NCBI RefSeq assembly: GCF_013373795.3
Contig: NZ_CP088022.1
Span: 4,030,001-4,094,000, forward strand
Source: Bradyrhizobium quebecense
GTDB taxonomy: Bacteria > Pseudomonadota > Alphaproteobacteria > Rhizobiales > Xanthobacteraceae
Length of the DNA: 64,000 nucleotides
Reading direction: 5' to 3'
How positions within the stretch are numbered: position 1 is the stretch's first letter; each line of letters opens with the position of its first letter. This document shows positions 1 through 64,000 of the stretch, in pieces. A program made the position numbers and the translations under genes. The notes below the pieces were generated by a model. That model saw nothing but the letters and a program-made list of their open reading frames with translations, made no database searches and was not told where the DNA came from.

Positions 1-363
1 CACGAACGCGTCGACCTCCATGATCTTGTTACCGAGATGCCAGAGTTGGCGCGAGACGCGGGTCTGGCCGCGGCGCAGCGCTTCACGGTTCGCCGCGTCG
101 GGATCGCGAAACTCCTGCCACAGCCAGCGCCGTGCCCCGGTGAAGACGCGCGAGGTGTGCGGGCGCAGCCGCTCGCGCGCGACACGATCGCAATCGCGCT
201 CGCCGTCCTCGGTCATGCCGATCGGGATATCGATTCCGGCACGATCGAACGGACGCGCCAGCGCATCCGCGATATCGCCGTGAAAGGAAATCGTGCGCTG
301 GTCGCCGTCGATGGTGACGGCGACCCAGCCTCTGGAAAATCCGTCGAGGCCGATTGCCCTCAA
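1..363 (-). CDS. DUF429 family protein, 3' end beyond window
   Basis: The reverse strand reads openly from a TTG at 363 to the window edge, about 121 codons. The start [11 protein letters not shown], then GIDIPIGM and a later SRVF/W-rich stretch, match the RNase H-like DUF429 family (predicted nucleases of unknown substrate). The TTG overlaps the TGA stop of the upstream fumarate hydratase gene, so the two are translationally coupled. The start is inferred from that overlap; no ATG is available at a suitable place. The C-terminal half lies outside the window. Family call is by motif memory only. Confidence 0.7.
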
Positions 364-2015
364 CCCAGATTCAATTCCTTGAAAAAGTCATTGCCCTTGT
401 CATCGATGATGATGAAGGCCGGGAAGTCGACCACCTCGATGCGCCAGATCGCTTCCATGCCGAGCTCGGGATACTCGACCACCTCGACCTTCTTGATGCA
501 GTGCTCGGCGAGATTCGCTGCCGCGCCGCCGATCGAGCCGAGATAGAAGCCGCCGTGCTTCTTGCAGGCCTCGCGCACCGCGACCGCGCGGTTGCCTTTG
601 GCGACCATCACCATCGATCCGCCCGCGGCCTGGAACTGGTCGACGAAGGAATCCATGCGGCCGGCGGTGGTCGGGCCGAACGCGCCGGAGGCGTAGCCAT
701 CGGGCGTCTTGGCGGGGCCGGCATAATACACCGGGTGGTTCTTGAAATAGTCCGGCAGCGGCTCGCCCTTCTCCAGCCGCTCGCGCAGCTTGGCGTGGGC
801 GGAGTCGCGCGCCACGATCATGGTGCCGGTCATCGAGACGCGGGTCTTGATCGGATATTGCGACAGCGTCGCCAAGATCTCCTTCATCGGCTTGTTGAGG
901 TCGATCTTGACGACCTCGCCGCCGAGCGACTGCTCGACCGCGGGCAGATACTGCGCCGGATTGTGCTCGAGCTCCTCGAGATAGACGCCATCCCTGGTGA
1001 TCTTGCCGAGCACCTGGCGGTCCGCCGAGCAGGAGACGCCGAGCCCGATCGGCAGCGAGGCGCCGTGGCGCGGCATCCGGATCACGCGCACGTCGTGACA
1101 GAAATACTTGCCGCCGAACTGCGCGCCGACGCCGAGCGACTGCGTCATCTTGAGGATTTCCTGCTCCATCTCGAGGTCGCGGAATGCGTTGCCGTCGGCC
1201 GAGCCGTGGGCCGGCAGCGCGTCGAGATAGCGCGCCGAGGCGAGCTTCACGGTCTTCATGCAGAGCTCAGCCGAGGTGCCGCCGATCACGATCGCCAGGT
1301 GATAGGGCGGACAGGCCGCGGTGCCGAGCGTCAGCACCTTCTCCTTCAGGAAGGCGAGCAGCCGGTCCCTGGTCAGCACCGAGGGCGTCGCCTGGAACAG
1401 GAAGCTCTTGTTGGCGGAGCCGCCGCCCTTGGCCATGAACATGAACTTGTAGGCATCATCACCCTCGGCGTAGATCTCGCACTGCGCCGGCATGTTGTTG
1501 GCGGTGTTCTTCTCCTCGTACATCGACAGCGGCGCGACCTGCGAGTAGCGCAGATTGCGACGCAGATAGGCGTCGCGCGCGCCTTCGGAGAGCGCGGCCT
1601 CGTCGTCACCGTCGGTGATGACGTTGCAGCCCTTCTTGCCCATGATGATCGCGGTGCCGGTGTCCTGGCACATCGGCAGCACGCCGCCGGCCGCGATATT
1701 GGCGTTCTTCAGGAAATCAAATGCGACGAACTTGTCGTTGTCGCTGGCTTCCTTGTCCTCGAGGATCGAACGCAGCTGCTTCAAATGGCCCGGCCGCAGA
1801 TAGTGGTTGATATCGCCGAAGGCGGCCTCGGAGAGCGCCCGCAGCGCCTCCCGCGACACCACCAGCATGTCCTTGCCCAACACCTTCTCGACCCGGACGC
1901 CCTCGCTCGTCACCTTCTTGTAGGGTGTCGTGTCGGCACCCAGCGGGAACAGCGGGGTGTGCTTGTAGGGCGGAACGGGCTTCTGCTGGTCGGGGAAGGC
2001 GGAGGGGGCGTTCAT
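360..2015 (-). CDS. Class I (iron-sulfur) fumarate hydratase
   Basis: A 551-residue protein of the single-chain class I fumarase type, catalysing fumarate to L-malate in the TCA cycle with an oxygen-sensitive 4Fe-4S cluster. Class I features include the N-terminal alpha-like region with MCQDTGTAI (cluster Cys), a second conserved Cys in [12 protein letters not shown], and a beta-like C-terminal part ending near [13 protein letters not shown]. Length matches the usual 500-550 residues. The ATG at 2015 follows a GAGCAGC purine stretch. The DUF429 gene overlaps its stop codon. It is intact and cytoplasmic; the chance that it acts on another hydroxy acid is small. Confidence 0.93.
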
Positions 2016-2248
2016 GAGCTGCTCTTTGGGCTTGCAGGTCGGGTTCGAAAGGCCGGTCCGGCCGCGCGGCCGCCGGAATGTAGAGCCGTTCTAAGCTTTT
2101 TTCGGACAAAGGAAAGGGAAGCCGGCCGCCTTCCAGCCATGCACGGGACCGGCAATCCGCGTGCTATGCTTCATCCCTCCGTAATCTCTGGTTGCCACAA
2201 CGCTTCAGCGATCCGCGAAACCACCAAGGAAGCCATCAGGAGACCATC

Positions 2249-2566
2249 ATGAAGACAGCGCTTTTGATCTGGTTCGCGGCGCTGGCCTTGTTGATCGCGG
2301 TCCCGACCGGCGTCGATGCGGCCCGCCTCGGCAAGCCATGCGGCGGCCTAGCCGGCGTTCAATGCAGCCGTGTCGGTCAGTTCTGCCAGTTCAAACCAGG
2401 ACAGTGTGGCCGCTTCGACCAGACCGGCACCTGCGCATTCCGGCCGACGATCTGCAACAAGATCTTCAAGCCGGTGTGCGGCTGCGACGGCAAGACCTAT
2501 GGCAATGATTGCGAGCGCCGCGCCGCGGGAGCCTCCAAGGCGCAGGACGGCAAGTGCGCATCCTGA
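2249..2566 (+). CDS. Small exported Kazal-type protease inhibitor-like protein
   Basis: A 105-residue protein with a signal peptide (hydrophobic residues 4-20, cleavage near GVDAA) and a Cys-rich mature part. The C-terminal PVCGCDGKTYGNDCE followed by a final Cys is the Kazal core, known for inhibition of serine proteases. The ATG at 2249 is preceded by AGGAGA at a good distance; an upstream in-frame start at 2192 is less likely because it would put residues before the signal. Eight or more cysteines in the mature part suggest disulfides in the periplasm or outside the cell. The protease target is unknown. Confidence 0.8.
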   Translation: MKTALLIWFAALALLIAVPTGVDAARLGKPCGGLAGVQCSRVGQFCQFKPGQCGRFDQTGTCAFRPTICNKIFKPVCGCDGKTYGNDCERRAAGASKAQDGKCAS

Positions 2567-2641
2567 CGGATCGGCCGTATTGACGCGCTGCGCGGGAGCC
2601 TGCATGTAACTTCGCGTATTTTCATACCGCGGGGGTATTTC

Positions 2642-3133
2642 GTGACAGCACCGTTGCGCCGACGCTTTGCCTTGAGCATCCGCTCTTTCATGCCGGCCGC
2701 GCTGATCGCGCTGGCGACAGCCTTCACTGCCGCGCCTGCGCATGCCGATCCCTGCGAGGACATCGCCAAGCAGCTCGCCGGTCAGATCGACGGGCTGAAG
2801 GTCAACTTCAGCGCCGCCAACATCACCTACCTCACACATCCGGCGGCGAAGGAATTGTCGCTCGGCTGCCGCGGAAAGGACTATTCGATCGAGCTCTTTG
2901 CCAAGACCGATCGCAAGATGAAGCCCGAGTTTTTCAACCTGGTCGGCTCCGCCACCGCGCTGGTCTTCACCGTGCCGAAGGACGACGCCGCCACCGGCAC
3001 CTCGCGCTGCCTGAAACGCATGGGCATCCTGCGCGGCAACACCATCACGATGCGCTATCGCCGCCTCAGCCTCGAATGCACGCGCAACCGGACCGACGCC
3101 TCGATCACGGTCCGGCGCGGAAAGAACGAGTGA
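2642..3133 (+). CDS. Exported protein of unknown function
   Basis: A 163-residue protein with a clear signal peptide (hydrophobic run around residues 18-30, cleavage after APAHA). Mature part has four cysteines (DPCED, LGCRG, SRCLK, LECTR) that could form two disulfides. The start is a GTG after a GGGGG tract; an in-frame ATG at 2690 would still leave a hydrophobic leader. I do not recognise a family. It sits 75 bases after the Kazal gene on the same strand, and both are small Cys-containing secreted proteins, so co-expression is possible. Confidence 0.65.
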   Translation: MTAPLRRRFALSIRSFMPAALIALATAFTAAPAHADPCEDIAKQLAGQIDGLKVNFSAANITYLTHPAAKELSLGCRGKDYSIELFAKTDRKMKPEFFNLVGSATALVFTVPKDDAATGTSRCLKRMGILRGNTITMRYRRLSLECTRNRTDASITVRRGKNE

Positions 3134-3137
3134 TCCG

Positions 3138-3581
3138 TCAGGCTTCCGCGGCGACCCGTCCGATCGCATCGACGATCTTGCCCCAGCCCGAGCTCATCAT
3201 GTCGAAGGCGTAGCGGTTGCCGGGGAAGACGAAGCCGTCATGCACCATGCGGACCTGCGTGCCGCCCTCGACGGGCGTCAGCGTCCGGGTGACGACCGAG
3301 TCGAGCTTCGAGCCGAATTCCGGATTGGTGTCGGCGCCCCCCTTCCAGGAATAGCGCAGCAGGCGCGGCGGATCGCAGTCCAGCACCTCGCAATGCACGA
3401 CACCGTCCCAGTCGCCGATCGGCCGCGTGCGGAAATTGAAGCGGTGTCCGACGCTCGGCTGAAAATCGTTCGGCATCAGCCATTTCATCAGCAAGTCGCT
3501 CGTGGTCAGCGTCCGCCAGATCTTGTCGGCGGCATAAGGCAGCACCTTCTCGACCGTGATCGCGTGCGTCTCACCCATCAC
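3138..3581 (-). CDS. SRPBCC (AHSA1/START-like) protein
   Basis: A 147-residue protein with the AHSA1-type pattern: VEKVLPYAADKIWRTLT at the N-terminus, WLMPNDFQPSVGHRFNF, a central LLRYSWKGG and a C-terminal amphipathic helix. The fold makes a deep hydrophobic pocket; ligand unknown. Its ATG overlaps the stop of the ArsR regulator gene upstream by four bases, a typical two-gene operon in which the regulator controls the SRPBCC protein. A second such pair lies at 41447-42198 in this window. It ends five bases from the convergent exported-protein gene. Confidence 0.85.
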   Translation of the reverse strand: MMGETHAITVEKVLPYAADKIWRTLTTSDLLMKWLMPNDFQPSVGHRFNFRTRPIGDWDGVVHCEVLDCDPPRLLRYSWKGGADTNPEFGSKLDSVVTRTLTPVEGGTQVRMVHDGFVFPGNRYAFDMMSSGWGKIVDAIGRVAAEA

Positions 3582-3904
3582 TCACTCTCCTTCAACAACC
3601 GTTCCAGATTTGCGAAGCGCTCGGCCCAGAACGTCTCGTAATGGCCGAGCCAGTCGATCAGCGGGCTGAGCCCCTTCGGCGCGACGCGATAATGGATGTG
3701 CCGGCCCTCGCGCCGCTCGGCGACGAGGCCGGCATCGCGCAGCGCGCGCAGATGCTGCGACACCGCCGGCTGCGACACCTTGGAGCCCTGCACCAGCCCG
3801 GTCGCGGCGACCTCCCCTTCCCGGATGATCCGCTCGAACACCGCTCGCCGCGTCGGGTCCGCGAGGGTCTTGAGCACATTGGTCAGCTGCACGGCGGCGG
3901 TCAT
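3578..3904 (-). CDS. ArsR/SmtB family transcriptional regulator
   Basis: A 108-residue winged-helix protein: LADPTRRAVFERI, then the recognition helix region SKVSQPAVSQHLRAL and the wing RREGRHIHYRV. No metal-binding Cys cluster (no ELCVCD) is visible, so it is probably a non-metal sensing ArsR of the type coupled to SRPBCC proteins. The translated region begins with ATG at 3904, eight bases from a perfect 18-base palindrome that is probably its own operator. The stop overlaps the SRPBCC start. Autorepression is inferred from the palindrome position. Confidence 0.88.
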   Translation of the reverse strand: MTAAVQLTNVLKTLADPTRRAVFERIIREGEVAATGLVQGSKVSQPAVSQHLRALRDAGLVAERREGRHIHYRVAPKGLSPLIDWLGHYETFWAERFANLERLLKESE

Positions 3905-3911
3905 AGAAATA

Positions 3912-3929
3912 TATAAGCAATTGCTTATA
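3912..3929. promoter_or_regulatory. Candidate ArsR operator, perfect palindrome
   Basis: TATAAGCAATTGCTTATA is a perfect 18-base palindrome, A/T-rich in a GC-rich region, just upstream of the ArsR start codon. Size, symmetry and place suit a winged-helix dimer binding over the promoter. Direct binding is inferred. Confidence 0.75.
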
Positions 3930-4060
3930 CGAATGTCAATGCAGAGACGATGCAGTCGCGGCGCAGGAACACCTCGCCTGCTCCGAAAGTTGATGACTGC
4001 GGTCGCATGTTTGCCGGAAAAAGGGTGCGATAATCGCGGCTGGAATCACGGAGCCCGCCC

Positions 4061-4735
4061 ATGATCGCAAAGCTCCTCCTGCAGAACACCTTCTTCGTCA
4101 TCGCCATGGCCGCGCTGCTGTTTGCCTTCGCCGGCACCCTGCACTGGCCCGGCGCGTGGGCCTATCTGATCGCCTCGGCGCTGATCGGCCCGGCCTGCGG
4201 GCTATGGCTTGCCAAGGTCGATCCCGGCCTGCTGGCCGAGCGCATGCGCCTCACCGCGCGCGAGGGCCAGCCCGCCGAGGACAAGCGCTTCATGCTGGTG
4301 TTCCTGGTCGTTGCCGTGCTGTGGTTCGTCGCGATGGGGCTGGATCGCCGGTTTGGCGGCGCCGATGCCGGCGTGGCGCTGATCTTGCTCGGCCTGGTGC
4401 TGTATCTGGCCTCGACCGTGCTGATCCTGTGGGTGTTCCGCACCAATTCGTTCGCCGCGCCGGTCGTGAAGGTGCAGACCGAGCGCCACCATCACGTGAT
4501 CTCGACCGGTCCTTACGCGCTGGTGCGCCATCCGATGTATACGAGCGTGATGCTGTTCTTCATCGGCGTGCCGCTGACGCTCGGCTCCTGGTGGGGCCTT
4601 GCCTTCGTGCCGGTGTTCTTCGTGATGTTCGCGATCCGCACCGGGATCGAGGAGCGCACGCTGGTGGCGGGATTGTCAGGCTATGCCGACTATGCGGCAC
4701 GGGTGCGCTATCGCCTCGTGCCTGGACTGTGGTGA
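4061..4735 (+). CDS. Isoprenylcysteine carboxyl methyltransferase-like membrane protein
   Basis: A 224-residue integral membrane protein with about five hydrophobic segments. The C-terminal half carries the ICMT/PEMT pattern: HHHVISTGPYALVRHPMYTS, a membrane hairpin, then a Glu-rich IEERTL segment, which together form the S-adenosylmethionine pocket in this superfamily. The bacterial substrate is not known; isoprenylated proteins are not expected, so a lipid or small-molecule methyl acceptor is more likely. ATG at 4061 is chosen since the hydrophobic N-terminus starts there. Followed nine bases later by the GFA gene. Confidence 0.82.
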   Translation: MIAKLLLQNTFFVIAMAALLFAFAGTLHWPGAWAYLIASALIGPACGLWLAKVDPGLLAERMRLTAREGQPAEDKRFMLVFLVVAVLWFVAMGLDRRFGGADAGVALILLGLVLYLASTVLILWVFRTNSFAAPVVKVQTERHHHVISTGPYALVRHPMYTSVMLFFIGVPLTLGSWWGLAFVPVFFVMFAIRTGIEERTLVAGLSGYADYAARVRYRLVPGLW

Positions 4736-4744
4736 GGGACCGTC

Positions 4745-5104
4745 ATGGCAGAGAGCAAGACCTACACCGGCGGCTGCCATTGCGGCCAGGTGCGCTTCGA
4801 ATGCACCACCGACATGGCGATGGTGACCGCCTGCAACTGCTCGATCTGCACCAAGAAGGGCCTGCACTTCGTGTTCATGCCGCCATCGAGCTTCCAGCTC
4901 CGCGCCGGCGCCGAGAACCTGAAGGAGTATCTGTTCAACCGCCACGCGATCCGCCACCAGCTCTGCGTCGATTGCGGCGTCGACGTGTTCGCGCGCGGCA
5001 AGAAGCCCGATGGTACCGACATCATCGCGCTCAATATCAACTGCATCGACGGCATCGACCTGTCGAAGATCGCGATGACGCCGGTGGACGGCCGGAATCG
5101 ATAG
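4745..5104 (+). CDS. GFA family (glutathione-dependent formaldehyde-activating-like) protein
   Basis: A 119-residue zinc protein with the GFA cysteine pattern: GGCHCGQVRFEC, then CNCSICTKKG, and later CVDCGVDVF. Family members of this size (the Mss4-like fold) bind one structural and often one catalytic zinc. The founding member was proposed to help form S-hydroxymethylglutathione, but most homologues have no proven reaction. It starts nine bases after the methyltransferase-like gene and is probably co-transcribed. A dispersed inverted repeat follows and may act as its transcription end. Confidence 0.85.
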   Translation: MAESKTYTGGCHCGQVRFECTTDMAMVTACNCSICTKKGLHFVFMPPSSFQLRAGAENLKEYLFNRHAIRHQLCVDCGVDVFARGKKPDGTDIIALNINCIDGIDLSKIAMTPVDGRNR

Positions 5105-5121
5105 AACTCACCGCCCACATC

Positions 5122-5215
5122 CGTCATGCCCGGGCTTGACCCGGGCATCCATCATCTGGAGACGTGGATGGTCGGGTCATCTAGCGCGAAGACGCGCTTC
5201 TGCCCGACCATGACG
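5122..5215. repeat. Dispersed palindromic intergenic repeat
   Basis: The stretch begins CGTCATGCCCGGGC and ends GCCCGACCATGACG, so the ends are imperfect inverted repeats, and it contains an internal TGCCCGGG/CCCGGGCA hairpin. It fills the gap between two convergent genes. Elements starting with CGTCATGCCCGGGCTTG recur across Bradyrhizobium genomes (recalled knowledge). Could also serve as a terminator. Confidence 0.65.
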
Positions 5216-5241
5216 AGAGCAGCAGGACTGCCCACAAGCGA

Positions 5242-5948
5242 TTACAAATCCAGGGCCTTGTAGCGCCGGAAAATCCCCTCCTCGTTGAACGGAATCCGTC
5301 GCTCGCTGGCCAGATAGGTCTTGATGTTCGGCCGCTCGGCGACGCGATCGCGCAGCGCGATCAGGCGCGGCACCTTTTTCTCGAACGCGGCCATCCGCTT
5401 CGGAAACGCGTAGCGCAGGCCTTCCACGATCTGGAACAACGACAGATCGGCGTAGGTCAGCCGGCGTCCGGTGACGAAGCCGCCGCCATTGGCCCGCACA
5501 AGATCCTCGAAATAGCCGAGATATTTCGGCACCCGCGATTTCCAGAACTCTTCCGTGCGCTTCTTCGCCGGCGCCTTCTGGTCCTCGTAATACACCGACG
5601 GACCGAGCGGGTGATGGGTGTCGTGGATTTCCAGCACCAGGTCCGCAATCGTCAATTGCAGCTCGTGCACCCAGAGCTTCCCACCTTCCGCCTTCGGCGC
5701 GAGGCCATGGCGCGCGCCGAGATAGAGCAGGATGTTGGCGGTCTGCCCGATCACGAGCTGGCCGGCCTTGAGGAACGGCGGCGCAAAGGGCGGCGTACCC
5801 TTATGCGCGTCCATGATCTTCATCATGGCGCCGGTGCCGCCCTTGCCGCGCGCGACATCGGTATATTCAGCCCCGCATCCTCGAGCGCGAGGCGGACATA
5901 TTCGCCGCGGCCCTGGATCATCGGCCAGTAGTAAAGCTGATAGTGCAT
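5242..5948 (-). pseudogene. Glutathione S-transferase with an N-terminal frameshift
   Basis: The C-terminal 210 codons encode a clear GST (thioredoxin-fold end GQTANILLYLGARHGL, then the all-helical domain with LTYADLSLFQIVEGL). The natural start is ATG at 5948, reading MHYQLYYWPMIQGRGEYVRL, the proper GST strand with the catalytic Tyr area. That frame is lost at a run of four C (plus strand, 5871-5874): adding one base would restore a continuous reading into AEYTDVARGKGG. Without it the downstream frame is open only from an upstream GTG at 5952, giving a nonsense N-terminus. Either a real null mutation in a homopolymer or a sequencing error. Confidence 0.8.
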
Positions 5949-6101
5949 GCACTTACCTCCACAAACTTCACCGCATCGCTTTGCTTCACCGTGATCGTAG
6001 CCGTGCCACGGTCAGATCGTCCACCGCCCACCGCGCGTCTGTCCGAACCGCGCGGAGACTGCTAAGGTTCCAGCGTCGAATCTTCGATGAAGGATCAACT
6101 T

Positions 6102-6497
6102 ATGGCGGACGACAAGAAGAAGCGGGGCGCGCAAGATCGCGCTCTGATCGCGTTGAGCGAGTCCTACGAAGTTGCGTACTGGTCCAAGAAGTTCAAGGTC
6201 ACACCGGCAAAGCTCAAGGCCGCCGTCAAGAAGGTCGGGCATTCCGCCAAGAAGGTGGAAGCCCATTTCAAGGAGCAGCGGCACATGGCCGCCGACCGCG
6301 CGCGGATCGCGATCAGCGAGCCCTACGAGGTCCGCTACTGGTCGAAGAAGTTCAAGGTGACCCCTGCCCGCCTCAAGGCCGCGGTGGCCGAGGTCGGACA
6401 TTCCTCGAAGAAGGTCGCGGCCCATTTCGCGGCAAAGAAGAAAACCGCGAAGAAGAAGAAAACCGCCAAGAAGGCCGCTAAGCGCAAGAAGAGTTGA
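6102..6497 (+). CDS. DUF3606 protein with two tandem repeats and a Lys-rich tail
   Basis: A 131-residue basic protein with two copies of the same 45-60 residue unit: YEVAYWSKKFKVTPAKLKAAV with GHSAKKVEAHF, and YEVRYWSKKFKVTPARLKAAV with GHSSKKVAAHF. This matches DUF3606, found in many rhizobia, with no established function. The tail (last 25 residues) is nearly all Lys and Ala, like histone H1-type nucleoid proteins, so DNA or RNA binding is plausible. Start ATG 6102 is preferred over 6087 because AAGGA lies at the right distance before it. Confidence 0.8.
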   Translation: MADDKKKRGAQDRALIALSESYEVAYWSKKFKVTPAKLKAAVKKVGHSAKKVEAHFKEQRHMAADRARIAISEPYEVRYWSKKFKVTPARLKAAVAEVGHSSKKVAAHFAAKKKTAKKKKTAKKAAKRKKS

Positions 6498-6528
6498 GCG
6501 CGGTCGCCGGGAGGCACTAGTCTCGCCT

Positions 6529-6615
6529 CGTCATTGCGAACGAAGCGAAGCAATCCATCGCGCCCCGTGCGCTAAAATATGGATTGCTTCGTCGCTATCG
6601 CTCCTCGCAATGACG
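6529..6615. repeat. 87-base dispersed inverted repeat, copy 1
   Basis: Ends CGTCATTGCGA and TCGCAATGACG are inverted; inner arms GAAGCAATCCAT and ATGGATTGCTTC pair too. A second copy of the same 87-base length and the same arms lies at 41340-41426 in this window, differing mainly in the central loop. This is a non-autonomous, REP/MITE-like intergenic element; origin by transposition is inferred. Confidence 0.85.
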
Positions 6616-6630
6616 AGCCAATATATCCCC

Positions 6631-7308
6631 TCAATTCGCCGCGAAGCAGTACAGCAGACCGTCGCCGCCGGTGCTCTTCAGATCAGCTTGCGAGCAGCCG
6701 CCGTCAGGGCCGCGCGAGGGATGCGACGTGTTCCAGGATCTTGACGGCTCGTCATCGCGCAGGCCCTTGCGGTCGAAATGCCCGACCATGGCGGCGCCTT
6801 GCGTGCTGCTTGTCCAGTTCTTGCAGGTGCGGTCCTCGCCCGCCGCAAACGCCGTACCATCTGTCTGCGATCCCGTCAGCACGTCGTGACGGTTCGGCGT
6901 GTCACCGGCACCGTTGATGACTTCGCCCTTCTCGGACAGGGCGGTCTGCTTGGAGAGATTGTTGCCGGCGCTGTGCAGATCGGCGACGTCCTTGACGACC
7001 ACGACGCCCTTCACATTCTTCCACGGGCCCTTGCCGATGCGATCGCGCGCATTCACCGCGACCTGGCCGTTGGCCGCCTGGGTCGAGAGATAGGCGCGCC
7101 AGGTCTTCGGCGCACCGAAGCCCGCGGCCTGCGCCAGGGTCTGGCAATGATTGTCGGCGCCGGCGAGGCCGCCGAGGTTGCCGCCATTGCCGATGCCGTT
7201 GCTGGTCACGAAGAAGCTGGCGTCGGCGGTCTGCGCCGCGGCCGGCGGCGCGGCCATCACGACGAACGCAAGACAGGCGGGAACCGCGATTTGCGCAATG
7301 CTCTTCAT
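6631..7308 (-). CDS. Exported lectin-like (endostatin/C-type lectin fold) protein
   Basis: A 225-residue protein with a signal peptide (residues 1-25, cleavage after PPAAAQ). The mature part has the pattern of bacterial proteins called lectin or collagen NC10/endostatin-like: FFVTSNGIGNGGNLGGLAGAD, then CQTLAQAAG, WRAYLSTQ, a central NRHDVLTGSQTDGT, CKNWTSS and a terminal LLYCFAAN. Cys pairs fit the family disulfides. Ligand not known. ATG at 7308 is preceded by GGGAGAAAG, a strong ribosome site. It ends next to the 87-base repeat and has no obvious operon partner. Confidence 0.7.
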   Translation of the reverse strand: MKSIAQIAVPACLAFVVMAAPPAAAQTADASFFVTSNGIGNGGNLGGLAGADNHCQTLAQAAGFGAPKTWRAYLSTQAANGQVAVNARDRIGKGPWKNVKGVVVVKDVADLHSAGNNLSKQTALSEKGEVINGAGDTPNRHDVLTGSQTDGTAFAAGEDRTCKNWTSSTQGAAMVGHFDRKGLRDDEPSRSWNTSHPSRGPDGGCSQADLKSTGGDGLLYCFAAN

Positions 7309-7458
7309 CTCTTTCTCCCGATGGTTGGTTATGGTCCGCTCACATCAACCCGCTGCTCGTCCAGATATTCCGGCGCCGCGACACGCGAATGAAGCGCACA
7401 AAACGAAAGCGCCGCGGTTGATGCCGCGGCGCCTTGCATTGTCATGTCAGGCAATCGA

Positions 7459-8418
7459 TCAGTTGGTCTGCTGGATCGCCGAGAGCTCCCAATTGCCGCC
7501 ACGCTGGCGCACGAAGGTCCAAACCTCGGTGATCTCCTCCGGCTGCCCGCCGCTGACCTGGCGGCCGGTGCCGCGCTCCAGCATGGTGTCGACCAGCGCG
7601 TAGCGCATCGCGACCGTCGCATATTCGCTGTCGCCTTCACGCCATGCTTCCGCGAGATCGCCCTGCAAGAGCTTCACGTTGGACGTCTTGTTGGTGACGT
7701 TGCGCGCCTTGTTCTCCTCAAGATCCTTCGAGAAGTACGACACCATCTCCGGCGTCGCGAGCGTGTGCAGCTTCGCGATGTCCTCGTTCGACCACGCGGC
7801 CTGGATGTCGCCGAGCAACCGCTCGAACGTCTCGTAGTCACCGGGTGTGATCTCGACCGGCGCGTTCGATCCGCCGCCGAGGCCAAAGCCGAAGCCCGAA
7901 CGGGCATTGGCCTGCGGACCAGGGCCGACGTCGGGTCCGCCAGCGTAAGCGGCGGCCGGCGTATTGCGCCGCTGCCACCACGACATCGCGAGCCGGACCA
8001 CGAGCACGATCAGACCGATCTGCAGCAGCAGGCCGAGCATCGACGACAGGCCGCCGAGGCCCGAGAACAGGCCGCCGCCGAACAGCATGCCGAACAGGCC
8101 GGCGCCAAGGAAGCCCGCGGCCAGGCCGCCGAGCAGGCCGCGACCCATTCCGCCTCGGCCGAACAGGCCGCCGGAATTCGCCGCCGCCGGCGAGCCCATG
8201 CTGGGGCTACCAGGCTGGCTGAAGGTACGGTTCATCGGAGCAACCGAGCCCGGCGCGGTGCTGGTCGAGGGCGGCGCGGAGAATGTCCGCGAGCCGCGCG
8301 AGCCGCCGCCGCCAACGCGGGCGTCGGCCGCCGAAACGGTCATCATCACGGGCAGCGCCAGCGCCATCGCGACGGCGATCGCCCGGACAATTCCACGCGT
8401 GCGTTGCGAGAAATTCAT
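7459..8418 (-). CDS. Tim44-like domain protein with Gly-rich membrane segment
   Basis: A 319-residue protein. The N-terminus is a signal or anchor (residues 9-30), followed by a Ser/Gly-rich low-complexity part, a second hydrophobic Gly-rich stretch (GLFGRGGMGRGLLGGLAAGF to LLLQIGLIVLVVRLAM) and a C-terminal Tim44 domain of about 140 residues (ETFERLLGDIQAAWSNED). In bacteria such TimA/Tim44-like proteins are membrane-associated; role unclear. The ATG at 8418 has GAGGAAACC upstream; the longer in-frame start at 8466 lacks one. Intact and monocistronic. Confidence 0.82.
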   Translation of the reverse strand: MNFSQRTRGIVRAIAVAMALALPVMMTVSAADARVGGGGSRGSRTFSAPPSTSTAPGSVAPMNRTFSQPGSPSMGSPAAANSGGLFGRGGMGRGLLGGLAAGFLGAGLFGMLFGGGLFSGLGGLSSMLGLLLQIGLIVLVVRLAMSWWQRRNTPAAAYAGGPDVGPGPQANARSGFGFGLGGGSNAPVEITPGDYETFERLLGDIQAAWSNEDIAKLHTLATPEMVSYFSKDLEENKARNVTNKTSNVKLLQGDLAEAWREGDSEYATVAMRYALVDTMLERGTGRQVSGGQPEEITEVWTFVRQRGGNWELSAIQQTN

Positions 8419-8661
8419 GTTGGTTTCCTCAAAGGATTCCCCGGCATGGGGAAACGCCCCTAACATGGGCAGAGCCGGTCAAAAGTGAAGCGGGAAACGG
8501 GAACCGCGGCTGCGGCCCTCGGTCGCGGCGATGTGACACTATGGTCCTTGTGGATGCGACAGCGCGTCCTAGCGCGAGATGGGGCTCAGGTTCAACCGCG
8601 ACCGCATTGCAACATTGCCTGCTGCCCTGCGGGAAGCGAACAGGTGGCTCGTCACCCGGGC

Positions 8662-11253
8662 CTAGTTCGCCGTCATGGTTTCCTTCACCGCGGCAACCAG
8701 CTGAGTCAGCGTGAACGGCTTCGGCAGGAACGCGAACTGCTGGTTCTCCGGCAGGCTCTTCTCGAACGCGTCCTCGGCATAGCCGGAGACGAAGATGATC
8801 TTCAGCTCCGCATTGCGGCTGCGCATTTCCTTCAGCAGCGTCGGCCCGTCCATCTCAGGCATCACGACGTCGGAGACGACGAGGTCGACCTGGCCGTTGT
8901 TCTCCTCGAACGCCTCCAGCGCCTCGACGCCGTTGGCCGCCTCGATCACGCTGTAGCCGCGCGAACGCAGGCCGCGCGCATTCAGCGAGCGCAGGCCGTC
9001 CTCGTCCTCGACCAGCAGGATGGTGCCCTGCCCGGTGAGATCCGGCTTCGGCTTGGGGGCATCCGCGACGGCGGCTTCCTTCGCCGCGCCGGTGCCGCCA
9101 TGCGCCTCCGGTGCGACCTCCTGCTCCTGGCGATGTCGCGGCAAATAGATCCGGAACGTGGTGCCACCGCCCGGCACGGAATCGACATAGACGAAGCCGC
9201 CGGTCTGCTTGACGATGCCGTAGACCGTCGACAGGCCGAGGCCGGTGCCCTTGCCGACTTCCTTGGTCGAGAAGAACGGCTCGAAGATCTTGTCGATGAT
9301 CTCGTGCGGAATGCCGGTGCCGGTGTCCGACATCTCGATCTTCACGTAGTCGGCTGCCGGCATACCCTTGTTGGCGAGCTGCGCGGCTTCCTCGGTCGGC
9401 ACGTTGGCGGTGCGGATGATCAGCTTGCCGCCGTCGGGCATCGCGTCGCGCGCGTTCACCGCGAGATTGACCACCACCTGCTCGAACTGCGAGACGTCGA
9501 CCTTGACCGGCCACAGATCGCGGCCATGCACGAGGTCGAGCTTGACCTTCTCGCCGATCAGCCGGCGCAGCAGCATGGTGAGGTCGGAGAGCGCATCGCC
9601 GAGATCGAGCACCTGCGGCCGCAGCGTCTGGCGGCGCGAGAATGCAAGCAGCTGCCGCACCAGCGTCGCGGCGCGGGTGGCGTTCTGCTTGATCTGCATG
9701 ATGTCCTGGAACGACGGGTCGGTCGGCTTGTGCGCGTTCAGCAGGAAGTCGTTCGCCATCATGATGGCCGACAGCACGTTGTTGAAGTCGTGCGCGATGC
9801 CGCCGGCGAGCTGGCCCACCATCTCCATCTTCTGCGACTGGTTGATCTGGTTTTCCAGAGCGCGCCGCTCGGTGGTCTCGAGTATATAGACGATCGCGGT
9901 CTCGGCGTCGCGCTCATCCTTCTCGACGGTGGTGACGAAGAACTGGGCCGAGCGCTCCTTAGGCCCGTCGAGCATCACCTCGACCGGCGCAATGTCGCCC
10001 TGGCCTTCGGCAGCCTGGTTGATCGCGGCGATCAGCAGGCCGCGGTCGCGTGGATTGACCGCGCGGAAGATCGACTTGGCCGCGCCGCCGTCGCCGTTCA
10101 GCCCCTGCGCCAGCTTGGCATAGCGCGCATTGGCGCCGACCACATTGCCGCCGCGATCGACGGTCGCGATCGCCATCGGCGTATGGTCGAAGAAGCGCAT
10201 GAAGCGCACCTCGGCGGCACGCTCCGGATCGGAATGCTCGTCGCGGGCGCGGCTGATCACCAGCGTGCGCGAGGCGCCCGCCGCGCCGTCGGCGCCGAAG
10301 GCGAGCTTGTGATAGAGCCGCACCGGCACGGTCTTGCCGCCGCGCATCCGCAGGTCGATGTCGAACACCTCGGTCTTGACCTCGCCGGGCACCGCCGCGA
10401 TCGAGGTCAGCAGCGCCGCGCCGTCGCCCGAGACGATGTCGGTCAGCTTCAGACCGCCCGAGCCGATCTCGGCCAGATCGTAGTCCAGCCAGTTCGCCAG
10501 CGTGGCGTTGATATAGGCGATCTCGCCGGCCGGATTGACCGAGAAGAAGCCGCACGGCGCATGATCGAGATATTCGATCGCGTGCCGCAGCTCCTGGAAC
10601 ACGTCTTCCTGGCGCTCGCGGTCGCGGGTGACGTCGGCGATCGACCACACCGCGTATTTCGCGTCGCGCTTGCCCTCGCCGAGCGGACGTACCCTGAGCC
10701 GCAGCCAGCGGCCTTGTCCACCACCTTGCCCGGCCTCGTGGCCGGCGACACGGACCTCCTCCTGCTGCCGCTTGCCCTCGCGCGCCGCCTTCAAGAGGCG
10801 GAACACCGCCTCGGAGACGTCGGGGTTGCCGATGAAGACGCGTTCGACGGGACGGACGTCCTGCGGACCGGCCGCGCCGGTCAGCGTGAGATAGGCGGCG
10901 TTGGAATAGACCACGTGGCCGCGGGAATCGGTGACGACGAGCCCTTCATGGGCGTGGTCGGCGATCCGCCCCATCACCGGGTCGTCGCTCGTGCGGTCGG
11001 AGAAGCGGATGATGCCGGCGGCAAGGGCGAACAGGTTGAACAGCCCGACGGTGGCGAGCAGCGCCAGCACAAACAGGATATAGGGCTGCGCCTGGGTACG
11101 GCCGATGGTCATGAGCCAGACGGCCACCGCGACGATGCCGGTGGCGATCAGGAGCACCAGCAGGATACTGCCGCTCCGCCGCGCTGGCCCGTGAGCCACG
11201 AACGGCTCGGTCGCGGGAGGATCGTTGCTATCGGCGGTCATCTGGAGAGACAT
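8662..11253 (-). CDS. cckA: Hybrid cell-cycle sensor histidine kinase CckA
   Basis: An 863-residue hybrid kinase: two membrane helices (about residues 28-50 and 57-80), three PAS-like domains (about 93-200, 210-335, 345-455), a HisKA domain with [14 protein letters not shown] (phospho-His at 488), an HATPase domain with [22 protein letters not shown], and a receiver with phospho-acceptor Asp at 795 ([12 protein letters not shown]). This order and the HDFNN motif match CckA of Caulobacter and rhizobia, which sends phosphate through ChpT to CtrA (and CpdR). It lies 129 bases after flhB on the same strand. A flagellar operon whose promoter has a CtrA-type box starts 3.5 kb upstream. Name by architecture; a paralogue cannot be fully excluded. 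Confidence 0.88.
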
Positions 11254-11382
11254 GGCTCGTCTGCATCACGAAGGCGACCGGCCGGCCACCTCGACCCTGA
11301 GTGCCTGAATCGGACCCGAAAACGCAAGTCCATCAGGCGGCAATTTCGCAAGTTACGCGCATTTCAAGCGGTTTTCCGCCCC

Positions 11383-12456
11383 TTATTGGCGCAGGCCGGA
11401 CAGGCCGCGCCTCAGCCGCATCACGTAGCCGATGATTTCGGCAACCGCATGGTAGTGCTCGACCGGGATTTCCTTGTCGATTTCGACGGTCGCATAGAGC
11501 GCCCGGGCCAGCGCCACGTTCTCCACGATGGGAATGTCGTGCTCCTTGGCGATTTCCCGGATCTTGAAGGCGAGGTTGTCGACGCCCTTGGCGACGCAGA
11601 TCGGCGCCGACATGCTGCGGTCATAGGCCAGCGCCACCGAATAGTGGGTCGGGTTGGTGATGATCACCGAGGCCTTCGGAACCTGGGCCATCATGCGCTT
11701 CTTGGCGCGCTGGACCCGCAACTGCTTGATCCTGCCCTTGATGTGCGGGTCGCCCTCCGACTGCTTGAACTCCTCCTTCATCTCCTGCAGCGACATCTTG
11801 TGACGCTCGTACCAGGTCCGGTACTGGAAGAAGTAGTCGGCAATCGCCACCACGGCGAGGAGGGCGACCACCGCCGCCAGCAAGTGCACCGTCATGCCGG
11901 TGATGGCGGGCAGCAGCTCGGCTGGATCGACCCGCAGGAACGATTCCATCCGCAGCCGATCGGGCCACAGCACCATGACCATCACGACGCCGAGCGCGAT
12001 CAGCTTGAACAGGCCTTTCAGGAAGTTCGCCACCGCCTGCTTGCCGAAGAGCCGCTTGAAGCCGGCCGCCGGTGAGATCTTGGAGAATTTCGGCTTGAGC
12101 TGCTCGCCCGACCACACCAGCTGATGCTGGATCATGTTGCCTGCGATCGCCGCCAGCGCCAGCATCAGGAACGGCACGCCGATCGCGGCGACCACCGCAT
12201 AGCCAAGCGTCTGGGTCAGTTGCAGCAGGCCAGCACCGTCGGTGCGGATCATCCATGAATTGGCGATCAGATTGCGCAGCGGCATCAAGATGCCGCCGCC
12301 GATCGAGCCCGAGAAGGTCGACAGCACCAGCGTGGCGCCGGCGATGATGAACCAGGTGTTGACCTCCTGGCTTTTGACGACGTCGCCTTTCTCAAGGGCG
12401 TCATCTAGACGTTTTTGCGTAGGGTCTTCTGTTTTGTCTTCGGTATCGTCGGCCAT
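11383..12456 (-). CDS. flhB: Flagellar export switch protein FlhB
   Basis: A 357-residue inner-membrane component of the type III flagellar export gate. The N-terminus EDKTEDPTQKRLDDALEKGDV is the FlhB signature, four membrane helices follow, and the cytosolic domain has the self-cleavage motif NPTH at residues 268-271, used for the switch from hook to filament substrate. Length is normal. It is the last flagellar gene of the flgB-flgC-fliE-fliQ-fliR-flhB run; the gap to fliR is 12 bases. The Asn and Pro needed for cleavage are present. Confidence 0.96.
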   Translation of the reverse strand: MADDTEDKTEDPTQKRLDDALEKGDVVKSQEVNTWFIIAGATLVLSTFSGSIGGGILMPLRNLIANSWMIRTDGAGLLQLTQTLGYAVVAAIGVPFLMLALAAIAGNMIQHQLVWSGEQLKPKFSKISPAAGFKRLFGKQAVANFLKGLFKLIALGVVMVMVLWPDRLRMESFLRVDPAELLPAITGMTVHLLAAVVALLAVVAIADYFFQYRTWYERHKMSLQEMKEEFKQSEGDPHIKGRIKQLRVQRAKKRMMAQVPKASVIITNPTHYSVALAYDRSMSAPICVAKGVDNLAFKIREIAKEHDIPIVENVALARALYATVEIDKEIPVEHYHAVAEIIGYVMRLRRGLSGLRQ

Positions 12457-12468
12457 CTCTTCTCCTGA

Positions 12469-13239
12469 TCAATTCATGGGAGCGAGTTGGCGCATGACGC
12501 CGTTGAAGTAGTCTAAATAGGTATTCATCATCGCCGCGAGCACGACACCGAAGATCAGGAAGCCGACCACGATCGAGAGCGGCACACCGACGAAGTAGAC
12601 CTGCATCTGCGGCATCAGCCGCGCCAGCACGCCGAGCCCGATGTTGAAGACGAGGCCGAACACCAGGAACGGTGCCGACAGCTGCAGGCCGATCTTGAAG
12701 GCGGCGGAGAACGCGGAGGTCGCAAGCGCGGCGACGTCGCCGGTCGGCATGATCTCGCCCGGCGAGAAGATGCGGTAGCTTTCGCTGAGCGCCGCGATGA
12801 CGAGATAGTGGCTGTCGGTGGCGAACAGCAGCGTCAGGCCGAGGATGGTAAGGAAGTTGCCGACGATCTGGCCCTGCTGCCCCTGGGTCGGGTCGACGGC
12901 GGTGACGAAGCCGAGCCCGAGCTGCTGGGCGATCACCGAGCCCGCGACGTTGAGCGCCGACAGCGTCACCCGCGCGGTCGCGCCGAGCACGATGCCAATG
13001 ATCAGCTCATGCACCATCAGGACGCCGAGCGAGGAGATCGACGTCAGGTCGACGTGATAGGCGTTGCGATGCAGGGGAAGAATGATCAGCGTCAGCAGCA
13101 GCGCGATCGACAGCTTGACCCGTGCCGGGATGTTGCTCTCGCCGAAACCGGGCAGCAGCATCACCATCGCGCCCACGCGCGCGAAGACCAGCACGAAGAT
13201 TGCGGCCAGCGCCGGAAGCAGGGAGACATCGATGCGCAT
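12469..13239 (-). CDS. fliR: Flagellar export gate protein FliR
   Basis: A 256-residue membrane protein with about six hydrophobic segments. Typical FliR stretches include RVGAMVMLLPGFGESNIPARVKL at the start and the segment IAQQLGLGFVTAVDPTQGQQ. It forms the export gate with FliP and FliQ and ends 12 bases from flhB, 18 bases after fliQ. Strand and order (fliQ-fliR-flhB) are the conserved alphaproteobacterial arrangement. Confidence 0.95.
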   Translation of the reverse strand: MRIDVSLLPALAAIFVLVFARVGAMVMLLPGFGESNIPARVKLSIALLLTLIILPLHRNAYHVDLTSISSLGVLMVHELIIGIVLGATARVTLSALNVAGSVIAQQLGLGFVTAVDPTQGQQGQIVGNFLTILGLTLLFATDSHYLVIAALSESYRIFSPGEIMPTGDVAALATSAFSAAFKIGLQLSAPFLVFGLVFNIGLGVLARLMPQMQVYFVGVPLSIVVGFLIFGVVLAAMMNTYLDYFNGVMRQLAPMN

Positions 13240-13257
13240 GACCGCGGCATTAGTGCA

Positions 13258-13521
13258 TCAACCGCCGATGATTCGCGACGAAATCCGCATCATGTGGCTG
13301 GAGAGCGCGTCCGCCATGAAGGGCAGCGCCAGCAGCAATGTGACGAAGATCGCGAGAATCTTCGGCACGAAGACCAGCGTCTGTTCCTGGATCTGGGTCA
13401 GCGCCTGGAACAACGACACCACGACGCCGACCACAAGGCCGACCACCATCAGGGGCGACGACACCAGCACGATGGTCCAGATCGCATCGCGCGCCACGTC
13501 GAGAGTTTCAGGGCCGGTCAT
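13258..13521 (-). CDS. fliQ: Flagellar export gate protein FliQ
   Basis: An 87-residue protein with two membrane hairpin helices, the normal size for FliQ. The central VVSLFQALTQIQEQTLVFVP is the family signature. Four copies join five FliP and one FliR in the export gate of the basal body. It lies between fliE (62 bases upstream) and fliR. Nothing unusual is seen in sequence or length. Confidence 0.95.
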   Translation of the reverse strand: MTGPETLDVARDAIWTIVLVSSPLMVVGLVVGVVVSLFQALTQIQEQTLVFVPKILAIFVTLLLALPFMADALSSHMMRISSRIIGG

Positions 13522-13583
13522 TGTTGTGTTCTCGCTTTTGCAATCTTGCTTCGCATCGCCCCGGGATGACGTCCTGACGGACG

Positions 13584-13895
13584 TCAGATCGGCATCTTCA
13601 TGATGTCTTCATAGGCCTGGATCACGCGGTCGCGCACCGAGACCAGCGTCGACACCGCAACGTCGGTGTCGGCGACCGCCGTCACCACGTCCATCACATT
13701 CGCCTTGCCGGAGGCCATCGCCATGGTCTGCGCGTCGGACTTCTTGCCCGCTTCCAGCACGCTGCCGACGGAGTCCTTCAGCAACGCGCTGAAGGACGGG
13801 CCGGCGACGGCCTGCCCCGCCTTCTCGACACCGCCGCGCTCCATCAATTTCGCGAGGCTGGCGTAGGCGTTGGCGGCGACTGTCGGTGTAGCCAT
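13584..13895 (-). CDS. fliE: Flagellar hook-basal body protein FliE
   Basis: A 103-residue protein with the FliE C-terminal helix: VVTAVADTDVAVSTLVSVRDRVIQAYEDIMKMPI. FliE joins the MS ring to the rod and is the first exported rod component. ATG at 13895 follows GGGAACG. It lies 26 bases after flgC and 62 before fliQ, within the rod/export operon. Confidence 0.94.
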   Translation of the reverse strand: MATPTVAANAYASLAKLMERGGVEKAGQAVAGPSFSALLKDSVGSVLEAGKKSDAQTMAMASGKANVMDVVTAVADTDVAVSTLVSVRDRVIQAYEDIMKMPI

Positions 13896-13921
13896 GATTT
13901 ACGTTCCCTGTTCTTGTTGCG

Positions 13922-14347
13922 TCAGGACTTGAGGATGTCGAGCGTGCGCTGGATCATCCGCCGCGTCGCGCTGATGATGTTGAGGTTCGCCTCATAGGAG
14001 CGCTGGGCGTCGCGCATGTCGGTCATTTCGACCATCGAATTGACGTTCGGATATTTGACGTTGCCGGAGGCGTCCGCCGCCGGATTGCCCGGCTCGTGCT
14101 TGATGCGGAATGACGACTGGTCGGGGCGGATCCGGCCCAGCGTCACGACCTGGGCGTCGAGCGAACGATCGAGCGCCGAGGAGAAGGTCGGCACCTTGCG
14201 GCGGTAGGGATCGCCGCCCGCGGTCTGCGCCGTCGAATCGGCGTTGGCGATATTTTCCGAGATCACCCGCATCCGCCCCGCCTGCGCACGCAGGCCTGAC
14301 GTCGCGATGCTCATCGAGCGGGTGAAATCGCTTGTTCCATCTGCCAT
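13922..14347 (-). CDS. flgC: Flagellar proximal rod protein FlgC
   Basis: A 141-residue rod protein. The N-terminal IATSGLRAQAGRMRVISENIANADS is the rod/hook family motif (flg_bb_rod) and the C-terminal MVEMTDMRDAQRSYEANLNII is the paired coiled-coil that closes the D0 domain. Length is usual. It is preceded by flgB (27 bases) and followed by fliE. The start at 14347 is followed by an in-frame ATG at codon 12, but the former has GGGAGGATCC upstream. Confidence 0.95.
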   Translation of the reverse strand: MADGTSDFTRSMSIATSGLRAQAGRMRVISENIANADSTAQTAGGDPYRRKVPTFSSALDRSLDAQVVTLGRIRPDQSSFRIKHEPGNPAADASGNVKYPNVNSMVEMTDMRDAQRSYEANLNIISATRRMIQRTLDILKS

Positions 14348-14374
14348 GGGATCCTCCCGCCGCCGTCAGGCGGC

Positions 14375-14785
14375 CTAGCTCTTGCCAATCGCGGTCTTCA
14401 GCAGATGCAGGCTCTTGCTGTAGAGCGAGGTGACGGCTGCGTAGTCCATCTGGTTGGCCGACACTTTCAGCATCTGGTCCTCGAGATTGACCGCGTTGCC
14501 GGCCGGGCGGGTCTGGAACCCGCTCTTGCCGCGATCATTGTCGAATGTGTCGGGCGCGCCGGACGCCGCCATGTGGGTGGCGCTGGTCTGCATCATCGGC
14601 AGCGTCCCCATGCCGCCGCCGACCGTGGCGCCGGCCCGGTCGAACTTCGGCTCGACCAGGTCGCGCGGCCGGAAGTTCGGCGTGTCGGAATTGGAGATGT
14701 TCTCGGCGAGCACCCGCTGGCGTTCCTGGTGCCACTGCATCTTGCTGCGCAACGCCGACAGGATCGGCAGATCGTTCATGGACAT
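14375..14785 (-). CDS. flgB: Flagellar proximal rod protein FlgB
   Basis: A 136-residue rod protein with the family N-terminal motif ERQRVLAENISNSDTPNFR and C-terminal MDYAAVTSLYSKSLHLLKTAIG. First gene of the minus-strand rod/export operon (flgB, flgC, fliE, fliQ, fliR, flhB). A CtrA-type box sits 62-76 bases upstream of its start, the likely control point. Divergent from fliO. Confidence 0.95.
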   Translation of the reverse strand: MSMNDLPILSALRSKMQWHQERQRVLAENISNSDTPNFRPRDLVEPKFDRAGATVGGGMGTLPMMQTSATHMAASGAPDTFDNDRGKSGFQTRPAGNAVNLEDQMLKVSANQMDYAAVTSLYSKSLHLLKTAIGKS

Positions 14786-14846
14786 CGCCGCGGCTCCGTT
14801 AACCTCTGGGACCTCCCGAGGTAGGCAGAATTTGCCCGGTGTATGG

Positions 14847-14861
14847 TTAACGGGTGGTTAA
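14847..14861 (-). promoter_or_regulatory. Candidate CtrA box upstream of flgB
   Basis: TTAACGGGTGGTTAA fits the CtrA consensus TTAA-N7-TTAA exactly. It lies 62-76 bases before the flgB start codon, a usual promoter position. The rest of the 340-base flgB/fliO intergenic region shows only a half site (GTTAACCAG near 14933) and no gene. No good sigma-54 GG-N10-GC site was found here. Binding by CtrA is inferred. Confidence 0.75.
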
Positions 14862-15125
14862 AATGTCGGACGGAGCCGTGGAGAACGCCGCAACTGCGGG
14901 CGGCGAGCGCATTTTCGCCACGAATGCTGCGTTAACCAGCACAAACCAAGACAGCGTGGGCGCTGAGAAGTCGTTTTGGGACAAGCGATTCTTGGTTTAT
15001 TAATAGAACAGTCGGCTGCAAGCCGCTGGGAATTAAGAAATAAGGCGAATCTCGGGCGCGATTCGCTGCGCAAACCGCACCTATCAATCCGCGCTCGTTG
15101 ATGGCGGAAGCTGAGGAAGGCCACC

Positions 15126-16079
15126 ATGGCCGGGGACTCCAATATGCAGGTCATTACTTTCGTCTTGGCATTCGTTGTCGTGCTGGCGCTGATCGGCGTC
15201 ACCGCATGGCTCGTCCGCCGCTTCGCCGGAAACCGCCTCGGGGCCAACGCCAACCGCGGACGCATGCCCCGGCTGGCGGTGATCGACGCCGCTGCCGTCG
15301 ATGGCCGCCGCCGGCTGGTGCTGGTCCGCCGCGACAACATCGAGCATCTGCTGATGATCGGTGGCCCGACCGACATCGTCGTCGAGCCGAATATCGTCCG
15401 GGCGACGCCGGGGCGCGATCAGATGTCGACCCGGCCCGCGGTCGCCGCGGATGCCGCGCCGCCGCGCGTGGCGCCGCTTCCGGATGCCGCCTGGAACGAG
15501 AGCGAAGCCGCCCGCTCCGACAATTTCGAGCTTCCCGAGCCGGAGCTACCGCCGCGCCAGGCGCGACCCTCCTTTGCCGACGAGTTGCGCCGACCTCCGC
15601 CGCCGATCGCCGAGCGTCGCAACGATCCGCTCGCGGGCTTCACGGCCGAGCGCAACGAACCGCGCCCCGATCCGATGCCGCCGCGGCTGCCGCCGCGCTC
15701 CGAACCCGTCATCCCGCGTGCGCCGCGCGCTGCAGAGCCGCCGAAGGCCCCGCCGCGGGCGCCCGAGCGCGCCGTCACGCCGCCGCCACCGCCTCCCCCT
15801 GCTCCGCCGCCGGTCGCAACCCAGGCGCCACCGCCGGTGCCGCCTGCATCGAACGCCGATGCAAATTTGGCCGAGATGGCGCAGCGGCTTGAGGCGGCGC
15901 TGCGCCGCCCGACCGGCGCCGGCGAGACCGTCGCGCCGCCGGTTGCGCCCGAGGCGCCGCCGGTTCGCGCGCCGCGTAGCGAGCCGCCTGCCCCGCCCGC
16001 TGGCGGACAGAAGAGCGGCTTCGAGAATCTCGAGGACGAGATGGCATCGCTGCTCGGCCGACCGAAGAATCCTTCGTGA
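15126..16079 (+). CDS. fliO: FliO-like flagellar biosynthesis protein with long Pro-rich tail
   Basis: A 317-residue protein: one membrane helix (about residues 8-28, QVITFVLAFVVVLALIGVTA), a small FliO-type cytosolic domain up to about residue 95 (RMPRLAVIDAAAVDGRRRLVLVRRDN, then IEHLLMIGGPTDIVVE), then about 200 residues rich in Pro, Ala and Arg with no predicted fold. FliO scaffolds FliP ring assembly. Standard FliO is about 100-140 residues, so the tail is an extension common in rhizobia. Stop overlaps the fliP GTG start by four bases. RBS GAGGAAGG precedes the ATG. Confidence 0.88.
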   Translation: MAGDSNMQVITFVLAFVVVLALIGVTAWLVRRFAGNRLGANANRGRMPRLAVIDAAAVDGRRRLVLVRRDNIEHLLMIGGPTDIVVEPNIVRATPGRDQMSTRPAVAADAAPPRVAPLPDAAWNESEAARSDNFELPEPELPPRQARPSFADELRRPPPPIAERRNDPLAGFTAERNEPRPDPMPPRLPPRSEPVIPRAPRAAEPPKAPPRAPERAVTPPPPPPPAPPPVATQAPPPVPPASNADANLAEMAQRLEAALRRPTGAGETVAPPVAPEAPPVRAPRSEPPAPPAGGQKSGFENLEDEMASLLGRPKNPS

Positions 16080-16828
16080 GGTTCGGGGCAGTCCCGCGTA
16101 GAGTTTTTTTCATCGCTGTCCTGATCGCCGCCGGATCCTTCGCCGATCTGGCGATGGCGCAGGATATCAGCATCAATCTCGGCGGCGGCAATGGCGGCGT
16201 GACCGAGCGCGCGATCCAGCTGATCGCGCTGCTCACGGTGCTGTCGATCGCGCCGTCGATCCTCGTCATGATGACGTCGTTCACGCGCATCGTGGTCGTG
16301 CTCTCGCTGCTGCGCACCGCGCTCGGCACCGCGACCGCGCCGCCGAACTCGGTGATGATTGCGCTCGCGATGTTCCTCACCGCCTTCGTGATGGGGCCGG
16401 TGCTGCAGAAATCCTATGACGACGGCATCAAGCCGCTGGTCGCCAACCAGATCGGCGTCGAGGAAGCGCTGCAGCGCGCCTCGGTCCCCTTGCGCGGCTT
16501 CATGCAGAAGAACGTCCGCGAGAAGGATCTGAAGCTGTTCATGGACCTCTCCGGCGAGCCGCCGCCGGCGACGCCGGAGGAGCTGTCGCTACGCATCCTG
16601 GTGCCGGCCTTCATGATCTCCGAGCTGAAGCGCGCCTTCGAGATCGGCTTCCTCTTGTTCCTGCCGTTCCTGATCATCGACCTCGTGGTCGCCTCGGTCC
16701 TGATGTCGATGGGCATGATGATGCTGCCGCCGGTGGTGGTCTCGCTGCCGTTCAAGCTGATCTTCTTCGTGCTGGTCGACGGCTGGGCGCTGGTGGCCGG
16801 CAGCCTGGTGCAGAGTTACGGGGGGTAG
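16076..16828 (+). CDS. fliP: Flagellar export gate protein FliP
   Basis: A 250-residue protein with a cleavable signal (about residues 1-27, ending LAMAQ) and four membrane helices. The FliP signatures MMTSFTRIVVVLSLLRTALG and FMISELKRAFEIGFLLFLPF are present. GTG start overlaps the fliO stop (GTGA), so translation is coupled. Length fits the family. Confidence 0.96.
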   Translation: MRFGAVPRRVFFIAVLIAAGSFADLAMAQDISINLGGGNGGVTERAIQLIALLTVLSIAPSILVMMTSFTRIVVVLSLLRTALGTATAPPNSVMIALAMFLTAFVMGPVLQKSYDDGIKPLVANQIGVEEALQRASVPLRGFMQKNVREKDLKLFMDLSGEPPPATPEELSLRILVPAFMISELKRAFEIGFLLFLPFLIIDLVVASVLMSMGMMMLPPVVVSLPFKLIFFVLVDGWALVAGSLVQSYGG

Positions 16829-16913
16829 CCCCGCGAAACATTCATGGCCCGTCAGCTGGATCGGCCGTGCCGTTGCACTATCATGCACGGCATCGCATCC
16901 AGGGAGCCGCGCC

Positions 16914-17801
16914 GTGCAGCAGCCATTCGACCGCGCCGCAGAAGACCTCGGCAACGCCATCCATCTCGAGCATGTCAATGTGCAGGTGCCGGACCAGCGC
17001 CTCGCCACGCTGTTCTACATCGCCGGAATCGGGCTGACCCGCGATCCCTATCTGATGGTCTCCGACAGCAACATGTGGGTGAATGCCGGCCGCAGCCAGT
17101 TTCATCTGCCGAGCGGACGGCCGCAGGTGCTGCGCGGCCACACCGCGATCGTGATCGCCGGACGGCAGGCCCTGCTGCAGCGGCTTGCCGCGGTCGCGCC
17201 CAAGCTCGAAGGCACCGCGTTCGGCTATCGCGAGCACAACGATCACGTCGAGGCCATTTGCCCGTGGGGCAACCGGCTGCGCTGCTTTGAACCGGACGCC
17301 GAGCGGTTCGGGCGCATCGCGCTCGGCATGCCCTATGTCGAGTTCGACGTGCCGCGCGGCACCGCTGAAGCGATCAGCCGGTTCTATCCCGAAATCATGG
17401 GCATCCCCGCCAGCGTCGTGAACGGCGACGGTGTCGTCGCGCGCGCCAAGGTCGGCAAGGATCAGTATCTGCAATTCCGCGAAACCGACCAGGCGCAGCG
17501 CGAGTTCGACGGCCATCACGTCCAGATCTACATCACGGACTTCTCCGGCCCCTACAAGCGGCTGCGCGAGCGCAACCTGGTATCCCGCGAGGACAATCAA
17601 TATCAGTACCGCTTCTGCGACATCGTCGATCCCGCCAATGGCCGGCACCTGTTCACCGTCGAGCATGAGGTGCGCAGCGCCACCCATCCGATGTATCTGC
17701 GGCCGCTGATCAACCGCAATCCGGCGCAGACCAACCGTACCTTCGCCAACGGCTACGATCAGGCGCCGTGGGCGATGGGGCCGGACCAGTATGACGGATG
17801 A
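16914..17801 (+). CDS. VOC superfamily (glyoxalase/dioxygenase-fold) protein
   Basis: A 295-residue protein with two beta-alpha-beta VOC modules. The first starts HLEHVNVQVPDQRLATLFYI and the second PYVEFDVPRGTAEAISRFY with a later HHVQIYITDF. His and Glu residues at such places could bind a metal, as in glyoxalase I or extradiol dioxygenases. The substrate is not known. Start is a GTG 10 bases after an AGGGAGC ribosome site; no in-frame ATG is better. Its stop overlaps the next reading frame, an aminotransferase, so both likely form an operon. Confidence 0.75.
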   Translation: MQQPFDRAAEDLGNAIHLEHVNVQVPDQRLATLFYIAGIGLTRDPYLMVSDSNMWVNAGRSQFHLPSGRPQVLRGHTAIVIAGRQALLQRLAAVAPKLEGTAFGYREHNDHVEAICPWGNRLRCFEPDAERFGRIALGMPYVEFDVPRGTAEAISRFYPEIMGIPASVVNGDGVVARAKVGKDQYLQFRETDQAQREFDGHHVQIYITDFSGPYKRLRERNLVSREDNQYQYRFCDIVDPANGRHLFTVEHEVRSATHPMYLRPLINRNPAQTNRTFANGYDQAPWAMGPDQYDG

Positions 17802-17854
17802 GCGCGCGCTCATCCGCATCGCGACATCATCCGCAATCCCAGCCACGAGACGAC

Positions 17855-19036
17855 ATGCTTCCCTCCCAGCGCCATCTGTTCGAGATCCCACGCGACCTCT
17901 GCTACCTGAACTCGGCGTCCTACAGCCCGCTGCCGCTCAAGACGCTCGATGCCGGCCGCGCCGCGGTCGGACGCAAGGGCCAGCCCTGGACGATCGACGC
18001 CGGTTTCGCCGGCCGCCAGCACGAACGCGCCCGCACCGCGGCGGCACGCCTGATCAATGCCGATGCGAATGACATCGCACTGATCCCGGCGATCAGCTAC
18101 GGCATAGCTACGGTGGCGAAGGCGCTGACCATTCCGCGCGGTACCCGCGTCATCGTGCTGGAGAACGATCACTCCTCGCCGGTGCTGGAATGGCACGCCC
18201 GCGCCGAGGCGCAGGGTTTTGTCGTCGACACCGTGCGCCAGCCCGCCGACGGCGACTGGACGTCGGCGGTGCTTGCAACGATCGACCGCTCGGGCGCGCC
18301 GCCGGTCGGCCTCGCCTCGATCTCGTCAGTGCACTGGTCCGACGGCGGCATCATCGACGTCGACAAGGTGCAGGCCGCACTGCGGCGGCAGGGCGCCATG
18401 CTCGTGATCGACGCGACGCAGAGCGCCGGTGTCGTCGCGCTGGATGTGACACGGCTCGATCCGGACGCCGTGATCTTCCCGACCTACAAATGGCTGATCG
18501 GCCCCTACGGCCGCGCCTTCCTCTACGTTGCAAAGCGCCACCAGAACGGCGTGCCGCTGGAGCAGACCTCCGCCGGCCGCCGCAATGTGAACTCCGAGAA
18601 CCCGGTCTATTTCGGCGACCTCGCCTATGTCGACAATGCCCGGCGTTATGACATGGGCGAGCGCGATCATTTCATCACGCTGGAGATGGCTTCGATCGGC
18701 ATGGAGATGATGGCGGAATGGGGCGCTGCTGCCGTCAGCGCGCGGCTCGCGATGCTGAACGGGCGGATCGCCGATGGGGTGCGCGATCTCGGGCTCAATC
18801 TGCTGGCGCGCGGCCTGCGCGCGCCGAACATCCTGAGCCTCGGCATGGCCGGCGGAATTCCGAAGGAGCTGATCGCGGGGCTCGCCGCGGAGAACATCCA
18901 TGTGGCGCTGCGGCTCGGCCGGATGCGGATCTCGCCGCACGTCTTCAACGACGAGGCGGATGTCGACCGCCTCATCGCCGTCTTCACGAAAGCGCTCGCG
19001 GCTAGCCGCGCTTTCGTCCCAGCGCCACGACGCTGA
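17855..19036 (+). CDS. PLP-dependent aminotransferase class V family protein
   Basis: About 393 residues from the preferred ATG at 17855; the frame is open to 17798, where an ATG overlaps the VOC stop. The fold type I PLP pattern is seen: HSSPVLEWHARAE, the VIDATQSAGV segment (Asp for the pyridine nitrogen) and FPTYKWLIGPYG with the Schiff-base Lys. This group includes isopenicillin N epimerase-like and cysteine desulfurase-like enzymes. No active-site Cys loop typical of a desulfurase was seen. Substrate unknown. The 3' end overlaps the convergent MFS gene by 35 bases. Confidence 0.8.
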   Translation: MLPSQRHLFEIPRDLCYLNSASYSPLPLKTLDAGRAAVGRKGQPWTIDAGFAGRQHERARTAAARLINADANDIALIPAISYGIATVAKALTIPRGTRVIVLENDHSSPVLEWHARAEAQGFVVDTVRQPADGDWTSAVLATIDRSGAPPVGLASISSVHWSDGGIIDVDKVQAALRRQGAMLVIDATQSAGVVALDVTRLDPDAVIFPTYKWLIGPYGRAFLYVAKRHQNGVPLEQTSAGRRNVNSENPVYFGDLAYVDNARRYDMGERDHFITLEMASIGMEMMAEWGAAAVSARLAMLNGRIADGVRDLGLNLLARGLRAPNILSLGMAGGIPKELIAGLAAENIHVALRLGRMRISPHVFNDEADVDRLIAVFTKALAASRAFVPAPRR

Positions 19037-20243
19037 ACAATTCAATCGCCAGCGCGACAGCGACGCCCGCCGCGCCGATCACGAACAGCAGCGCATAATC
19101 GCCGCCGCTCTGCGCGAACAGGTAGGACAGGCCGTAGGCGCCCGCCGCCTGGAACAGCGCGAAGGTCGTGGTCGCCTGCGCCCAGGCCGAGCGCTGGCTC
19201 GCTGCGGAATGCGGGATCAGCTCGTGGATGCGGCCGATCACCAGCGGCACGATGCCGGGCGTGAAGCCGCCGACGATGAGGCTCGACACGATCAGCGCGG
19301 CGGGCGAGTTCGTCACGGCGGGCAGCGCGACCGCGACCGCCTCGATCAGGAACGCAGCGCGCAGCGCCGCAGCGAAGCCGGCGCGATCGGCGAGATGACC
19401 CGTGAGCAGCGGGCCGATCACGGCGCCGATGCCGTACAGCACCCAGTAATACGATCCCGCCGCGATCCCCTGCCCGAGGCCACGGGCGACATAATCGACC
19501 AGGAACACCATATGCGGCACCAGCGCCAGCGCGTTGAGGCCATATTCCACGCACAGCGCGATCACCAGCGGCGAGCGCACACTATGCGCAGCAACAGGCT
19601 GCTCGGCCGCAGCATGCGCGGCAGGCACTTCCGCCGGCCATGCCTTCCAGCTGATCAATGTCAGCACCGCCGACAGCACGCCAAGGCCGTACCAGGCCTG
19701 CTTGACGCCCTGCTGCAGCAAAAGCGGCACCAGCGTGCCGGACGCGGCGACCCCCAATCCGACACCGGCGAAGATCACGCCGCCGATCAAACCGCGCTTG
19801 CTCGGCGCGGTGTGCGGCAGGATCGCGGTCGCCGCCAGCACCATGATCACGCCGCCGCTGATGCCGGCGAGAAAGCGGAAGCCGAAGAACCAGATGAAGG
19901 AGATCGGCACCGCGCAGGCAAAGCAGGTCACGGCCGCCAGCACCATCATGCCGCGCAGCGCCCACACCGAGCCGACACGCGCGCCGAGATCGCGGGCGAT
20001 CAGCGCGCCGGCGAGATAGCCGGCAAGGTTCGCGGCACCGAGATAGACCGCTTCCGCCGGCGTGAACCACTTTGCCGCTATCAGCGCTGGAATCAGCGGC
20101 GTGTAAGCGAAGCGCGCCAGCCCGAGCCCGACCAGCGAGGCGCAAAGTCCCGCGGCGGCGGACAGCCACAGCGGCCCGCCGGCATCACGCTGCGGCTCGG
20201 CGTGATGGCGCCGGTCATGATCGACATTGGCTGACATGGACAT
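19002..20243 (-). CDS. YbfB/YjiJ family MFS transporter
   Basis: A 413-residue protein with twelve hydrophobic segments. The opening AGLCASLVGLGLARFAYTPLIP and the following helix with AVYLGAANLAGYLAGAL are characteristic of the YbfB/YjiJ group of the major facilitator superfamily. Substrate is not known. The stop overlaps the end of the convergent aminotransferase gene. It has no operon partner in the same direction upstream; a 20-base palindrome lies between it and the tautomerase gene. Confidence 0.85.
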   Translation of the reverse strand: MSMSANVDHDRRHHAEPQRDAGGPLWLSAAAGLCASLVGLGLARFAYTPLIPALIAAKWFTPAEAVYLGAANLAGYLAGALIARDLGARVGSVWALRGMMVLAAVTCFACAVPISFIWFFGFRFLAGISGGVIMVLAATAILPHTAPSKRGLIGGVIFAGVGLGVAASGTLVPLLLQQGVKQAWYGLGVLSAVLTLISWKAWPAEVPAAHAAAEQPVAAHSVRSPLVIALCVEYGLNALALVPHMVFLVDYVARGLGQGIAAGSYYWVLYGIGAVIGPLLTGHLADRAGFAAALRAAFLIEAVAVALPAVTNSPAALIVSSLIVGGFTPGIVPLVIGRIHELIPHSAASQRSAWAQATTTFALFQAAGAYGLSYLFAQSGGDYALLFVIGAAGVAVALAIELFSVVALGRKRG

Positions 20244-20319
20244 CGCAGTAGGCCCTCCGGCCGTTCGGGAAAAATGATTAGTTCCGATCGCAGCAATCGC
20301 TCGCAGCGATCACAGCTCA

Positions 20320-20339
20320 CCTCTCCCGATCGGGAGAGG
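20320..20339. repeat. Perfect 20-base palindrome between MFS and tautomerase genes
   Basis: CCTCTCCCGATCGGGAGAGG is self-complementary over 20 bases. The location is 80 bases upstream of the MFS start and 27 bases past the tautomerase stop, so it may be a terminator stem for the tautomerase/SDR unit or an operator. It resembles one arm of the dispersed CCTCTCCCGC repeat also seen near 46.5 kb. Confidence 0.5.
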
Positions 20340-20365
20340 CGCCAAGTTCGATGTGGCAAGGGCCG

Positions 20366-20617
20366 TCAGCGGGAAGATTTCGACGCCGCAGCGGCGGCGC
20401 GCTTCTTGCGATATTCCAGCGCGGGCAGTCCGCCCCAGCCCCAATTGTCGGTATCGACTTCCTCGATGATGACGAAGGTCGATTCCATCGGCTTGCCGAG
20501 TACGTCGCGGAGCAACTCGCTGGCGCCCTTGATCAGCGCCGCCTTCTGCTCCGGCGTGGTGGACGACGCACCCGGCGTCGTCCCCTCACGCGTGACCTGG
20601 ATGGTGACAACAGGCAT
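20366..20617 (-). CDS. 4-oxalocrotonate tautomerase-like enzyme
   Basis: An 83-residue member of the tautomerase superfamily. Starting at the ATG at 20617 gives MPVVTIQVTREG, with Pro as residue 2, the catalytic base after Met removal. The upstream GTG at 20620 would block this Pro, so it is rejected. The rest (TPEQKAALIKGASELLRDVLG, then VIIEEVDTDNWGWGG) fits the family, slightly longer than classic 62-residue 4-OT because of a Lys/Ala tail. It lies 24 bases after the SDR gene on the same strand, suggesting a shared operon. Confidence 0.85.
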   Translation of the reverse strand: MPVVTIQVTREGTTPGASSTTPEQKAALIKGASELLRDVLGKPMESTFVIIEEVDTDNWGWGGLPALEYRKKRAAAAASKSSR

Positions 20618-20641
20618 CACACGAGCTCCCGATCGTGCCTG

Positions 20642-21352
20642 TCAGTGTCCGGCGCTCTGGCCGCCGTCGACATGCAGGATCTCGCCGGTGACGAAGCCCG
20701 CGCCTTCCAGGAACAGCACGGCGTCGACGATGTCCTTCATCTCGCCCATGCGGCCGACCGGATGCAGCTTGGCGAGGAAGTCGTGGGTCTCGGGGGCGTG
20801 CATCGGCGTCTTGATCACGCCGGGCGCCACTGCGTTCACGCGGATGCCCTTGGCGGCATATTCGATCGCAAGCGACTTGGTCGCCGCGCTGAGCCCGCCC
20901 TTGGTCAGCGAGGCCAGCACCGAAGGCACGTTGCTGTTGGCGTGGTCGACGAGGCTCGTCGTGATCTGCACGATATGCCCCGACCCCTGCTTCACCATCT
21001 CCTTCGCCACGCGGCGGGTGATGTAGAAGAAACCATTGAGGTTCGTCGCCAACACCGCGGCGTAGTCCTCGTCGGTGTGATCGGTGAAGGGCTTGGCGAC
21101 GAAGATGCCGGCATTGTTGACCAGCGTGTCGACGCGACCGAAGCGCGCGAGTGCCTGCCTGACGACGCGGTCGGCCACCTCGGGATCGCCGATGTCGCCC
21201 GGGACCGCCAGCACATCGGCATCGGTCGACGGCTTGATGCTGCGGGAATTGGCGACGACGCGATAGTTCCGGTCGCGATAGCCCTTGACGAGTGCCTCGC
21301 CGATCCCCTGCGACGCACCGGTGATGATGGCAACCTTCTGCTCTGCACCCAT
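20642..21352 (-). CDS. SDR-family protein with the catalytic Tyr replaced
   Basis: A 236-residue short-chain dehydrogenase fold: the cofactor loop TGASQGIG (residues 11-18), NNAG (79-82), the region ITTS (130-133) and the C-terminal NAVAPGVIKT. The active-site YxxxK motif is not intact: the Lys is K151 (SLTKGG) but the residue four before it is Ala147, where Tyr is expected. A classic oxidoreductase mechanism is therefore unlikely without another acid. Co-oriented with the tautomerase gene downstream and the LysR gene upstream (88 bases). Fold call is firm, activity is not. Confidence 0.85.
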   Translation of the reverse strand: MGAEQKVAIITGASQGIGEALVKGYRDRNYRVVANSRSIKPSTDADVLAVPGDIGDPEVADRVVRQALARFGRVDTLVNNAGIFVAKPFTDHTDEDYAAVLATNLNGFFYITRRVAKEMVKQGSGHIVQITTSLVDHANSNVPSVLASLTKGGLSAATKSLAIEYAAKGIRVNAVAPGVIKTPMHAPETHDFLAKLHPVGRMGEMKDIVDAVLFLEGAGFVTGEILHVDGGQSAGH

Positions 21353-21440
21353 GATCTCTCTCCATCTGTTGCTGAAGCGGCATCAGCACCGCCTCGATGG
21401 AGAGCAACCTAGATACATCCGCATTTCGTGCGAATGCCCG

Positions 21441-22400
21441 CTATTCGGCAGACACTCTTCCGCGGCGCGAACGACTGGCCCGGCTGGCCTCGCGCGACAG
21501 CCGCTCGAAATAGCGTTTCAGCCGCGGCGCCGCGAAATCGACGAAGGCGCGCACCTTCGGAACGTCGAAGCGACCCTGCGGCGCCAACAGATGCACCGGC
21601 AACGCCGGATGCTCGTCCTTGGCAAGCAGGATCTGCAATCGCCCGTCACGGATTTCCTCGGCAATGTGATACGAAAACAGCCGGGTGACGCCGTGCCCTT
21701 CGCTGGCCGAGGCGACCGCCGCCCGCACCGTGTTGACGACCAGGCGCGGCGCGAACTGGACCGCGCGCGCAACCTTCGACTTCGCGGCCGGCGGGAAGCT
21801 CCAGGAGTCGAGCCCGAAATGCGTCATCGCGATGATCTGGTGTTTTGCGAGATCAGCCGGCTCGCTGATATCAGGGTGCTGCGCGAGATAGCCGGGCGAC
21901 GCCGCGACCACGCGACGCACCTCGCCGAGCTTGATCGCGACAAAATTGGAATCGGCGAGTTGCGCGATGCGCAGCGCGACGTCGATGCCCTCGTCGATCA
22001 GGTTGACGGTGCGATCGAGCATCACGAGCCGCACCGTCACCGCCGGATGCTCGGTCATGAAGGCGTCGAGCAGCGGCCGCAGCACGTCCTCGCCGACGAC
22101 GACCGGTGCGGTGATGGTCAGCGTGCCGCGCGGCGCCGACCGCTCGCCGCCGGCCGAGATGTCGGCCTCCTCGAGCTCGCTGAGGATCCGCCGGCACGCC
22201 GCCGCGTAACGCTGGCCGGCGTCGCTCAGCTTCAGCGACCGCGTGGTGCGATGAAGCAGTTCGGCGCCGACATGATGCTCGAGGAACGCGATCGCCCGGC
22301 TGACCGCCGCCGGCGAGCGCCGCAGCTTCCGCCCCGCACCGGCAAGGCTGCCCTCGTCGACCGCTGCGACGAAGACTTTCATGGCGTCGATGCGGTCCAT
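21441..22400 (-). CDS. LysR-family transcriptional regulator
   Basis: A 319-residue protein with an N-terminal winged helix (MKVFVAAVDEGSLAGAGRKL, then SPAAVSRAIAFLEHHVGAEL) and the LysR substrate-binding domain in two halves. The HTH starts at the first few residues as usual. It sits upstream of and on the same strand as the SDR and tautomerase genes, rather than divergent; control of them is possible but not shown. A dispersed repeat lies directly upstream. Confidence 0.9.
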   Translation of the reverse strand: MDRIDAMKVFVAAVDEGSLAGAGRKLRRSPAAVSRAIAFLEHHVGAELLHRTTRSLKLSDAGQRYAAACRRILSELEEADISAGGERSAPRGTLTITAPVVVGEDVLRPLLDAFMTEHPAVTVRLVMLDRTVNLIDEGIDVALRIAQLADSNFVAIKLGEVRRVVAASPGYLAQHPDISEPADLAKHQIIAMTHFGLDSWSFPPAAKSKVARAVQFAPRLVVNTVRAAVASASEGHGVTRLFSYHIAEEIRDGRLQILLAKDEHPALPVHLLAPQGRFDVPKVRAFVDFAAPRLKRYFERLSREASRASRSRRGRVSAE

Positions 22401-22424
22401 CGCTCTCCCCGGTTCGCGGCCGCC

Positions 22425-22532
22425 GCTAAAGCACGATGAGATTGGGTTGAGTTCTCATCGCGCTCTAGCTCATTGTTTGAGCATGATCTTTTCGGAAAAC
22501 CGCTTCGCACTTTTCCGGATCATGCTTTAGCT
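22425..22532. repeat. RIME-like dispersed inverted repeat
   Basis: Begins GCTAAAGCACGATGAG and ends GATCATGCTTTAGC with internal pairs such as GCATGATC and GATCATGC, around a TTTTCGGAAAACCGC core. Sequences like this are common, in many copies, in Bradyrhizobium and other Rhizobiales (recalled knowledge). A partial relative is at 37837-37877. It reaches the stop of the small gene beginning at 22763. Confidence 0.75.
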
Positions 22533-22763
22533 CTCTACGTCATACTGCTTGCTGAGGTGATCACCGATCTGCACCAGCATCGCGACGCATTCGGGATAGC
22601 CGGGCCTTGCCACCGTGGCTTCGTTGGCGCTGGCGCGGAATTCCCAGCTGTCGCCGTCGCGCAGCACGGAGATGTCGATGCCGTCGGGGCAGTCGGCATG
22701 GACTTTCAACTCGGCCCGCGCCATCGCGACGAGTTCGGCTTCGGTCTTGATCGGCTTGCTCAT
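22527..22763 (-). CDS. Small conserved protein of unknown function
   Basis: A 78-residue acidic protein (IKTEAELVAMARAELKVHADC, then DGIDISVLRDGDSWEFRA) with no membrane segment. It looks like a small cytoplasmic alpha/beta domain known only as hypothetical in rhizobia. The stop codon TAG lies inside the end of the dispersed repeat. ATG at 22763 has AGGACG before it. Real coding is supported by codon usage and an uninterrupted, domain-like sequence. Confidence 0.6.
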   Translation of the reverse strand: MSKPIKTEAELVAMARAELKVHADCPDGIDISVLRDGDSWEFRASANEATVARPGYPECVAMLVQIGDHLSKQYDVES

Positions 22764-23035
22764 GTAACGACGTCCTCCCGGCTGGCGACATCAGCCATGG
22801 TTGCCGATTTGGCGGCGGAATGTCGAGAGGGACGCACCCGATCACGGGCTGTTGCAATTGACAAATTGCAGGTCCCCGGCGAACATCGGGCTGGGTCGAT
22901 ACCACCCGCCGCTTGCACCCCGCCCTGGGGACGGTGAACGTATCAAGCCAGGTTTCAGGCTTCCTTTGCCCGCACGAACGGGTCAGCAACGCAAGCCCCT
23001 GACGCTTTCCGTTCGTCGATGCAAAGGTTGATCCC

Positions 23036-23881
23036 ATGCGCGACTTTCGTGATGCCAAGGCCATGGCGCAGACGCTGCGCGAAGCGCTCGCCGCCAAATC
23101 GATCCCCCTCACCCACAGCGACAGCCTGGAGCTGATCGCCAACGTCCTCGGTCTGCGTGACTGGAACACGCTGTCCGCCCGGATTCACTCCGCCGGACCG
23201 CCGAGCACGCCGGCACAGGCTGCAGACTCCACCGCAGAATCACCGCCGATCGTCACGCGGCAGGAGACCGCCGTGGATTCAGCCACGCTCGATCGTTATG
23301 CCGGGTTCTATCAGCTCAACGACCGCGCCGTGTTCACGGTGACACCTGACGGACATCATCTGGTGATGCAACTGACCGGACAGCGCTCGGTGCAGTTCTT
23401 TGCGGAGAGCGTGACCGAATTCTTCGCCAGGATCGTCGACGCGCAGGTCAGCTTCGTTGTCGGACCGGACGGACCAGCCACCTCGCTGATTCTGCATCAG
23501 AACGGCAGCGATATTGCGATGGCGCGCATCGACGCCGCGGCGGCACGGAAGATCGCCGATCAGACGGCGGAGCGCGTCAAGAACCAGTCGGCCAATCCTG
23601 GGACCGAGGCTGCACTTCACCGCCTGATCGATGGGATCGCCTCGGGGACTCCCAACTACAATGAGATGAGCCCGCCGCTGGCGGCGGCGACCCGCAAGCA
23701 GATGGCGTGGCTTCAGCCCCTCGCGGACCTCGGCACGATCCAGTCGATCCTCTTTCTCGGTGTCGGCGAGCAAGGCGAAGACGTCTATAGCGTGAGACAG
23801 GCGAACGGCGCTACGCACTGGCGCATCGCGCTCGACGACAAGGGGATCATTTCGACCGCGTGGGTGACTCCCGGCCCGTGA
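23036..23881 (+). CDS. Glyoxalase-related domain protein with DUF3471-like C-terminus
   Basis: A 281-residue protein. Residues 1-50 (MRDFRDAKAMAQTLREALAAK, then HSDSLELIANVLGLRDWNTLS) form the small helical domain often called glyoxalase-related and found beside beta-lactamase-type domains. Residues 80-160 (YAGFYQLNDRAVFTVTPDGHHL) look like DUF3471, a lipocalin-like beta domain. The end (SILFLGVGEQGEDVYSVRQANG) repeats a similar theme. No catalytic domain is seen, so this may be an accessory or binding protein. The 5' side is 272 bases of non-coding sequence with no clear site. Confidence 0.65.
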   Translation: MRDFRDAKAMAQTLREALAAKSIPLTHSDSLELIANVLGLRDWNTLSARIHSAGPPSTPAQAADSTAESPPIVTRQETAVDSATLDRYAGFYQLNDRAVFTVTPDGHHLVMQLTGQRSVQFFAESVTEFFARIVDAQVSFVVGPDGPATSLILHQNGSDIAMARIDAAAARKIADQTAERVKNQSANPGTEAALHRLIDGIASGTPNYNEMSPPLAAATRKQMAWLQPLADLGTIQSILFLGVGEQGEDVYSVRQANGATHWRIALDDKGIISTAWVTPGP

Positions 23882-23895
23882 GAGCCGGCGCCGCT

Positions 23896-23999
23896 CGAGC
23901 GTTTTCAAGCGAAGTGGACACCGGTTCGCGTGAAGAAAACGCGTCAAGACAAAAATCTAGAGCTTCGATTCTGATTCAATCAGAACCGAAAATGCTCTA
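23896..23999. repeat. Dispersed repeat, family with GAAAACGCGTCAA core (copy 1)
   Basis: Holds GCGTTTTCAAGCGAAGTGG, GTTCGCGTGAAGAAAACG, and a GATTCTGATTCAATCAGAACC hairpin. The same core, inverted, occurs at 55549-55613 and 61541-61584. Its end supplies the TAG stop of the TPR gene, as the copy at 55549 supplies that of flbT. Small palindromic intergenic element; mobility inferred. Confidence 0.75.
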
Positions 24000-26900
24000 C
24001 GGCGTCGCGCCGGCGCGGCGCTCGCCCTTGATGACCGGCAGCGCGCTGACCGGCGCGGCCTTCGGCTTCTCCGGCAGCGATCCGGTCGTGAACGGATCGG
24101 GCAGCGGCGCGCGGGCGGTGGCGTCGGGGAAGCGGGTTTTCATCTCGCGGATGAAGCCGTCGAGCGTGTCGACGCTGGCGGCCATCCGCGCGATCTGGGC
24201 GAACTCGGCGCTTGAGGTCGCGACCGGCTTGCTGGCCGCGTCGAACGCCAGTTTGTCGGCATCGCCGGACATCAGCGGCGCGTATTTTTCCCGGAATCGG
24301 GACAGGCCGATGGTGTCCTCGGCGAGCGCGTAGCCGACCACGGCGCGGATGACGTCGGCCTTCTCGCTCGGATTGAGCGGGGTGAAGTCGCGCCAGCGGT
24401 CGCCGTAATAGAGCTCGATCTGCTCGGATGCCTCGCGCCAGTGCCGCGACGCCCAATAGATGTCCGAACGCAGCCGGATCGCCTCGCGGCCGGTGATGTT
24501 CGAGATGATGTCGAGCGCGAGGTCGTGCCGGCCGACGTCGCTCTGCGCACGCGCCTCGAGCAGCAGCCGCTGCTGGCGCAGCTCGCCGGAGAGATCCGCA
24601 ATGCGGGTCGAACGCAGCGCGCCAATGGCGCGGTCGGGCTTGCGGTTCATCAGATAGACCATCGCAAGGCGTGCGGCGACCTGGGCGCGCGCCGCGCCTT
24701 CGAGCCGCTTGTCGACCTGGTACTGCAGGAGGTCGGCGGCCTGGTCGAGCAGATCGACGCCGACGAGACGGTCGGCGAGACGGCGGATCATCTCGTCGCC
24801 GCGGCGGCCGATCGGCGTCAGTTCGCGATAGTCGTAGAAGGTGCCGAGCGCATCGATCGGCGCCATCTCGTCGCCCTTCGGGCCGAGGTAGAGCTGCACG
24901 AACAACGCCGAGGCGGCATCCTGCGCCTGGCGCGATTCCGGCGCGTTCGGCTGCAGCCGTGTCGCCGCACGGGTCACCGCGAAGGCATCGGCATAGCGCG
25001 CGGTCTCAGCATAGATATTCGACAGCACGTACAGCGTCTTCAGCTCGATATTGTCGCCGCGCCACAGCATCGACAAGAGCTCGAGCTCCTTCAGCACATC
25101 GTCGCGGCCGATCTCGCCGCGCTTCTGCCGCAGCAGCGTCTCCAGCAGTCTGCCTTCGGCGGCGGCCTGCCGGTCGGGCGAACCGGCGGCGAAGCGATAG
25201 GCGTCGAGCGCATCCTTCTCCTGCCCGAGCGCTTCGGCGAGCCGGCCGCGCAGCACCGCAACCGCGGGCTTGAGCGCGTCGGGAACGCCGACCACGTCGA
25301 GATCGCTCTTGCGCCGCGCGGCGCCGGCATAGTCCTTGACCTCGAGCGAGGCCTTCATCGAATCCATGGTGACGATGCGCTGCAGATCGGGCGGCAGAGT
25401 CGCGACCGCGAATTCGGCGTTCTTGAACTTTTCGCGCGCTTCGGGCCATTTGCCCTCGCGCGCAAAGGCCAGCCCTTTCCACAATTGGGAATCGTACCCA
25501 TTGCCGATCACGGGATTGGCGAGATCCTTGAGCCCCTGTGCCGGGTGCCCGATCAGGATGCTGGCAACCGCGTGCACCATCACCACGGAGGCCGCCTCGC
25601 TGCCGCGCTTGCTTTCGGACAGCATCAGATTGGCGACACCATGGGCTTCCTGGTACATGCCGCGCGCCATGTAGAAATCGGCGAGATCGAGCCGCGCCTG
25701 CGGCAGCTGCTCGGCATTGGCCGTCGAAGCCGCCACAATCAACCCGTCGAGCTGCTTGAGGAAGTTCTCCGACTGGTTCTTGCGCCACTCGTCCGGATCG
25801 AACAGCGGCTTCACCGCCGCGGTCGCGCGCTCGGCGGCGACGTCGGCCGACGACAGCGTCAGGCCGCCGGGCCGGCCCAGCATCACCTTGTCGGCGCCGA
25901 CCTCCGCCTTGACGTCGTCGGCATTCGGATGAACCACGACGCCGTGAATCGATTCCAGCAGCGAGAGCTCGACAAAGTCCTGCCGCTTGATGATGCCGCG
26001 GGTCGGCGGCGGCGCGGTCACGACCCAGAGCGTATCGCCCGCATCGGGATCGATCAGTCTGTGGAGCTGGCCGGGATTGGCGAGCGGCACGCTGACATTG
26101 GCGAGCGAGGGCTCGCTGATGTTGCGCACCACGCTGAGCGGCAGCGGCGGCTTCTGCACCCGGTCGGCGAAGGTCAGTGTCCAGCTCACGCCGCGCGAAC
26201 GATCGTCGCTCTCGAGTGACGGCATCTGCGGCCGGTTGAGGCGGAAGCGCACCGCCTGCCCCTTCTCCAGCGCGATCCGGCTGACGTCTGATATCAGCGA
26301 GCCGGCCTTGACGCGGATCGGATCGACGTCGATCGGCTCAGGCGTGTCGAACACCATCCATACCGTGTCGGCGCGTCGGAACAGTGCCGCCGGCGTCGCG
26401 CCGGGGAATGAGAACGTCACCCGCAGCCCGTCGCTGTCGCGCTGGGCTTCGACCGCGGAACTGGCAGCAGACTTGGCGCTGGCGCGGGCCTCTGCAGGCG
26501 GCGATGGCGCCGCCGCTGGCTTCGGTGTCTCCATGACCGGCGCGGCCGCGACAGCAGGCTTTGGCGCGTCGCTCTGTTCCGTCGCAGCGCCGCCCTCGCG
26601 CGGCGCGGCCGGCGCCGCGGCTTTCTCGACGTCGGCCGCCGGCGCCGCGGCGATCTTCGGCAGCTCCGAATTGGGCAGCTCGGATCTCGGCTGTTCCGAT
26701 TTGGCGGGCACGGGCGCCGGTTGTTCGGTCGTGGCCTGTTCGGGCTTGACCGGCTCGGACTGCACCTGTTCAGACTTTACCTGTTCCGATTTGGCCGGCT
26801 CCGCCTCGGACTGCTCAGATTTGGGTTGCTCGGACTTGATCTCGATCTTGGCCTGCTGCGCGATGCTCTCCGAGGTCACCGGCGCGATCGCAGCGGCACC

Positions 26901-27845
26901 CCTCGGCTTGCCGCGCGGCGTCGGCAACAACGAGCTCAGCGAGGGCTTCGCCGCCGGCTGCTGCTCGCTCTGCTGGAAGGCGACATCGACAATGTAGTTC
27001 TTCTCGTCGCGGAACGAATGCACGTCGACATCGCCAATCAGCGTCACGTCGACCGCCGAGGTATCCGTGTCGGCGCGCGAGCTGATCGACGCGACGTTCG
27101 GGGGAGCGGCAACCTTGGCATCGGCCAGGTCGAAGCTCAGGACCGAGTTGAAGGACAGCGTCAGCTTCTGCTCGTTCAGCACCGAGGAGACGCTAACCCC
27201 GTCGGGAACCTCGAACACGAAACGGACGAAGGTGGGCTGCACCAGTGCGCGAACCCGGATCGGCGGCTTCTTCTTGGCGGCATCGGCGGCGCGCTGGATA
27301 CGCAACAGACGCTCGGCGGCACGGGCGCGCTCCGCCAGCTCGCGGATCACTTCCTGCGGCAGCGACGGCGGCGGGCCGGTCCAGCCGTCGGGCAGGAAGT
27401 CGACGAAGATGCGCTCGCCGGCGGTCATGGTGTTGATGGTGACGCGGCGCGCCAGCGACAGGCGGATCGCCGAACCGTCGGGATCGCGGCGCGCGGCGCC
27501 GACATAATCGGGCACCGCATCGGAGAGTTTCTCGACAGGGATATCGACCGGACGCTTGAAGCGGATCACGATGATCGAGCCGGCGGTCGTGACCTCCGAC
27601 TCGACGTCTTCCTTCAGCTTCAGCACCAGCCGGGCATAGCCGTTCGCGGCCGAGAATGTCGCCTCGCCCGGCACCGGCGGCGGGTCTTGGGCCCGCACTG
27701 TGGCTGGATATGTGAGGGTTGTAAGGGCAAGGCCGGTGGCGAGCAGGCACAGACGCGCAGTCCGCGCCCAGGCGCGGCCTAGCGACCATGTTTCAGCGGC
27801 AGCCGTTCGCGCCATCTCGAAACGTCTTCTCAGGACCTCAGCCAT
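23997..27845 (-). CDS. Large secreted TPR-repeat protein, probably motility-linked
   Basis: A 1282-residue protein with a signal-type N-terminus (hydrophobic residues about 31-46, cleavage near VRAQ). Residues 60-290 hold a beta-rich domain repeated in variant form (GYARLVLKLKEDVESEV, IRVRALVQPTFVRFVFEVPDG), as in AMIN-like or secretin-linked domains. Residues 320-400 are a low-complexity tract of repeated KSEQ/PKSEQ-like units. From about 690 on are TPR-type helices to the C-terminus. A perfect CtrA-type box lies 52-67 bases upstream. The neighbouring block is motE-fliM-fliL. Function is not known; a role in flagellar rotation or assembly in the periplasm, comparable to MotC, is a guess from context. 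Confidence 0.8.
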   Translation of the reverse strand: MAEVLRRRFEMARTAAAETWSLGRAWARTARLCLLATGLALTTLTYPATVRAQDPPPVPGEATFSAANGYARLVLKLKEDVESEVTTAGSIIVIRFKRPVDIPVEKLSDAVPDYVGAARRDPDGSAIRLSLARRVTINTMTAGERIFVDFLPDGWTGPPPSLPQEVIRELAERARAAERLLRIQRAADAAKKKPPIRVRALVQPTFVRFVFEVPDGVSVSSVLNEQKLTLSFNSVLSFDLADAKVAAPPNVASISSRADTDTSAVDVTLIGDVDVHSFRDEKNYIVDVAFQQSEQQPAAKPSLSSLLPTPRGKPRGAAAIAPVTSESIAQQAKIEIKSEQPKSEQSEAEPAKSEQVKSEQVQSEPVKPEQATTEQPAPVPAKSEQPRSELPNSELPKIAAAPAADVEKAAAPAAPREGGAATEQSDAPKPAVAAAPVMETPKPAAAPSPPAEARASAKSAASSAVEAQRDSDGLRVTFSFPGATPAALFRRADTVWMVFDTPEPIDVDPIRVKAGSLISDVSRIALEKGQAVRFRLNRPQMPSLESDDRSRGVSWTLTFADRVQKPPLPLSVVRNISEPSLANVSVPLANPGQLHRLIDPDAGDTLWVVTAPPPTRGIIKRQDFVELSLLESIHGVVVHPNADDVKAEVGADKVMLGRPGGLTLSSADVAAERATAAVKPLFDPDEWRKNQSENFLKQLDGLIVAASTANAEQLPQARLDLADFYMARGMYQEAHGVANLMLSESKRGSEAASVVMVHAVASILIGHPAQGLKDLANPVIGNGYDSQLWKGLAFAREGKWPEAREKFKNAEFAVATLPPDLQRIVTMDSMKASLEVKDYAGAARRKSDLDVVGVPDALKPAVAVLRGRLAEALGQEKDALDAYRFAAGSPDRQAAAEGRLLETLLRQKRGEIGRDDVLKELELLSMLWRGDNIELKTLYVLSNIYAETARYADAFAVTRAATRLQPNAPESRQAQDAASALFVQLYLGPKGDEMAPIDALGTFYDYRELTPIGRRGDEMIRRLADRLVGVDLLDQAADLLQYQVDKRLEGAARAQVAARLAMVYLMNRKPDRAIGALRSTRIADLSGELRQQRLLLEARAQSDVGRHDLALDIISNITGREAIRLRSDIYWASRHWREASEQIELYYGDRWRDFTPLNPSEKADVIRAVVGYALAEDTIGLSRFREKYAPLMSGDADKLAFDAASKPVATSSAEFAQIARMAASVDTLDGFIREMKTRFPDATARAPLPDPFTTGSLPEKPKAAPVSALPVIKGERRAGATP

Positions 27846-27896
27846 ACCAGCGCGAAGCGCCCTCGCCCACGCGTCCCGATCTTGGATCGGGCGGCG

Positions 27897-27912
27897 TTAA
27901 GGAGCTGTTAAC
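27897..27912 (-). promoter_or_regulatory. Candidate CtrA box upstream of the TPR gene
   Basis: TTAAGGAGCTGTTAAC matches the CtrA consensus TTAA-N7-TTAAC perfectly. It lies 52-67 bases before the ATG of the 1282-residue TPR protein, in the usual promoter position. The 231-base gap to the GT87 gene holds no other clear signal. Binding is inferred. Confidence 0.8.
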
Positions 27913-28076
27913 GTAAACCGAAGCCCGTTGATTTCATTCGGGCGATGCCGGTACGACGCTCAACCATGCGCCCCGGGTTCCCGGTTCGACCGCCGCGGAT
28001 GGGGCCGGTCTATGCGTCCTGCCGACCGGGCTGGCGGAGTGCGGACTGCGTGTCACGGAGGCCCGAGTGAGCATGC

Positions 28077-29300
28077 TCAAACTCGGATCGCCGAGACCTC
28101 TGGCTCGCCATGCGCCGCTTGCCGCGTCTGCGTGCTCTCCCGGACCAGCAACCAGCAGAACAGGATGATGACCGGAGCACCAAACGGCAGCGGCTTCACC
28201 ACCGACAGTTGATAGAGGACCGGCAGGTAGAAGACCATCGGCGCGAGAAACGTCACGCCAACGACCAATTTCGACCAGGCCGGAAAGCCGACCTTCAACC
28301 ATTCGCGCACCATCCACGCCAGCGGCAACGCCATGATGAGCATGTCGTAGAACAGAGAGAACGGCGTAATCAGGAGGCAGGCGAGCACGATGATCGAGCG
28401 TTCAGCGGCAGCGCTGATGTTCCGACGCAACATCCAGACCATCACACACACCATGCCCAATGTCGCAAGGCCGTGAATGACAAAGGCCGTGCTGACGCTG
28501 GCGCCAAGTATGCGCGCCATCGCGAACACGCTCTGCAACAACGAAAACCCGACGTCGCCGTTCTTTAGGGTCTCGCCGGCCGAGTGAGAGACGTCGAGAA
28601 AGCTGAACCACGTATCCAGGCCGAACAGCAGCGCGGACAGCACGACGAGCGAAATCGACGAAAGACCTGCCGAGATCAGCGTGCGCCAGCGACCCGTGAC
28701 GATCAGGGCGATCGGCACGGCCAGCGCCAGGTGTGGCTTGATCACCATCAGCCCGAGGATCGCGCCGGCAAGCTTTGGCTTCCGGTCCATGATGCCGAGA
28801 CCGCACCCAAGGATCGAAGCCGTCAGAAAAGCATTCTGCCCTGCCACCGCATTAAGATAGACCGGCGCATAGGCGCAGATCGCAACCAGGCACCAAGGCG
28901 ATCGCAGGATACGCCAGATCACCGCGACGAACGACGCCGCCGTGATACTGATGAACACGAACAACGAGGCGAAATAGGGCGCGAGCGAGAGCGGCAGGCA
29001 CAGGATCAGCATCGGCGGCGGATAGAAGAACGCCTCGTAGCCATCTCGCAGGTATGGAGCTTCCGCGAGCAGATGCAATTCGGGCACATAAACCTCTGCG
29101 GGATGCCCGGCCAAAACCTGAAGCGAGGCTGCCCAGAACGTCAGGAAGTCCGAGCCGAGCAGAAAATCATTCGCGCCATAGCCGCCATCGCGGTAAAACA
29201 GCAAAAGCGACCTCGCAAAGGTCAGCACCAGCACAATTGCGGTGCCACTTACGTATAACCGGGCGCGCCGCGCGGTCAGCCAGGGCATGTCTTTCAGCAT
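28077..29300 (-). CDS. GT87-type membrane glycosyltransferase family protein
   Basis: A 407-residue integral membrane protein with about ten hydrophobic segments. Early DFLTFWAASLQVLAGHPAEVY and later FFYPPPMLILCLPLSLAPYF are hallmarks of GT87/DUF2029, which uses polyprenyl-phosphate sugars (mannosyltransferases in mycobacteria). The ATG at 29300 has AGGAA at 6 bases; the upstream TTG start is less likely. A divergent paralogue is at 29813. Both interrupt the flagellar gene block between the TPR gene and motE and have somewhat lower GC, suggesting insertion. Confidence 0.8.
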   Translation of the reverse strand: MLKDMPWLTARRARLYVSGTAIVLVLTFARSLLLFYRDGGYGANDFLLGSDFLTFWAASLQVLAGHPAEVYVPELHLLAEAPYLRDGYEAFFYPPPMLILCLPLSLAPYFASLFVFISITAASFVAVIWRILRSPWCLVAICAYAPVYLNAVAGQNAFLTASILGCGLGIMDRKPKLAGAILGLMVIKPHLALAVPIALIVTGRWRTLISAGLSSISLVVLSALLFGLDTWFSFLDVSHSAGETLKNGDVGFSLLQSVFAMARILGASVSTAFVIHGLATLGMVCVMVWMLRRNISAAAERSIIVLACLLITPFSLFYDMLIMALPLAWMVREWLKVGFPAWSKLVVGVTFLAPMVFYLPVLYQLSVVKPLPFGAPVIILFCWLLVRESTQTRQAAHGEPEVSAIRV

Positions 29301-29368
29301 CGGCAATTCCTAAAGCACCACCTTGAGACATAGCGACTTCAATTCCAAAATGACAAATCGGTTGCAAC

Positions 29369-29394
29369 TTAACGCTACCATTTAACGCTACCAT
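29369..29394. repeat. Perfect 13-base tandem repeat in GT87 intergenic region
   Basis: TTAACGCTACCAT occurs twice in direct contact. It is A/T-richer than its surroundings and sits about 70 bases upstream of the GT87 start at 29300. The rest of the 512-base gap (29301-29812) holds a short hairpin around 29446-29469 and a motE-like fragment; I see no gene there. Confidence 0.7.
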
Positions 29395-29601
29395 AACCTC
29401 GGTGCTCCGTGGCGATCGTGTCCATCGGGCACCGCGCAAAAGATCCCGCATCTGTCTTGGGAGATGCGGTGGCGACCGGAGACTTCTCGGCGTCGATACG
29501 AATTTGGCTTCGCCGAGGCCCCGTCGAGCCCTACACCACCGAAGGCGGGCGAACATCCGCTTCAGCCAGCCGGCACCTGGCACTGCAGCGCCTCCGACCG
29601 C

Positions 29602-29653
29602 GTTGTCGTACTTGGTGACGATGGCCTTGAAGCGGATGGCCTCGGCTTCCGCC
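29602..29653 (-). pseudogene. Fragment resembling the middle of motE
   Basis: A 52-base stretch is 45/52 identical to 31305-31356 inside motE, in the same orientation and reading frame (EAEAIRFKAIVTKYDN against EADAARFKGIVTMYEN). No MotE similarity extends beyond it on either side. It lies in the spacer between the divergent GT87 genes. Best seen as a remnant of a duplicated motE segment; a chance match is unlikely at this identity but cannot be ruled out without a wider search. Confidence 0.5.
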
Positions 29654-29812
29654 ATTGTATCGAGAAGATCAACGACCCGATCCACCGGGCACGCGCGGAA
29701 CTCCTGGCGATTAACCTCAGCCTGCACGGAGACGGGCCACTTGCTTGCGCCGCGGCCAGTGGCGGTATAAAACGGCTTACATTTCAAATATTTTTTAGCT
29801 TCTGGCAGTTTC

Positions 29813-31030
29813 ATGAATGGAATTGGAATGGCGCGCGGTACGGAGCGCAGCGGATACGACCGTGCGTTGGCCATTGCCAGCCTCATCGTGTTGAGTTTCA
29901 CCCTATACTGCGTGGTACCGAAAGTCGTTGACGGTACCGGCGCGACCGGGCTCGACTTTTCATGTTTTTGGAGTGCGGGGAAAATGGCTCTCGATGGCCA
30001 TGCCGCCACCGCCTACGATTGGCCGCAGTTGCGGCAACTGATCCTTCAGATTCATCCTAGCTTGAACCTGGCTCCGTATCCCGTTTACGAGGTACCTATA
30101 CCGTTCTTCTACCCGCCGGTATTTTTCTTTCTGGCGGGACTGCTGGCTTTGCTGCCGTATCCGACCGCGTTCTGGATCTGGAGCTCCGCAAAGCTGCTGT
30201 GCTGGGCGCTCGTTGTTTCCGCCATCCGGCCGCGCTTCGCCGCGCTGCTGGTGGCATTCGCCGTGCCGGCCGTCCTATACGATTTCATTGTCGGCCAAAG
30301 CTCCCTCCTCGCGGCATCGCTGCTCGGCGTCATCCTGCTGACGCTGGACAGGCGTCCGATCGTCAGCGGCTTCCTGATCGCGCTGTTGATCTTCAAGCCG
30401 CAATATGGCGTCCTGCTTCCTCTCGTTCTGATAGCCACTGGACGCTGGGTCGTCGTCATCACGGCCAGTTTGGTGATACCGGTCCTCATGCTGCTCGCCG
30501 GGCTTACTTTCGGCTGGGGTACCTTTGAGGGATTCCGTGAGGCGGCAGTCTTCGCGACGACGCAGTTCCATCTCACCGGCACACTGGCTTGGTACAAGCT
30601 GCAGAGCGTCTACGGTGTGCTTCGGTTTGCCGGCTTTGGCTACGGATCGGCCATGGCATTGCACATCGCTGTCGCTGCGGCAGCCGCGATGTGGGGCGTG
30701 ATCATATGGCGCCGCAACGTCAGCTTCGCCGTGAAGGCCGCGAGCCTGCTCGTCGCAACCCTACTTGTCTCTCCCTACTTCGCGATCTACGACACGGCGA
30801 TACTGGCTCTCGCGCTCATTTTTCTCATGAACGAGCCAATGGCCGAACATGGCTCCCTTCTCTCGAATCGCTCCGAACTCCGGATCGGCTTCGGCGTGCT
30901 TGTCCTGGCGGGGTTTACCTACCCGGTCGCGCTCGTGCCCGTCGGTCCGTTCATGTGCGCGACCGTCATTGCGATGATCTGGATCAGATGCCGGCAACCC
31001 GGCGTTAAGTCGGATCTGGCTTACGGCTGA
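29813..31030 (+). CDS. GT87-type membrane glycosyltransferase family protein (paralogue)
   Basis: A 405-residue membrane protein of the same family as the gene at 28077, in divergent orientation: LDFSCFWSAGKMALDGHAATAY near the start and IPFFYPPVFFFLAGLLALLPYP, the Asp-containing and Tyr-Pro-Pro loops typical for GT87. About ten membrane spans; acceptor unknown. Its C-terminus runs into a hairpin that overlaps the motE stop codon on the other strand. Local GC appears lower than the flagellar genes. The start ATG 29813 has only a weak ribosome site; ATG 29828 is an alternative. Confidence 0.78.
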   Translation: MNGIGMARGTERSGYDRALAIASLIVLSFTLYCVVPKVVDGTGATGLDFSCFWSAGKMALDGHAATAYDWPQLRQLILQIHPSLNLAPYPVYEVPIPFFYPPVFFFLAGLLALLPYPTAFWIWSSAKLLCWALVVSAIRPRFAALLVAFAVPAVLYDFIVGQSSLLAASLLGVILLTLDRRPIVSGFLIALLIFKPQYGVLLPLVLIATGRWVVVITASLVIPVLMLLAGLTFGWGTFEGFREAAVFATTQFHLTGTLAWYKLQSVYGVLRFAGFGYGSAMALHIAVAAAAAMWGVIIWRRNVSFAVKAASLLVATLLVSPYFAIYDTAILALALIFLMNEPMAEHGSLLSNRSELRIGFGVLVLAGFTYPVALVPVGPFMCATVIAMIWIRCRQPGVKSDLAYG

Positions 31031-31043
31031 GGACGCCACTGCC

Positions 31044-31076
31044 AATTGACGGATTTCCCGATAGCGTCCGTCAATT
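31044..31076. terminator. Hairpin between convergent GT87 and motE
   Basis: AATTGACGGA and TCCGTCAATT form a 10-base-pair stem with a 13-base loop. One arm covers the motE stop codon. No long T run follows on either side, so it may be a weak bidirectional terminator or an RNA-stabilising hairpin. Confidence 0.5.
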
Positions 31077-31883
31077 CGTCTTCGGCGTGAGCATCTTGCC
31101 TTCGATCTTGGGAAGATCGTCTGTTGATACCGACTTGTCGCCGCCGGCGCGGCGGGCGAGTTCGACCGTGAGGCGTTCGGCGGCCTCGGGCTGCATCAGG
31201 CCGAGGATGTCCGACATCTTGCGCGGCTGGATCTGCGAGGCGATTTGGTAGAGCACGGTCATCTCCAGCCGATCGAACACTTTTGCGGCGTCCTTCGGCT
31301 TCATGTTCTCGTACATGGTGACGATGCCCTTGAAGCGGGCGGCGTCGGCTTCTGCCTTGGCCGCCGCATCGGCATTCGCCTTGGCGTCATTGGCCTTGGC
31401 CTCCTCGACCTTGGCCTCGATGCGCTTCTCGGCGGCCTTCAGCAGGCTTTCGCGGATCTCGACCTCGCGGGCGCGCGTCTCGAGCTCCTGGCGGCGCGAC
31501 TGCAGCCGTTCCAGGATCGCGCGTTCGGACGCTGACACCGGCGGCGGCGCATCCAGATTGACCACCACGCCGTCGGGCTTGGGCGCCTCCGCGGCCGGTG
31601 CGGCCGGTTTAGGTGCCTCGTCCTTCTTCGCGTCCTTGCCCTCGACCGATCCCGTGATGTCGCCGGGATCGGCTTTGAACTTGCTGTCGGCAACCGCCTT
31701 GGGAGCGCCGGGGAAGTTGAAATTCTGCTGCGCCCAAGATGGACCGGCCGGGCCGGCCGGCGGCGCGTCGTCGGCAAACACGTAGCCGCCATCGAGCACG
31801 AGGCCCGCGACCTTCAGCACCATCAGGCCGAAGATCGCGACCAGCACCACGGGCATCACTCTGATGTCACGAAGCAACTTCAT
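31071..31883 (-). CDS. motE: MotE family protein (MgtE_N-type domain)
   Basis: A 270-residue protein: membrane anchor or signal at about residues 10-30 (VMPVVLVAIFGLMVLKVAGL), a Pro/Lys/Asp linker, a coiled coil at about 115-180 (RLQSRRQELETRAREVEIRE) and a C-terminal MgtE_N-like domain (KPKDAAKVFDRLEMTVLYQ). In Sinorhizobium MotE is a periplasmic chaperone for MotC. Its start overlaps the stop of the DUF6468 gene by four bases, in the same operon as fliM. Downstream, the GT87 genes separate it from the TPR gene. Confidence 0.85.
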   Translation of the reverse strand: MKLLRDIRVMPVVLVAIFGLMVLKVAGLVLDGGYVFADDAPPAGPAGPSWAQQNFNFPGAPKAVADSKFKADPGDITGSVEGKDAKKDEAPKPAAPAAEAPKPDGVVVNLDAPPPVSASERAILERLQSRRQELETRAREVEIRESLLKAAEKRIEAKVEEAKANDAKANADAAAKAEADAARFKGIVTMYENMKPKDAAKVFDRLEMTVLYQIASQIQPRKMSDILGLMQPEAAERLTVELARRAGGDKSVSTDDLPKIEGKMLTPKTN

Positions 31884-32353
31884 GCAGCGAGGCCGCCGGC
31901 CCTCCTGCGCTCGGTGAAGGCTTCAGCCGCCGCGGCAACCGCGCGCGCGGCCGAAACCCTGGGCGCCGGCGCTACCGGTGCGGCGGGCGCCGCCGCCTGT
32001 GCCGGTGCATGCGCGGGCTCCGGCGGCCGCGCGGCCATCGCGATCTTGGACAGGCGGCGCACCACACCATCACCTTCCGCCAGCTGGTTCTTCAGCTGCG
32101 CCGACATCTGCACCGCTGCATCGAGCTGGTTGCCGAGGTTCTCGTTGACGTCGCGCACCGCGTGCTTCAACCCGCCGATCGCCCGCTCGGCGATCTCGGT
32201 CGCGGTGATCAATTCGGCGATCGTCGCCTTCAGCGAATGCTCGTCCGCCTTCAGCCGTTGCAGCCGCTTGTTGAGCAGCCAGCAATAGCCGATCGTCAGC
32301 ATCAGCAGCACGGCTACCAGACTCTCGATTGCTAGTCCAAGCACATGACTCAT
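31880..32353 (-). CDS. DUF6468 flagellar-operon protein
   Basis: A 157-residue protein with one N-terminal membrane helix (residues 8-26) and a coiled-coil domain (KRLQRLKADEHSLKATIAEL, then ERAIGGLKHAVRDVNENLG). The C-terminus is Ala/Pro-rich. This gene is found between fliM and motE in rhizobia, and its start overlaps the stop of fliM by four bases while its stop overlaps the motE start, so it is co-translated with both. No experimental role is known to me. Confidence 0.75.
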   Translation of the reverse strand: MSHVLGLAIESLVAVLLMLTIGYCWLLNKRLQRLKADEHSLKATIAELITATEIAERAIGGLKHAVRDVNENLGNQLDAAVQMSAQLKNQLAEGDGVVRRLSKIAMAARPPEPAHAPAQAAAPAAPVAPAPRVSAARAVAAAAEAFTERRRAGGLAA

Positions 32354-33552
32354 GGTGCCTCCATCATCTTGGTCCGCTCGTCCGCCTTCTCGAACATCGC
32401 GAAGGTGGTTTGGGGTTTACGCAAATTCTTGGTGACGCGGATCGCGACGCGGTCACCGACGCGGCCCATGCGGCCCTCCGTCAAGGTGACATTGCCGCAA
32501 CGGACCGAGACCAGCGCGTCGGAACGGATATCCAGCGGCAGCGTGTCGCCGACCTTGAGCTTCATCAGCTCCTTGAGCGGGATATCGGCCTCGTACAGCA
32601 CCGCATCGACCGCAATCTCGGCCTGCGCCACCTCGGTGGCGAAATGGCCTTCCCAGATCGGATCGCGGCCGAACTTTTCGCCCATGAACATCTGCAACAG
32701 CACGTTGCGGATCGGTTCGATGGTGGCGTAGGGCAGCAGCAATTCGACATTGCCACCGCGGTCTTCCATGTCGATGCGCAGGCGCACCAGGATCGCGGCA
32801 TTGGCCGGACGGCTGATCGCGGCAAAGCGCGGGTTGGTCTCGAGGCGGTCGATCGTGAAGGTCACCGGCGACAGCGGCCGAAACGCCTGCTCGGCATCGG
32901 ACAACACCACCTCGACCAGCCGCTTCACGAGGTTGGTCTCGATCGTGGTGTAGGGCCGGCCCTCGATCTTGAGCTGGGTCTGGCCGCGGCGGCCGCCGAG
33001 CAGCACGTCGATCATCGAATAGATCAGGTTGGAGTCGACCATGGCGAGGCCGAAATTCTCCCACTCCTCCGCCTTGAACACCGAGAGCACCGCCGGCAGC
33101 GGGATCGAGTTCATGTAGTCGCCGAAGCGCACCGAGGTGATGCGGTCGAGCGAGACTTCGACGTTGTCGGAGGTGAAATTGCGCAAGCTGGTCGTCATCA
33201 ACCGTACCAGGCGGTCGAACACGATTTCGAGCATCGGCAGACGCTCGTAGGACACCATCGCGGAATCGATGATGGCGCGGATGCCGGAGTGATCGTCGAG
33301 GCTGACGTCGCCGACCGTGAAGCCGAGGAGATTGTCGATCTCCTCCTGCGACAGCACGCGCTCGCCATTGGTGTTCTTGCCGCCGAAGTCGCGGCTGCCG
33401 TCCTCGACCATGGCGGCCCATTGCAGCGCCATGTTCTCGGTGAGCTCGTTCTTGGCAGCTTCCGCCGCGGCCGCCGCGGGATCCTCGGAATCGAGCGAGG
33501 CTTCCCACTGGGCCGCAATGGCGTCCTGGTCCATCTGGTCGTTGCCGGCCAT
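32350..33552 (-). CDS. fliM: Flagellar motor switch protein FliM
   Basis: A 400-residue protein. The N-terminus has ALSQEEIDNLL-like RVLSQEEIDNLLGF (about residues 60-80), the middle domain FDRLVRLMTTSLRNFTSDNVEV fits the FliM core, and the C-terminal SpoA domain (IPLKELMKLKVGDTLPLDIR) contacts FliN. FliM forms most of the C-ring and binds CheY-P. No FliN is in this window. Gap to fliL is 18 bases. Confidence 0.95.
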   Translation of the reverse strand: MAGNDQMDQDAIAAQWEASLDSEDPAAAAAEAAKNELTENMALQWAAMVEDGSRDFGGKNTNGERVLSQEEIDNLLGFTVGDVSLDDHSGIRAIIDSAMVSYERLPMLEIVFDRLVRLMTTSLRNFTSDNVEVSLDRITSVRFGDYMNSIPLPAVLSVFKAEEWENFGLAMVDSNLIYSMIDVLLGGRRGQTQLKIEGRPYTTIETNLVKRLVEVVLSDAEQAFRPLSPVTFTIDRLETNPRFAAISRPANAAILVRLRIDMEDRGGNVELLLPYATIEPIRNVLLQMFMGEKFGRDPIWEGHFATEVAQAEIAVDAVLYEADIPLKELMKLKVGDTLPLDIRSDALVSVRCGNVTLTEGRMGRVGDRVAIRVTKNLRKPQTTFAMFEKADERTKMMEAP

Positions 33553-33570
33553 GGCTTTACATCCGCCCCG

Positions 33571-34059
33571 TCACTGGATCACGACTTCCTTGAACAGCAC
33601 CGCGTTCACCTGGTTGGGCGCCAGCGCGAGGTTGACGCGCTTGGTCAGCTCTTCCTTGAGACGGAACAGGCCGGCCGAGCCGTTGAGATCGCTCGGGCGC
33701 AGCTCGCGCATATAGGTTTGGAACAGGTCGGTAACGCGGGGCAGCGCCGGCTTGATCGCCTCGACCTGCTTCTCTTCCTTGATCTCGAGCACGAGCTTCA
33801 GCTTGAGATATTGCACCCGCTCGCCGGGCGCGCCGACCAGATTGACCAGCATGTCAGGCACGTCGACGAAGCTCGGCGGCTTCGGCGGCGGCGCTTCGGC
33901 GTGCTGCTCCTCGCCGTGACCGCGCATGAAGAAGAACCATCCGCCCGCGCCCGCGCCGAGCACGACGAGGAAGCCGACGACGGCAATGATCAGCTTGAGC
34001 TTGCCCTTCTTCGGAGCGGCCGCGCCCTCGCCGCCATCCGTCTTTTCCTCATCCGCCAT
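33571..34059 (-). CDS. fliL: Flagellar basal-body-associated protein FliL
   Basis: A 162-residue single-pass membrane protein: helix at about residues 21-40 (KLIIAVVGFLVVLGAGAGGW) and a periplasmic FliL domain (VDVPDMLVNLVGAPGERVQYLKLKL). It stabilises stator units in many species. First gene of the fliL-fliM-DUF6468-motE unit. A CtrA-like box is found about 123-137 bases upstream. Confidence 0.93.
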   Translation of the reverse strand: MADEEKTDGGEGAAAPKKGKLKLIIAVVGFLVVLGAGAGGWFFFMRGHGEEQHAEAPPPKPPSFVDVPDMLVNLVGAPGERVQYLKLKLVLEIKEEKQVEAIKPALPRVTDLFQTYMRELRPSDLNGSAGLFRLKEELTKRVNLALAPNQVNAVLFKEVVIQ

Positions 34060-34181
34060 CGTCCGCTCGCTTCAACCCGAAGGATGCGAACGCGATTTGC
34101 CCCAGCTTTGGCTTGAAGACGCGATACAAAGGCCGCCGGCGCACACGCGCCCCAATGCCGGCAACACTGGGGTCATAATGG

Positions 34182-34196
34182 TTAATGGAAGATTAG
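34182..34196 (-). promoter_or_regulatory. Near-match CtrA box upstream of fliL
   Basis: TTAATGGAAGATTAG matches TTAA-N7-TTAA except for the last base. It is 123-137 bases from the fliL start codon. A weaker call than the boxes at 14847 and 27897. The 383-base gap between fliL and flgF also contains a sigma-54 site and a repeated leader element, listed separately. Confidence 0.45.
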
Positions 34197-34313
34197 GATT
34201 TACCTTCCACTAGGAAAAAACTGCCGGGCAAACATGGTCAACAAGACCTTTCTGCCGCCCGGCACGGCGTCCCGCAAAACATCTAAACCATTAAAATATC
34301 TGCCTATTTCAAG

Positions 34314-34330
34314 TTGGCACGGGTTTCGCT
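34314..34330 (+). promoter_or_regulatory. Sigma-54 promoter of the flgF operon
   Basis: TTGGCACGGGTTTCGCT keeps the invariant GG and GC ten bases apart and matches the -24 box TTGGCACG fully, with one change in the -12 box (TCGC for TTGC). It lies 113-129 bases before the flgF start, so the mRNA should have a leader of about 100 bases. Activation by an FlbD-type regulator is expected by analogy with Caulobacter. Confidence 0.82.
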
Positions 34331-34351
34331 GAGAGGACGACGTGACTGGCG

Positions 34352-34438
34352 GGTTTGGGAGAACCCAATGGTTACCGACGGTCCGGCGTGAAGGTTTGGG
34401 AGAACCATTCGCATCGGATCACCTCACAGGGGAGAACC
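34352..34438 (+). promoter_or_regulatory. flgF leader with repeated GGGAGAACC motifs and a mini-ORF
   Basis: GGTTTGGGAGAACC occurs at 34352 and again at 34393; the last nine bases, GGGAGAACC, recur at 34430-34438 as the ribosome site of flgF. The first copy is followed by ATG at 34368 and a seven-codon ORF (MVTDGPA, stop TGA at 34389-34391). The repeated ribosome-binding motif plus short ORF sits downstream of the sigma-54 promoter, so it is transcribed. A translational control role is inferred. Confidence 0.6.
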
Positions 34439-34442
34439 ACCG

Positions 34443-35207
34443 ATGCAGAATACGCTTCTGGTCGGACTATCGAAGCAGATGGTGCTGGAACGGCAGATGG
34501 ATGTCGTTTCCAACAACATCGCGAACATGAACACCAACGGCTACAAGGCCGACCGGTCGCTGTTCCAGGAATATCTGTCCTCGAACGCGCATGAGGACAA
34601 TTTCGCGTCCTCCGACCGCCGCGTCTCCTTCGTGCAGGACCGCGCGACCTTCCACGATTTCTCGCAGGGCCCGACCGAAGAGACCAAGAACCCGCTCGAC
34701 GTCGCGATCGACGGCAACGCCTTCCTGGTCGTGCAGACGCCGGGCGGCGAGCGCTACACCCGCGACGGCAACCTTCAGATCAACAATCGCGGCCAGCTCG
34801 TCACCGCCTCGGGCTATCAGGTGCTCGGCACCGCCGGCCCGATCACGTTCCAGCAGACCGATCACGACGTCAACATCGCCCCCGACGGCAACGTCAGCGT
34901 GCTCGAGGGCACGTCCCGGCTCGACTCGATCCGCGGCAAGCTGCGCCTGGTCTCGTTCGCGCAGGCCCAGCGCCTGCTGAAGGAAGGCTCCAACCTCTAT
35001 GTGCCGGGCGAAGGCGCGGTACCGCAGCCGGACACCAAGGCGCAGATCCGCCAGGGCTTCATCGAGAAGTCGAACGTCAATTCCGTCGTCGAGATGAGCC
35101 GCATGATCGAGATCACGCGGACCTACACCCAAATCGCCTCGCTGCTCCAGCAGCAGAGCGACCTGCACAAATCGGCGATCGAGAAGCTCGCCGACGTGCC
35201 GAACTGA
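34443..35207 (+). CDS. flgF: Flagellar proximal rod protein FlgF
   Basis: A 254-residue rod protein. N-terminal motif LVGLSKQMVLERQMDVVSNN followed by IANMNTNGYKADRS is the rod/hook family type; the C-terminal VVEMSRMIEITRTYTQIAS closes the D0 domain. The ATG at 34443 is preceded by the third GGGAGAACC copy. First gene of the flgF-flgG-flgA-flgH unit, with 16 bases to flgG. Confidence 0.95.
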   Translation: MQNTLLVGLSKQMVLERQMDVVSNNIANMNTNGYKADRSLFQEYLSSNAHEDNFASSDRRVSFVQDRATFHDFSQGPTEETKNPLDVAIDGNAFLVVQTPGGERYTRDGNLQINNRGQLVTASGYQVLGTAGPITFQQTDHDVNIAPDGNVSVLEGTSRLDSIRGKLRLVSFAQAQRLLKEGSNLYVPGEGAVPQPDTKAQIRQGFIEKSNVNSVVEMSRMIEITRTYTQIASLLQQQSDLHKSAIEKLADVPN

Positions 35208-35223
35208 TCCGGGGGACTGACAG

Positions 35224-36012
35224 ATGCGCGCACTTTATACCGCGGCGACCGGAATGGCGGCACAGGAACTCAGCGTTCAGGTGATCTCCAACAACATCGC
35301 GAACCTGCGTACCACCGGCTACAAGAAGCAGCGCGCCGCGTTCCAGGACCTGATCTACGACCACGTGCGCCGGGTCGGCGCGCAGGCCTCCGACCAGAAC
35401 ACCATCATGCCGATGGGCATCGATCTCGGCGGCGGCGTCAAGACCGTCGGCACGCCGCGGATGATGACCCAGGGCACGTTGTCGCCGACCGGCAACGATC
35501 TCGACATCGCTATCCGCGGCGAAGGCTTCTTCAAGATCCTGATGCCCGACGGCACCTTCACCTACACCCGCGACGGCTCGTTCCAGATGGACAATCAGGG
35601 CCGCATCGTCAACGCGCAGGGCAATCTGGTGCAGCCGACGATCACGATCCCGCAGAACGCCTCCGGCCTCACCATCAATGCGCAGGGTCAGGTCTCGGTG
35701 ACGCTGCCGGGCCAGACCGCATCGACCACGATCGGCCAGATCGGCCTGACCCGCTTCATCAACAAGGCGGGCCTGATGCCGATCGGCGACAATCTGTTCC
35801 AGGAAACGCCGGCCTCCGGCCAGCCGCAGGATGGCATCGCCAACACCGACGGCTATGGCGACATGCAGCAGAGCAACCTCGAACAGGCCAACGTCGAAGT
35901 GGTCTCGGAAATCTCCGACCTGATCGCCGCGCAGCGCGCCTATGAGATGAACTCGAAGGTGGTCTCCGCGGCCGACCAGATGATGCAGTCGACCTCCAAC
36001 CTGTTCCGCTGA
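35224..36012 (+). CDS. flgG: Flagellar distal rod protein FlgG
   Basis: A 262-residue rod protein: N-terminal MAAQELSVQVISNNIANLRT and the FlgG-type segment GIDLGGGVKTVG, C-terminal IAAQRAYEMNSKVVSAADQM. FlgG is the distal rod that fits through the P and L rings. Two bases separate it from flgA. Length and sequence are normal. Confidence 0.96.
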   Translation: MRALYTAATGMAAQELSVQVISNNIANLRTTGYKKQRAAFQDLIYDHVRRVGAQASDQNTIMPMGIDLGGGVKTVGTPRMMTQGTLSPTGNDLDIAIRGEGFFKILMPDGTFTYTRDGSFQMDNQGRIVNAQGNLVQPTITIPQNASGLTINAQGQVSVTLPGQTASTTIGQIGLTRFINKAGLMPIGDNLFQETPASGQPQDGIANTDGYGDMQQSNLEQANVEVVSEISDLIAAQRAYEMNSKVVSAADQMMQSTSNLFR

Positions 36013-36014
36013 GG

Positions 36015-37070
36015 ATGATGTCGATGATCGCCCGCTCATTCCTGATCGCAGCCGCGCTCCTCGCGGTGACCGCGCTACCAGCCACAGCGCAAGTCCGCGG
36101 CGAGAGCATCGCGGTGCCGACGCTGCGCGCCAGCGTCACGGTCGCGGACGACATCGTGCGGGTCGGCGACCTCATCGACAACGCCGGCAGCGCCGGCAGC
36201 ATTGCGATCTACCGCGCGCCCGACCTCGGCACCACAGGCACGCTGCCGGTCGCACAGGTGCTGAACGTGCTGCGCACCCACCAGGTGATCGGCGTCGACA
36301 CCCGCGAGCTGAAGGAGATCACCGTCACGCGGCTCGCGCGCACCATCGACAGCAAGGAGATCGAGCAGCAGCTGGCGCGCGCGCTGGAGGGCCGCCACGG
36401 GCTCGGCAAGGCCGGCAACATCGCGCTGACCTTCGACCGCGATCCCGGCGACCTCCGCCTCGAGGCAACCAACACCGGCGCGATGCAGCCCGTCGCCGTG
36501 CGCTACGACCCGCGTTCGACGCGTTTCGACGTCACCTTCGAGGTCAGCAACGAAGCCGGCACGGCTCCGTACAAGCTGCGCCTCACCGGAACCGCGATCG
36601 AGACCATCGAGGCCGCCGTGCTGACGCGCAATGTCGAGCGCGGCGACGTGCTGAAAGCCTCCGACGTGGTGGTCGAGCGCCGTCCGAAAGCCGAAATCGG
36701 CAACGACGCGGCGGTGCGCGACAGCGCCGTCGGCATGCAGATGCGCCGCCAGATCCGCGCCGGCCAGGCGCTGCGCACAGCCGACATGGCAAAACCCGAT
36801 CTCGTCACCCGCGACCAGAACGTCACGCTGGTCTACCGCACCTCCGGTCTCTACCTCACGATCCGCGGCAAGGCGATGGATGGCGGCGCCGAGGGCGATG
36901 TCGTCAACGTGATGAACCTGCAGTCCAAGCGCGCCGTCACCGGCGTCGTCACCGGGCGCGGCGAGGTTTCGATCTCGGTCGCGACGCCGCGCGCAGCGCC
37001 GGCCGCCGACGCCGCCTCTTCAGATTCCGCTCCCGTCAAGCTGAGTTCAGTCGCACCAAACGCCGAGTAA
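36015..37070 (+). CDS. flgA: P-ring assembly chaperone FlgA
   Basis: A 351-residue periplasmic protein with a signal peptide (residues 1-24, cleavage near ATAQ), a variable middle part and the C-terminal SAF domain (AVLTRNVERGDVLKASDVVV, later MQMRRQIRAGQALRTADMA). It helps FlgI subunits form the P ring. It is longer than enteric FlgA (about 220) because of the alphaproteobacterial N-terminal domain. Starts two bases after flgG; several nearby ATGs at the start leave a few residues uncertain. Confidence 0.92.
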   Translation: MMSMIARSFLIAAALLAVTALPATAQVRGESIAVPTLRASVTVADDIVRVGDLIDNAGSAGSIAIYRAPDLGTTGTLPVAQVLNVLRTHQVIGVDTRELKEITVTRLARTIDSKEIEQQLARALEGRHGLGKAGNIALTFDRDPGDLRLEATNTGAMQPVAVRYDPRSTRFDVTFEVSNEAGTAPYKLRLTGTAIETIEAAVLTRNVERGDVLKASDVVVERRPKAEIGNDAAVRDSAVGMQMRRQIRAGQALRTADMAKPDLVTRDQNVTLVYRTSGLYLTIRGKAMDGGAEGDVVNVMNLQSKRAVTGVVTGRGEVSISVATPRAAPAADAASSDSAPVKLSSVAPNAE

Positions 37071-37075
37071 AGTTC

Positions 37076-37828
37076 ATGTCCCAGTACCGCATCAACCGCC
37101 TCATCCTGACCGGTGCGCTGCTCGCGCTCGGAACGATCGCCAGCGGTTGCTCGTCGATCGACCGTCTCTCCCAGATCGGTGAAAAGCCGAAGCTGACGGA
37201 GATCGAGAACCCGACGGCGCAGCCCGGCTACAAGCCGGTGCAGATGCCGATGCCGAAGCCCGAAGTCGCCTCCTACAGCCCCAACTCGCTGTGGCGCAGC
37301 GGCTCGCGCGCCTTCTTCAAGGACCAGCGCGCCGCACGTGTCGGCGACATCCTGACCGTCATGGTGAACATCACCGACAAGGCCGCGATCGCCAACGAAA
37401 CCCAGCGCAGCCGCACCAATTCCGAAGATTCCGGGGTGACCAATTTCCTCGGCTCGCAGACCATCACGCAGGCCAACAAGATCCTGCCCGGCCGTATCCT
37501 GACCGCCGACTCCACGGCCTCGAGCGACGGCAAGGGCTCGGTCAACCGCCAGGAAGCATTGCAGACCAACGTCGCCGCCGTCGTCACCCAGATTCTCCCG
37601 AACGGCAATCTTGTGGTCGAAGGCAAGCAGGAGATCCGAGTCAACTACGAAATCCGCGAGCTGATCGTGGCCGGCATCGTACGTCCGGAAGACATCCAGA
37701 GCGACAACACGATCGACTCCTCGAAGATCGCCCAGGCCCGCATCGCCTATGGCGGCCGCGGCCAGATCACCGACGTGCAACAGCCGCGCTACGGCCAGCA
37801 GGTTCTCGACGTGCTCTTGCCCTTCTAA
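37076..37828 (+). CDS. flgH: Flagellar L-ring lipoprotein FlgH
   Basis: A 250-residue outer-membrane lipoprotein: signal sequence ending in ASGCSS, the lipidated Cys being residue 25. The L-ring domain follows, with WRSGSRAFFKDQRAARVGDI and the C-terminal ELIVAGIVRPEDIQSDNTI typical of FlgH. It forms the L ring around the distal rod. Last gene of the unit; a 12-base-pair stem hairpin follows after about 110 bases. Confidence 0.96.
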   Translation: MSQYRINRLILTGALLALGTIASGCSSIDRLSQIGEKPKLTEIENPTAQPGYKPVQMPMPKPEVASYSPNSLWRSGSRAFFKDQRAARVGDILTVMVNITDKAAIANETQRSRTNSEDSGVTNFLGSQTITQANKILPGRILTADSTASSDGKGSVNRQEALQTNVAAVVTQILPNGNLVVEGKQEIRVNYEIRELIVAGIVRPEDIQSDNTIDSSKIAQARIAYGGRGQITDVQQPRYGQQVLDVLLPF

Positions 37829-37836
37829 CGGCACGG

Positions 37837-37877
37837 TCCCGAAAAGTGGGAACCGGTTTTCGGAAACGGATCATGCG
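37837..37877. repeat. Partial RIME-like repeat after flgH
   Basis: CCCGAAAAGTGGGAACCGG with TTTTCGGAAACGGATCATGC resembles the core of the repeat at 22425-22532, lacking its outer arms. Located in the flgH 3' non-coding region. The remaining flgH to 38148 gap (319 bases) contains this, the terminator hairpin and no gene. Confidence 0.6.
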
Positions 37878-37940
37878 TGAGTAAGACTTTTTCGAGCTCC
37901 CACATCTCGTCGCGAACCTAGGCGCGGCGCGGTGTACCAA

Positions 37941-37975
37941 CACGGCCCTCGCTAGCTCCCCTGGCGAGGGCCGTG
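37941..37975 (+). terminator. Terminator-like hairpin of the flgFGAH unit
   Basis: CACGGCCCTCGC pairs perfectly with GCGAGGGCCGTG (12 base pairs) over an 11-base loop, followed by GCGTTCTTG. The strong GC stem fits a terminator for the plus-strand flagellar unit, though the T run is short. Confidence 0.65.
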
Positions 37976-38147
37976 GCGTTCTTGTGACCGGTCCAATTCA
38001 CTCGCGCGATCGTCGCGCATCAGTTCGATACCGCTTCGCGCAACTCGCGCGATCGCTTTCTCGGTTCGTTAACCGTTGCAGCAGCCCGCAGTAGCAGTCC
38101 CGGCGCTTGCAACGTAGCAAGGAGACAACGCAGGGTTTTCTGTTTCT

Positions 38148-38591
38148 ATGACGGTCATGCAAAGAGACGGTCGATATGCGGCGTGGTTCCGGACGCCGCG
38201 GGGCGAAGGCACCGGAATAGTCCAGCTCGCAAACGGCAGGATCACAGGCGGCGACGCCATGTTCACCTATGGCGGCTCCTATCAGCTCGATGAGGACCGC
38301 TTCACGGCGGTCCTGACGACGCACAGATATGCCGACGGCCCCTTCACCACCGTGTTCGGCTGCGACGAGGTCGAGGCGCAGCTGACCGGCACCTTCAGTG
38401 GCAATCGCGCGGTGTGCTCGGGCACCGCCAAGCAGGCCCCCGGCGTGCTGTTCGAAGCCACGCTGTTTCTGCAGCAACAGGAGCAGGCGCCCGCCCCCGG
38501 CCCAAAAACCATGGCAACGCGCGCGGATCTGACGAGGCTGCCGAAGCTCCCCGACCGCCGCGCGGCCGTCGTGACGCGGCGCTTCAGCTGA
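38148..38591 (+). CDS. GrlR-like regulatory-fold protein
   Basis: A 147-residue protein whose first 110 residues resemble GrlR, the small lipocalin-like repressor of type III secretion in enteropathogens: GRYAAWFRTPRGEGTGIVQL, then GRITGGDAMFTYGGSYQLD and a later TVFGCDEVEAQLTGTFSG. The C-terminal tail is Pro/Arg-rich and not in the family. ATG at 38148 is not well placed for a ribosome site; ATG at 38157 is equally possible. Presence after the flgH unit may be chance. In rhizobia GrlR-like proteins are common and uncharacterised; role unknown. Confidence 0.6.
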   Translation: MTVMQRDGRYAAWFRTPRGEGTGIVQLANGRITGGDAMFTYGGSYQLDEDRFTAVLTTHRYADGPFTTVFGCDEVEAQLTGTFSGNRAVCSGTAKQAPGVLFEATLFLQQQEQAPAPGPKTMATRADLTRLPKLPDRRAAVVTRRFS

Positions 38592-38687
38592 TCGGTCCGC
38601 AATCCCGATGGCATCTCCGCCGCTTCAGGCGTACCATCGCGCATGCGCGAAGCGCAGCCCGATCGATGCAGCCGGCAGGAGGAACGC

Positions 38688-38981
38688 ATGTATGCCGCCA
38701 TCCGTCACGCCAAGGCGAAGACTGGTAGCGCCGAAGAACTCGCGCGCCGGATCAAGGAAGGCGCAATTCCGATCATCAGCGATGTCGAAGGCTTCATGGC
38801 CTACTACGTGGTCTATGCCGGCGACGACACGGTCACCGCGATCAGCGTCTTCAACAACCATGCCGGCGCCGAGGAAGCCAACCGCCGCGCACTGGCCTGG
38901 ATCGATGACAATCTCGGCCCATTGCTGGTCGGGCAAGTCACGGCAATTGCCGGACCGGTGATCGTGCACACCAAGGCGTGA
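38688..38981 (+). CDS. Small ABM-like (dimeric ferredoxin-fold) protein
   Basis: A 97-residue protein with the pattern of antibiotic-biosynthesis-monooxygenase-like or stress-response dimeric alpha/beta barrels (YAAIRHAKAKTGSAEELARR, later AISVFNNHAGAEEANRRALA). Start ATG 38688 is preceded by AGGAGG, so the longer frame from 38643 is rejected. Function unknown; such proteins often bind or oxidise small hydrophobic molecules. Confidence 0.75.
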   Translation: MYAAIRHAKAKTGSAEELARRIKEGAIPIISDVEGFMAYYVVYAGDDTVTAISVFNNHAGAEEANRRALAWIDDNLGPLLVGQVTAIAGPVIVHTKA

Positions 38982-39137
38982 CGGCCGCTTCCCAGGCAAG
39001 GTTCACCCGGCAGAACTTTCCTGCCGCACGTCTGGCGCGTGTCGCATCATCGCGATCCGGCCAGGCGGTGGACATCTCGGCGTAGGTTGGCTGTGCGCGA
39101 GCCCGGCGGTCGCTTGGCGGTGCCATCGAAATTATCG

Positions 39138-39431
39138 CTAGATCGGATAGCGCCATTTGAGCGCGCGCCGCACGAACACCAGTGCAACGGCATCCACGAG
39201 GACAGCGAGCCGAAGCAACGTCGGCGTTGACCGAAGGCCGATGTGAATGATGCAGCACGCCAGTCCGATCAGAAGGGCAAGCAGTACAATCCACGCCCAG
39301 AAAAGCCGTGAGCGGAAAATTCCAGTTGGGGCAGCGTCAAGCAGTCTGGAGCCCGTTGGCGCCGGGAAGAACGAGCCTAACAGGGCTTCCCACAACGCTT
39401 CCCAGTCCATTGCCGTCCGCTCCACCTTCAC
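39138..39431 (-). CDS. Small putative membrane protein
   Basis: A 97-residue protein with two hydrophobic segments (about residues 44-65, LFWAWIVLLALLIGLACCII, and 70-90). The N-terminus has acidic and Trp residues. No family is known to me. Codon usage looks somewhat atypical and no partner gene is seen, so it is a moderate call; the reverse strand is non-coding here. An in-frame second Met at codon 8 is an alternative start. Confidence 0.4.
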   Translation of the reverse strand: MKVERTAMDWEALWEALLGSFFPAPTGSRLLDAAPTGIFRSRLFWAWIVLLALLIGLACCIIHIGLRSTPTLLRLAVLVDAVALVFVRRALKWRYPI

Positions 39432-39526
39432 GTTTGTCGGAACCGCGGTTGGCGGGTTCAGCTAAAGAGCCGCCGCCGACATCAAGCAGAGGTGATATCG
39501 CCTCGCTGATCCGCTCTGCGCCCGCG

Positions 39527-39964
39527 CTAGGCGGACACGGCTTCCGGCATCGGCATTCCGCGCCAGGTCATGAACGATCTGCCGAGCATCGCCTCGATCT
39601 TCATCGCCGCCAGCCACAGCAGCGCACCGCAGGTCAGGTCGATGACGTAATGCCCGCCGATCGGAAGCGTCGAGACGAGGACGAGGAGATTCCAGATCAG
39701 CGTGATGCCGAACAGCCACCATGTGTCGATCGTCGCCAAAATCGTCATCAAGGCAAGACACGCGTGGAACGACGGAAAGGTCACGACGCCCTGCAGATTG
39801 TTCAACGACAATTCCGGAGACACGCCGTTGTGGAAGTACTCGAACTTCGCGAGATGATAGATTCCCGCGTGCTCGGGCAGCGCATCGAGGATCGCGACGG
39901 GATGATCGAAATAGACAAAGGCCCCCTTGATGGTGAACGATTTATTTCCCGGTATTGCTGACAC
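39527..39964 (-). pseudogene. Truncated PAP2-type phosphatase (C-terminal half)
   Basis: The 145-codon frame encodes the second half of an Aur1/PAP2-like membrane phosphatase: TFPSFHACLALM (motif 2 with catalytic His) and GGHYVIDLTCGAL (motif 3), with membrane helices between. Normal members are about twice as long and begin with further helices and motif 1. A TGA in frame lies about 35 bases upstream of the GTG at 39964, and the upstream sequence is a hairpin and then another gene. So the 5' half is missing, and a function is unlikely unless it is a reduced variant. Confidence 0.65.
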
Positions 39965-39969
39965 CGAGA

Positions 39970-39996
39970 CCTGAGTTCCCGTGCGCAGAACTCAGG
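39970..39996 (-). terminator. Hairpin after the acetyltransferase gene
   Basis: CCTGAGTTC and GAACTCAGG form a perfect 9-base-pair stem with a 9-base loop, placed between the stop of the GNAT gene (40015) and the truncated PAP2 frame. Terminator-like in place and shape, without a clear T run. Confidence 0.5.
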
Positions 39997-40014
39997 TTCC
40001 CGGCGCGATTCGGG

Positions 40015-40515
40015 CTATTCGGGGTCGGGCCTGTCGCTCAGGACCACGAAAACCTTGCCGCCGAAGTCGTATCGCGCGACCGCGCGCATGCCGAGCCGCA
40101 GATGCGCCTTGAGCGAGCGCGGATTGTCTTCCCTGATGAACAGGATCGCTTCGCGGCCGGGAAACGTTGCCTGAAGCCTGGCGTAGAGCGCGTCGAGGAC
40201 GCCGAGGCCGCGCGCGTCCGGGGCGACGCACACGGGGCCATACACATACGCACCGGGGCCGCCCGGCCAGGCCTTCAGCATGGCCTGCACCGGCGGGGCC
40301 TCGCCGAATCCTATCTCCGACGTCAGGAGCGCACCGAGCAGCCTGCCCTCATCGCGGGTCGCGATGACGATCGATTGCCCGCATGCAATGCGCGTCTCAA
40401 TCACCTCGCGCGGCCATTGCCCGAGCAGCATGCCGCCGCGGTCGCCGGCGTTGGCCGTCAGCAGCGCTGAGATCGCTTCCGCATCCGACGATGTGGCGAG
40501 CCTGGTCTCGATCAT
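40015..40515 (-). CDS. GNAT family N-acetyltransferase
   Basis: A 166-residue acetyltransferase: MIETRLATSSDAEAISALL at the start, acetyl-CoA loop region VCVAPDARGLGVLDALYARL and ILFIREDNPRSLKAHLRLG, which is the beta5/alpha4 part. The substrate is not known. ATG at 40515 starts the domain directly; the frame continues upstream but is Arg-rich non-family sequence overlapping the DUF1801 region, so it is rejected. 40 bases separate it from the DUF1801 gene upstream on the same strand. Confidence 0.8.
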   Translation of the reverse strand: MIETRLATSSDAEAISALLTANAGDRGGMLLGQWPREVIETRIACGQSIVIATRDEGRLLGALLTSEIGFGEAPPVQAMLKAWPGGPGAYVYGPVCVAPDARGLGVLDALYARLQATFPGREAILFIREDNPRSLKAHLRLGMRAVARYDFGGKVFVVLSDRPDPE

Positions 40516-40555
40516 CGCCGACGGACCGGATCGGCAGGCTGCATGCCGGCGCAGC

Positions 40556-40990
40556 TCATGCCTTCTTCTTCGCGGTTGCGCGAGCGCCCGCGGCCGCCTT
40601 CTTTGCAGGCTTCTTCGCAGTTTTGCTGGATTTGGCCTGGTTGAGCTCGATCGCAGCATGGATCAGGGCCTTCAGCGCGCGGTCGTTGATCTTGTCGCCC
40701 TCGAACAGATCGATCGCGCGCCGCACGTTGCCTTCGAAGCCGGTGTTGAACAGCTTGTCGGGGTCGGGAAGTTGCGCGCCATACATGAAGGTCAGCTTCA
40801 CCTTGCCCTTGTGGGCGTTGCCGACCGCGATGATGCCGTCGCGCGACCACACCGGGCTGCCCATCCACTTCCATTCCTCGATGATTTCCGAGTCGGCGGC
40901 GAGGATGCTCTTGCGCAGGCTGGCGAGCGTCTTGCCGCGCCAGTCGGTGAGATCCTCGATCATCTGGTCGATACGTTCCGATGCCGTCAT
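40556..40990 (-). CDS. DUF1801 (YdhG-like) protein with Lys/Ala tail
   Basis: A 144-residue protein with the DUF1801 fold: RIDQMIEDLTDWRGKTLASL, EEWKWMGSPVWSRDGIIAV, and FMYGAQLPDPDKLFNTGF. Residues 116-144 form a Lys/Ala tail like those of nucleoid proteins. The family has no confirmed activity; a role in DNA-related stress has been proposed for some. Co-oriented with the acetyltransferase. Confidence 0.78.
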   Translation of the reverse strand: MTASERIDQMIEDLTDWRGKTLASLRKSILAADSEIIEEWKWMGSPVWSRDGIIAVGNAHKGKVKLTFMYGAQLPDPDKLFNTGFEGNVRRAIDLFEGDKINDRALKALIHAAIELNQAKSSKTAKKPAKKAAAGARATAKKKA

Positions 40991-41066
40991 TGCTGCCTCG
41001 CGTTATCAGCCTGTCCCATGCAATCACATTTGGAATGTCCAGACATCACGCTTGTGATGCCCGGGC

Positions 41067-41300
41067 TCACGCTTGCGACGCCCGGGTCGATGCCCCACGC
41101 TCGCGCCGCGGCGCCAGATAGGGCAACGCGAACAGATACAGGCCGCTCAGCAGCATCAAGATCAGCGGGAACAGCGCCAGCAGGCCAATCCAGACGGCTT
41201 GCTGCTGCAGGACCATCGCGACGATGTTGATGATGACGGCAACCGTAAAGGCGATCGAGAGCCAGCGGTGAAATTGCCTGATCCAGTTGTTCCAGTTCAA
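41067..41300 (-). CDS. Small membrane protein
   Basis: A 77-residue protein with two membrane helices (about residues 14-34 and 38-59): NNWIRQFHRWLSIAFTVAVI, then IGLLALFPLILMLLSGLYLF. The start is a TTG at 41300, chosen because AGGAGG lies a short distance before it; the longer frame with an ATG upstream passes through the 87-base repeat. Its family looks like small PepSY-associated or conserved rhizobial membrane proteins; no function known. Confidence 0.65.
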   Translation of the reverse strand: MNWNNWIRQFHRWLSIAFTVAVIINIVAMVLQQQAVWIGLLALFPLILMLLSGLYLFALPYLAPRRERGASTRASQA

Positions 41301-41339
41301 TGTGACCTCCTGTTGGGTAGATGCAAGTTTGTGTATTGC

Positions 41340-41426
41340 CGTCATTGCGAGCGAAGCGAAGCAATCCATCGCACCGAATACGCGGATCAATGGATTGCTT
41401 CGTCGCTATCGCTCCTCGCAATGACG
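41340..41426. repeat. 87-base dispersed inverted repeat, copy 2
   Basis: Same length, same inverted ends (CGTCATTGCGA and TCGCAATGACG) and same inner arms as the element at 6529-6615; they differ mainly in the loop between GCAATCCATCGC and ATGGATTGC. It lies just upstream of the small membrane protein and past the SRPBCC gene. Confidence 0.85.
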
Positions 41427-41446
41427 AGAAAGGGAGAGCGAGAAGA

Positions 41447-41878
41447 TCAATCCTCGCGCACCAGCAGCTGATCGAGATTCTCCAGGAACTGCTTCCACCC
41501 GGCATGGGCGCCGCCATAGGCCTGCTTCTGATGCGGCTGGAAGCCGGACTGCTCGACGCGCAGATGGGTGCCCTTCGCTGTCGGCGTCAGCGTGAAGACC
41601 ACCACGCTCTCGAGATTGTAGGCGGCATCCGCATGCGCGAAATTCCAAGTGTAGGACAGCGTCTTGTGCGGCTCGACGGCAAGCACCTTGCAGTCCAGCA
41701 CACCGCCCCACTCGCCGCGCAGATTGAAGCTGTGCCCGACCTCGGGCTTGAAGTCGCTCTTCATCAGCCACTCCTCCATCAGATGCGGTTGCGTCAGCGC
41801 GCGCCAGAGCTTTTCCGGCGGATGGGAAAATTCACGCTCCACGATTGCGGAGCGCGTTTCAGCGGTGGTCTTGTTCAT
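41447..41878 (-). CDS. SRPBCC (AHSA1-type) protein, second pair
   Basis: A 143-residue AHSA1-type protein: IVEREFSHPPEKLWRALTQP, EEWLMKSDFKPEVGHSFNL, LSYTWNFAHAD and a C-terminal helix. It overlaps its ArsR regulator by four bases exactly like the pair at 3138-3904. The N-terminus is chosen at the ATG in the overlap; the frame continues upstream within the arsR gene but is not family-like. Ligand unknown. Confidence 0.85.
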   Translation of the reverse strand: MNKTTAETRSAIVEREFSHPPEKLWRALTQPHLMEEWLMKSDFKPEVGHSFNLRGEWGGVLDCKVLAVEPHKTLSYTWNFAHADAAYNLESVVVFTLTPTAKGTHLRVEQSGFQPHQKQAYGGAHAGWKQFLENLDQLLVRED

Positions 41879-42198
41879 TGGTCCATCCTTTTGAGAAGAT
41901 CTTCGAGGTGGTCGAACCGGTTCTGCCAGAAGCCCGCCATCTGGCTGGTCCAGTCGATCAGCGGCGCCAGCGCGCCGAGCTGCGCGCTGTAATGCGTCTG
42001 CCTTCCTACATGGCGGTCGCGCACCAGCCCGGCCTGCTTCAGCACGCCGAGATGTTTTGACACCGCCGGCTGCGAGATCTTTGCCCGCGCGGTCAGCGCG
42101 CCGACGGTCTGCTCGCCCTCGCGGCACAGGCGCTCGAAGATCGCCCGGCGGGTCGGGTCTGCGAGGGTTCGAAACAGCAGGTCGTGAGCGTCCGGCAT
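41875..42198 (-). CDS. ArsR/SmtB family regulator, second pair
   Basis: A 107-residue winged-helix protein: LADPTRRAIFERLCREGE, recognition part SQPAVSKHLGVL, wing DRHVGRQTHYSAQ. Like the first pair it lacks a metal-binding Cys motif. The two ArsR proteins are clear paralogues but their putative operators differ (here TGGTTAT-N10-ATAACCA), so separate regulation is expected. Start ATG at 42198. Confidence 0.88.
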   Translation of the reverse strand: MPDAHDLLFRTLADPTRRAIFERLCREGEQTVGALTARAKISQPAVSKHLGVLKQAGLVRDRHVGRQTHYSAQLGALAPLIDWTSQMAGFWQNRFDHLEDLLKRMDQ

Positions 42199-42214
42199 CG
42201 GATCAATAGCCCGT

Positions 42215-42238
42215 TGGTTATGGATTAACGTATAACCA
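42215..42238. promoter_or_regulatory. Candidate operator of the second ArsR gene
   Basis: TGGTTAT and ATAACCA are inverted, separated by ten bases, and lie 17-40 bases upstream of the ArsR start. A/T-rich, with dyad symmetry suited to a winged-helix dimer. Binding is inferred. Confidence 0.55.
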
Positions 42239-42500
42239 GACAGCTATGGATTGGTCAAGCGAGAAGTCGGGGAACGCCGACTGACGATCAAGCTGTAATA
42301 CCTTCGGTGTGCTTGGCGCGGAATTGGCCGCGCCGACATACCCATAACTGATTGGCTATCCATCAGCCGCTGATTTGCCCGTTCGGGCAACTCAGCAAAA
42401 CCTGTCAATCCCGCAATAAGAAAATATTCCGCCTGGCGCCTGACCGAACTCATCGCGGGCATGCGGATGTTTGGCTCACAGACCGTTAAACCTGCTTGGT

Positions 42501-42640
42501 GTCGTCCCTGCGAAAGCAGGGACCCATGACCACCGATCGACATTGTTGAACGAGCCTGGAACGACGGGTCCCTTCACGACATCCGCCGCGGAGGATGGGT
42601 CCCTGCTCCCGTGCGCAATTGCGCACTAGGCAGGGACGAC
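42501..42640. repeat. Dispersed repeat in a 549-base gap
   Basis: Starts GTCGTCCCTGCGAAAGCAGG and ends TAGGCAGGGACGAC, with inverted outer arms and inner copies of GGGTCCC/GGGACCC. It occupies the middle of the gene-free gap between ArsR (42198) and carbonic anhydrase (42748). The rest of the gap shows the ArsR operator and no credible gene. Confidence 0.65.
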
Positions 42641-42747
42641 GATTGTGGGCGCGGCGGTCGCAAGCGCTCGAATGCACCTCGTTGCGAAGGCACTGCGCAT
42701 GACCTACACATATCGCGCGGTGCGGTCCTTGTTCACGGAGAACCTTG

Positions 42748-43500
42748 ATGTGCCAGCTCTGCGAAATCACGCCTCCCAACCGAACCTCCCGGCGTGTCTT
42801 CCTCGCTGGCGCGGCGTGCACCGCGGTCAGCCTCGCCCTTGCGCCGGCTGTGACGGCCAAAGAGACAAGACCGCCGCCGAAGCCGCAGAACGTGCTGCCG
42901 CCGGACGCCGCGCTCGACCGGCTGGTGAAGGGCAACCTGCGTTATGTCGAAGGCATTTCGCGGCGGCATGATTTCAAGCACGAGCGCGAGGCGCTGTCCG
43001 GCGGACAGAATCCGTTCGCCGGCATCCTGAGTTGCGCGGACTCCCGCATCGCACCGGAATACGCCTTCGATACCGGTCGCGGCGATCTGTTCGTCTGCCG
43101 CGTCGCCGGCAATTTCGCCAGCGACGAGATGATCGCGAGCCTGGAATATGCGCAGTCCGTGCTCGGCGTGCCGCTATTCATGGTGCTCGGTCATGACAGC
43201 TGCGGGGCGGTCGACGCCGCGATCAAGTCGCTGAAGGACAACACCACCCTGCCCGGCCATCTGCCCTCGCTGGTCACCGCGATCGCGCCTGCGGTGAAGG
43301 CGACCGAGGGCAAGCCGGGCGACCGGCTCGCCAACGCCATCAAGCAAAACGTCATCGACAACGTCGCGAAGCTCAAGACGGCGACGCCGATCCTCAGCGC
43401 CGCGGTCGATCAGGGCAAGCTCCGGATCGTCGGCGCGGTCTATCGGCTGACCGACGGCAAGGTCGAGCTGGTCACGGACGCCAAGCGACCGGCGACTTGA
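42748..43500 (+). CDS. Exported beta-carbonic anhydrase
   Basis: A 250-residue beta-class carbonic anhydrase. Zinc ligands fit: Cys96 with Asp98 and Arg100 (SCADSR), then His149 and Cys152 (GHDSCG). The N-terminus has a twin-arginine signal, TSRRVFLAGAACTAVSLALA (from residue 13), with cleavage near AVTAK, so it should be exported folded by Tat. It interconverts carbon dioxide and bicarbonate in the periplasm. ATG 42748 is preceded by GGAGAACC. Confidence 0.92.
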   Translation: MCQLCEITPPNRTSRRVFLAGAACTAVSLALAPAVTAKETRPPPKPQNVLPPDAALDRLVKGNLRYVEGISRRHDFKHEREALSGGQNPFAGILSCADSRIAPEYAFDTGRGDLFVCRVAGNFASDEMIASLEYAQSVLGVPLFMVLGHDSCGAVDAAIKSLKDNTTLPGHLPSLVTAIAPAVKATEGKPGDRLANAIKQNVIDNVAKLKTATPILSAAVDQGKLRIVGAVYRLTDGKVELVTDAKRPAT

Positions 43501-43566
43501 ACCTCGGCGCCACCTGCGACCACTGAAGCCAAGAACGACATCGCGTGAGCGACATGGAGAAGGCGG

Positions 43567-43956
43567 ATGTGGCGCCGGCGCGGATGGATTGCTGGAGTGC
43601 TGCTCCTGGTCGTGGCCTCATTGCCGGCACGCGCCGGCGTCGAGCCCTGCAACACGGCGCAGAAGCGGGTCGAAATGATCGCGTTGCTCCGCCATGCCGC
43701 TGAGGACCGGCCGGTCAACATCACCTTCGCAACCCGGACCGATGGCGTGAAGCTGCCCGCCGGCGTGATCGAGCAATATCCCGAGGAGATCACGATCATC
43801 CTGCAGCACGAATTCGATCGCCTCATGGTGAAGGATGAAGGCTTCGAGGTCGGCGTCTGGTTCAATCGCAAATATGCCAGGCTGGCCGTGCCGTTCGGCG
43901 CGATCAGGAGCCTGTGGGACGGCACGGTTCTGATGTGCACGAACAATCAACTGTAG
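43567..43956 (+). CDS. Secreted SspB-like domain protein
   Basis: A 129-residue protein: signal peptide (about residues 1-23, GWIAGVLLLVVASLPARAG), then a domain strongly like SspB, the ClpXP adaptor: VNITFATRTDGVKLPAG, YPEEITIILQHEFDRL and YARLAVPFGAIRSLWD. In SspB the IVLQH and VPFAAIR segments form the tag-binding face. An exported form is unusual, as SspB acts in the cytosol on ssrA-tagged proteins. The C-terminal ClpX-binding tail of real SspB is absent. It follows the carbonic anhydrase gene by 66 bases. Function unknown. Confidence 0.7.
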   Translation: MWRRRGWIAGVLLLVVASLPARAGVEPCNTAQKRVEMIALLRHAAEDRPVNITFATRTDGVKLPAGVIEQYPEEITIILQHEFDRLMVKDEGFEVGVWFNRKYARLAVPFGAIRSLWDGTVLMCTNNQL

Positions 43957-43992
43957 GAAACAGTGGCGTCCCGGCGCAGAGAGCATGCAAAG

Positions 43993-44778
43993 TCAGGTGA
44001 ACGTCGCTTCCACCTTGCCGAGCCCATCGAGCTCCATCACGACTGCGTCGCCCGCCTTCAGCCAGACCGTCTTGACCAGACTGCCGGTCAGCACGATCTG
44101 GCCGGCATGCAGGCCACGGCCCTCGGCGGCGAGATGATTGGCGAGCCAGGCGAGCGCGTTGTGGGGATGGCCGAGCACGTCGGCGCCGGTGCCGCGCCCC
44201 TCCTCCTTGCCGTTGACGAGCGCGCGTCCGGTGATCTTGCGCAGATCGGGCACGGTGATGCGCTGCACGGCTTCGCCGAGCACGCAGCCGGCGGCGAAGA
44301 AGTCGTCGGCGATCAGCGTCGGCGCGCCGAGCGTCTCCCATTTGACATAGCGGTCGTCGACGATCTCGATCGCCGGATGGTAGGCCTCGATCGCTTCCGC
44401 GACCCATTCGGCGGTGAACGGCGCTTCGCCGGGCGCGAGACTGCGCGACAGCCGCACCGCGATCTCGCATTCGACCCCGACATGGACGAAGTCGGCCGCC
44501 GGCAGCCGCACGCCGCTTTCATGCACGACCTTCTCGAATACGCCGCCGCCGCAGGGGTGCGGGATGTTGATGTATTCCTGCATCACCGCGCTGGTGCAGC
44601 CGATCTTGTAGCCGACGAGACTGCCGACCTGCGGCTGCAACAGATCGTGCAGCGCGTATTGCACCTGATAGCCTTCGGCCTCGTCGCGCGGCACGATGTC
44701 TTTGGCGAGCGCCTTGAGCGGCGCGCGGCTGCGGCGCGCGCTGGCGATCGCCTTTGCGGCCGCGAGGATCCGTTCCAT
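43993..44778 (-). CDS. 2-keto-4-pentenoate hydratase-like (FAH superfamily) protein
   Basis: A 261-residue enzyme like MhpD/TesE hydratases: VPRDEAEGYQVQYALHDL, VGYKIGCTS, VECEIAVRLSRSL with the metal-binding Glu residues, and AWLANHLAAEGRGLHAGQI. It probably adds water to a 2-hydroxy-dienoate in aromatic or related degradation. ATG 44778 follows GGGAGG, so the frame upstream to 44832 is rejected. No aromatic pathway neighbours are here. Confidence 0.82.
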   Translation of the reverse strand: MERILAAAKAIASARRSRAPLKALAKDIVPRDEAEGYQVQYALHDLLQPQVGSLVGYKIGCTSAVMQEYINIPHPCGGGVFEKVVHESGVRLPAADFVHVGVECEIAVRLSRSLAPGEAPFTAEWVAEAIEAYHPAIEIVDDRYVKWETLGAPTLIADDFFAAGCVLGEAVQRITVPDLRKITGRALVNGKEEGRGTGADVLGHPHNALAWLANHLAAEGRGLHAGQIVLTGSLVKTVWLKAGDAVVMELDGLGKVEATFT

Positions 44779-44886
44779 CTGCGCAGCCTCCCTGATGTTC
44801 TCGGCGGCGCGGTGGCGCCTCCGTCTGCTCACTGCAATTCAGCACTCGCCGACGCGTCTGGCAAGCACGCCGGACGGGCAAGGCCG

Positions 44887-45915
44887 TCAAACCTTGACCA
44901 GGCCGAGCCTGATCAGGCTCTCGGCGGTCGCGACGATCATCTCCTCATTGCCGCGCGGACGCCAGCCGAGCAGGTTCTGCGCCTTGGCGCTGGTCGAGCG
45001 GCGCACCTTGCCGAGCAGCGGCAGGGCGGCGCGGGCCAACGGGTTGCGCCGCGCGGCGAGCCGCATCATCCAGTCCGGCGCCTGGAACCGGGGCACGCGC
45101 CGCGCCTTGCTGCCGAGTTTCCTGCGCAGCAGCCGGGCCACCTGCAGCACCGATATGGTCTCGCCGGCGACCGCGAGGAACCGCTCCCCCCTGGCTTTCG
45201 GCGAGGTCATGGCGCGGAGATGCAGGTCGGCGACATCGCGCACGTCGACGAGGCCGAAATGGATCCGAGGCACCGCCGGCATCGCGCCGTCGAGCAGCGC
45301 CTTGATGATGCCGATCGACTCGGAGAAGTCGGCACCGAGCGCGGGGCCGAACACCGCGGTCGGATTGACCACGGCAAGCTCGAGGCCGTTGCCTTCGCGC
45401 GCGACGAAATCCCAGGCCGCGCGCTCGGCCAGCGTCTTGGATTTCGGATAGGCCTGCACATCGGGGCCGTCGAGATTGGACCAGGTGGTCTCATCGAACG
45501 GCTCGGCTTGCGGTGGATGGCCATAGCCGATCGCCGCAAACGACGACGTCACGACGACGCGCTTGACGCTGGCGTCGCGCGCCGCGCGCAACACCCGCAG
45601 CGTGCCTTCGCGCGCCGGCACGATCAGCTCGTTCTCGTCCTCCGGCAAATGCGCACCGAGCGGCGATGCGACATGCAGCACGTAATCGCACCCCGCGGCC
45701 GCCTCGCGCCAGCCGTCGTCGCGCGTGAGGTCGGCGGTGACGAAGCCGACCTGGTCGGCCGCAAGCGCGCCGCCCTCGCGCAGCATCGCGATCACGTCCT
45801 TGCTCCGATCCGGATTGCGCAGCGTGGTTCGCACCGTATGCCCGTCGGCAAGCAGTTGCAGGATGGTATGCACGCCGATGAAACCGGATCCGCCCGTGAC
45901 CAAAACCGTGCTCAT
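44887..45915 (-). CDS. NAD(P)-dependent epimerase/dihydroflavonol reductase-like protein
   Basis: A 342-residue extended SDR: MSTVLVTGGSGFIGVHTILQ with the cofactor glycines, HVASPLG, the catalytic area VVVTSSFAAIGY and AYPKSKTLAERA (YxxxK), and a C-terminal substrate part. This group reduces aldehydes or ketones and steroids. ATG 45915 starts the Rossmann motif directly. Divergent from an HxlR regulator (96 bases), which likely controls it. Substrate not known. Confidence 0.85.
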   Translation of the reverse strand: MSTVLVTGGSGFIGVHTILQLLADGHTVRTTLRNPDRSKDVIAMLREGGALAADQVGFVTADLTRDDGWREAAAGCDYVLHVASPLGAHLPEDENELIVPAREGTLRVLRAARDASVKRVVVTSSFAAIGYGHPPQAEPFDETTWSNLDGPDVQAYPKSKTLAERAAWDFVAREGNGLELAVVNPTAVFGPALGADFSESIGIIKALLDGAMPAVPRIHFGLVDVRDVADLHLRAMTSPKARGERFLAVAGETISVLQVARLLRRKLGSKARRVPRFQAPDWMMRLAARRNPLARAALPLLGKVRRSTSAKAQNLLGWRPRGNEEMIVATAESLIRLGLVKV

Positions 45916-46011
45916 GTCGCTGCCCTCTTCATGGTTCGGCAGATGGGGACACATTGCACCGCCCACCTGCACAGGCCGCATCTGGTCACTATCTGACGTT
46001 GGACAAGTAGA

Positions 46012-46440
46012 ATGAAATTCGAGACCGGTATGGAAAACAATACCAGCGAACTATGTGACGGCGGTGAATGCGAGAGCTGCCCGACCGACCCCAATCTGCT
46101 GATCGAGTTCAAGCACGCGATCCACGCGCTCGGCGGCAAATGGAAGCTCGAAATCCTGTTCACGCTGATGAATGGCGGTGTGCGGTTCGGCGCGCTGCGC
46201 CGCGCGCTGGTGCCGGTCACCCAGCATATGCTGACCGCGCAGCTGCGCGAGCTCGAGCGCGATGGGCTGGTGGCACGCAAGGTGCTCGCCGAAAAGCCGT
46301 TGCAGGTCGAATACGAGCTGACGGATTCGGCCTGGGGCCTCACGCCGGCCTTCCGGGAATTGCTGGCGTGGTCGAAGACCTACGGCCCGCGCCGGCACGC
46401 GGAGGCAAGCGAGACGACAGTCGGGGCGGCGATCGGCTGA
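46012..46440 (+). CDS. HxlR-family transcriptional regulator
   Basis: A 142-residue winged-helix protein: AIHALGGKWKLEILFTLMNG, then FGALRRALVPVTQHMLTAQLRELERDGL and the wing VEYELTDSAWGL. The N-terminus has CESC, a redox-capable Cys pair often found in this family. Divergent to the SDR gene at 44887-45915, a classic sensor and target pair for electrophiles such as aldehydes. Confidence 0.9.
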   Translation: MKFETGMENNTSELCDGGECESCPTDPNLLIEFKHAIHALGGKWKLEILFTLMNGGVRFGALRRALVPVTQHMLTAQLRELERDGLVARKVLAEKPLQVEYELTDSAWGLTPAFRELLAWSKTYGPRRHAEASETTVGAAIG

Positions 46441-46476
46441 ATGACGTCGAGCTGCGACGGCATCGGGGCTCGGCCC

Positions 46477-46598
46477 CCTCTCCCGCTTGCGGGGGAGGGT
46501 TGGGGTGGGGGTTTCTCCACGAGTCGCATCGTGGTGAGAGCCCCCGCCCGGATCGCATCTAACGATGCGATCCGACCTCCCCCGCAAGCGGGAGAGGT
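46477..46598. repeat. Dispersed repeat with 22-base inverted ends
   Basis: The outer 22 bases at 46477-46498 and 46577-46598 are perfect reverse complements (CCTCTCCCGC outward, GCGGGGGAGG inward). The middle holds GGGTTGGGGTGGGGG and a CGATGCGATCCGA-type hairpin. Such CCTCTCCCGCTTGCGGG elements are frequent in Rhizobiales intergenic DNA (recalled). It fills the gap between HxlR and the dioxygenase remnant. Confidence 0.8.
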
Positions 46599-46623
46599 GA
46601 AGGAAGGCAGTGGAGATATCGGT

Positions 46624-47419
46624 TCAAGCCATGCCGAGCGCGCGCCGGATTGCGATCTCGACCGGCGAATAGGCACCGTCGTCACGCTCGAGCCGATACG
46701 GCTCGGCGGGACTGAGCGACGGTTGCGCCATGAAGCGCGGCCTCGTTCCCCGATGCTTCTGCGCGGCATGCACCAGAAAGGGATGGCACAGATAGACCGT
46801 GCCCACTTCACCGGTTGCCAGCGCGAGCTCGCAATCGGCGCCCATTTGCGCGAGGTTCATGCGTGCGCGTCCGGCCTCGCCGGCCGGCGCGAGGTAACGC
46901 GCCATCTGAAAATGCGAGCCGGGTCGGCGCGTCGTCATCGCCGACATCGGAGAACAGGAACAGCATCAGCAGCGCCCGGCCGCGCGAGACGATGTTCGCC
47001 CGCCAGGCGGAGAAGTCGCTCCGCTCGTGCGGGTCGCAATCGTCGCCGGGAAAGCTGACGTCGATATGCCAGCCAACATCGCCGGGATCGTCCGGATGCG
47101 GAAACCGCACCGGGAAGGTCCCGATGTTGTGGCGCGGAGACCAGCGGCCGGGGCCTGCGATCTGGTCGAACGCCCGATACAGCAGCGGCGAGTTGATCGC
47201 CTGCCGGAATGGTTCCTCGCCATAGCCAGGCAGCCGCACCACCGGGCGCGTCCAGGTCGAAGGATCATGCTCGCGGCACGGCAGGTCGCGCCACATGATG
47301 GCACGTCCCGCATCGGCGAGTTCGCGGGGAAAGGCGTTGTCGATCCGGACAAAGCCCTGTTCGATGAATTGCTCGATTTGCGCGTCGCTGAGCGCACGCG
47401 TGTCGTCTCGATCGGTCAT
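46624..47419 (-). pseudogene. Phytanoyl-CoA dioxygenase (PhyH) gene with a frameshift
   Basis: Two frames together give one Fe(II)/2-oxoglutarate dioxygenase. The 5' part (47419 down) has IEQFIEQGFVRIDNAF and the iron-binding HxD in GWHIDVSFPGDD; the 3' part (from about 46917 to 46624) has GSHFQMARYLAPAGEAG and the distal His area LCHPFLVHAAQKHRG. The frames change near 46910-46920, just after DDDAPTR. In relatives about three more residues lie between that Arg and GSH, so a small deletion (11 bases would fit) is likely. Without it the enzyme lacks its third iron ligand. Confidence 0.8.
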
Positions 47420-47656
47420 GATTGTCTCTCAAACCATCGCCAGCCGTCGATGCTCCGCGAGGCGCGGAGTTTGGCCGGCTCATTCGGTTCACTGGAATCC
47501 CGCGAGCCCGAGCTCGCGGAGACGATCAACGCTTCCGTGCGGAAACAAGATCAGCCCAGGAGGAAGACCGATGCGATGTTGAGAGTACGTGTCATCATGG
47601 CGGCGCGAACGTACGACCGGTGCGCGCCGGAATCAATCTGTAGCGGTCCACCGCCA

Positions 47657-48067
47657 CTATTCGTCGCGATAGACCTTCTCGCGCTTCTCGTGGCGTTCCT
47701 GCGCCTCCACCGACAGCGTCGCGATCGGGCGGGCTTCGAGCCGCTTCAGCGAGATCGGGTCACCGGTCTCTTCGCAATAGCCGTAGGTGTTGTCTTCGAT
47801 GCGCTGGAGCGCCGCGTCGATCTTGGAGATCAGCTTGCGCTGACGATCACGGGCACGAAGTTCGATCGCGCGGTCGGTTTCCGAGGAAGCTCGGTCCGCG
47901 AGGTCGGGGTGATTGACGTTCTCTTCCTGCAACGTCTGCAGCGTGACCTTCGATTCGCGGAGGATCTCATCCTTCCAGGCCAGCAGCTTGGCGCGGAAAT
48001 AGTCGCGCTGCCGCTCATTCATGAAAGGCTCTTTTTCAGTCGGCCGGTAGTTCTTCAGCTTTTCCAA
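47657..48067 (-). CDS. dksA: RNA polymerase-binding protein DksA
   Basis: A 136-residue DksA: coiled-coil domain (RDYFRAKLLAWKDEILRESK, with the DRASSETDRAIELRARDRQR tip region) and a C-terminal zinc-finger-type globular part (NTYGYCEETGDPI). Only one Cys of the classic four is present, as in other alphaproteobacterial DksA. With ppGpp it lowers rRNA transcription and promotes stress genes. Start 48067; 237 bases downstream of the dioxygenase remnant with nothing clear in the gap. Confidence 0.92.
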   Translation of the reverse strand: MEKLKNYRPTEKEPFMNERQRDYFRAKLLAWKDEILRESKVTLQTLQEENVNHPDLADRASSETDRAIELRARDRQRKLISKIDAALQRIEDNTYGYCEETGDPISLKRLEARPIATLSVEAQERHEKREKVYRDE

Positions 48068-48244
48068 AGGCAGCCATGTCCCTGTCAGGCGGAGGGAACA
48101 GAACCCCTCCGCGCGGCGCCTTATATAGCCACGTCATGTGACAGACAATATCTGCCACCGCGAAAGGCGGGGTGCCCCCAAGGCCTTGCACAGGCAAACT
48201 TATCCGTGCTGCCCGGGGGCCGGCTTTTCCCCTCTCCTCGCCCG

Positions 48245-48856
48245 TCAGTAGCCGACCGTGAAGCGCTGGCGGATATGGGCTGGGCGCTCGATTTCGTCGG
48301 CGAGTGCAACTGCGAAGTCCTCGAACGAGATCGAGCTCTTCCCGTCCGCAGCCGTCAAAAGCTGGTCGGTCCCGAGCCGGAACTTGCCGGTCCGCTCGCC
48401 TGCCACGAACAGCGCCGAGGGCGACAAAAAGGTCCAGTTCAGGTCCTTTTCCTGGCGCAGCAGGTCGAGGAACTCGGCTCCCTTCGAGGCCTCGGCCTTG
48501 TACTGGGCCGGGAAGTTCGGCGTGGTCACCAGGCGGACGCCCGGGGCCACTTCGAGGCTGCCGGCGCCGCCGACCACGAGATAGCGCCCGACGCCGGACG
48601 CCTTGGCCGCCCCGATCAGCTTGACCGGGTCGCTGACGGTGAAATGGACGGAACTGATCGCGGCATCGTGGCCGGCCCACAGCGCGGTCAGGGCGCCCTG
48701 GTCGTTCACATCCCCCCTCACGGCGGTGACACCAGGCAGGGTTGCGACCTTCTCCGGGTTGCGGGCGATGGCGGTGACGGCATGGCCGCGGCGGGCGAGT
48801 TCCGCGGTGAGGCGCGAGCCGGCCTGGCCGGACGCGCCGGCGATGGCGATCTTCAT
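48245..48856 (-). CDS. NAD(P)H-binding SDR-like protein
   Basis: A 203-residue atypical SDR of the NmrA/HIM1 type: MKIAIAGASGQAGSRLTAEL cofactor loop, later VGRYLVVGGAGSLEVAPGV. Such proteins bind NAD(P)(H) and often have regulatory or quinone-related roles. ATG 48856 begins the Rossmann motif; the frame upstream is rejected. Divergent from an HxlR regulator 102 bases away, which likely controls it. Confidence 0.88.
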   Translation of the reverse strand: MKIAIAGASGQAGSRLTAELARRGHAVTAIARNPEKVATLPGVTAVRGDVNDQGALTALWAGHDAAISSVHFTVSDPVKLIGAAKASGVGRYLVVGGAGSLEVAPGVRLVTTPNFPAQYKAEASKGAEFLDLLRQEKDLNWTFLSPSALFVAGERTGKFRLGTDQLLTAADGKSSISFEDFAVALADEIERPAHIRQRFTVGY

Positions 48857-48958
48857 CAAAGTCTCCGATTGATAGTTTCCATTGGTGACTAGATAGCGAA
48901 ATGAATGTAAGTGTGAAGAAGGCACTCTTGTCTCACCTGATTACGCCGGAGTAACCCG

Positions 48959-49345
48959 ATGAAAGCCGCCAGCCTGAAGCCGGACGCCTATGCCGCCAAT
49001 TGCCCGACGCGCCAGATCCTCGACCGGGTCGGCGACAAATGGGCGGTGCTGATCCTGCTGCTGCTCCGCAGCGAGCCGATGCGCTTCAACCAGCTCCGCC
49101 GCGCCATCGAAGGCATCTCGCAGAAGATGCTGTCGCAGGTGCTCAAAAGCCTGGAGCGCGACGGGCTGCTGCGCCGCCGCGCGATCGCAACGGTTCCGGT
49201 CACCGTCGAGTATTCGATCACGCCGCTCGGATCGACGCTCGCCGAGGCGGTCGATCCGCTGCGCGACTGGGCCGAGCAGAATCTGAAGGAAGTGCTGGCT
49301 GCACAACGCCGCTACGACGCGCAGCGCAAGGCACTGGCGGCCTGA
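48959..49345 (+). CDS. HxlR-family transcriptional regulator
   Basis: A 128-residue winged-helix protein: CPTRQILDRVGDKWAVLILL, then FNQLRRAIEGISQKMLSQVLKSLERDGL and a wing with VEYSITPLGSTLAEAV. A single N-terminal Cys precedes the HTH, as in redox-sensing members. Divergent to the NAD(P)H-binding gene at 48245-48856, repeating the arrangement at 44887-46440. Confidence 0.9.
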   Translation: MKAASLKPDAYAANCPTRQILDRVGDKWAVLILLLLRSEPMRFNQLRRAIEGISQKMLSQVLKSLERDGLLRRRAIATVPVTVEYSITPLGSTLAEAVDPLRDWAEQNLKEVLAAQRRYDAQRKALAA

Positions 49346-49370
49346 GGCAGGTTAATTGATCGAGAGGAGC

Positions 49371-49784
49371 CTAATACTGCCCGGCCTTGGCGAGCTCGAC
49401 TTCGACGCGCAGCTCGATCTCGCCCAGCACGGCATCGAGGCCGGGATCACCAGAGGATTCCTTCAGGCTCGCCGCGGCATCGCGCAGCCGGTTCACGGTG
49501 GAGGAATCGAAATTGCCGGACAGCAGTCCGAGCTTGAGCGCGTCGAGCACATCGAGCGCGCCTTTGCCGCGGGCCACCGAGCGCTTGCGGCGTTCGGTCG
49601 GATCTTCGACGCCCTGCAGCGCGAGCAGCGCATCGAGGCTCGTGGCGGCCTTCGGCGCGGCGGTGGAGCGGACCTCCTCCTGCGCGGTCGTCGCATCCGG
49701 CAGCGAGAACCCGGTCGACGAGGTGCGCCGCGTGGCGCTGGTGGACGTGCCAAGCGTGGTGCCGTTCGGTCCGTAGATGCGCAT
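49371..49784 (-). CDS. fliX: Flagellar assembly protein FliX
   Basis: A 137-residue FliX: MRIYGPNGTTLG at the N-terminus, SLDALLALQGVEDPTERRKR and LDVLDALKLGLLSGNF. In Caulobacter FliX couples basal body assembly to FlbD and so to sigma-54 transcription of late genes. An ATG at 49790 is in frame but too close to its ribosome site; ATG 49784 is preferred. Divergent from flgI. Confidence 0.9.
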   Translation of the reverse strand: MRIYGPNGTTLGTSTSATRRTSSTGFSLPDATTAQEEVRSTAAPKAATSLDALLALQGVEDPTERRKRSVARGKGALDVLDALKLGLLSGNFDSSTVNRLRDAAASLKESSGDPGLDAVLGEIELRVEVELAKAGQY

Positions 49785-49832
49785 CGTCATGATCCCGCAG
49801 GCCTGAATGCCACGAGCATCGCCGTTTTATGG

Positions 49833-49848
49833 TTAACGGTGCGTAAAC
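49833..49848 (-). promoter_or_regulatory. Near-match CtrA box upstream of fliX
   Basis: TTAACGGTGCGTAAAC keeps TTAA-N7-TTAAC with one mismatch (TAAAC). It lies 49-64 bases before the fliX start. In Caulobacter fliX belongs to the CtrA-controlled class. A weaker call because of the mismatch. Confidence 0.5.
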
Positions 49849-49963
49849 GACCCGGCAATTTCTGCCGCCGCACGGCAGTTTTGCGCTCCCTGGCGAACTG
49901 GAACCGAACGGCAATCCGACAATTTCGATAAATATATCAATACATTGCCACAACAAGACAAAG

Positions 49964-49979
49964 TGGCACGCGGCTCGCA
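49964..49979 (+). promoter_or_regulatory. Sigma-54 promoter of the flgI unit
   Basis: TGGCACGCGGCTCGCA has GG and GC at ten-base spacing and a complete -24 box TGGCACG; the -12 box is TCGC for TTGC. It lies 71-86 bases before the flgI ATG. Same one-base -12 change as in the flgF promoter. Confidence 0.82.
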
Positions 49980-50049
49980 TGGTTAATGGCGGATCGCCGT
50001 CATGGGAGTGTCGCGCGATCCGCGAGTTGAAGTTCGAGGGGAGCATTGG

Positions 50050-51174
50050 ATGCCCGGCATCCGCATCGTAAGCTTATTCGGGTTGGCCTGCGCCGCGCTG
50101 CTCGCGCTGGCGGCGTCCGCCATGCCGGCGGCCGCGACGTCGCGGATCAAGGACCTCGCCAACATCGAGGGCGTGCGCCAGAACCAGTTGATCGGCTACG
50201 GTCTCGTGGTCGGCCTCAACGGCACCGGCGACACGCTCAACAACATCCCCTTCACCAAGCAGTCGCTGCAGGCGATGCTCGAGCGCATGGGCGTCAACAT
50301 CCGCGGCGCCACCATCCGCACCGGCAACGTCGCCGCCGTGATGGTCACCGGCAATCTGCCGGCGTTCGGCACCCAGGGCACGCGGATGGACGTCACCGTC
50401 TCCGCGCTCGGCGATGCCAAGGACCTGCGCGGCGGCACCCTGCTCGTCACCCCCCTGCTCGGCGCCGACGGCAATGTCTACGCGGTCGCGCAGGGCACGC
50501 TGGCGATCTCCGGCTTCAACGCCGAGGGCGAGGCCGCCAAGGTGGTGCGCGGCGTGCCGACGGTCGGCCGCATCGCCAACGGCGCCATCATCGAACGCGA
50601 GATCGAGTTCGCGCTCAATCGCCTGCCCAATGTCCGCCTCGCGCTGCGCAACGCCGACTTCACCACCGCCAAGCGGATCGCCGCCGCGGTCAACGACTAT
50701 CTCGGCGTCAAGACCGCCGAACCGCTCGATCCCTCCACGGTGCAGCTCTCGATCCCGCCGGAGTTCAAGGGCAACGTCGTCGCCTTCCTGACCGAGATCG
50801 AGCAGTTGCAGGTCGATCCCGACCTCGCGGCGAGGATCGTGATCGACGAACGCTCCGGCATCATCGTGATGGGCCGCGACGTTCGCGTCGCCACCGTCGC
50901 GGTGGCGCAAGGCAACCTCACCGTCACGATCTCCGAGAGCCCGCAAGTCAGCCAGCCCAATCCGCTGTCACGCGGCCGCACCGTGGTGACGCCGCGCAGC
51001 AATGTGCAGGTCACCGAGGACGGCAAGAAGTTCGCGGTGGTCAAGGACGGCGTCTCGCTGCAGCAGCTCGTCGACGGCCTCAACGGCCTCGGCATCGGAC
51101 CGCGCGACCTCATCAGCATCCTGCAGGCGATCAAGGCCGCCGGCGCGATCGAAGCCGACATCGAGGTGATGTGA
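50050..51174 (+). CDS. flgI: Flagellar P-ring protein FlgI
   Basis: A 374-residue periplasmic protein with signal peptide (hydrophobic residues 6-28, cleavage near AAAT). FlgI signatures: RIKDLANIEGVRQNQLIGYG, VVGLNGTGDTLNN and the C-terminal LNGLGIGPRDLISILQAIKA. It forms the ring in the peptidoglycan layer around the rod. Start ATG 50050 follows GGGGAGC; the ATG at 50002 is rejected as it precedes no signal. Its stop is one base from the next ATG. Confidence 0.96.
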   Translation: MPGIRIVSLFGLACAALLALAASAMPAAATSRIKDLANIEGVRQNQLIGYGLVVGLNGTGDTLNNIPFTKQSLQAMLERMGVNIRGATIRTGNVAAVMVTGNLPAFGTQGTRMDVTVSALGDAKDLRGGTLLVTPLLGADGNVYAVAQGTLAISGFNAEGEAAKVVRGVPTVGRIANGAIIEREIEFALNRLPNVRLALRNADFTTAKRIAAAVNDYLGVKTAEPLDPSTVQLSIPPEFKGNVVAFLTEIEQLQVDPDLAARIVIDERSGIIVMGRDVRVATVAVAQGNLTVTISESPQVSQPNPLSRGRTVVTPRSNVQVTEDGKKFAVVKDGVSLQQLVDGLNGLGIGPRDLISILQAIKAAGAIEADIEVM

Positions 51175-51530
51175 TGGGAAGCCTGATCAACAGCACCACC
51201 GGCAGCATGCCGAACAAGGCGTTGATGCCGATGTTCAACGGCCGCCCTGATCCCGTGCTGCAGGACGCGATGAAGAAGGTCACGCCGCAGCAACTCACCA
51301 AGGCGAAGGCGACCGCGACCGACTTCGAATCGATGTTCCTCAACACGATGTTCTCGCAGATGACCACCGGCCTGAAGGGTGAAGGCCCCTACGGCGACAC
51401 GGTCGGCACCGGCGCGTGGAGGTCGATGCTGACCGACGAATATTCGAAGAACTTCGCCAAGGCCGGCGGCGTCGGCATTTCCAACGAAGTGTTCCGCTCG
51501 CTGATCCTGCAGCAGGCGAACAAGAGCTAA
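51174..51530 (+). CDS. Rod-binding protein (FlgJ N-terminal domain only)
   Basis: A 118-residue protein equal to the rod-binding half of FlgJ: ATDFESMFLNTMFSQMTTGL, GTGAWRSMLTDEYSKNFAK, GVGISNEVFRSLILQ. No muramidase domain is present, as is usual in alphaproteobacteria, where a separate lytic enzyme is used. It caps the growing rod. Overlaps the flgI stop by one base (ATGA-like), so translation is coupled. Confidence 0.9.
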   Translation: MGSLINSTTGSMPNKALMPMFNGRPDPVLQDAMKKVTPQQLTKAKATATDFESMFLNTMFSQMTTGLKGEGPYGDTVGTGAWRSMLTDEYSKNFAKAGGVGISNEVFRSLILQQANKS

Positions 51531-51553
51531 TTCGGTTCTCAAGGAGCAGCGCG

Positions 51554-52051
51554 ATGAATCAGCGTCCACAGCAGCATCGGCCAGCCGCTCCCGCGGCGCG
51601 GCCCGCGACGACGACGCCCCCCGATGTCGCACGTCTCGCCAACGAACTGACCGAAGTGATGAGCGCGCTGCTCACCGTCGTCGAGCAGGAGACCGAGTTC
51701 GTCCGCGCCGGCAAGATCCGCGAGGCCATGCGGCTCGAGGCGCAGAAGTCGGAGCTGTCGCGCCGCTACATGCTCGCGGTGGAGCACCTCAAATCGATGC
51801 AGAAGATGCTGTCGCAGACCGACCCCGAACTGCTCGCAACGCTACGGCGTCATCACGAGACGTTCCGCGCGATGCTGCAGGTCAACCTGACGGTGCTTGC
51901 GACCGCACACGCGGTCTCCGAAGGCATCGTGCGCGGCGTCAATGCCGAGGTGCAGCGCCGCAACATCCCGAACACCTATACCGCGAACGGACAGCGCGCC
52001 ACGCCGGGCCCGCGCAACATGACACCGATCGCCGTCAGCCGCACGCTCTGA
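51554..52051 (+). CDS. FlgN-like flagellar chaperone
   Basis: A 165-residue mostly helical protein with a long coiled coil (LANELTEVMSALLTVVEQET, AMRLEAQKSELSRRYMLAVE) after a Pro-rich start. The place between the rod-binding gene and flagellin genes, and the shape, match FlgN, the chaperone for the hook-associated proteins FlgK and FlgL, which are encoded further along. ATG 51554 has AAGGAG. Sequence identity is low in this family, so the call is moderate. Confidence 0.65.
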   Translation: MNQRPQQHRPAAPAARPATTTPPDVARLANELTEVMSALLTVVEQETEFVRAGKIREAMRLEAQKSELSRRYMLAVEHLKSMQKMLSQTDPELLATLRRHHETFRAMLQVNLTVLATAHAVSEGIVRGVNAEVQRRNIPNTYTANGQRATPGPRNMTPIAVSRTL

Positions 52052-52213
52052 CGCACGCACGCCGACAATTTAGCTTAATTCGACGCGCTCCCGGCAGCGC
52101 GGCATTCAGCGTGTTCCCTAACAGCCTGTTGAGAGGTTCCCCGTAGAGTTGCGGATCGTGAGGGGTTGGGATTTGACTCAAGCAAACTAGTGCCTGTGCA
52201 CTACGAGGCTGCC

Positions 52214-52600
52214 ATGAGTACAGATTTCAACATCAAGCCGGTGGGGGCACCGGTTGCAGCGCCGATGATCACTCCCACGAGTGATACGGCGCAGAAGGCG
52301 GTGAAGACCGAATTGCCCGCGAGCCAGAGCGTCACCGCTCCGGAGCCGAGCGTGCGCGTCACGATAGACCCCAACGCCGTCAATGCGTCGCTCTCAAATC
52401 AGGCGCCGTCGGTCACCGACCAGGTCATCATCGACCGCGACGCGCGCGCCGTGGTCTACCAAGTGGTCGACAATCGCACGAATCTCGTGGTGAGACAGTT
52501 TCCGGAAGAAGCCGTATTGCGCCGCCGCGCCTATTTCCACGCGCTCGATCTCAGCAAGGACGCGCCGACGCGGGCGCGCGCAACCGACCGCCGCGCGTAA
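52214..52600 (+). CDS. FlaG-like protein
   Basis: A 128-residue protein with a variable Thr/Pro/Ala start and a C-terminal FlaG-type part: QVIIDRDARAVVYQVVDNRT, then VVRQFPEEAVLRRRAYFHAL. FlaG affects filament length in some species. Start ATG 52214 is preceded by GAGGCT. It is convergent with the hypothetical gene at 52619-52981. The 162-base gap before it shows no clear promoter. Confidence 0.65.
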   Translation: MSTDFNIKPVGAPVAAPMITPTSDTAQKAVKTELPASQSVTAPEPSVRVTIDPNAVNASLSNQAPSVTDQVIIDRDARAVVYQVVDNRTNLVVRQFPEEAVLRRRAYFHALDLSKDAPTRARATDRRA

Positions 52601-52618
52601 CGCAAGCGGACTGGACCC

Positions 52619-52981
52619 TCACTTCTGTGTGGCGTAGGCCTTGTCGAGATAGGTCGATCCGGTGGCCGGATCGGTGACGACATTGGCGATCAATGCCGTC
52701 CCCTGCTGCACCAGCGAAAACTTGGTATCGCCGATCCGGAACGAGCCGTCCTTGATCAGGACGTCCTGATACTTGCTGGTGGCGTCGCTCTGATAATGGA
52801 CCTTGGCGCGGAAGCCATCGACGTTCGACACCGAGATGTTGAACGACTTGTTGTTGGCGTACTTGCCGCTCCAGCTGCCCTCATAGAGCTTCGGATCGAC
52901 GGCCACATAGGGCGTCTTCGACGGAACCGTCAAGCCGGCGGCCTTGTAGTTCGCGGACAGGATGCTCAACACGTCGGCCAT
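52619..52981 (-). CDS. Conserved protein of unknown function next to flaF
   Basis: A 120-residue protein: MADVLSILSANYKAAGLTVP, then a beta-rich part (WSGKYANNKSFNISVSNVDG, AKVHYQSDATSKYQDVLI). No signal peptide. Seen in rhizobial flagellin loci. An in-frame GTG at 53017 overlaps flaF but the ATG at 52981 is preferred. Transcribed with flaF on the same strand (28 bases). Possibly a filament-related secreted or chaperone protein; not known. Confidence 0.6.
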   Translation of the reverse strand: MADVLSILSANYKAAGLTVPSKTPYVAVDPKLYEGSWSGKYANNKSFNISVSNVDGFRAKVHYQSDATSKYQDVLIKDGSFRIGDTKFSLVQQGTALIANVVTDPATGSTYLDKAYATQK

Positions 52982-53009
52982 GCCGAGAGCTCCGTTGTGA
53001 ACTGGCCGG

Positions 53010-53375
53010 TCAGCCACGGCCCGAAAGGCCGGCGGCGATGTTGCAGTTGATGTCGATCAGCGACTTCAGCTTCGCCGGGTCCGGATTCATCTGGATGTCG
53101 ATGGTCTGCTTCATCACGAACACGCTGATGTTCGCGATGTTCTGACGCACCTCGAGCGGCTGCGGATTGTCGGCGCCCTCTGCAGCGCTGAGGAAGATCG
53201 ACCACAGGCGGCGATTGAACAGCAATGCGTGATCGAGCGCCTTGTCGAGCCCATTCCAGTTCGCCTGGACCTCCTGCAGCTGCCGCGCGGCCTTCAACAG
53301 CGCCTGCGCTTCGATTTCACGTGGGGAGGCCGTCGTCGTTGATGTACGGGCGTAGGCCTGGGCTGCATTCGACAT
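53010..53375 (-). CDS. flaF: Flagellar biosynthesis regulator FlaF
   Basis: A 121-residue FlaF: NAAQAYARTSTTTASPREIE, EVQANWNGLDKALDHALLFN, RQNIANISVFVMKQTIDI. In Caulobacter FlaF helps flagellin export and opposes FlbT at the flagellin mRNA. It follows the flagellin gene (with a terminator between) on the same strand, while flbT lies beyond it on the other strand. Confidence 0.93.
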   Translation of the reverse strand: MSNAAQAYARTSTTTASPREIEAQALLKAARQLQEVQANWNGLDKALDHALLFNRRLWSIFLSAAEGADNPQPLEVRQNIANISVFVMKQTIDIQMNPDPAKLKSLIDINCNIAAGLSGRG

Positions 53376-53537
53376 TAATGACCTCGATGGGATGCGGATT
53401 TCTCGGGCCGCGGAGACGCAATTCTAGCGCCCGATATTTATGCATCCGGCGCCTTTAAATATGGTTAGCAGGCGTTACGAAATGCGCCGTTCTGACGGCA
53501 TGGAAAGATACCGTAATATCCCGGAGACAAAGAAGAA

Positions 53538-53557
53538 CGGCGGGGTTTCCCCCGCCG
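53538..53557 (-). terminator. Rho-independent terminator of flagellin
   Basis: CGGCGGGG pairs with CCCCGCCG over a TTTC loop; on the minus strand it is followed by TTCTTCTTTG. It lies about 25 bases beyond the flagellin stop. Good intrinsic terminator shape. Confidence 0.85.
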
Positions 53558-53581
53558 CTCTTGAAGCACTCGTCGGCGTGC

Positions 53582-54751
53582 TTAGCGGAGCAGTTGCAGC
53601 ACGCTCTGCTGCGACTGGTTGGCCAGAGCCAGGGCGGACACCGCGATCGACTGGCGGGTCGACAGCGCCTGGCTGTTGGCCGCTTCCTCGTTGGTGTCGG
53701 CCAGCGTCAGGTTGGACGAACCGGTCTGCAGCACGTTGATCAGGTTCTTCGAGAAGTCTTGACGGATCTGCACGATCGACAGGTTCGAACCCAGCGTCGA
53801 GGCTTCGCTGCGCAACGAGGAGCTCGCCGAGCCCAGCGCCGTCAGCACCTTGTTCGCCGAATTGTTGTCGAGGAAGTCGGTGCCCGCGGTCAGCGTGTTC
53901 AGGCCGAGGCCGGTGGCATTGAAGGTGACGCCGCTGATGGCGAGCGTGGACTTGCCGGTCTCGTTGAAGGTCAGCTTCAGGTTGTCGCCGTTCAACAGGT
54001 TGATACCGTTGAACGAGGCGTCCTGCGCCGTGGTCGTGATCTGCGCGATGGTGTTGTTGTACTGAGTCACCAAAGCGGCACGCGCCGACTGCGACGCCGG
54101 GTCGGCAACTGGCGCCGTGCCGGCTGCGCTGAACGTCGCAGTGCCGCCGCCGGTGTTGGTGAAGGTCACCGCACCGATCGTCGAGGACGCCGCGTCGTTG
54201 GTCGTGGTGATGATGAGCTTGTTGGAGCTGTCGAGGCTCGCCGTCAGGTTGCTGGCCGCCAGCGACGTATTCAGCTGCGCCAGCGAGCTGCTGGCCCCGA
54301 AGGTGAAGCTGAAGGCGGGCTGACCGGCCGAGGCCGCGATCGCCAGCACGTCGCCGCTCTTGATCGTGGTGCCATCGACGAGGTTGGCTGCCGTGCCGCC
54401 GAGCGCCGCGGTGGAGGTGACCTGCGACCTGCTGGTGTAGCCCGTCGGGCTCTGCAGCACCTGGTTGGCGATCGATTTCGCGGTATCGACCAGCTTCTGC
54501 AGCGAGGTGATGCCGGTGTTGGCAGCCTGCAGCACCTGCACACCGTTGCCGATGCCATCGAGCAGGTTGTTGATGTCGCTGGCGCGGTTGTCGAGCGACT
54601 GTGCAGTGAAGAAGTTGGTCGGGTTGTCGAGCGCCGTGTTGACCTTCTTGCCGGTGGCAAGACGGTTCTGCGTGGTGGAGAGCAGATCGGCGGTGGACTG
54701 GAGGGAGAGGAGGTTCTGACGAACGGAGGAGGAGAGAATGATACCGGACAT
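53582..54751 (-). CDS. Flagellin
   Basis: A 389-residue filament protein. N-terminal MSGIILSSSVRQNLLSLQST and C-terminal AVSALALANQSQQSVLQLLR are the conserved D0/D1 helices; the middle holds a variable, Ser/Thr/Ala-rich domain. An ATG two codons upstream (54757) is too close to AAAGG, so 54751 is preferred. A weak sigma-54 site and a perfect palindrome lie upstream. Medium size, smaller than the very large flagellins of the thick Bradyrhizobium filament, so this locus may make the other (thin) one; that is inference. Confidence 0.93.
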   Translation of the reverse strand: MSGIILSSSVRQNLLSLQSTADLLSTTQNRLATGKKVNTALDNPTNFFTAQSLDNRASDINNLLDGIGNGVQVLQAANTGITSLQKLVDTAKSIANQVLQSPTGYTSRSQVTSTAALGGTAANLVDGTTIKSGDVLAIAASAGQPAFSFTFGASSSLAQLNTSLAASNLTASLDSSNKLIITTTNDAASSTIGAVTFTNTGGGTATFSAAGTAPVADPASQSARAALVTQYNNTIAQITTTAQDASFNGINLLNGDNLKLTFNETGKSTLAISGVTFNATGLGLNTLTAGTDFLDNNSANKVLTALGSASSSLRSEASTLGSNLSIVQIRQDFSKNLINVLQTGSSNLTLADTNEEAANSQALSTRQSIAVSALALANQSQQSVLQLLR

Positions 54752-54824
54752 TTTCATACCTTTCTGGTGTGAAACTGAGGAAAAAACCGCTCCAATCCTT
54801 TCTGACCGGGCGGATGACCGATCC

Positions 54825-54841
54825 TGCGGTCAAGCCGCCAA
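54825..54841 (-). promoter_or_regulatory. Possible sigma-54 promoter of flagellin
   Basis: On the minus strand, TTGGCGGCTTGACCGCA has GG and GC ten bases apart and TTGGC at -24, but a weak -12 (CCGC). It lies 74-90 bases before the flagellin start. Less certain than the sites before flgF, flgI and flgE. Confidence 0.5.
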
Positions 54842-54861
54842 GGAAAAAGAAATCTCCAGCA

Positions 54862-54882
54862 CGGCATTTGAGACAAATGCCG
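54862..54882. promoter_or_regulatory. Perfect palindrome upstream of the flagellin promoter
   Basis: CGGCATTTG and CAAATGCCG are perfect inverted arms separated by three bases. It lies about 21 bases upstream of the sigma-54 candidate, a place typical for an activator or repressor site. Could bind the filament-class regulator (FlbD type) or another dimer. No T run follows, so not a terminator. Confidence 0.6.
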
Positions 54883-55119
54883 AAGAATAAAATTGTCGCC
54901 ACTGGGCGAAGTTCGCCGTGAAAACTACTGAGACGATTGCCGATTTCGGCCGCGTGCCGCAACGCGCGCGGCCCCGCTGTTCACCAAGCGTTAACCATCA
55001 TGGGAAAGGATCGCTGTCGCATCGGCCCCGGGCCGCAACGGCGGCTGCTAAGCAGTGCCGAACTCAACTTCGTTCCGCTGCAACGATATCGCGCGACTGC
55101 CCGGCAAAGGAGAACGGTC

Positions 55120-55551
55120 ATGGCCCTGAAGGTCGAACTCAAACCGAACGAGCGCATCATCGTCGGCAATTGCGTGATCACCAACACCGAGCAGCGTGCC
55201 CGGCTTCTGATCGACGGCGACCGCATCCCGATCCTGCGCGAGAAGGACATCCTGACGCCGGAGACCGCGGACACGCCGGCGAAGCTGATCTATCTCGCGG
55301 TGCAGCTGATGTATCTGTCGCCGGACCCGATGGCGCACCACCCGACCTATTTCAGCCTGGTGCGCGACATCATCACCGCGATGCCAAGCGCCTGGCCGTT
55401 CATCGAGAGCGTCAACAACTTCATCCTCAACGGCGATCTCTATCACGCGTTGAAAGAATCCAAGAAGCTGATCGCGCACGAGGAGAAGCTGCTGGAAACC
55501 GCACGCGGTCAGCAAAACGGCAATCAGGACGATACCCGCAAGAGCGCGTAG
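55120..55551 (+). CDS. flbT: Flagellin translation regulator FlbT
   Basis: A 143-residue FlbT: VELKPNERIIVGNCVITN, REKDILTPETADTPAKLIYL, and YSPD-type LMYLSPDPMAHHPTYFSLV. FlbT binds flagellin mRNA and promotes its decay when assembly stalls. Start ATG 55120 follows AAAGGAGA. Divergent from flagellin. Its TAG stop lies in the start of a dispersed repeat. Confidence 0.93.
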   Translation: MALKVELKPNERIIVGNCVITNTEQRARLLIDGDRIPILREKDILTPETADTPAKLIYLAVQLMYLSPDPMAHHPTYFSLVRDIITAMPSAWPFIESVNNFILNGDLYHALKESKKLIAHEEKLLETARGQQNGNQDDTRKSA

Positions 55552-55613
55552 AGCTTCCTGTTTTGACGCGTTTTCTTCACGCGAACCGGCATCCCTTCGC
55601 TTGAAAACGCTCT
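55549..55613. repeat. Dispersed repeat, GTTTTGACGCG core (copy 2)
   Basis: TAGAGCTTCC, then TTTTGACGCGTTTTCTTC, ACGCGAACCGG and CGCTTGAAAACGCTCT. This is the inverse of the element at 23896-23999 in shortened form. It begins inside the flbT stop codon. Confidence 0.7.
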
Positions 55614-55629
55614 GGCCCTCGCCTGAACG

Positions 55630-55658
55630 AAAAAGGCCTCCGCGAGGGAGGCCTTTTT
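55630..55658. terminator. Bidirectional terminator between flbT and flgL
   Basis: AAAAAGGCCTCC and GGAGGCCTTTTT form a 12-base-pair stem with a 5-base loop; poly-A on one side and poly-T on the other make it work in both directions for the convergent flbT and flgL. Confidence 0.93.
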
Positions 55659-55684
55659 GCTTTCCAAACCTGCGCGGCAAGCGA

Positions 55685-57565
55685 TCAGGCGATCGGCAGA
55701 TATTTCAACAGCGTGGTCTGATACAGCATCGACGTGGTCTGGTACGACGCCTGCAGGCTGGTCTGCAGCGCCAGGATCTTGGTCGCGACCTCGTCCTGAT
55801 TGACGCCCTCGACCGAGTCGAGCATCGTTTCCGCCATGGCCTTGAGCTGGGTCTGACGATCGGTGGCCGCCTTGGTCGCCGTCTGCGCGCCGGCGAACTC
55901 GGCCTGCACGTCCTGGATCTGCTGCTGGCCGTTCTGCGGCGCAAGATTCCCGCTGACGCGCTGCGCGAGCGCCGTCACCTGCGCGCTTGCATTCGGGTTG
56001 CTGGCGTTGGTCGTCACCGCCGCATACACCGCGACGTTCTGCAGCAGGTAGCGGAAGGCCTGCTCGTTGGCACGCGCGCCATACTGCACGGTGATCGACT
56101 GATCGACCTGCGCGACGGCGGTGCCGCGCGCCGATCCCGGGCCGTTCTCGCCGGTGTACCAGTACACGGTGTTATCCGGCGTGCCCGCGACCAGGTTGGT
56201 CGCGGTATCGAATGGCGGTCCCCCTACCCTGAGCGGCGCCGGGGTCGCAGTCGTGTTGTTGGCGATGCCGAGCGCGCCGAGTGCGGCCGTATTGGAGCTC
56301 GAGATCGAGAAGTTCTGACCATCGGCGCCGTGAAGCGTGATCGCACCATTGCTGATGGTCGACGGGTTCTTGGTGCCGCTGATCTGGTCGATCTTCGCCA
56401 TCAGCGTCTGCACGCTGTCGGTGACGTTGACCTGGTTGCCGGTGGCGCCCGAGGCAACGAAGGTGATCGGGGTGCCGTTGACCGTGATGGTGTCGCCGGC
56501 CGCGAAACTCGTCGACAGCGAGTCGGTGCCCGCCGCGCCCGAAAGGGCCGTAGCGCCGCTGATCGGCGCCGGCGGCGTGTTCTGGTTGTTGACGGCGGCG
56601 CCCGCGACGGTCGCGACTGGATTGAAGAAGTTGTTGGATGCCGCGACCGCGGAGGCCGCGACCAGCGACGTATCGCTCAGCGTCTTGATGGACGAGGTCA
56701 GCGTCGATTGAAGGTTGGCGGTCGTCGCCGTGGTGTCGGCACCGATCAGGAACGAGCCCGCCGGCGGCGGGCTCGTGGTCGTTGCCGTGAGCTCGATCGC
56801 ATCGGTGGTGCCGTCGGGCAGCGTGAAGTTGAACTTGACCTTGTCGCCATCCTTGGGATTGACGGCGCCGAGATCGACCGAGGTGGACTTCGGCGTGCCG
56901 GCCGGCTGCGTCACGGTGGCGCCGGTCAACGACGACTGCACCGACAGCAGCTTCAGGCCGAACGGCGAGCCGTCCTCGGCGACGCTGGTCACCGTCGTGG
57001 TCGCCGGCGGCGACGAGACGCTCAAGCGTCCCATCAAATTGGTGCCCTGATCGGCCTGCTTGCGTTCGTTGATGAGCTGGGTGAGGCCGGCCTGGGTTGC
57101 CGTGCCCTTCAACATGGTGTCGGCCGACACCGTGGCCGGTGTGTCCATCGCACGGCCGGAGAACAGATAGCGGTCGCCTGACTGGCTGTTCAGCATCGCG
57201 ACCGCATTGGAGAACGCGGCCTGCGCCGTGATCTGGCCCGACGTCTGCCCGCTGTTGTTGAGCGTCAGCGTCGCGGTCGTCGCGGCGTTCTTCACCTGGG
57301 TCCCGACGTCGGACAGCCCCTGCAGGGTGAGGTTGGCGACACTCAGGCGGGTGTTGAGGTTGGTGGCCGTGTCCGAGAACGCGTTGATGCCGCTGATCTG
57401 CGCGCGCAGGCTGAGCGCGAAGCCGCGATCGAGCCCCTGCCCTGCATAAGTCGTCGATACCTTGCCGGTCGCAAGCTGCGTCGTCAGGTCATTGAGCTGA
57501 CTGCGCAGGTTGAGGATCGTGGTGCCGATATAGGAAGTTCTGCCGCTTACGCCGTCGATCGACAT
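55685..57565 (-). CDS. flgL: Hook-filament junction protein FlgL, long form
   Basis: A 626-residue HAP3, about twice the usual length. Conserved ends: SYIGTTILNLRSQLNDLTTQ (N) and TTSMLYQTTLLKYLPIA (C). The extra length is a central, probably surface-exposed region. One part of it, about residues 340-440 (AGDTITVNGTPITFVASG, NVTDSVQTLMAKIDQI), is clearly similar to a segment of FlgE in this window. FlgL joins the hook to the filament. Seven bases after flgK. Confidence 0.9.
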   Translation of the reverse strand: MSIDGVSGRTSYIGTTILNLRSQLNDLTTQLATGKVSTTYAGQGLDRGFALSLRAQISGINAFSDTATNLNTRLSVANLTLQGLSDVGTQVKNAATTATLTLNNSGQTSGQITAQAAFSNAVAMLNSQSGDRYLFSGRAMDTPATVSADTMLKGTATQAGLTQLINERKQADQGTNLMGRLSVSSPPATTTVTSVAEDGSPFGLKLLSVQSSLTGATVTQPAGTPKSTSVDLGAVNPKDGDKVKFNFTLPDGTTDAIELTATTTSPPPAGSFLIGADTTATTANLQSTLTSSIKTLSDTSLVAASAVAASNNFFNPVATVAGAAVNNQNTPPAPISGATALSGAAGTDSLSTSFAAGDTITVNGTPITFVASGATGNQVNVTDSVQTLMAKIDQISGTKNPSTISNGAITLHGADGQNFSISSSNTAALGALGIANNTTATPAPLRVGGPPFDTATNLVAGTPDNTVYWYTGENGPGSARGTAVAQVDQSITVQYGARANEQAFRYLLQNVAVYAAVTTNASNPNASAQVTALAQRVSGNLAPQNGQQQIQDVQAEFAGAQTATKAATDRQTQLKAMAETMLDSVEGVNQDEVATKILALQTSLQASYQTTSMLYQTTLLKYLPIA

Positions 57566-57572
57566 GTTACCC

Positions 57573-59450
57573 TCACGTGAGCTGCAGCAGCGCGTCGTAC
57601 ATCTGCTTGATCGACGACATCACGCGCGCATTGGCGGAATAGGCGTTCTGCAGCGACAGCAGATGCGCCATCTCCTCGTCCATGTTGACGCCGGAGGTCG
57701 AGTCCATCTTGCTCTGCAGCGTATTGAGCACGACGTCCTGACCGTCGGCCAGTTGCTTGGCCGCCGTCGCCGATTCGCCCTGCTGGCTGATGAACTGCTT
57801 GGCAAAGTTCAACAGCGTGCCGGTGAACGGTGCGCCCGACGTGCCGAGGCCGGTCTTCGGCGAATAGCTGTACGACGCGTTCGACAACTGGTTCAGAATG
57901 AGGTTGGCGCGCGTGGTATCGCCGGCCGGCGTCTGCGGATTGGTCGAGTACACGACCATGCGCGAGGGATCGCCGACCAGGGCGGTGTTGACGCTGATGC
58001 GTGCGGCAAGCCCGGTCGACTGCGAGCCGTTCGCCGTGATCGCGCCGGTGTAGAGTCCGCCATTGTCGGTGAACAGCGGAAGCTGCGGGTCGCCCGACGT
58101 CAGCGACGAAACGGTTGATGTGACCGAGGCCGCAGTCACGTCGGCCTTGTTGGCGGCGCCGTCGTCGAGCACGCGCAGCGTCGACCCGGACGGATTGGAG
58201 AATTGCAGGCCGGTTCCGCCGAGCGCGCCGTTGAGCTGCGACAGCACCGAGCTCATGCCGCCGGAGAAATCCACGCCCAGCACCTCGTCGTTCGGATCGA
58301 CGGTTGCGGTGTTGCTGAGCGGCAGCACGCTCGGATCGTCGACGCGGACGATCGACAGATTGTGCGTGATGCCGGTGGTGTTGTCCTTGTAGGAGACGTG
58401 GATGGTGTTGCCGCTCTGCAGCCCCGAGAGATCGAGGTCGAAGCCGGATTGCGCCCCCGCCGTCGCGGCGGTGCCCGCCGTCGTCTTGTCCGACAGCGCG
58501 CTCGACATCGCGGCGGCGAACTGGTCGATCTGCGTCTGCGCCTGCGCCAGCGTGTTGTCGCGCAGCTCGAGATAGGCGGCGATCTTGCCTGACCGGATCG
58601 AGTTGGTCGACACCATGTCATAGGTGCCGCCATGCGGGAAATTGATGGTGATGGTGCCGACGGTGCTCTTGGTCGGGTCGGTATTGTACTGCGTGTTGGG
58701 CGTCATCGTGCCCTGGGCGTTGAAGCTGAGCGTCGCGGCTTCGGTGCCGACCAGCTGCACGCCGGAATTGGTGAACACGGTCACCTGGTTCTGGCTGTTG
58801 GTGACGGTGCGGATGTCCATCAGCTGCGAAAGCTGGGTGACGTAGCGATCGCGCTGATCGAGCAATGCCGCGGTCGACGCATCGGTCGTGCCGCCGTTGG
58901 CCTGCAGCTGCACGTTGAGGCGGGCGATCTGCTGCATCGCATTGTTGGCGGTATTGACGGAGTCGCTGATGCCGGCCTCGGCGTTGGCGCGCAGCGTCTG
59001 GATGCCCTGCGAGGTCGCGTTGAGCTGCTGTGCCATGGATTGCGCGGCATTGACGACGCCGATACGGGCCGACTGCGAATCCGGGCTGGTCGACAAGCCC
59101 TGCACCGCGGTCAGGAACTTGTTGTAGGCATCCTCGATCGTGCCGGTGGAGTCGGGATTGCCGTAGACGCCCTGCAGATTGGCGAGGAAGCTCGAGCGGA
59201 CGTCAGCGTAGGACGCGCCCGACGTCTCGGTGCGAAGCTGGGTCTGCAGGAATTCGTCGAGCTGGCGGTTGACGCCGGTGATGAGAACGCTCGACCCGAA
59301 CTGGCCGGTGGTGCCGGTATCCTGATTCAGCGTCTTCCTGACGTAGCCCGGCGTCTCCGCGTTGGCCACGTTCGACGACACGAGCGAGAGCGCGGCCTGC
59401 GTGGCGCGCAGGCCCGACATCGCGGTGGAAAGGGCTTGGCTCAAACCCAT
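57573..59450 (-). CDS. flgK: Hook-associated protein FlgK
   Basis: A 625-residue HAP1: MGLSQALSTAMSGLRATQ, LVSSNVANAETPGYVRKT and C-terminal LLSLQNAYSANARVMSSIKQ with MYDALLQLT. It is the first junction protein on the hook. Length is near the usual 550-650. It sits 46 bases after flgE and 7 bases before flgL, forming the late minus-strand unit flgE-flgK-flgL. Confidence 0.95.
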   Translation of the reverse strand: MGLSQALSTAMSGLRATQAALSLVSSNVANAETPGYVRKTLNQDTGTTGQFGSSVLITGVNRQLDEFLQTQLRTETSGASYADVRSSFLANLQGVYGNPDSTGTIEDAYNKFLTAVQGLSTSPDSQSARIGVVNAAQSMAQQLNATSQGIQTLRANAEAGISDSVNTANNAMQQIARLNVQLQANGGTTDASTAALLDQRDRYVTQLSQLMDIRTVTNSQNQVTVFTNSGVQLVGTEAATLSFNAQGTMTPNTQYNTDPTKSTVGTITINFPHGGTYDMVSTNSIRSGKIAAYLELRDNTLAQAQTQIDQFAAAMSSALSDKTTAGTAATAGAQSGFDLDLSGLQSGNTIHVSYKDNTTGITHNLSIVRVDDPSVLPLSNTATVDPNDEVLGVDFSGGMSSVLSQLNGALGGTGLQFSNPSGSTLRVLDDGAANKADVTAASVTSTVSSLTSGDPQLPLFTDNGGLYTGAITANGSQSTGLAARISVNTALVGDPSRMVVYSTNPQTPAGDTTRANLILNQLSNASYSYSPKTGLGTSGAPFTGTLLNFAKQFISQQGESATAAKQLADGQDVVLNTLQSKMDSTSGVNMDEEMAHLLSLQNAYSANARVMSSIKQMYDALLQLT

Positions 59451-59496
59451 GATGTGTACTCGCCTTTACTGCTTCACACGCGCATGTCTGATGCGA

Positions 59497-61329
59497 TCAG
59501 CGCACGACGTTCAGGAGGTCCTGCACCATCGAATTGGTCGTCGTGATCACCTTGGTGTTGGCCGAATAGGCCTGCTGCGTCACGATCAGCTTGGTGAACT
59601 CGTCGGCAATATCGGTGTTCGAGCTCTCGAGCGACGAACCGACGATGGTGCCGGACTTGCCGAACAACGCCGCGCCGGACTCGTCGGTTGCCTCGAACGC
59701 GCCGCCGTCGATGCGCTTGAGGAAGTTGGTGCCGTTGAAGGTCGCCACCGAGATTTCGGCGAGGTCGATATTGCGGCCGTTGGTGTAGTTGCCGACGATG
59801 CGGCCGTTGGTCGAGACGCTGACCGACTGCAGCTGGCCGGCCGGGAAGCCGTCCTGCTGGATCTGGTTGACCTGGACGTTGCCGTTGGCGTCCGCGAATT
59901 GGGTCACGCCACCGGAGCCGAAATTGATCACGGGGCTGCCGAGCGACACGCCGTTGACGACGGCATTGTTGAGCGCGACCGAGGAGATCGCCGGCGACAT
60001 CTGGCCGTTCGACGCGAAGGTGAAGTTGATGTTGGCGTTCTGCCACGAGACCTGCGTGCCGGTCGCATTGGGATTGACCTGATAGAACAGGTTCCAGCTA
60101 TCGGTATGGCCGGCGCCCAGCGAGGAGCTGTCGGTCTTGGCCCAGCGGAATTGCAGGTTCACCGGCGCACCCGACACGTCGTAGGCGGTGACGGCGCCGC
60201 CCGAGACGGATTCGTTCAGGAAGGTCGAGTTGTCGTTGCCGACGACCTGGCCGGTGCCCACGGTGCCGCCGCCGCCGCGGGTCGCAACCGCCGAGCCGGT
60301 GAAGCCGAGCGCCGCAAGCGCGGTCGAGTTCGAGCTCGTCACGTTGAGGTCGGCCGACGTGCCGGAATGCAGGGTGATCTTGCCGCCGCTGATCGTCGAC
60401 GGCGTCGCGGTACCAGTAATCGAGTCGATCTTGGCGAGCAGCGTCCCGATGCTGTCGGTGACGTTCAGCTGGTTGCCGGTCGCGCCCGAAGCCACGAAGG
60501 TGATGACGGTGCCGTTCACCGTGATCGTATCGGCCGGCACGACCGGGGGGCCGGCGGAGCCGGCGCTGAAGTTGGCATTGATCGAATCGCTGCCCGCCGC
60601 GCCCGACAGCAGGGTCGCGGCGGTGTTGGCCACCGACGGCGTCGCCTTGTTGTTCTGCGCGGTGCCGGTGACCGATGAATCGGTATACGGCGCGGCCGGC
60701 GTGCCCAGCACCAGCGGGTTATGTCCGGCGCTGAACGCGCCCGGCCGGATCAGCTCGGAGCCCGGAACCGAGGTGTCGTGCGCCGTGGTCAAGGGATAGG
60801 ACGCGAGGTTGGCGCGGTAGTCGATCTTGGTGGTCTGCTGCGCCGGCAGGAAGTCGTTCTTGAACCGCAGCACCTGCGGCGAGGAGCCCGACGGGTTGCC
60901 GGTGGTCGGGTCGATCGGCACGCCCTCGAGATAATAGCCGGCGCCGTTGACCAGATAGCCGTCCTTGTTGAGCTGGAAATCGCCGCGGCGGGTGTAGCGG
61001 TCGACGCCGTCGAACACCGGCGAGCCGTCAGTGAAGCTGCCCGGCTTTTGCACCGCGAAGAAGCCGTTGCCGTTGATCGCCATGAAGGTCGCGACCGACG
61101 CCGACTGCACGTCGCCCTGCACCGAGTTGGTCGAGCGCGACTGCGCCGTGACGCCGCCGGCGAGCTGCGCGGTCAGCGCGGTCTGCGGGACGAGGTCGAG
61201 AAAGGAGGTATCGATGCGCTTGAAGGCCGTGGTCTGCGAGTTGGCGATGTTACCGGAGATGTTCTCGAGCGCGTACGATCCTGCGCGCAAGCCACCGACC
61301 GCCGTCGTAAGAGCGCCGAAGATACCCAT
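59497..61329 (-). CDS. flgE: Flagellar hook protein FlgE, long form
   Basis: A 610-residue hook protein; typical FlgE is 400-450. N-terminal GLRAGSYALENISGNIANSQTT (D0) and C-terminal IADEFTKLIVTQQAYSANTK are conserved. The middle has an extra domain of about 130 residues (LLSGAAGSDSINANFSAG, DTITVNGTVITFVASGAT, NVTDSIGTLLAKIDSITG) like one in FlgL. ATG 61329 follows GGAGAACATG. A good sigma-54 promoter is 69-83 bases upstream. Confidence 0.94.
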   Translation of the reverse strand: MGIFGALTTAVGGLRAGSYALENISGNIANSQTTAFKRIDTSFLDLVPQTALTAQLAGGVTAQSRSTNSVQGDVQSASVATFMAINGNGFFAVQKPGSFTDGSPVFDGVDRYTRRGDFQLNKDGYLVNGAGYYLEGVPIDPTTGNPSGSSPQVLRFKNDFLPAQQTTKIDYRANLASYPLTTAHDTSVPGSELIRPGAFSAGHNPLVLGTPAAPYTDSSVTGTAQNNKATPSVANTAATLLSGAAGSDSINANFSAGSAGPPVVPADTITVNGTVITFVASGATGNQLNVTDSIGTLLAKIDSITGTATPSTISGGKITLHSGTSADLNVTSSNSTALAALGFTGSAVATRGGGGTVGTGQVVGNDNSTFLNESVSGGAVTAYDVSGAPVNLQFRWAKTDSSSLGAGHTDSWNLFYQVNPNATGTQVSWQNANINFTFASNGQMSPAISSVALNNAVVNGVSLGSPVINFGSGGVTQFADANGNVQVNQIQQDGFPAGQLQSVSVSTNGRIVGNYTNGRNIDLAEISVATFNGTNFLKRIDGGAFEATDESGAALFGKSGTIVGSSLESSNTDIADEFTKLIVTQQAYSANTKVITTTNSMVQDLLNVVR

Positions 61330-61397
61330 GACATGTTCTCCAATTCGATTCCCGGCGGCTGGCAATCACAGGAATGGCCGCATCGGCGGAGCATGTC

Positions 61398-61412
61398 GCA
61401 AAGGTCGTGCCA
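61398..61412 (-). promoter_or_regulatory. Sigma-54 promoter of the flgE-flgK-flgL unit
   Basis: On the minus strand TGGCACGACCTTTGC, an almost perfect match to TGGCACG-N4-TTGC, with GG-N10-GC. It lies 69-83 bases before the flgE start and downstream (in that direction) of the msrB terminator. Confidence 0.9.
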
Positions 61413-61443
61413 CGAAACGAAACGTAACAAAATCATGCGCTTG

Positions 61444-61473
61444 AAAAAAAAGCCCCGGCCGTTTAACCGGGGC
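61444..61473 (-). terminator. Rho-independent terminator of msrB
   Basis: GCCCCGG pairs with CCGGGGC over an 8-base loop; on the minus strand it runs into eight T. It ends msrB before the flgE promoter. Confidence 0.9.
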
Positions 61474-61540
61474 ACAATTGCCGGGCAGGCAACAATTGCC
61501 GGGAAGAAGCGTGGGCCTGACCGCGCTCCCCCGTCGTGGC

Positions 61541-61584
61541 TTGACGCGTCTTCTTGACGCGAACCCTTCGCTTGAAAACGCTGT
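61541..61584. repeat. Dispersed repeat, TTGACGCGTCTTC core (copy 3)
   Basis: TTGACGCGTCTTCTTGACGC and GAACCCTTCGCTTGAAAACGC match the copy at 55549-55613 in order and strand. Short form, in the msrB-flgE gap. Confidence 0.7.
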
Positions 61585-61589
61585 GGCCG

Positions 61590-62090
61590 TCAGGTCGCCG
61601 AGGGTGCGGCCGGGTGAAACACCAGCGCAAAACCGTCCATGCAGTAGCGCAGCCCGGTCGGCTTCGGGCCGTCATCGAAAACATGCCCGAGATGGCCGCC
61701 GCAGCGGCGGCAATGCACCTCGGTGCGCAGCATGCCGAAGGTGCGGTCCGACGTGGTGCCGATCGCATTGTCCAGCGGCTTCCAGAAGCTCGGCCAGCCG
61801 GTGCCGCTCTCATACTTGGTCTCGGACGAGAACAGCGGCAGGTCACAGCCGGCGCAGGCGAAAGTGCCCTTGCGGTGCTCCTTGAGCAGCGGGCTCGATC
61901 CCGGCCGCTCGGTGCCCTCCTGGCGCAGGATCTCATATTGCTGCGGCGTGAGCTGCGCGCGCCACTCGGCGTCGGTCTTCTCGATCTCGAATTTCTCGGC
62001 GGCCTGCGCCGGCGAGGCGCGCAGCCAGCGGAAGGCGGCGAGGCCGAACAGGCCGGCGACGGAAGCAAGCAGGATGCGGCGATCGATCAT
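61590..62090 (-). CDS. msrB: Exported/anchored methionine-R-sulfoxide reductase MsrB
   Basis: A 166-residue enzyme with a signal or anchor at the N-terminus (residues 5-30, [20 protein letters not shown]) and the MsrB domain. Two CxxC zinc pairs are present (CAGC and CRRC), plus GTGWPSFW and the catalytic RYCMDGFAL. It reduces the R form of methionine sulfoxide in proteins, here on the periplasmic side. ATG 62090 with GGAGATG is preferred over the TTG at 62093. A terminator follows. Confidence 0.92.
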
Positions 62091-62177
62091 CAATCATCTC
62101 CGATGCGGGCGGCCAAAGCTGGCGAAACAAGACTGGCAAACCGGCTCGTCACCAAATACGAACCCCGCCGCCAGACG

Positions 62178-63674
62178 TTACATCCGCCCGTCCGAGATCC
62201 GCTCACTTTCTTGCGAGGGATGGGCAGATGGCGGCTCACCGTCCTCAACCTGCCGGGGCGCGGGCGGCGGCACCGGCCGCGCGGCCGACGGCGGCGGGCG
62301 GCGGGGCGGCGGTCCCCGGGTTCCCGCCTTGAGATTGGCCTCGGCCAGCCGCGCCTCGCGGCGGCGCTCCTTCGCACGTGCACCCTCGCGGTAGCGCGCC
62401 AGCACGCCCGCCGCGGATGCGGCGCCCCTCGCCCACAGGCTGATGAAATGACCGGCGACCCGGCCGGTGGTGCCGCCGGCCCAGACCAGCTCGAACGGCG
62501 AAAACAGCCGCCAGCGGTCGTCGCCCCACAGGATGCTGCGCGCGATCAACTGTCCCGCGAGCGCCGAGGTGTTGAGCCCCTGCCGGCCGAAGCCGCTCGC
62601 CACCCACAGGCCCCTGCGCAACTGCCCGATCTGCGGCATGCCATGCACGGTGACGCCGACTGCGCCACCGAACGTGTCGGCGATCGGAACCTTGCCGAGT
62701 TGAGGAAACACCGTGGCGATGCGACGTTGCACCGCCGCACCAAGCCGCTTCGGCCGCGCGTCCCAGGTGGTTTCGGGACTGGCCCACAACAGGCGATCGC
62801 CATCGACGACACGGAAATGGTCGATGCCGTCGCTGTCGACGACCGAGCCGGAAAAGGCGATCGCCTCCGCCAGCCGTTCCCCGAGCGGTTCGGTCAACGC
62901 CGCGTAGCGCCACACCGGCAGCAGCGTATCGGACAAGCGCTTCAGCGGCGCGCCGAGATGGATGTTGCCGGCGAGGACAATGTGGTTGGCGCGCAGTCGC
63001 GCCGTCGGCGTCACGATGCGCTTGCGGATGCCCGAGAAATCGATGCTGACGACCGGCGTCTCCTCGAAGATCCGCACGCCCGCCCGCATCGCCAGCGCGG
63101 CGAGACCGTGCACATATTTGCGGCCGTCGATCTGGAACGCCTTCGGATAATAGATGCCGTGGAAATAGCGCCCGGTCCTGAGCACGCTGCGCACGCGATC
63201 GACCTGCCAGCCTTCGACTTCGGTGGCAAATTCCTCACCCAGCGTCTGCAGGCGGCTGATCAGCGCTTCGCCGACATCCACATTGGAGACTTCCAGCGCG
63301 CCGTCGCTCGCCCTGATGCCCGGGATCAGCTCCTCGGTGGCAGTGGCGCGAACATAATCGGCGCCCTCTTTCGAGAGCGCCCACAATTCGCGGGCATCAT
63401 CGAGGCCGACGCGCTCGATCACATCTGATATCGGCAGGCCGAAACCCGGCATCACGGTGCCGAGATGATGGCCGGAGGCGTTCCAGCCGATCTGGCGGCC
63501 CTCGAGCACGGCGACGCTGGCACCAAGCCGCGCCGCCTCGCGTGCCACGGTCAGGCCGGCCAGCCCCGCCCCGACCACGCAAATGTCGACGTCGAGGTCG
63601 AACGCCAGACGGTCGCGGAACGGCGAGGCCGCCTCGTCGGGGCCGTCTACCGCACTTGTGGAAGTCTCGCTCAT
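62178..63674 (-). CDS. FAD-dependent oxidoreductase (DAO family) with Pro-rich tail
   Basis: A 498-residue flavoprotein: the FAD motif VCVVGAGLAGLTVAREAARLGA near residues 30-55, LEGRQIGWNASGHHLG, a second dinucleotide part in the middle, and PQIGQLRRGLWVASGFGRQG near the end. It is of the D-amino-acid or gamma-glutamylputrescine oxidase type. The last 60 residues are Pro/Arg-rich and not in the family. Substrate unknown. ATG 63674. Confidence 0.82.
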   Translation of the reverse strand: MSETSTSAVDGPDEAASPFRDRLAFDLDVDICVVGAGLAGLTVAREAARLGASVAVLEGRQIGWNASGHHLGTVMPGFGLPISDVIERVGLDDARELWALSKEGADYVRATATEELIPGIRASDGALEVSNVDVGEALISRLQTLGEEFATEVEGWQVDRVRSVLRTGRYFHGIYYPKAFQIDGRKYVHGLAALAMRAGVRIFEETPVVSIDFSGIRKRIVTPTARLRANHIVLAGNIHLGAPLKRLSDTLLPVWRYAALTEPLGERLAEAIAFSGSVVDSDGIDHFRVVDGDRLLWASPETTWDARPKRLGAAVQRRIATVFPQLGKVPIADTFGGAVGVTVHGMPQIGQLRRGLWVASGFGRQGLNTSALAGQLIARSILWGDDRWRLFSPFELVWAGGTTGRVAGHFISLWARGAASAAGVLARYREGARAKERRREARLAEANLKAGTRGPPPRRPPPSAARPVPPPAPRQVEDGEPPSAHPSQESERISDGRM

Positions 63675-63769
63675 GTCGTTTCTTACGAACCGCTGCGGCG
63701 CTTGTCACCTTGTCCAGGGCATGAGCCTGTAGAATTTAATTCGACCAGACCGAATCAAGATGGAAGTCC

Positions 63770-64000
63770 ATGCGCCGTTTGCTGCTGCTGCGCCACGCCA
63801 AGACCGAACACGACGCGCCTTCGGGGCAGGACCAGGACCGCCGTCTCGACGAGCGCGGCCACCGCGATGCGGCGGAGATCGGCGGCTGGATCGCCCGCCA
63901 TCCGCCCCTGCCCGATCTGGCGCTGGTGTCACCGGCGGTCCGCACCACGCAGACCTGGGAGATCGTGCGCGAGGCGCTGAAGGGCGCCGGACGTGCGCCG
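63770..64000 (+). CDS. Histidine phosphatase (SixA-like), 3' end beyond window
   Basis: The first 77 codons are open to the window edge. MRRLLLLRHAKTEHDA has the RHG catalytic motif (LRHAK, His9), and the part LDERGHRDAAEIGGWI followed by LVSPAVRTTQTWE is that of SixA-type phosphohistidine phosphatases. The ATG at 63770 is the only one that begins the domain. Divergent from the oxidoreductase gene. Confidence 0.82.
   Translation, partial: MRRLLLLRHAKTEHDAPSGQDQDRRLDERGHRDAAEIGGWIARHPPLPDLALVSPAVRTTQTWEIVREALKGAGRAP

Follow-up and report, generated by a model that had tools for sequence, protein, structure and literature searches.

The window analysed here, a stretch of 64,000 nucleotides of the Bradyrhizobium quebecense genome, carries on its forward strand a short gene whose predicted product has the domain of SspB and what looks like an export signal. 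SspB is the textbook adaptor of the cytosolic protease ClpXP, and is best known for holding degradation tags. The features at this locus (positions in the window, all on the + strand) are as follows:

42748..43500, + strand: beta-carbonic anhydrase gene with a twin-arginine-type signal (SRRVFLAG, read by eye), ending 66 bp upstream of the SspB-like gene
43556..43563, + strand: GGAGAAGG, likely ribosome-binding site, read by eye
43567..43956, + strand: gene for the SspB-like protein (129 amino acids, stop codon included in the coordinates), predicted to be exported
43567..43635, + strand: predicted signal sequence, residues 1-23, with a WRRR n-region, a IAGVLLLVVASL core and ARA before the probable cut
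43648..43650, + strand: codon of Cys28, first cysteine of a fixed pair
43720..43920, + strand: Pfam PF04386 match (SspB domain), residues 52-118 (by fold, approximately residues 30-129)
43936..43938, + strand: codon of Cys124, second cysteine of the pair, 96 residues past the first

A scan of positions 42500-44100 for promoters and terminators found none. The window protein scores 59.7 bits against PF04386 (cut-off 27 bits), which is also matched by 7/7 other exported members tested; NCBIfam returned no family for it at E<=1. Its predicted structure (a model, not a crystal structure) has the SspB barrel fold and superposes on known SspB structures, a comparison that the sequence-only reading had proposed, and the SspB-like domain claimed there is thus upheld by both the Pfam match and the superposition. 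That the open frame might be due to chance or a frame artefact was rejected on the Pfam match, the sequence comparison and the agreement in fold. The protein ends 11 residues after D118 and has no ClpX-binding (XB) tail. An FR tail is found in 76/78 canonical SspBs from genomes (the exceptions being L101 and L081, the latter possibly a misread frame) and is absent from the window protein, so the earlier claim that the tail is missing was also correct.

The same genome encodes a canonical SspB. Specifically, a whole-genome Pfam search gave two SspB matches, namely the window protein (60 bits) and a protein of 158 bits, whose gene lies at C1:4537223-4537684 and encodes the tail RLDRFRKK. The tmRNA gene (C1:4536680-4537046, with the tag ANDNFAPVAQAA) lies on the same strand, and the canonical match starts 177 bases beyond its end. 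With a separate, tail-bearing sspB beside the tmRNA gene, the cytosolic house-keeping role is filled, and the window protein is, judged by its sequence, to be placed in the SspB domain family and not among the ClpXP adaptors.

Relatives of the window protein were gathered with a single-sequence search (77/113 candidates) and an alignment search (4049/7995 scored, best 120 listed), and 121 proteins of this short form (P0001-P0036 and P0079-P0163), mostly 120-130 residues in length, were examined. A signal-sequence rule is satisfied by 115/121 of them, including, as a prediction only, the window protein (P0001); the six misses comprise the frame-shifted P0031, three over-long starts and two short N-termini (judged by eye), and a looser count of hydrophobicity is positive for 116/121. 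In the controls, the rule was passed by 0/78 canonical SspBs from genomes, by 1/67 canonical-type database matches and by 106/801 neighbouring genes, among which there are truly exported ones. Homologues with the same kind of signal, which the sequence-only reading had suggested looking for, therefore exist in number, and its 'clear signal peptide' holds as a prediction, the signal being kept across the family although its letters vary. Cleavage is predicted after ARA. Two other export classes were considered by eye and rejected: a lipoprotein, given that Cys28 lacks a lipobox (its context is EPC), and Tat export of the SspB-like protein, given the absence of an RRxFL motif.

Short-form members with the cysteine pair all (118/118) have an AxA-like site in the 9 residues that precede its first cysteine. 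Among the 120 members longer than 100 residues, the two cysteines are spaced by exactly 96 residues in 116, by 95 in one and by 94 in one, and two have no such pair; a conserved cysteine pair in the mature part, a mark of periplasmic disulphide-bonded proteins, is thus found in 118/120 at a spacing of 94-96. Neither cysteine varies among 26 diverse members, nor in a second alignment (29/29 rows). Of the canonical SspBs at 78 genome loci, 62 are cysteine-free, 11 have a single cysteine and 5 have two, while 64/67 canonical-type database matches contain none and 0/67 have a pair 90-130 residues apart. The fixed pair is therefore an independent pointer to an oxidising compartment, and we infer a disulphide between Cys28 and Cys124 that would join the two ends of the domain. 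An SspB fold that is exported and carries a disulphide is given a probability of about 0.9.

A second, longer exported form was recognized through a family-wide search, in which five genomes of one other genus had two SspB matches each. In the four of these that were examined (all except G425), three readable genes were present (L162, L163 and L165), all of which begin with a signal-like segment and encode cysteines at both ends, and the match in G349 contains a stop. A search with these three sequences, considered for the best 120 of 224 proteins, placed 53 proteins of this long form at the top (P0164-P0216), followed by 67 of canonical type; database matches of the long form bear the names Tardiphaga and Rhodopseudomonas. 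The signal rule is satisfied by 43/53 long forms (several of the 10 misses have visibly truncated or doubtful starts), a cysteine pair 90-130 residues apart is present in 51/53, and 48/51 with the pair have an AxA-like site before the cysteine. An FR tail occurs in 0/53 long forms against 60/67 canonical-type matches. The predicted model of one long form (P0164) superposes on 2qas with an rmsd of 1.0 over 103 columns, at 40% identity to Caulobacter SspB, and of the two exported forms the long one is the closer to canonical SspB. An unrooted tree was built for 42 canonical, 29 short and 3 long forms (74 cores in all) from as few as 99 columns, with two rows flagged as long. In it, the exported forms fall on one branch against canonical SspB (support 100/98), and the short forms make up a single group (support 100/97); a single origin of export is allowed by this tree, but not proven. 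Among the neighbours of L162, L163 and L165, a CPBP-like membrane protein, a PAS-like protein and a repeat protein were seen by eye.

Residues were compared between 42 canonical rows, from which the misread locus L094 had been removed, and 29 short exported rows. In 21 columns one residue occupies more than 85% of both groups (R34, L41, F54, G60, V61, L67, Y71, P72, L79, Q80, F83, L86, V88, F93, V95, F99, L106, P109, F110, A112 and D118). The glutamine Q74 of Caulobacter SspB, which is needed for tag binding, may correspond to Q80 of the window protein; a search of the open-licence literature listed no paper that confirms its role. The short form differs at other sites around this core: (i) the N-helix residues A32, L33 and V36, conserved in canonical SspBs, are lost, and in the models the helix spans residues 31-42 as compared with 40-57 in the long form; (ii) the canonical HHF before strand 1 has mostly become RPV; (iii) W84-D85 after QxxF, and P119, are replaced; (iv) the linker and tail are wholly gone; and (v) C28, C124, R48 and P49 are gained, as is, in 21/29 rows, W98 (from S98). 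More specifically, tryptophan at position 84 is found in 0/121 short and 0/53 long forms as compared with 64/76 canonical proteins with a motif match (a further 6/76 have D), and aspartate at position 85 in 0/174 exported forms as compared with 55/76 canonical proteins from genomes with a motif match. Given the changes before strand 1, at the two positions after QxxF and elsewhere, the ligand of the exported form, if any, is probably not the ssrA tag. Canonical SspB dimerises through its N-terminal helix; with HHF, W84-D85 and P119 replaced and the helix shortened, the groove or the dimer of the short form may be altered.

These observations also bear on a very improbable alternative, in which the N-terminus either does not act as a signal or anchors the protein without being cleaved, so that the tail-less protein remains inside the cell as a decoy that competes with canonical SspB for tagged proteins. 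The tail of SspB docks on ClpX, as described in PMC8138137, and its loss would indeed give an adaptor that does not deliver. However, the AxA-like site before the cysteine (118/118) and the signal rule (115/121) argue against a cytosolic location, a cysteine pair at a spacing of 96 in 116/120 is hard to explain in a reducing compartment, and the absence of D85 from all 121 short and all 53 long forms, compared with its presence in 84/107 canonical proteins (one misread row, L094, included), makes a decoy of the same groove less likely.

Within Bradyrhizobium, an SspB-like gene is present in 59/265 species genomes, with one match each; this number was obtained both with one query sequence (E<=1e-20) and with a diverse alignment (E<=1e-30), the latter giving scores of 155-197 bits. 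The best family-wide score outside this range was 111 bits, and among the matches listed no other genus fell within it in 296 genomes of the family, 397 of the order and 385 of the class; the order and class searches used a short-form profile, for which long forms score near canonical ones. A protein 88% identical to that of the window (P0009) is labelled Vicinamibacterales in a metagenome-assembled genome, perhaps a mis-binned Bradyrhizobium contig. The patchy spread over 59/265 genomes, a remnant in one region (L176, see below) and the rather high dN/dS (0.32-0.67 for the whole gene in 11 comparisons, with one value of 1.55 for the mature part at a dS of only 0.03) might be taken as signs of a decaying duplicate that has no function. 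Against this, open frames, the fixed cysteines and the core are kept even in members with as little as 41% identity to the window protein, none of the 59 matches in the genus contains an internal stop, and selection on the whole gene is loose yet below neutrality, all of which leaves decay barely credible.

A more serious alternative, although one that we consider unlikely, is that the SspB fold is a mere scaffold that binds no peptide and docks on an exported partner, for example as a subunit or regulator of the adjoining Tat-type carbonic anhydrase. The anhydrase adjoins the SspB-like gene in 10/10 named Bradyrhizobium records (which overlap with the 59-genome set), and the pairing persists in two gene orders, with the anhydrase directly upstream in 17/59 genomes and directly downstream in 4/59 (coordinates by eye, among the matches listed); the altered sites around the canonical core would also suit a protein that binds no peptide. 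However, 38/59 genomes show no direct adjacency among the anhydrase matches listed (at least about 344 bits), and in two of the genomes (G156 and G157) 5-7 kb separate the anhydrase from the SspB-like gene. In addition, an anhydrase of 71-96% identity occurs in 18 genomes that have no SspB-like match, and 0/18 have an intact SspB-like gene in the surroundings checked (up to approximately 3 kb per side, less at contig ends). For the long form, the four regions examined were without an anhydrase within approximately 5.5 kb. The adjacency in 21/59 genomes, together with the anhydrases that have no SspB-like gene, therefore shows that the pair is real in part of the genus and is not obligatory.

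One anhydrase region (L176) has an N-terminal SspB-like remnant at approximately 3962-4096 (E=1.4e-7), just upstream of the anhydrase. Other neighbours vary, and among 51 oriented regions there was no general partner gene, the counts being 18 for carbonic anhydrase and 22 for a PRC-barrel-like protein, the latter named by eye. In many of the loci L140-L159 a convergent gene lies 3-27 bp away, and in many Bradyrhizobium (among L126-L161) the SspB-like locus is some kb from flagellar genes (FlgH- and FlgI-like, by eye).

For the exported, disulphide-bonded SspB fold itself, the following course may be proposed. An SspB gene would have been copied in the Bradyrhizobium/Tardiphaga line, and comparison shows that the copy has a Sec-type signal, a cysteine at either end of the domain, and neither the linker nor the ClpX-binding tail. 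After export, the protein would fold into a small periplasmic SspB barrel with a disulphide linking its two ends, and its groove would most likely still bind stretches of extended peptide or the C-terminal tails of exported proteins. It could then serve to bind or hold such segments, or to present them to Prc/CtpA or another periplasmic protease that acts on tails. ClpXP is cytosolic, and the putative exported form has lost the tail for docking on ClpX; by the known route, it therefore cannot carry out the canonical task of a ClpXP adaptor. Binding of peptides or unfolded segments is put at an even chance, and the sequence-only reading, which suggested that the fold may have been reused for peptides in the periplasm, is thus supported in part. 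The altered sites make the same specificity as that of canonical SspB less likely. The periplasmic protease Tsp/Prc is named among the degraders of tmRNA-tagged products in a review (PMC3985003), and to that extent a periplasmic holder of tags or tails is reasonable. Cooperation with a Prc-type protease is considered improbable. A role in which the protein scans the periplasm for polypeptides with tags or exposed tails, including exported proteins tagged by tmRNA, and hands them to the ATP-independent Prc/CtpA is quite improbable; it would amount to a periplasmic quality-control branch of trans-translation with an adaptor of its own.

In the sources, members of the family are mostly named ClpXP specificity-enhancing factor, stringent starvation protein B, or hypothetical or uncharacterised protein. 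The first of these labels is a standing annotation error, as the role is impossible by the known route. An exported or periplasmic SspB is the subject of none of the papers listed in searches of the open-licence literature, which does not prove its absence from print. Two groups of tail-less, cysteine-paired SspBs with predicted export signals suggest that a tag-holding fold has moved to a compartment without AAA+ proteases, and, if peptide binding has been kept, the proteins may represent a new kind of periplasmic tail sensor, perhaps an adaptor of Tsp/Prc.

Among known systems, gammaproteobacterial SspB as seen in complex with the ssrA peptide (1ox9, 1ou8 and 8et3) is an established cytosolic ClpXP adaptor, with which the short form has 12% identity over the aligned part. 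In relation to alphaproteobacterial SspB (Caulobacter 2qas/2qaz and Agrobacterium 2nys), it adds an export signal and a fixed cysteine pair, has neither linker nor FRKK tail, and shows a short N-helix and a replaced WD after QxxF. With the Tardiphaga/Rhodopseudomonas long form it has in common the signal, the cysteine pair, the lack of an FR tail and the grouping against canonical SspB, whereas the long form differs in its length of approximately 144 residues, in cysteines that are mostly 115 apart, and in three features retained from canonical SspB, namely a long N-helix, HH ahead of strand 1, and the FxDPSV turn.
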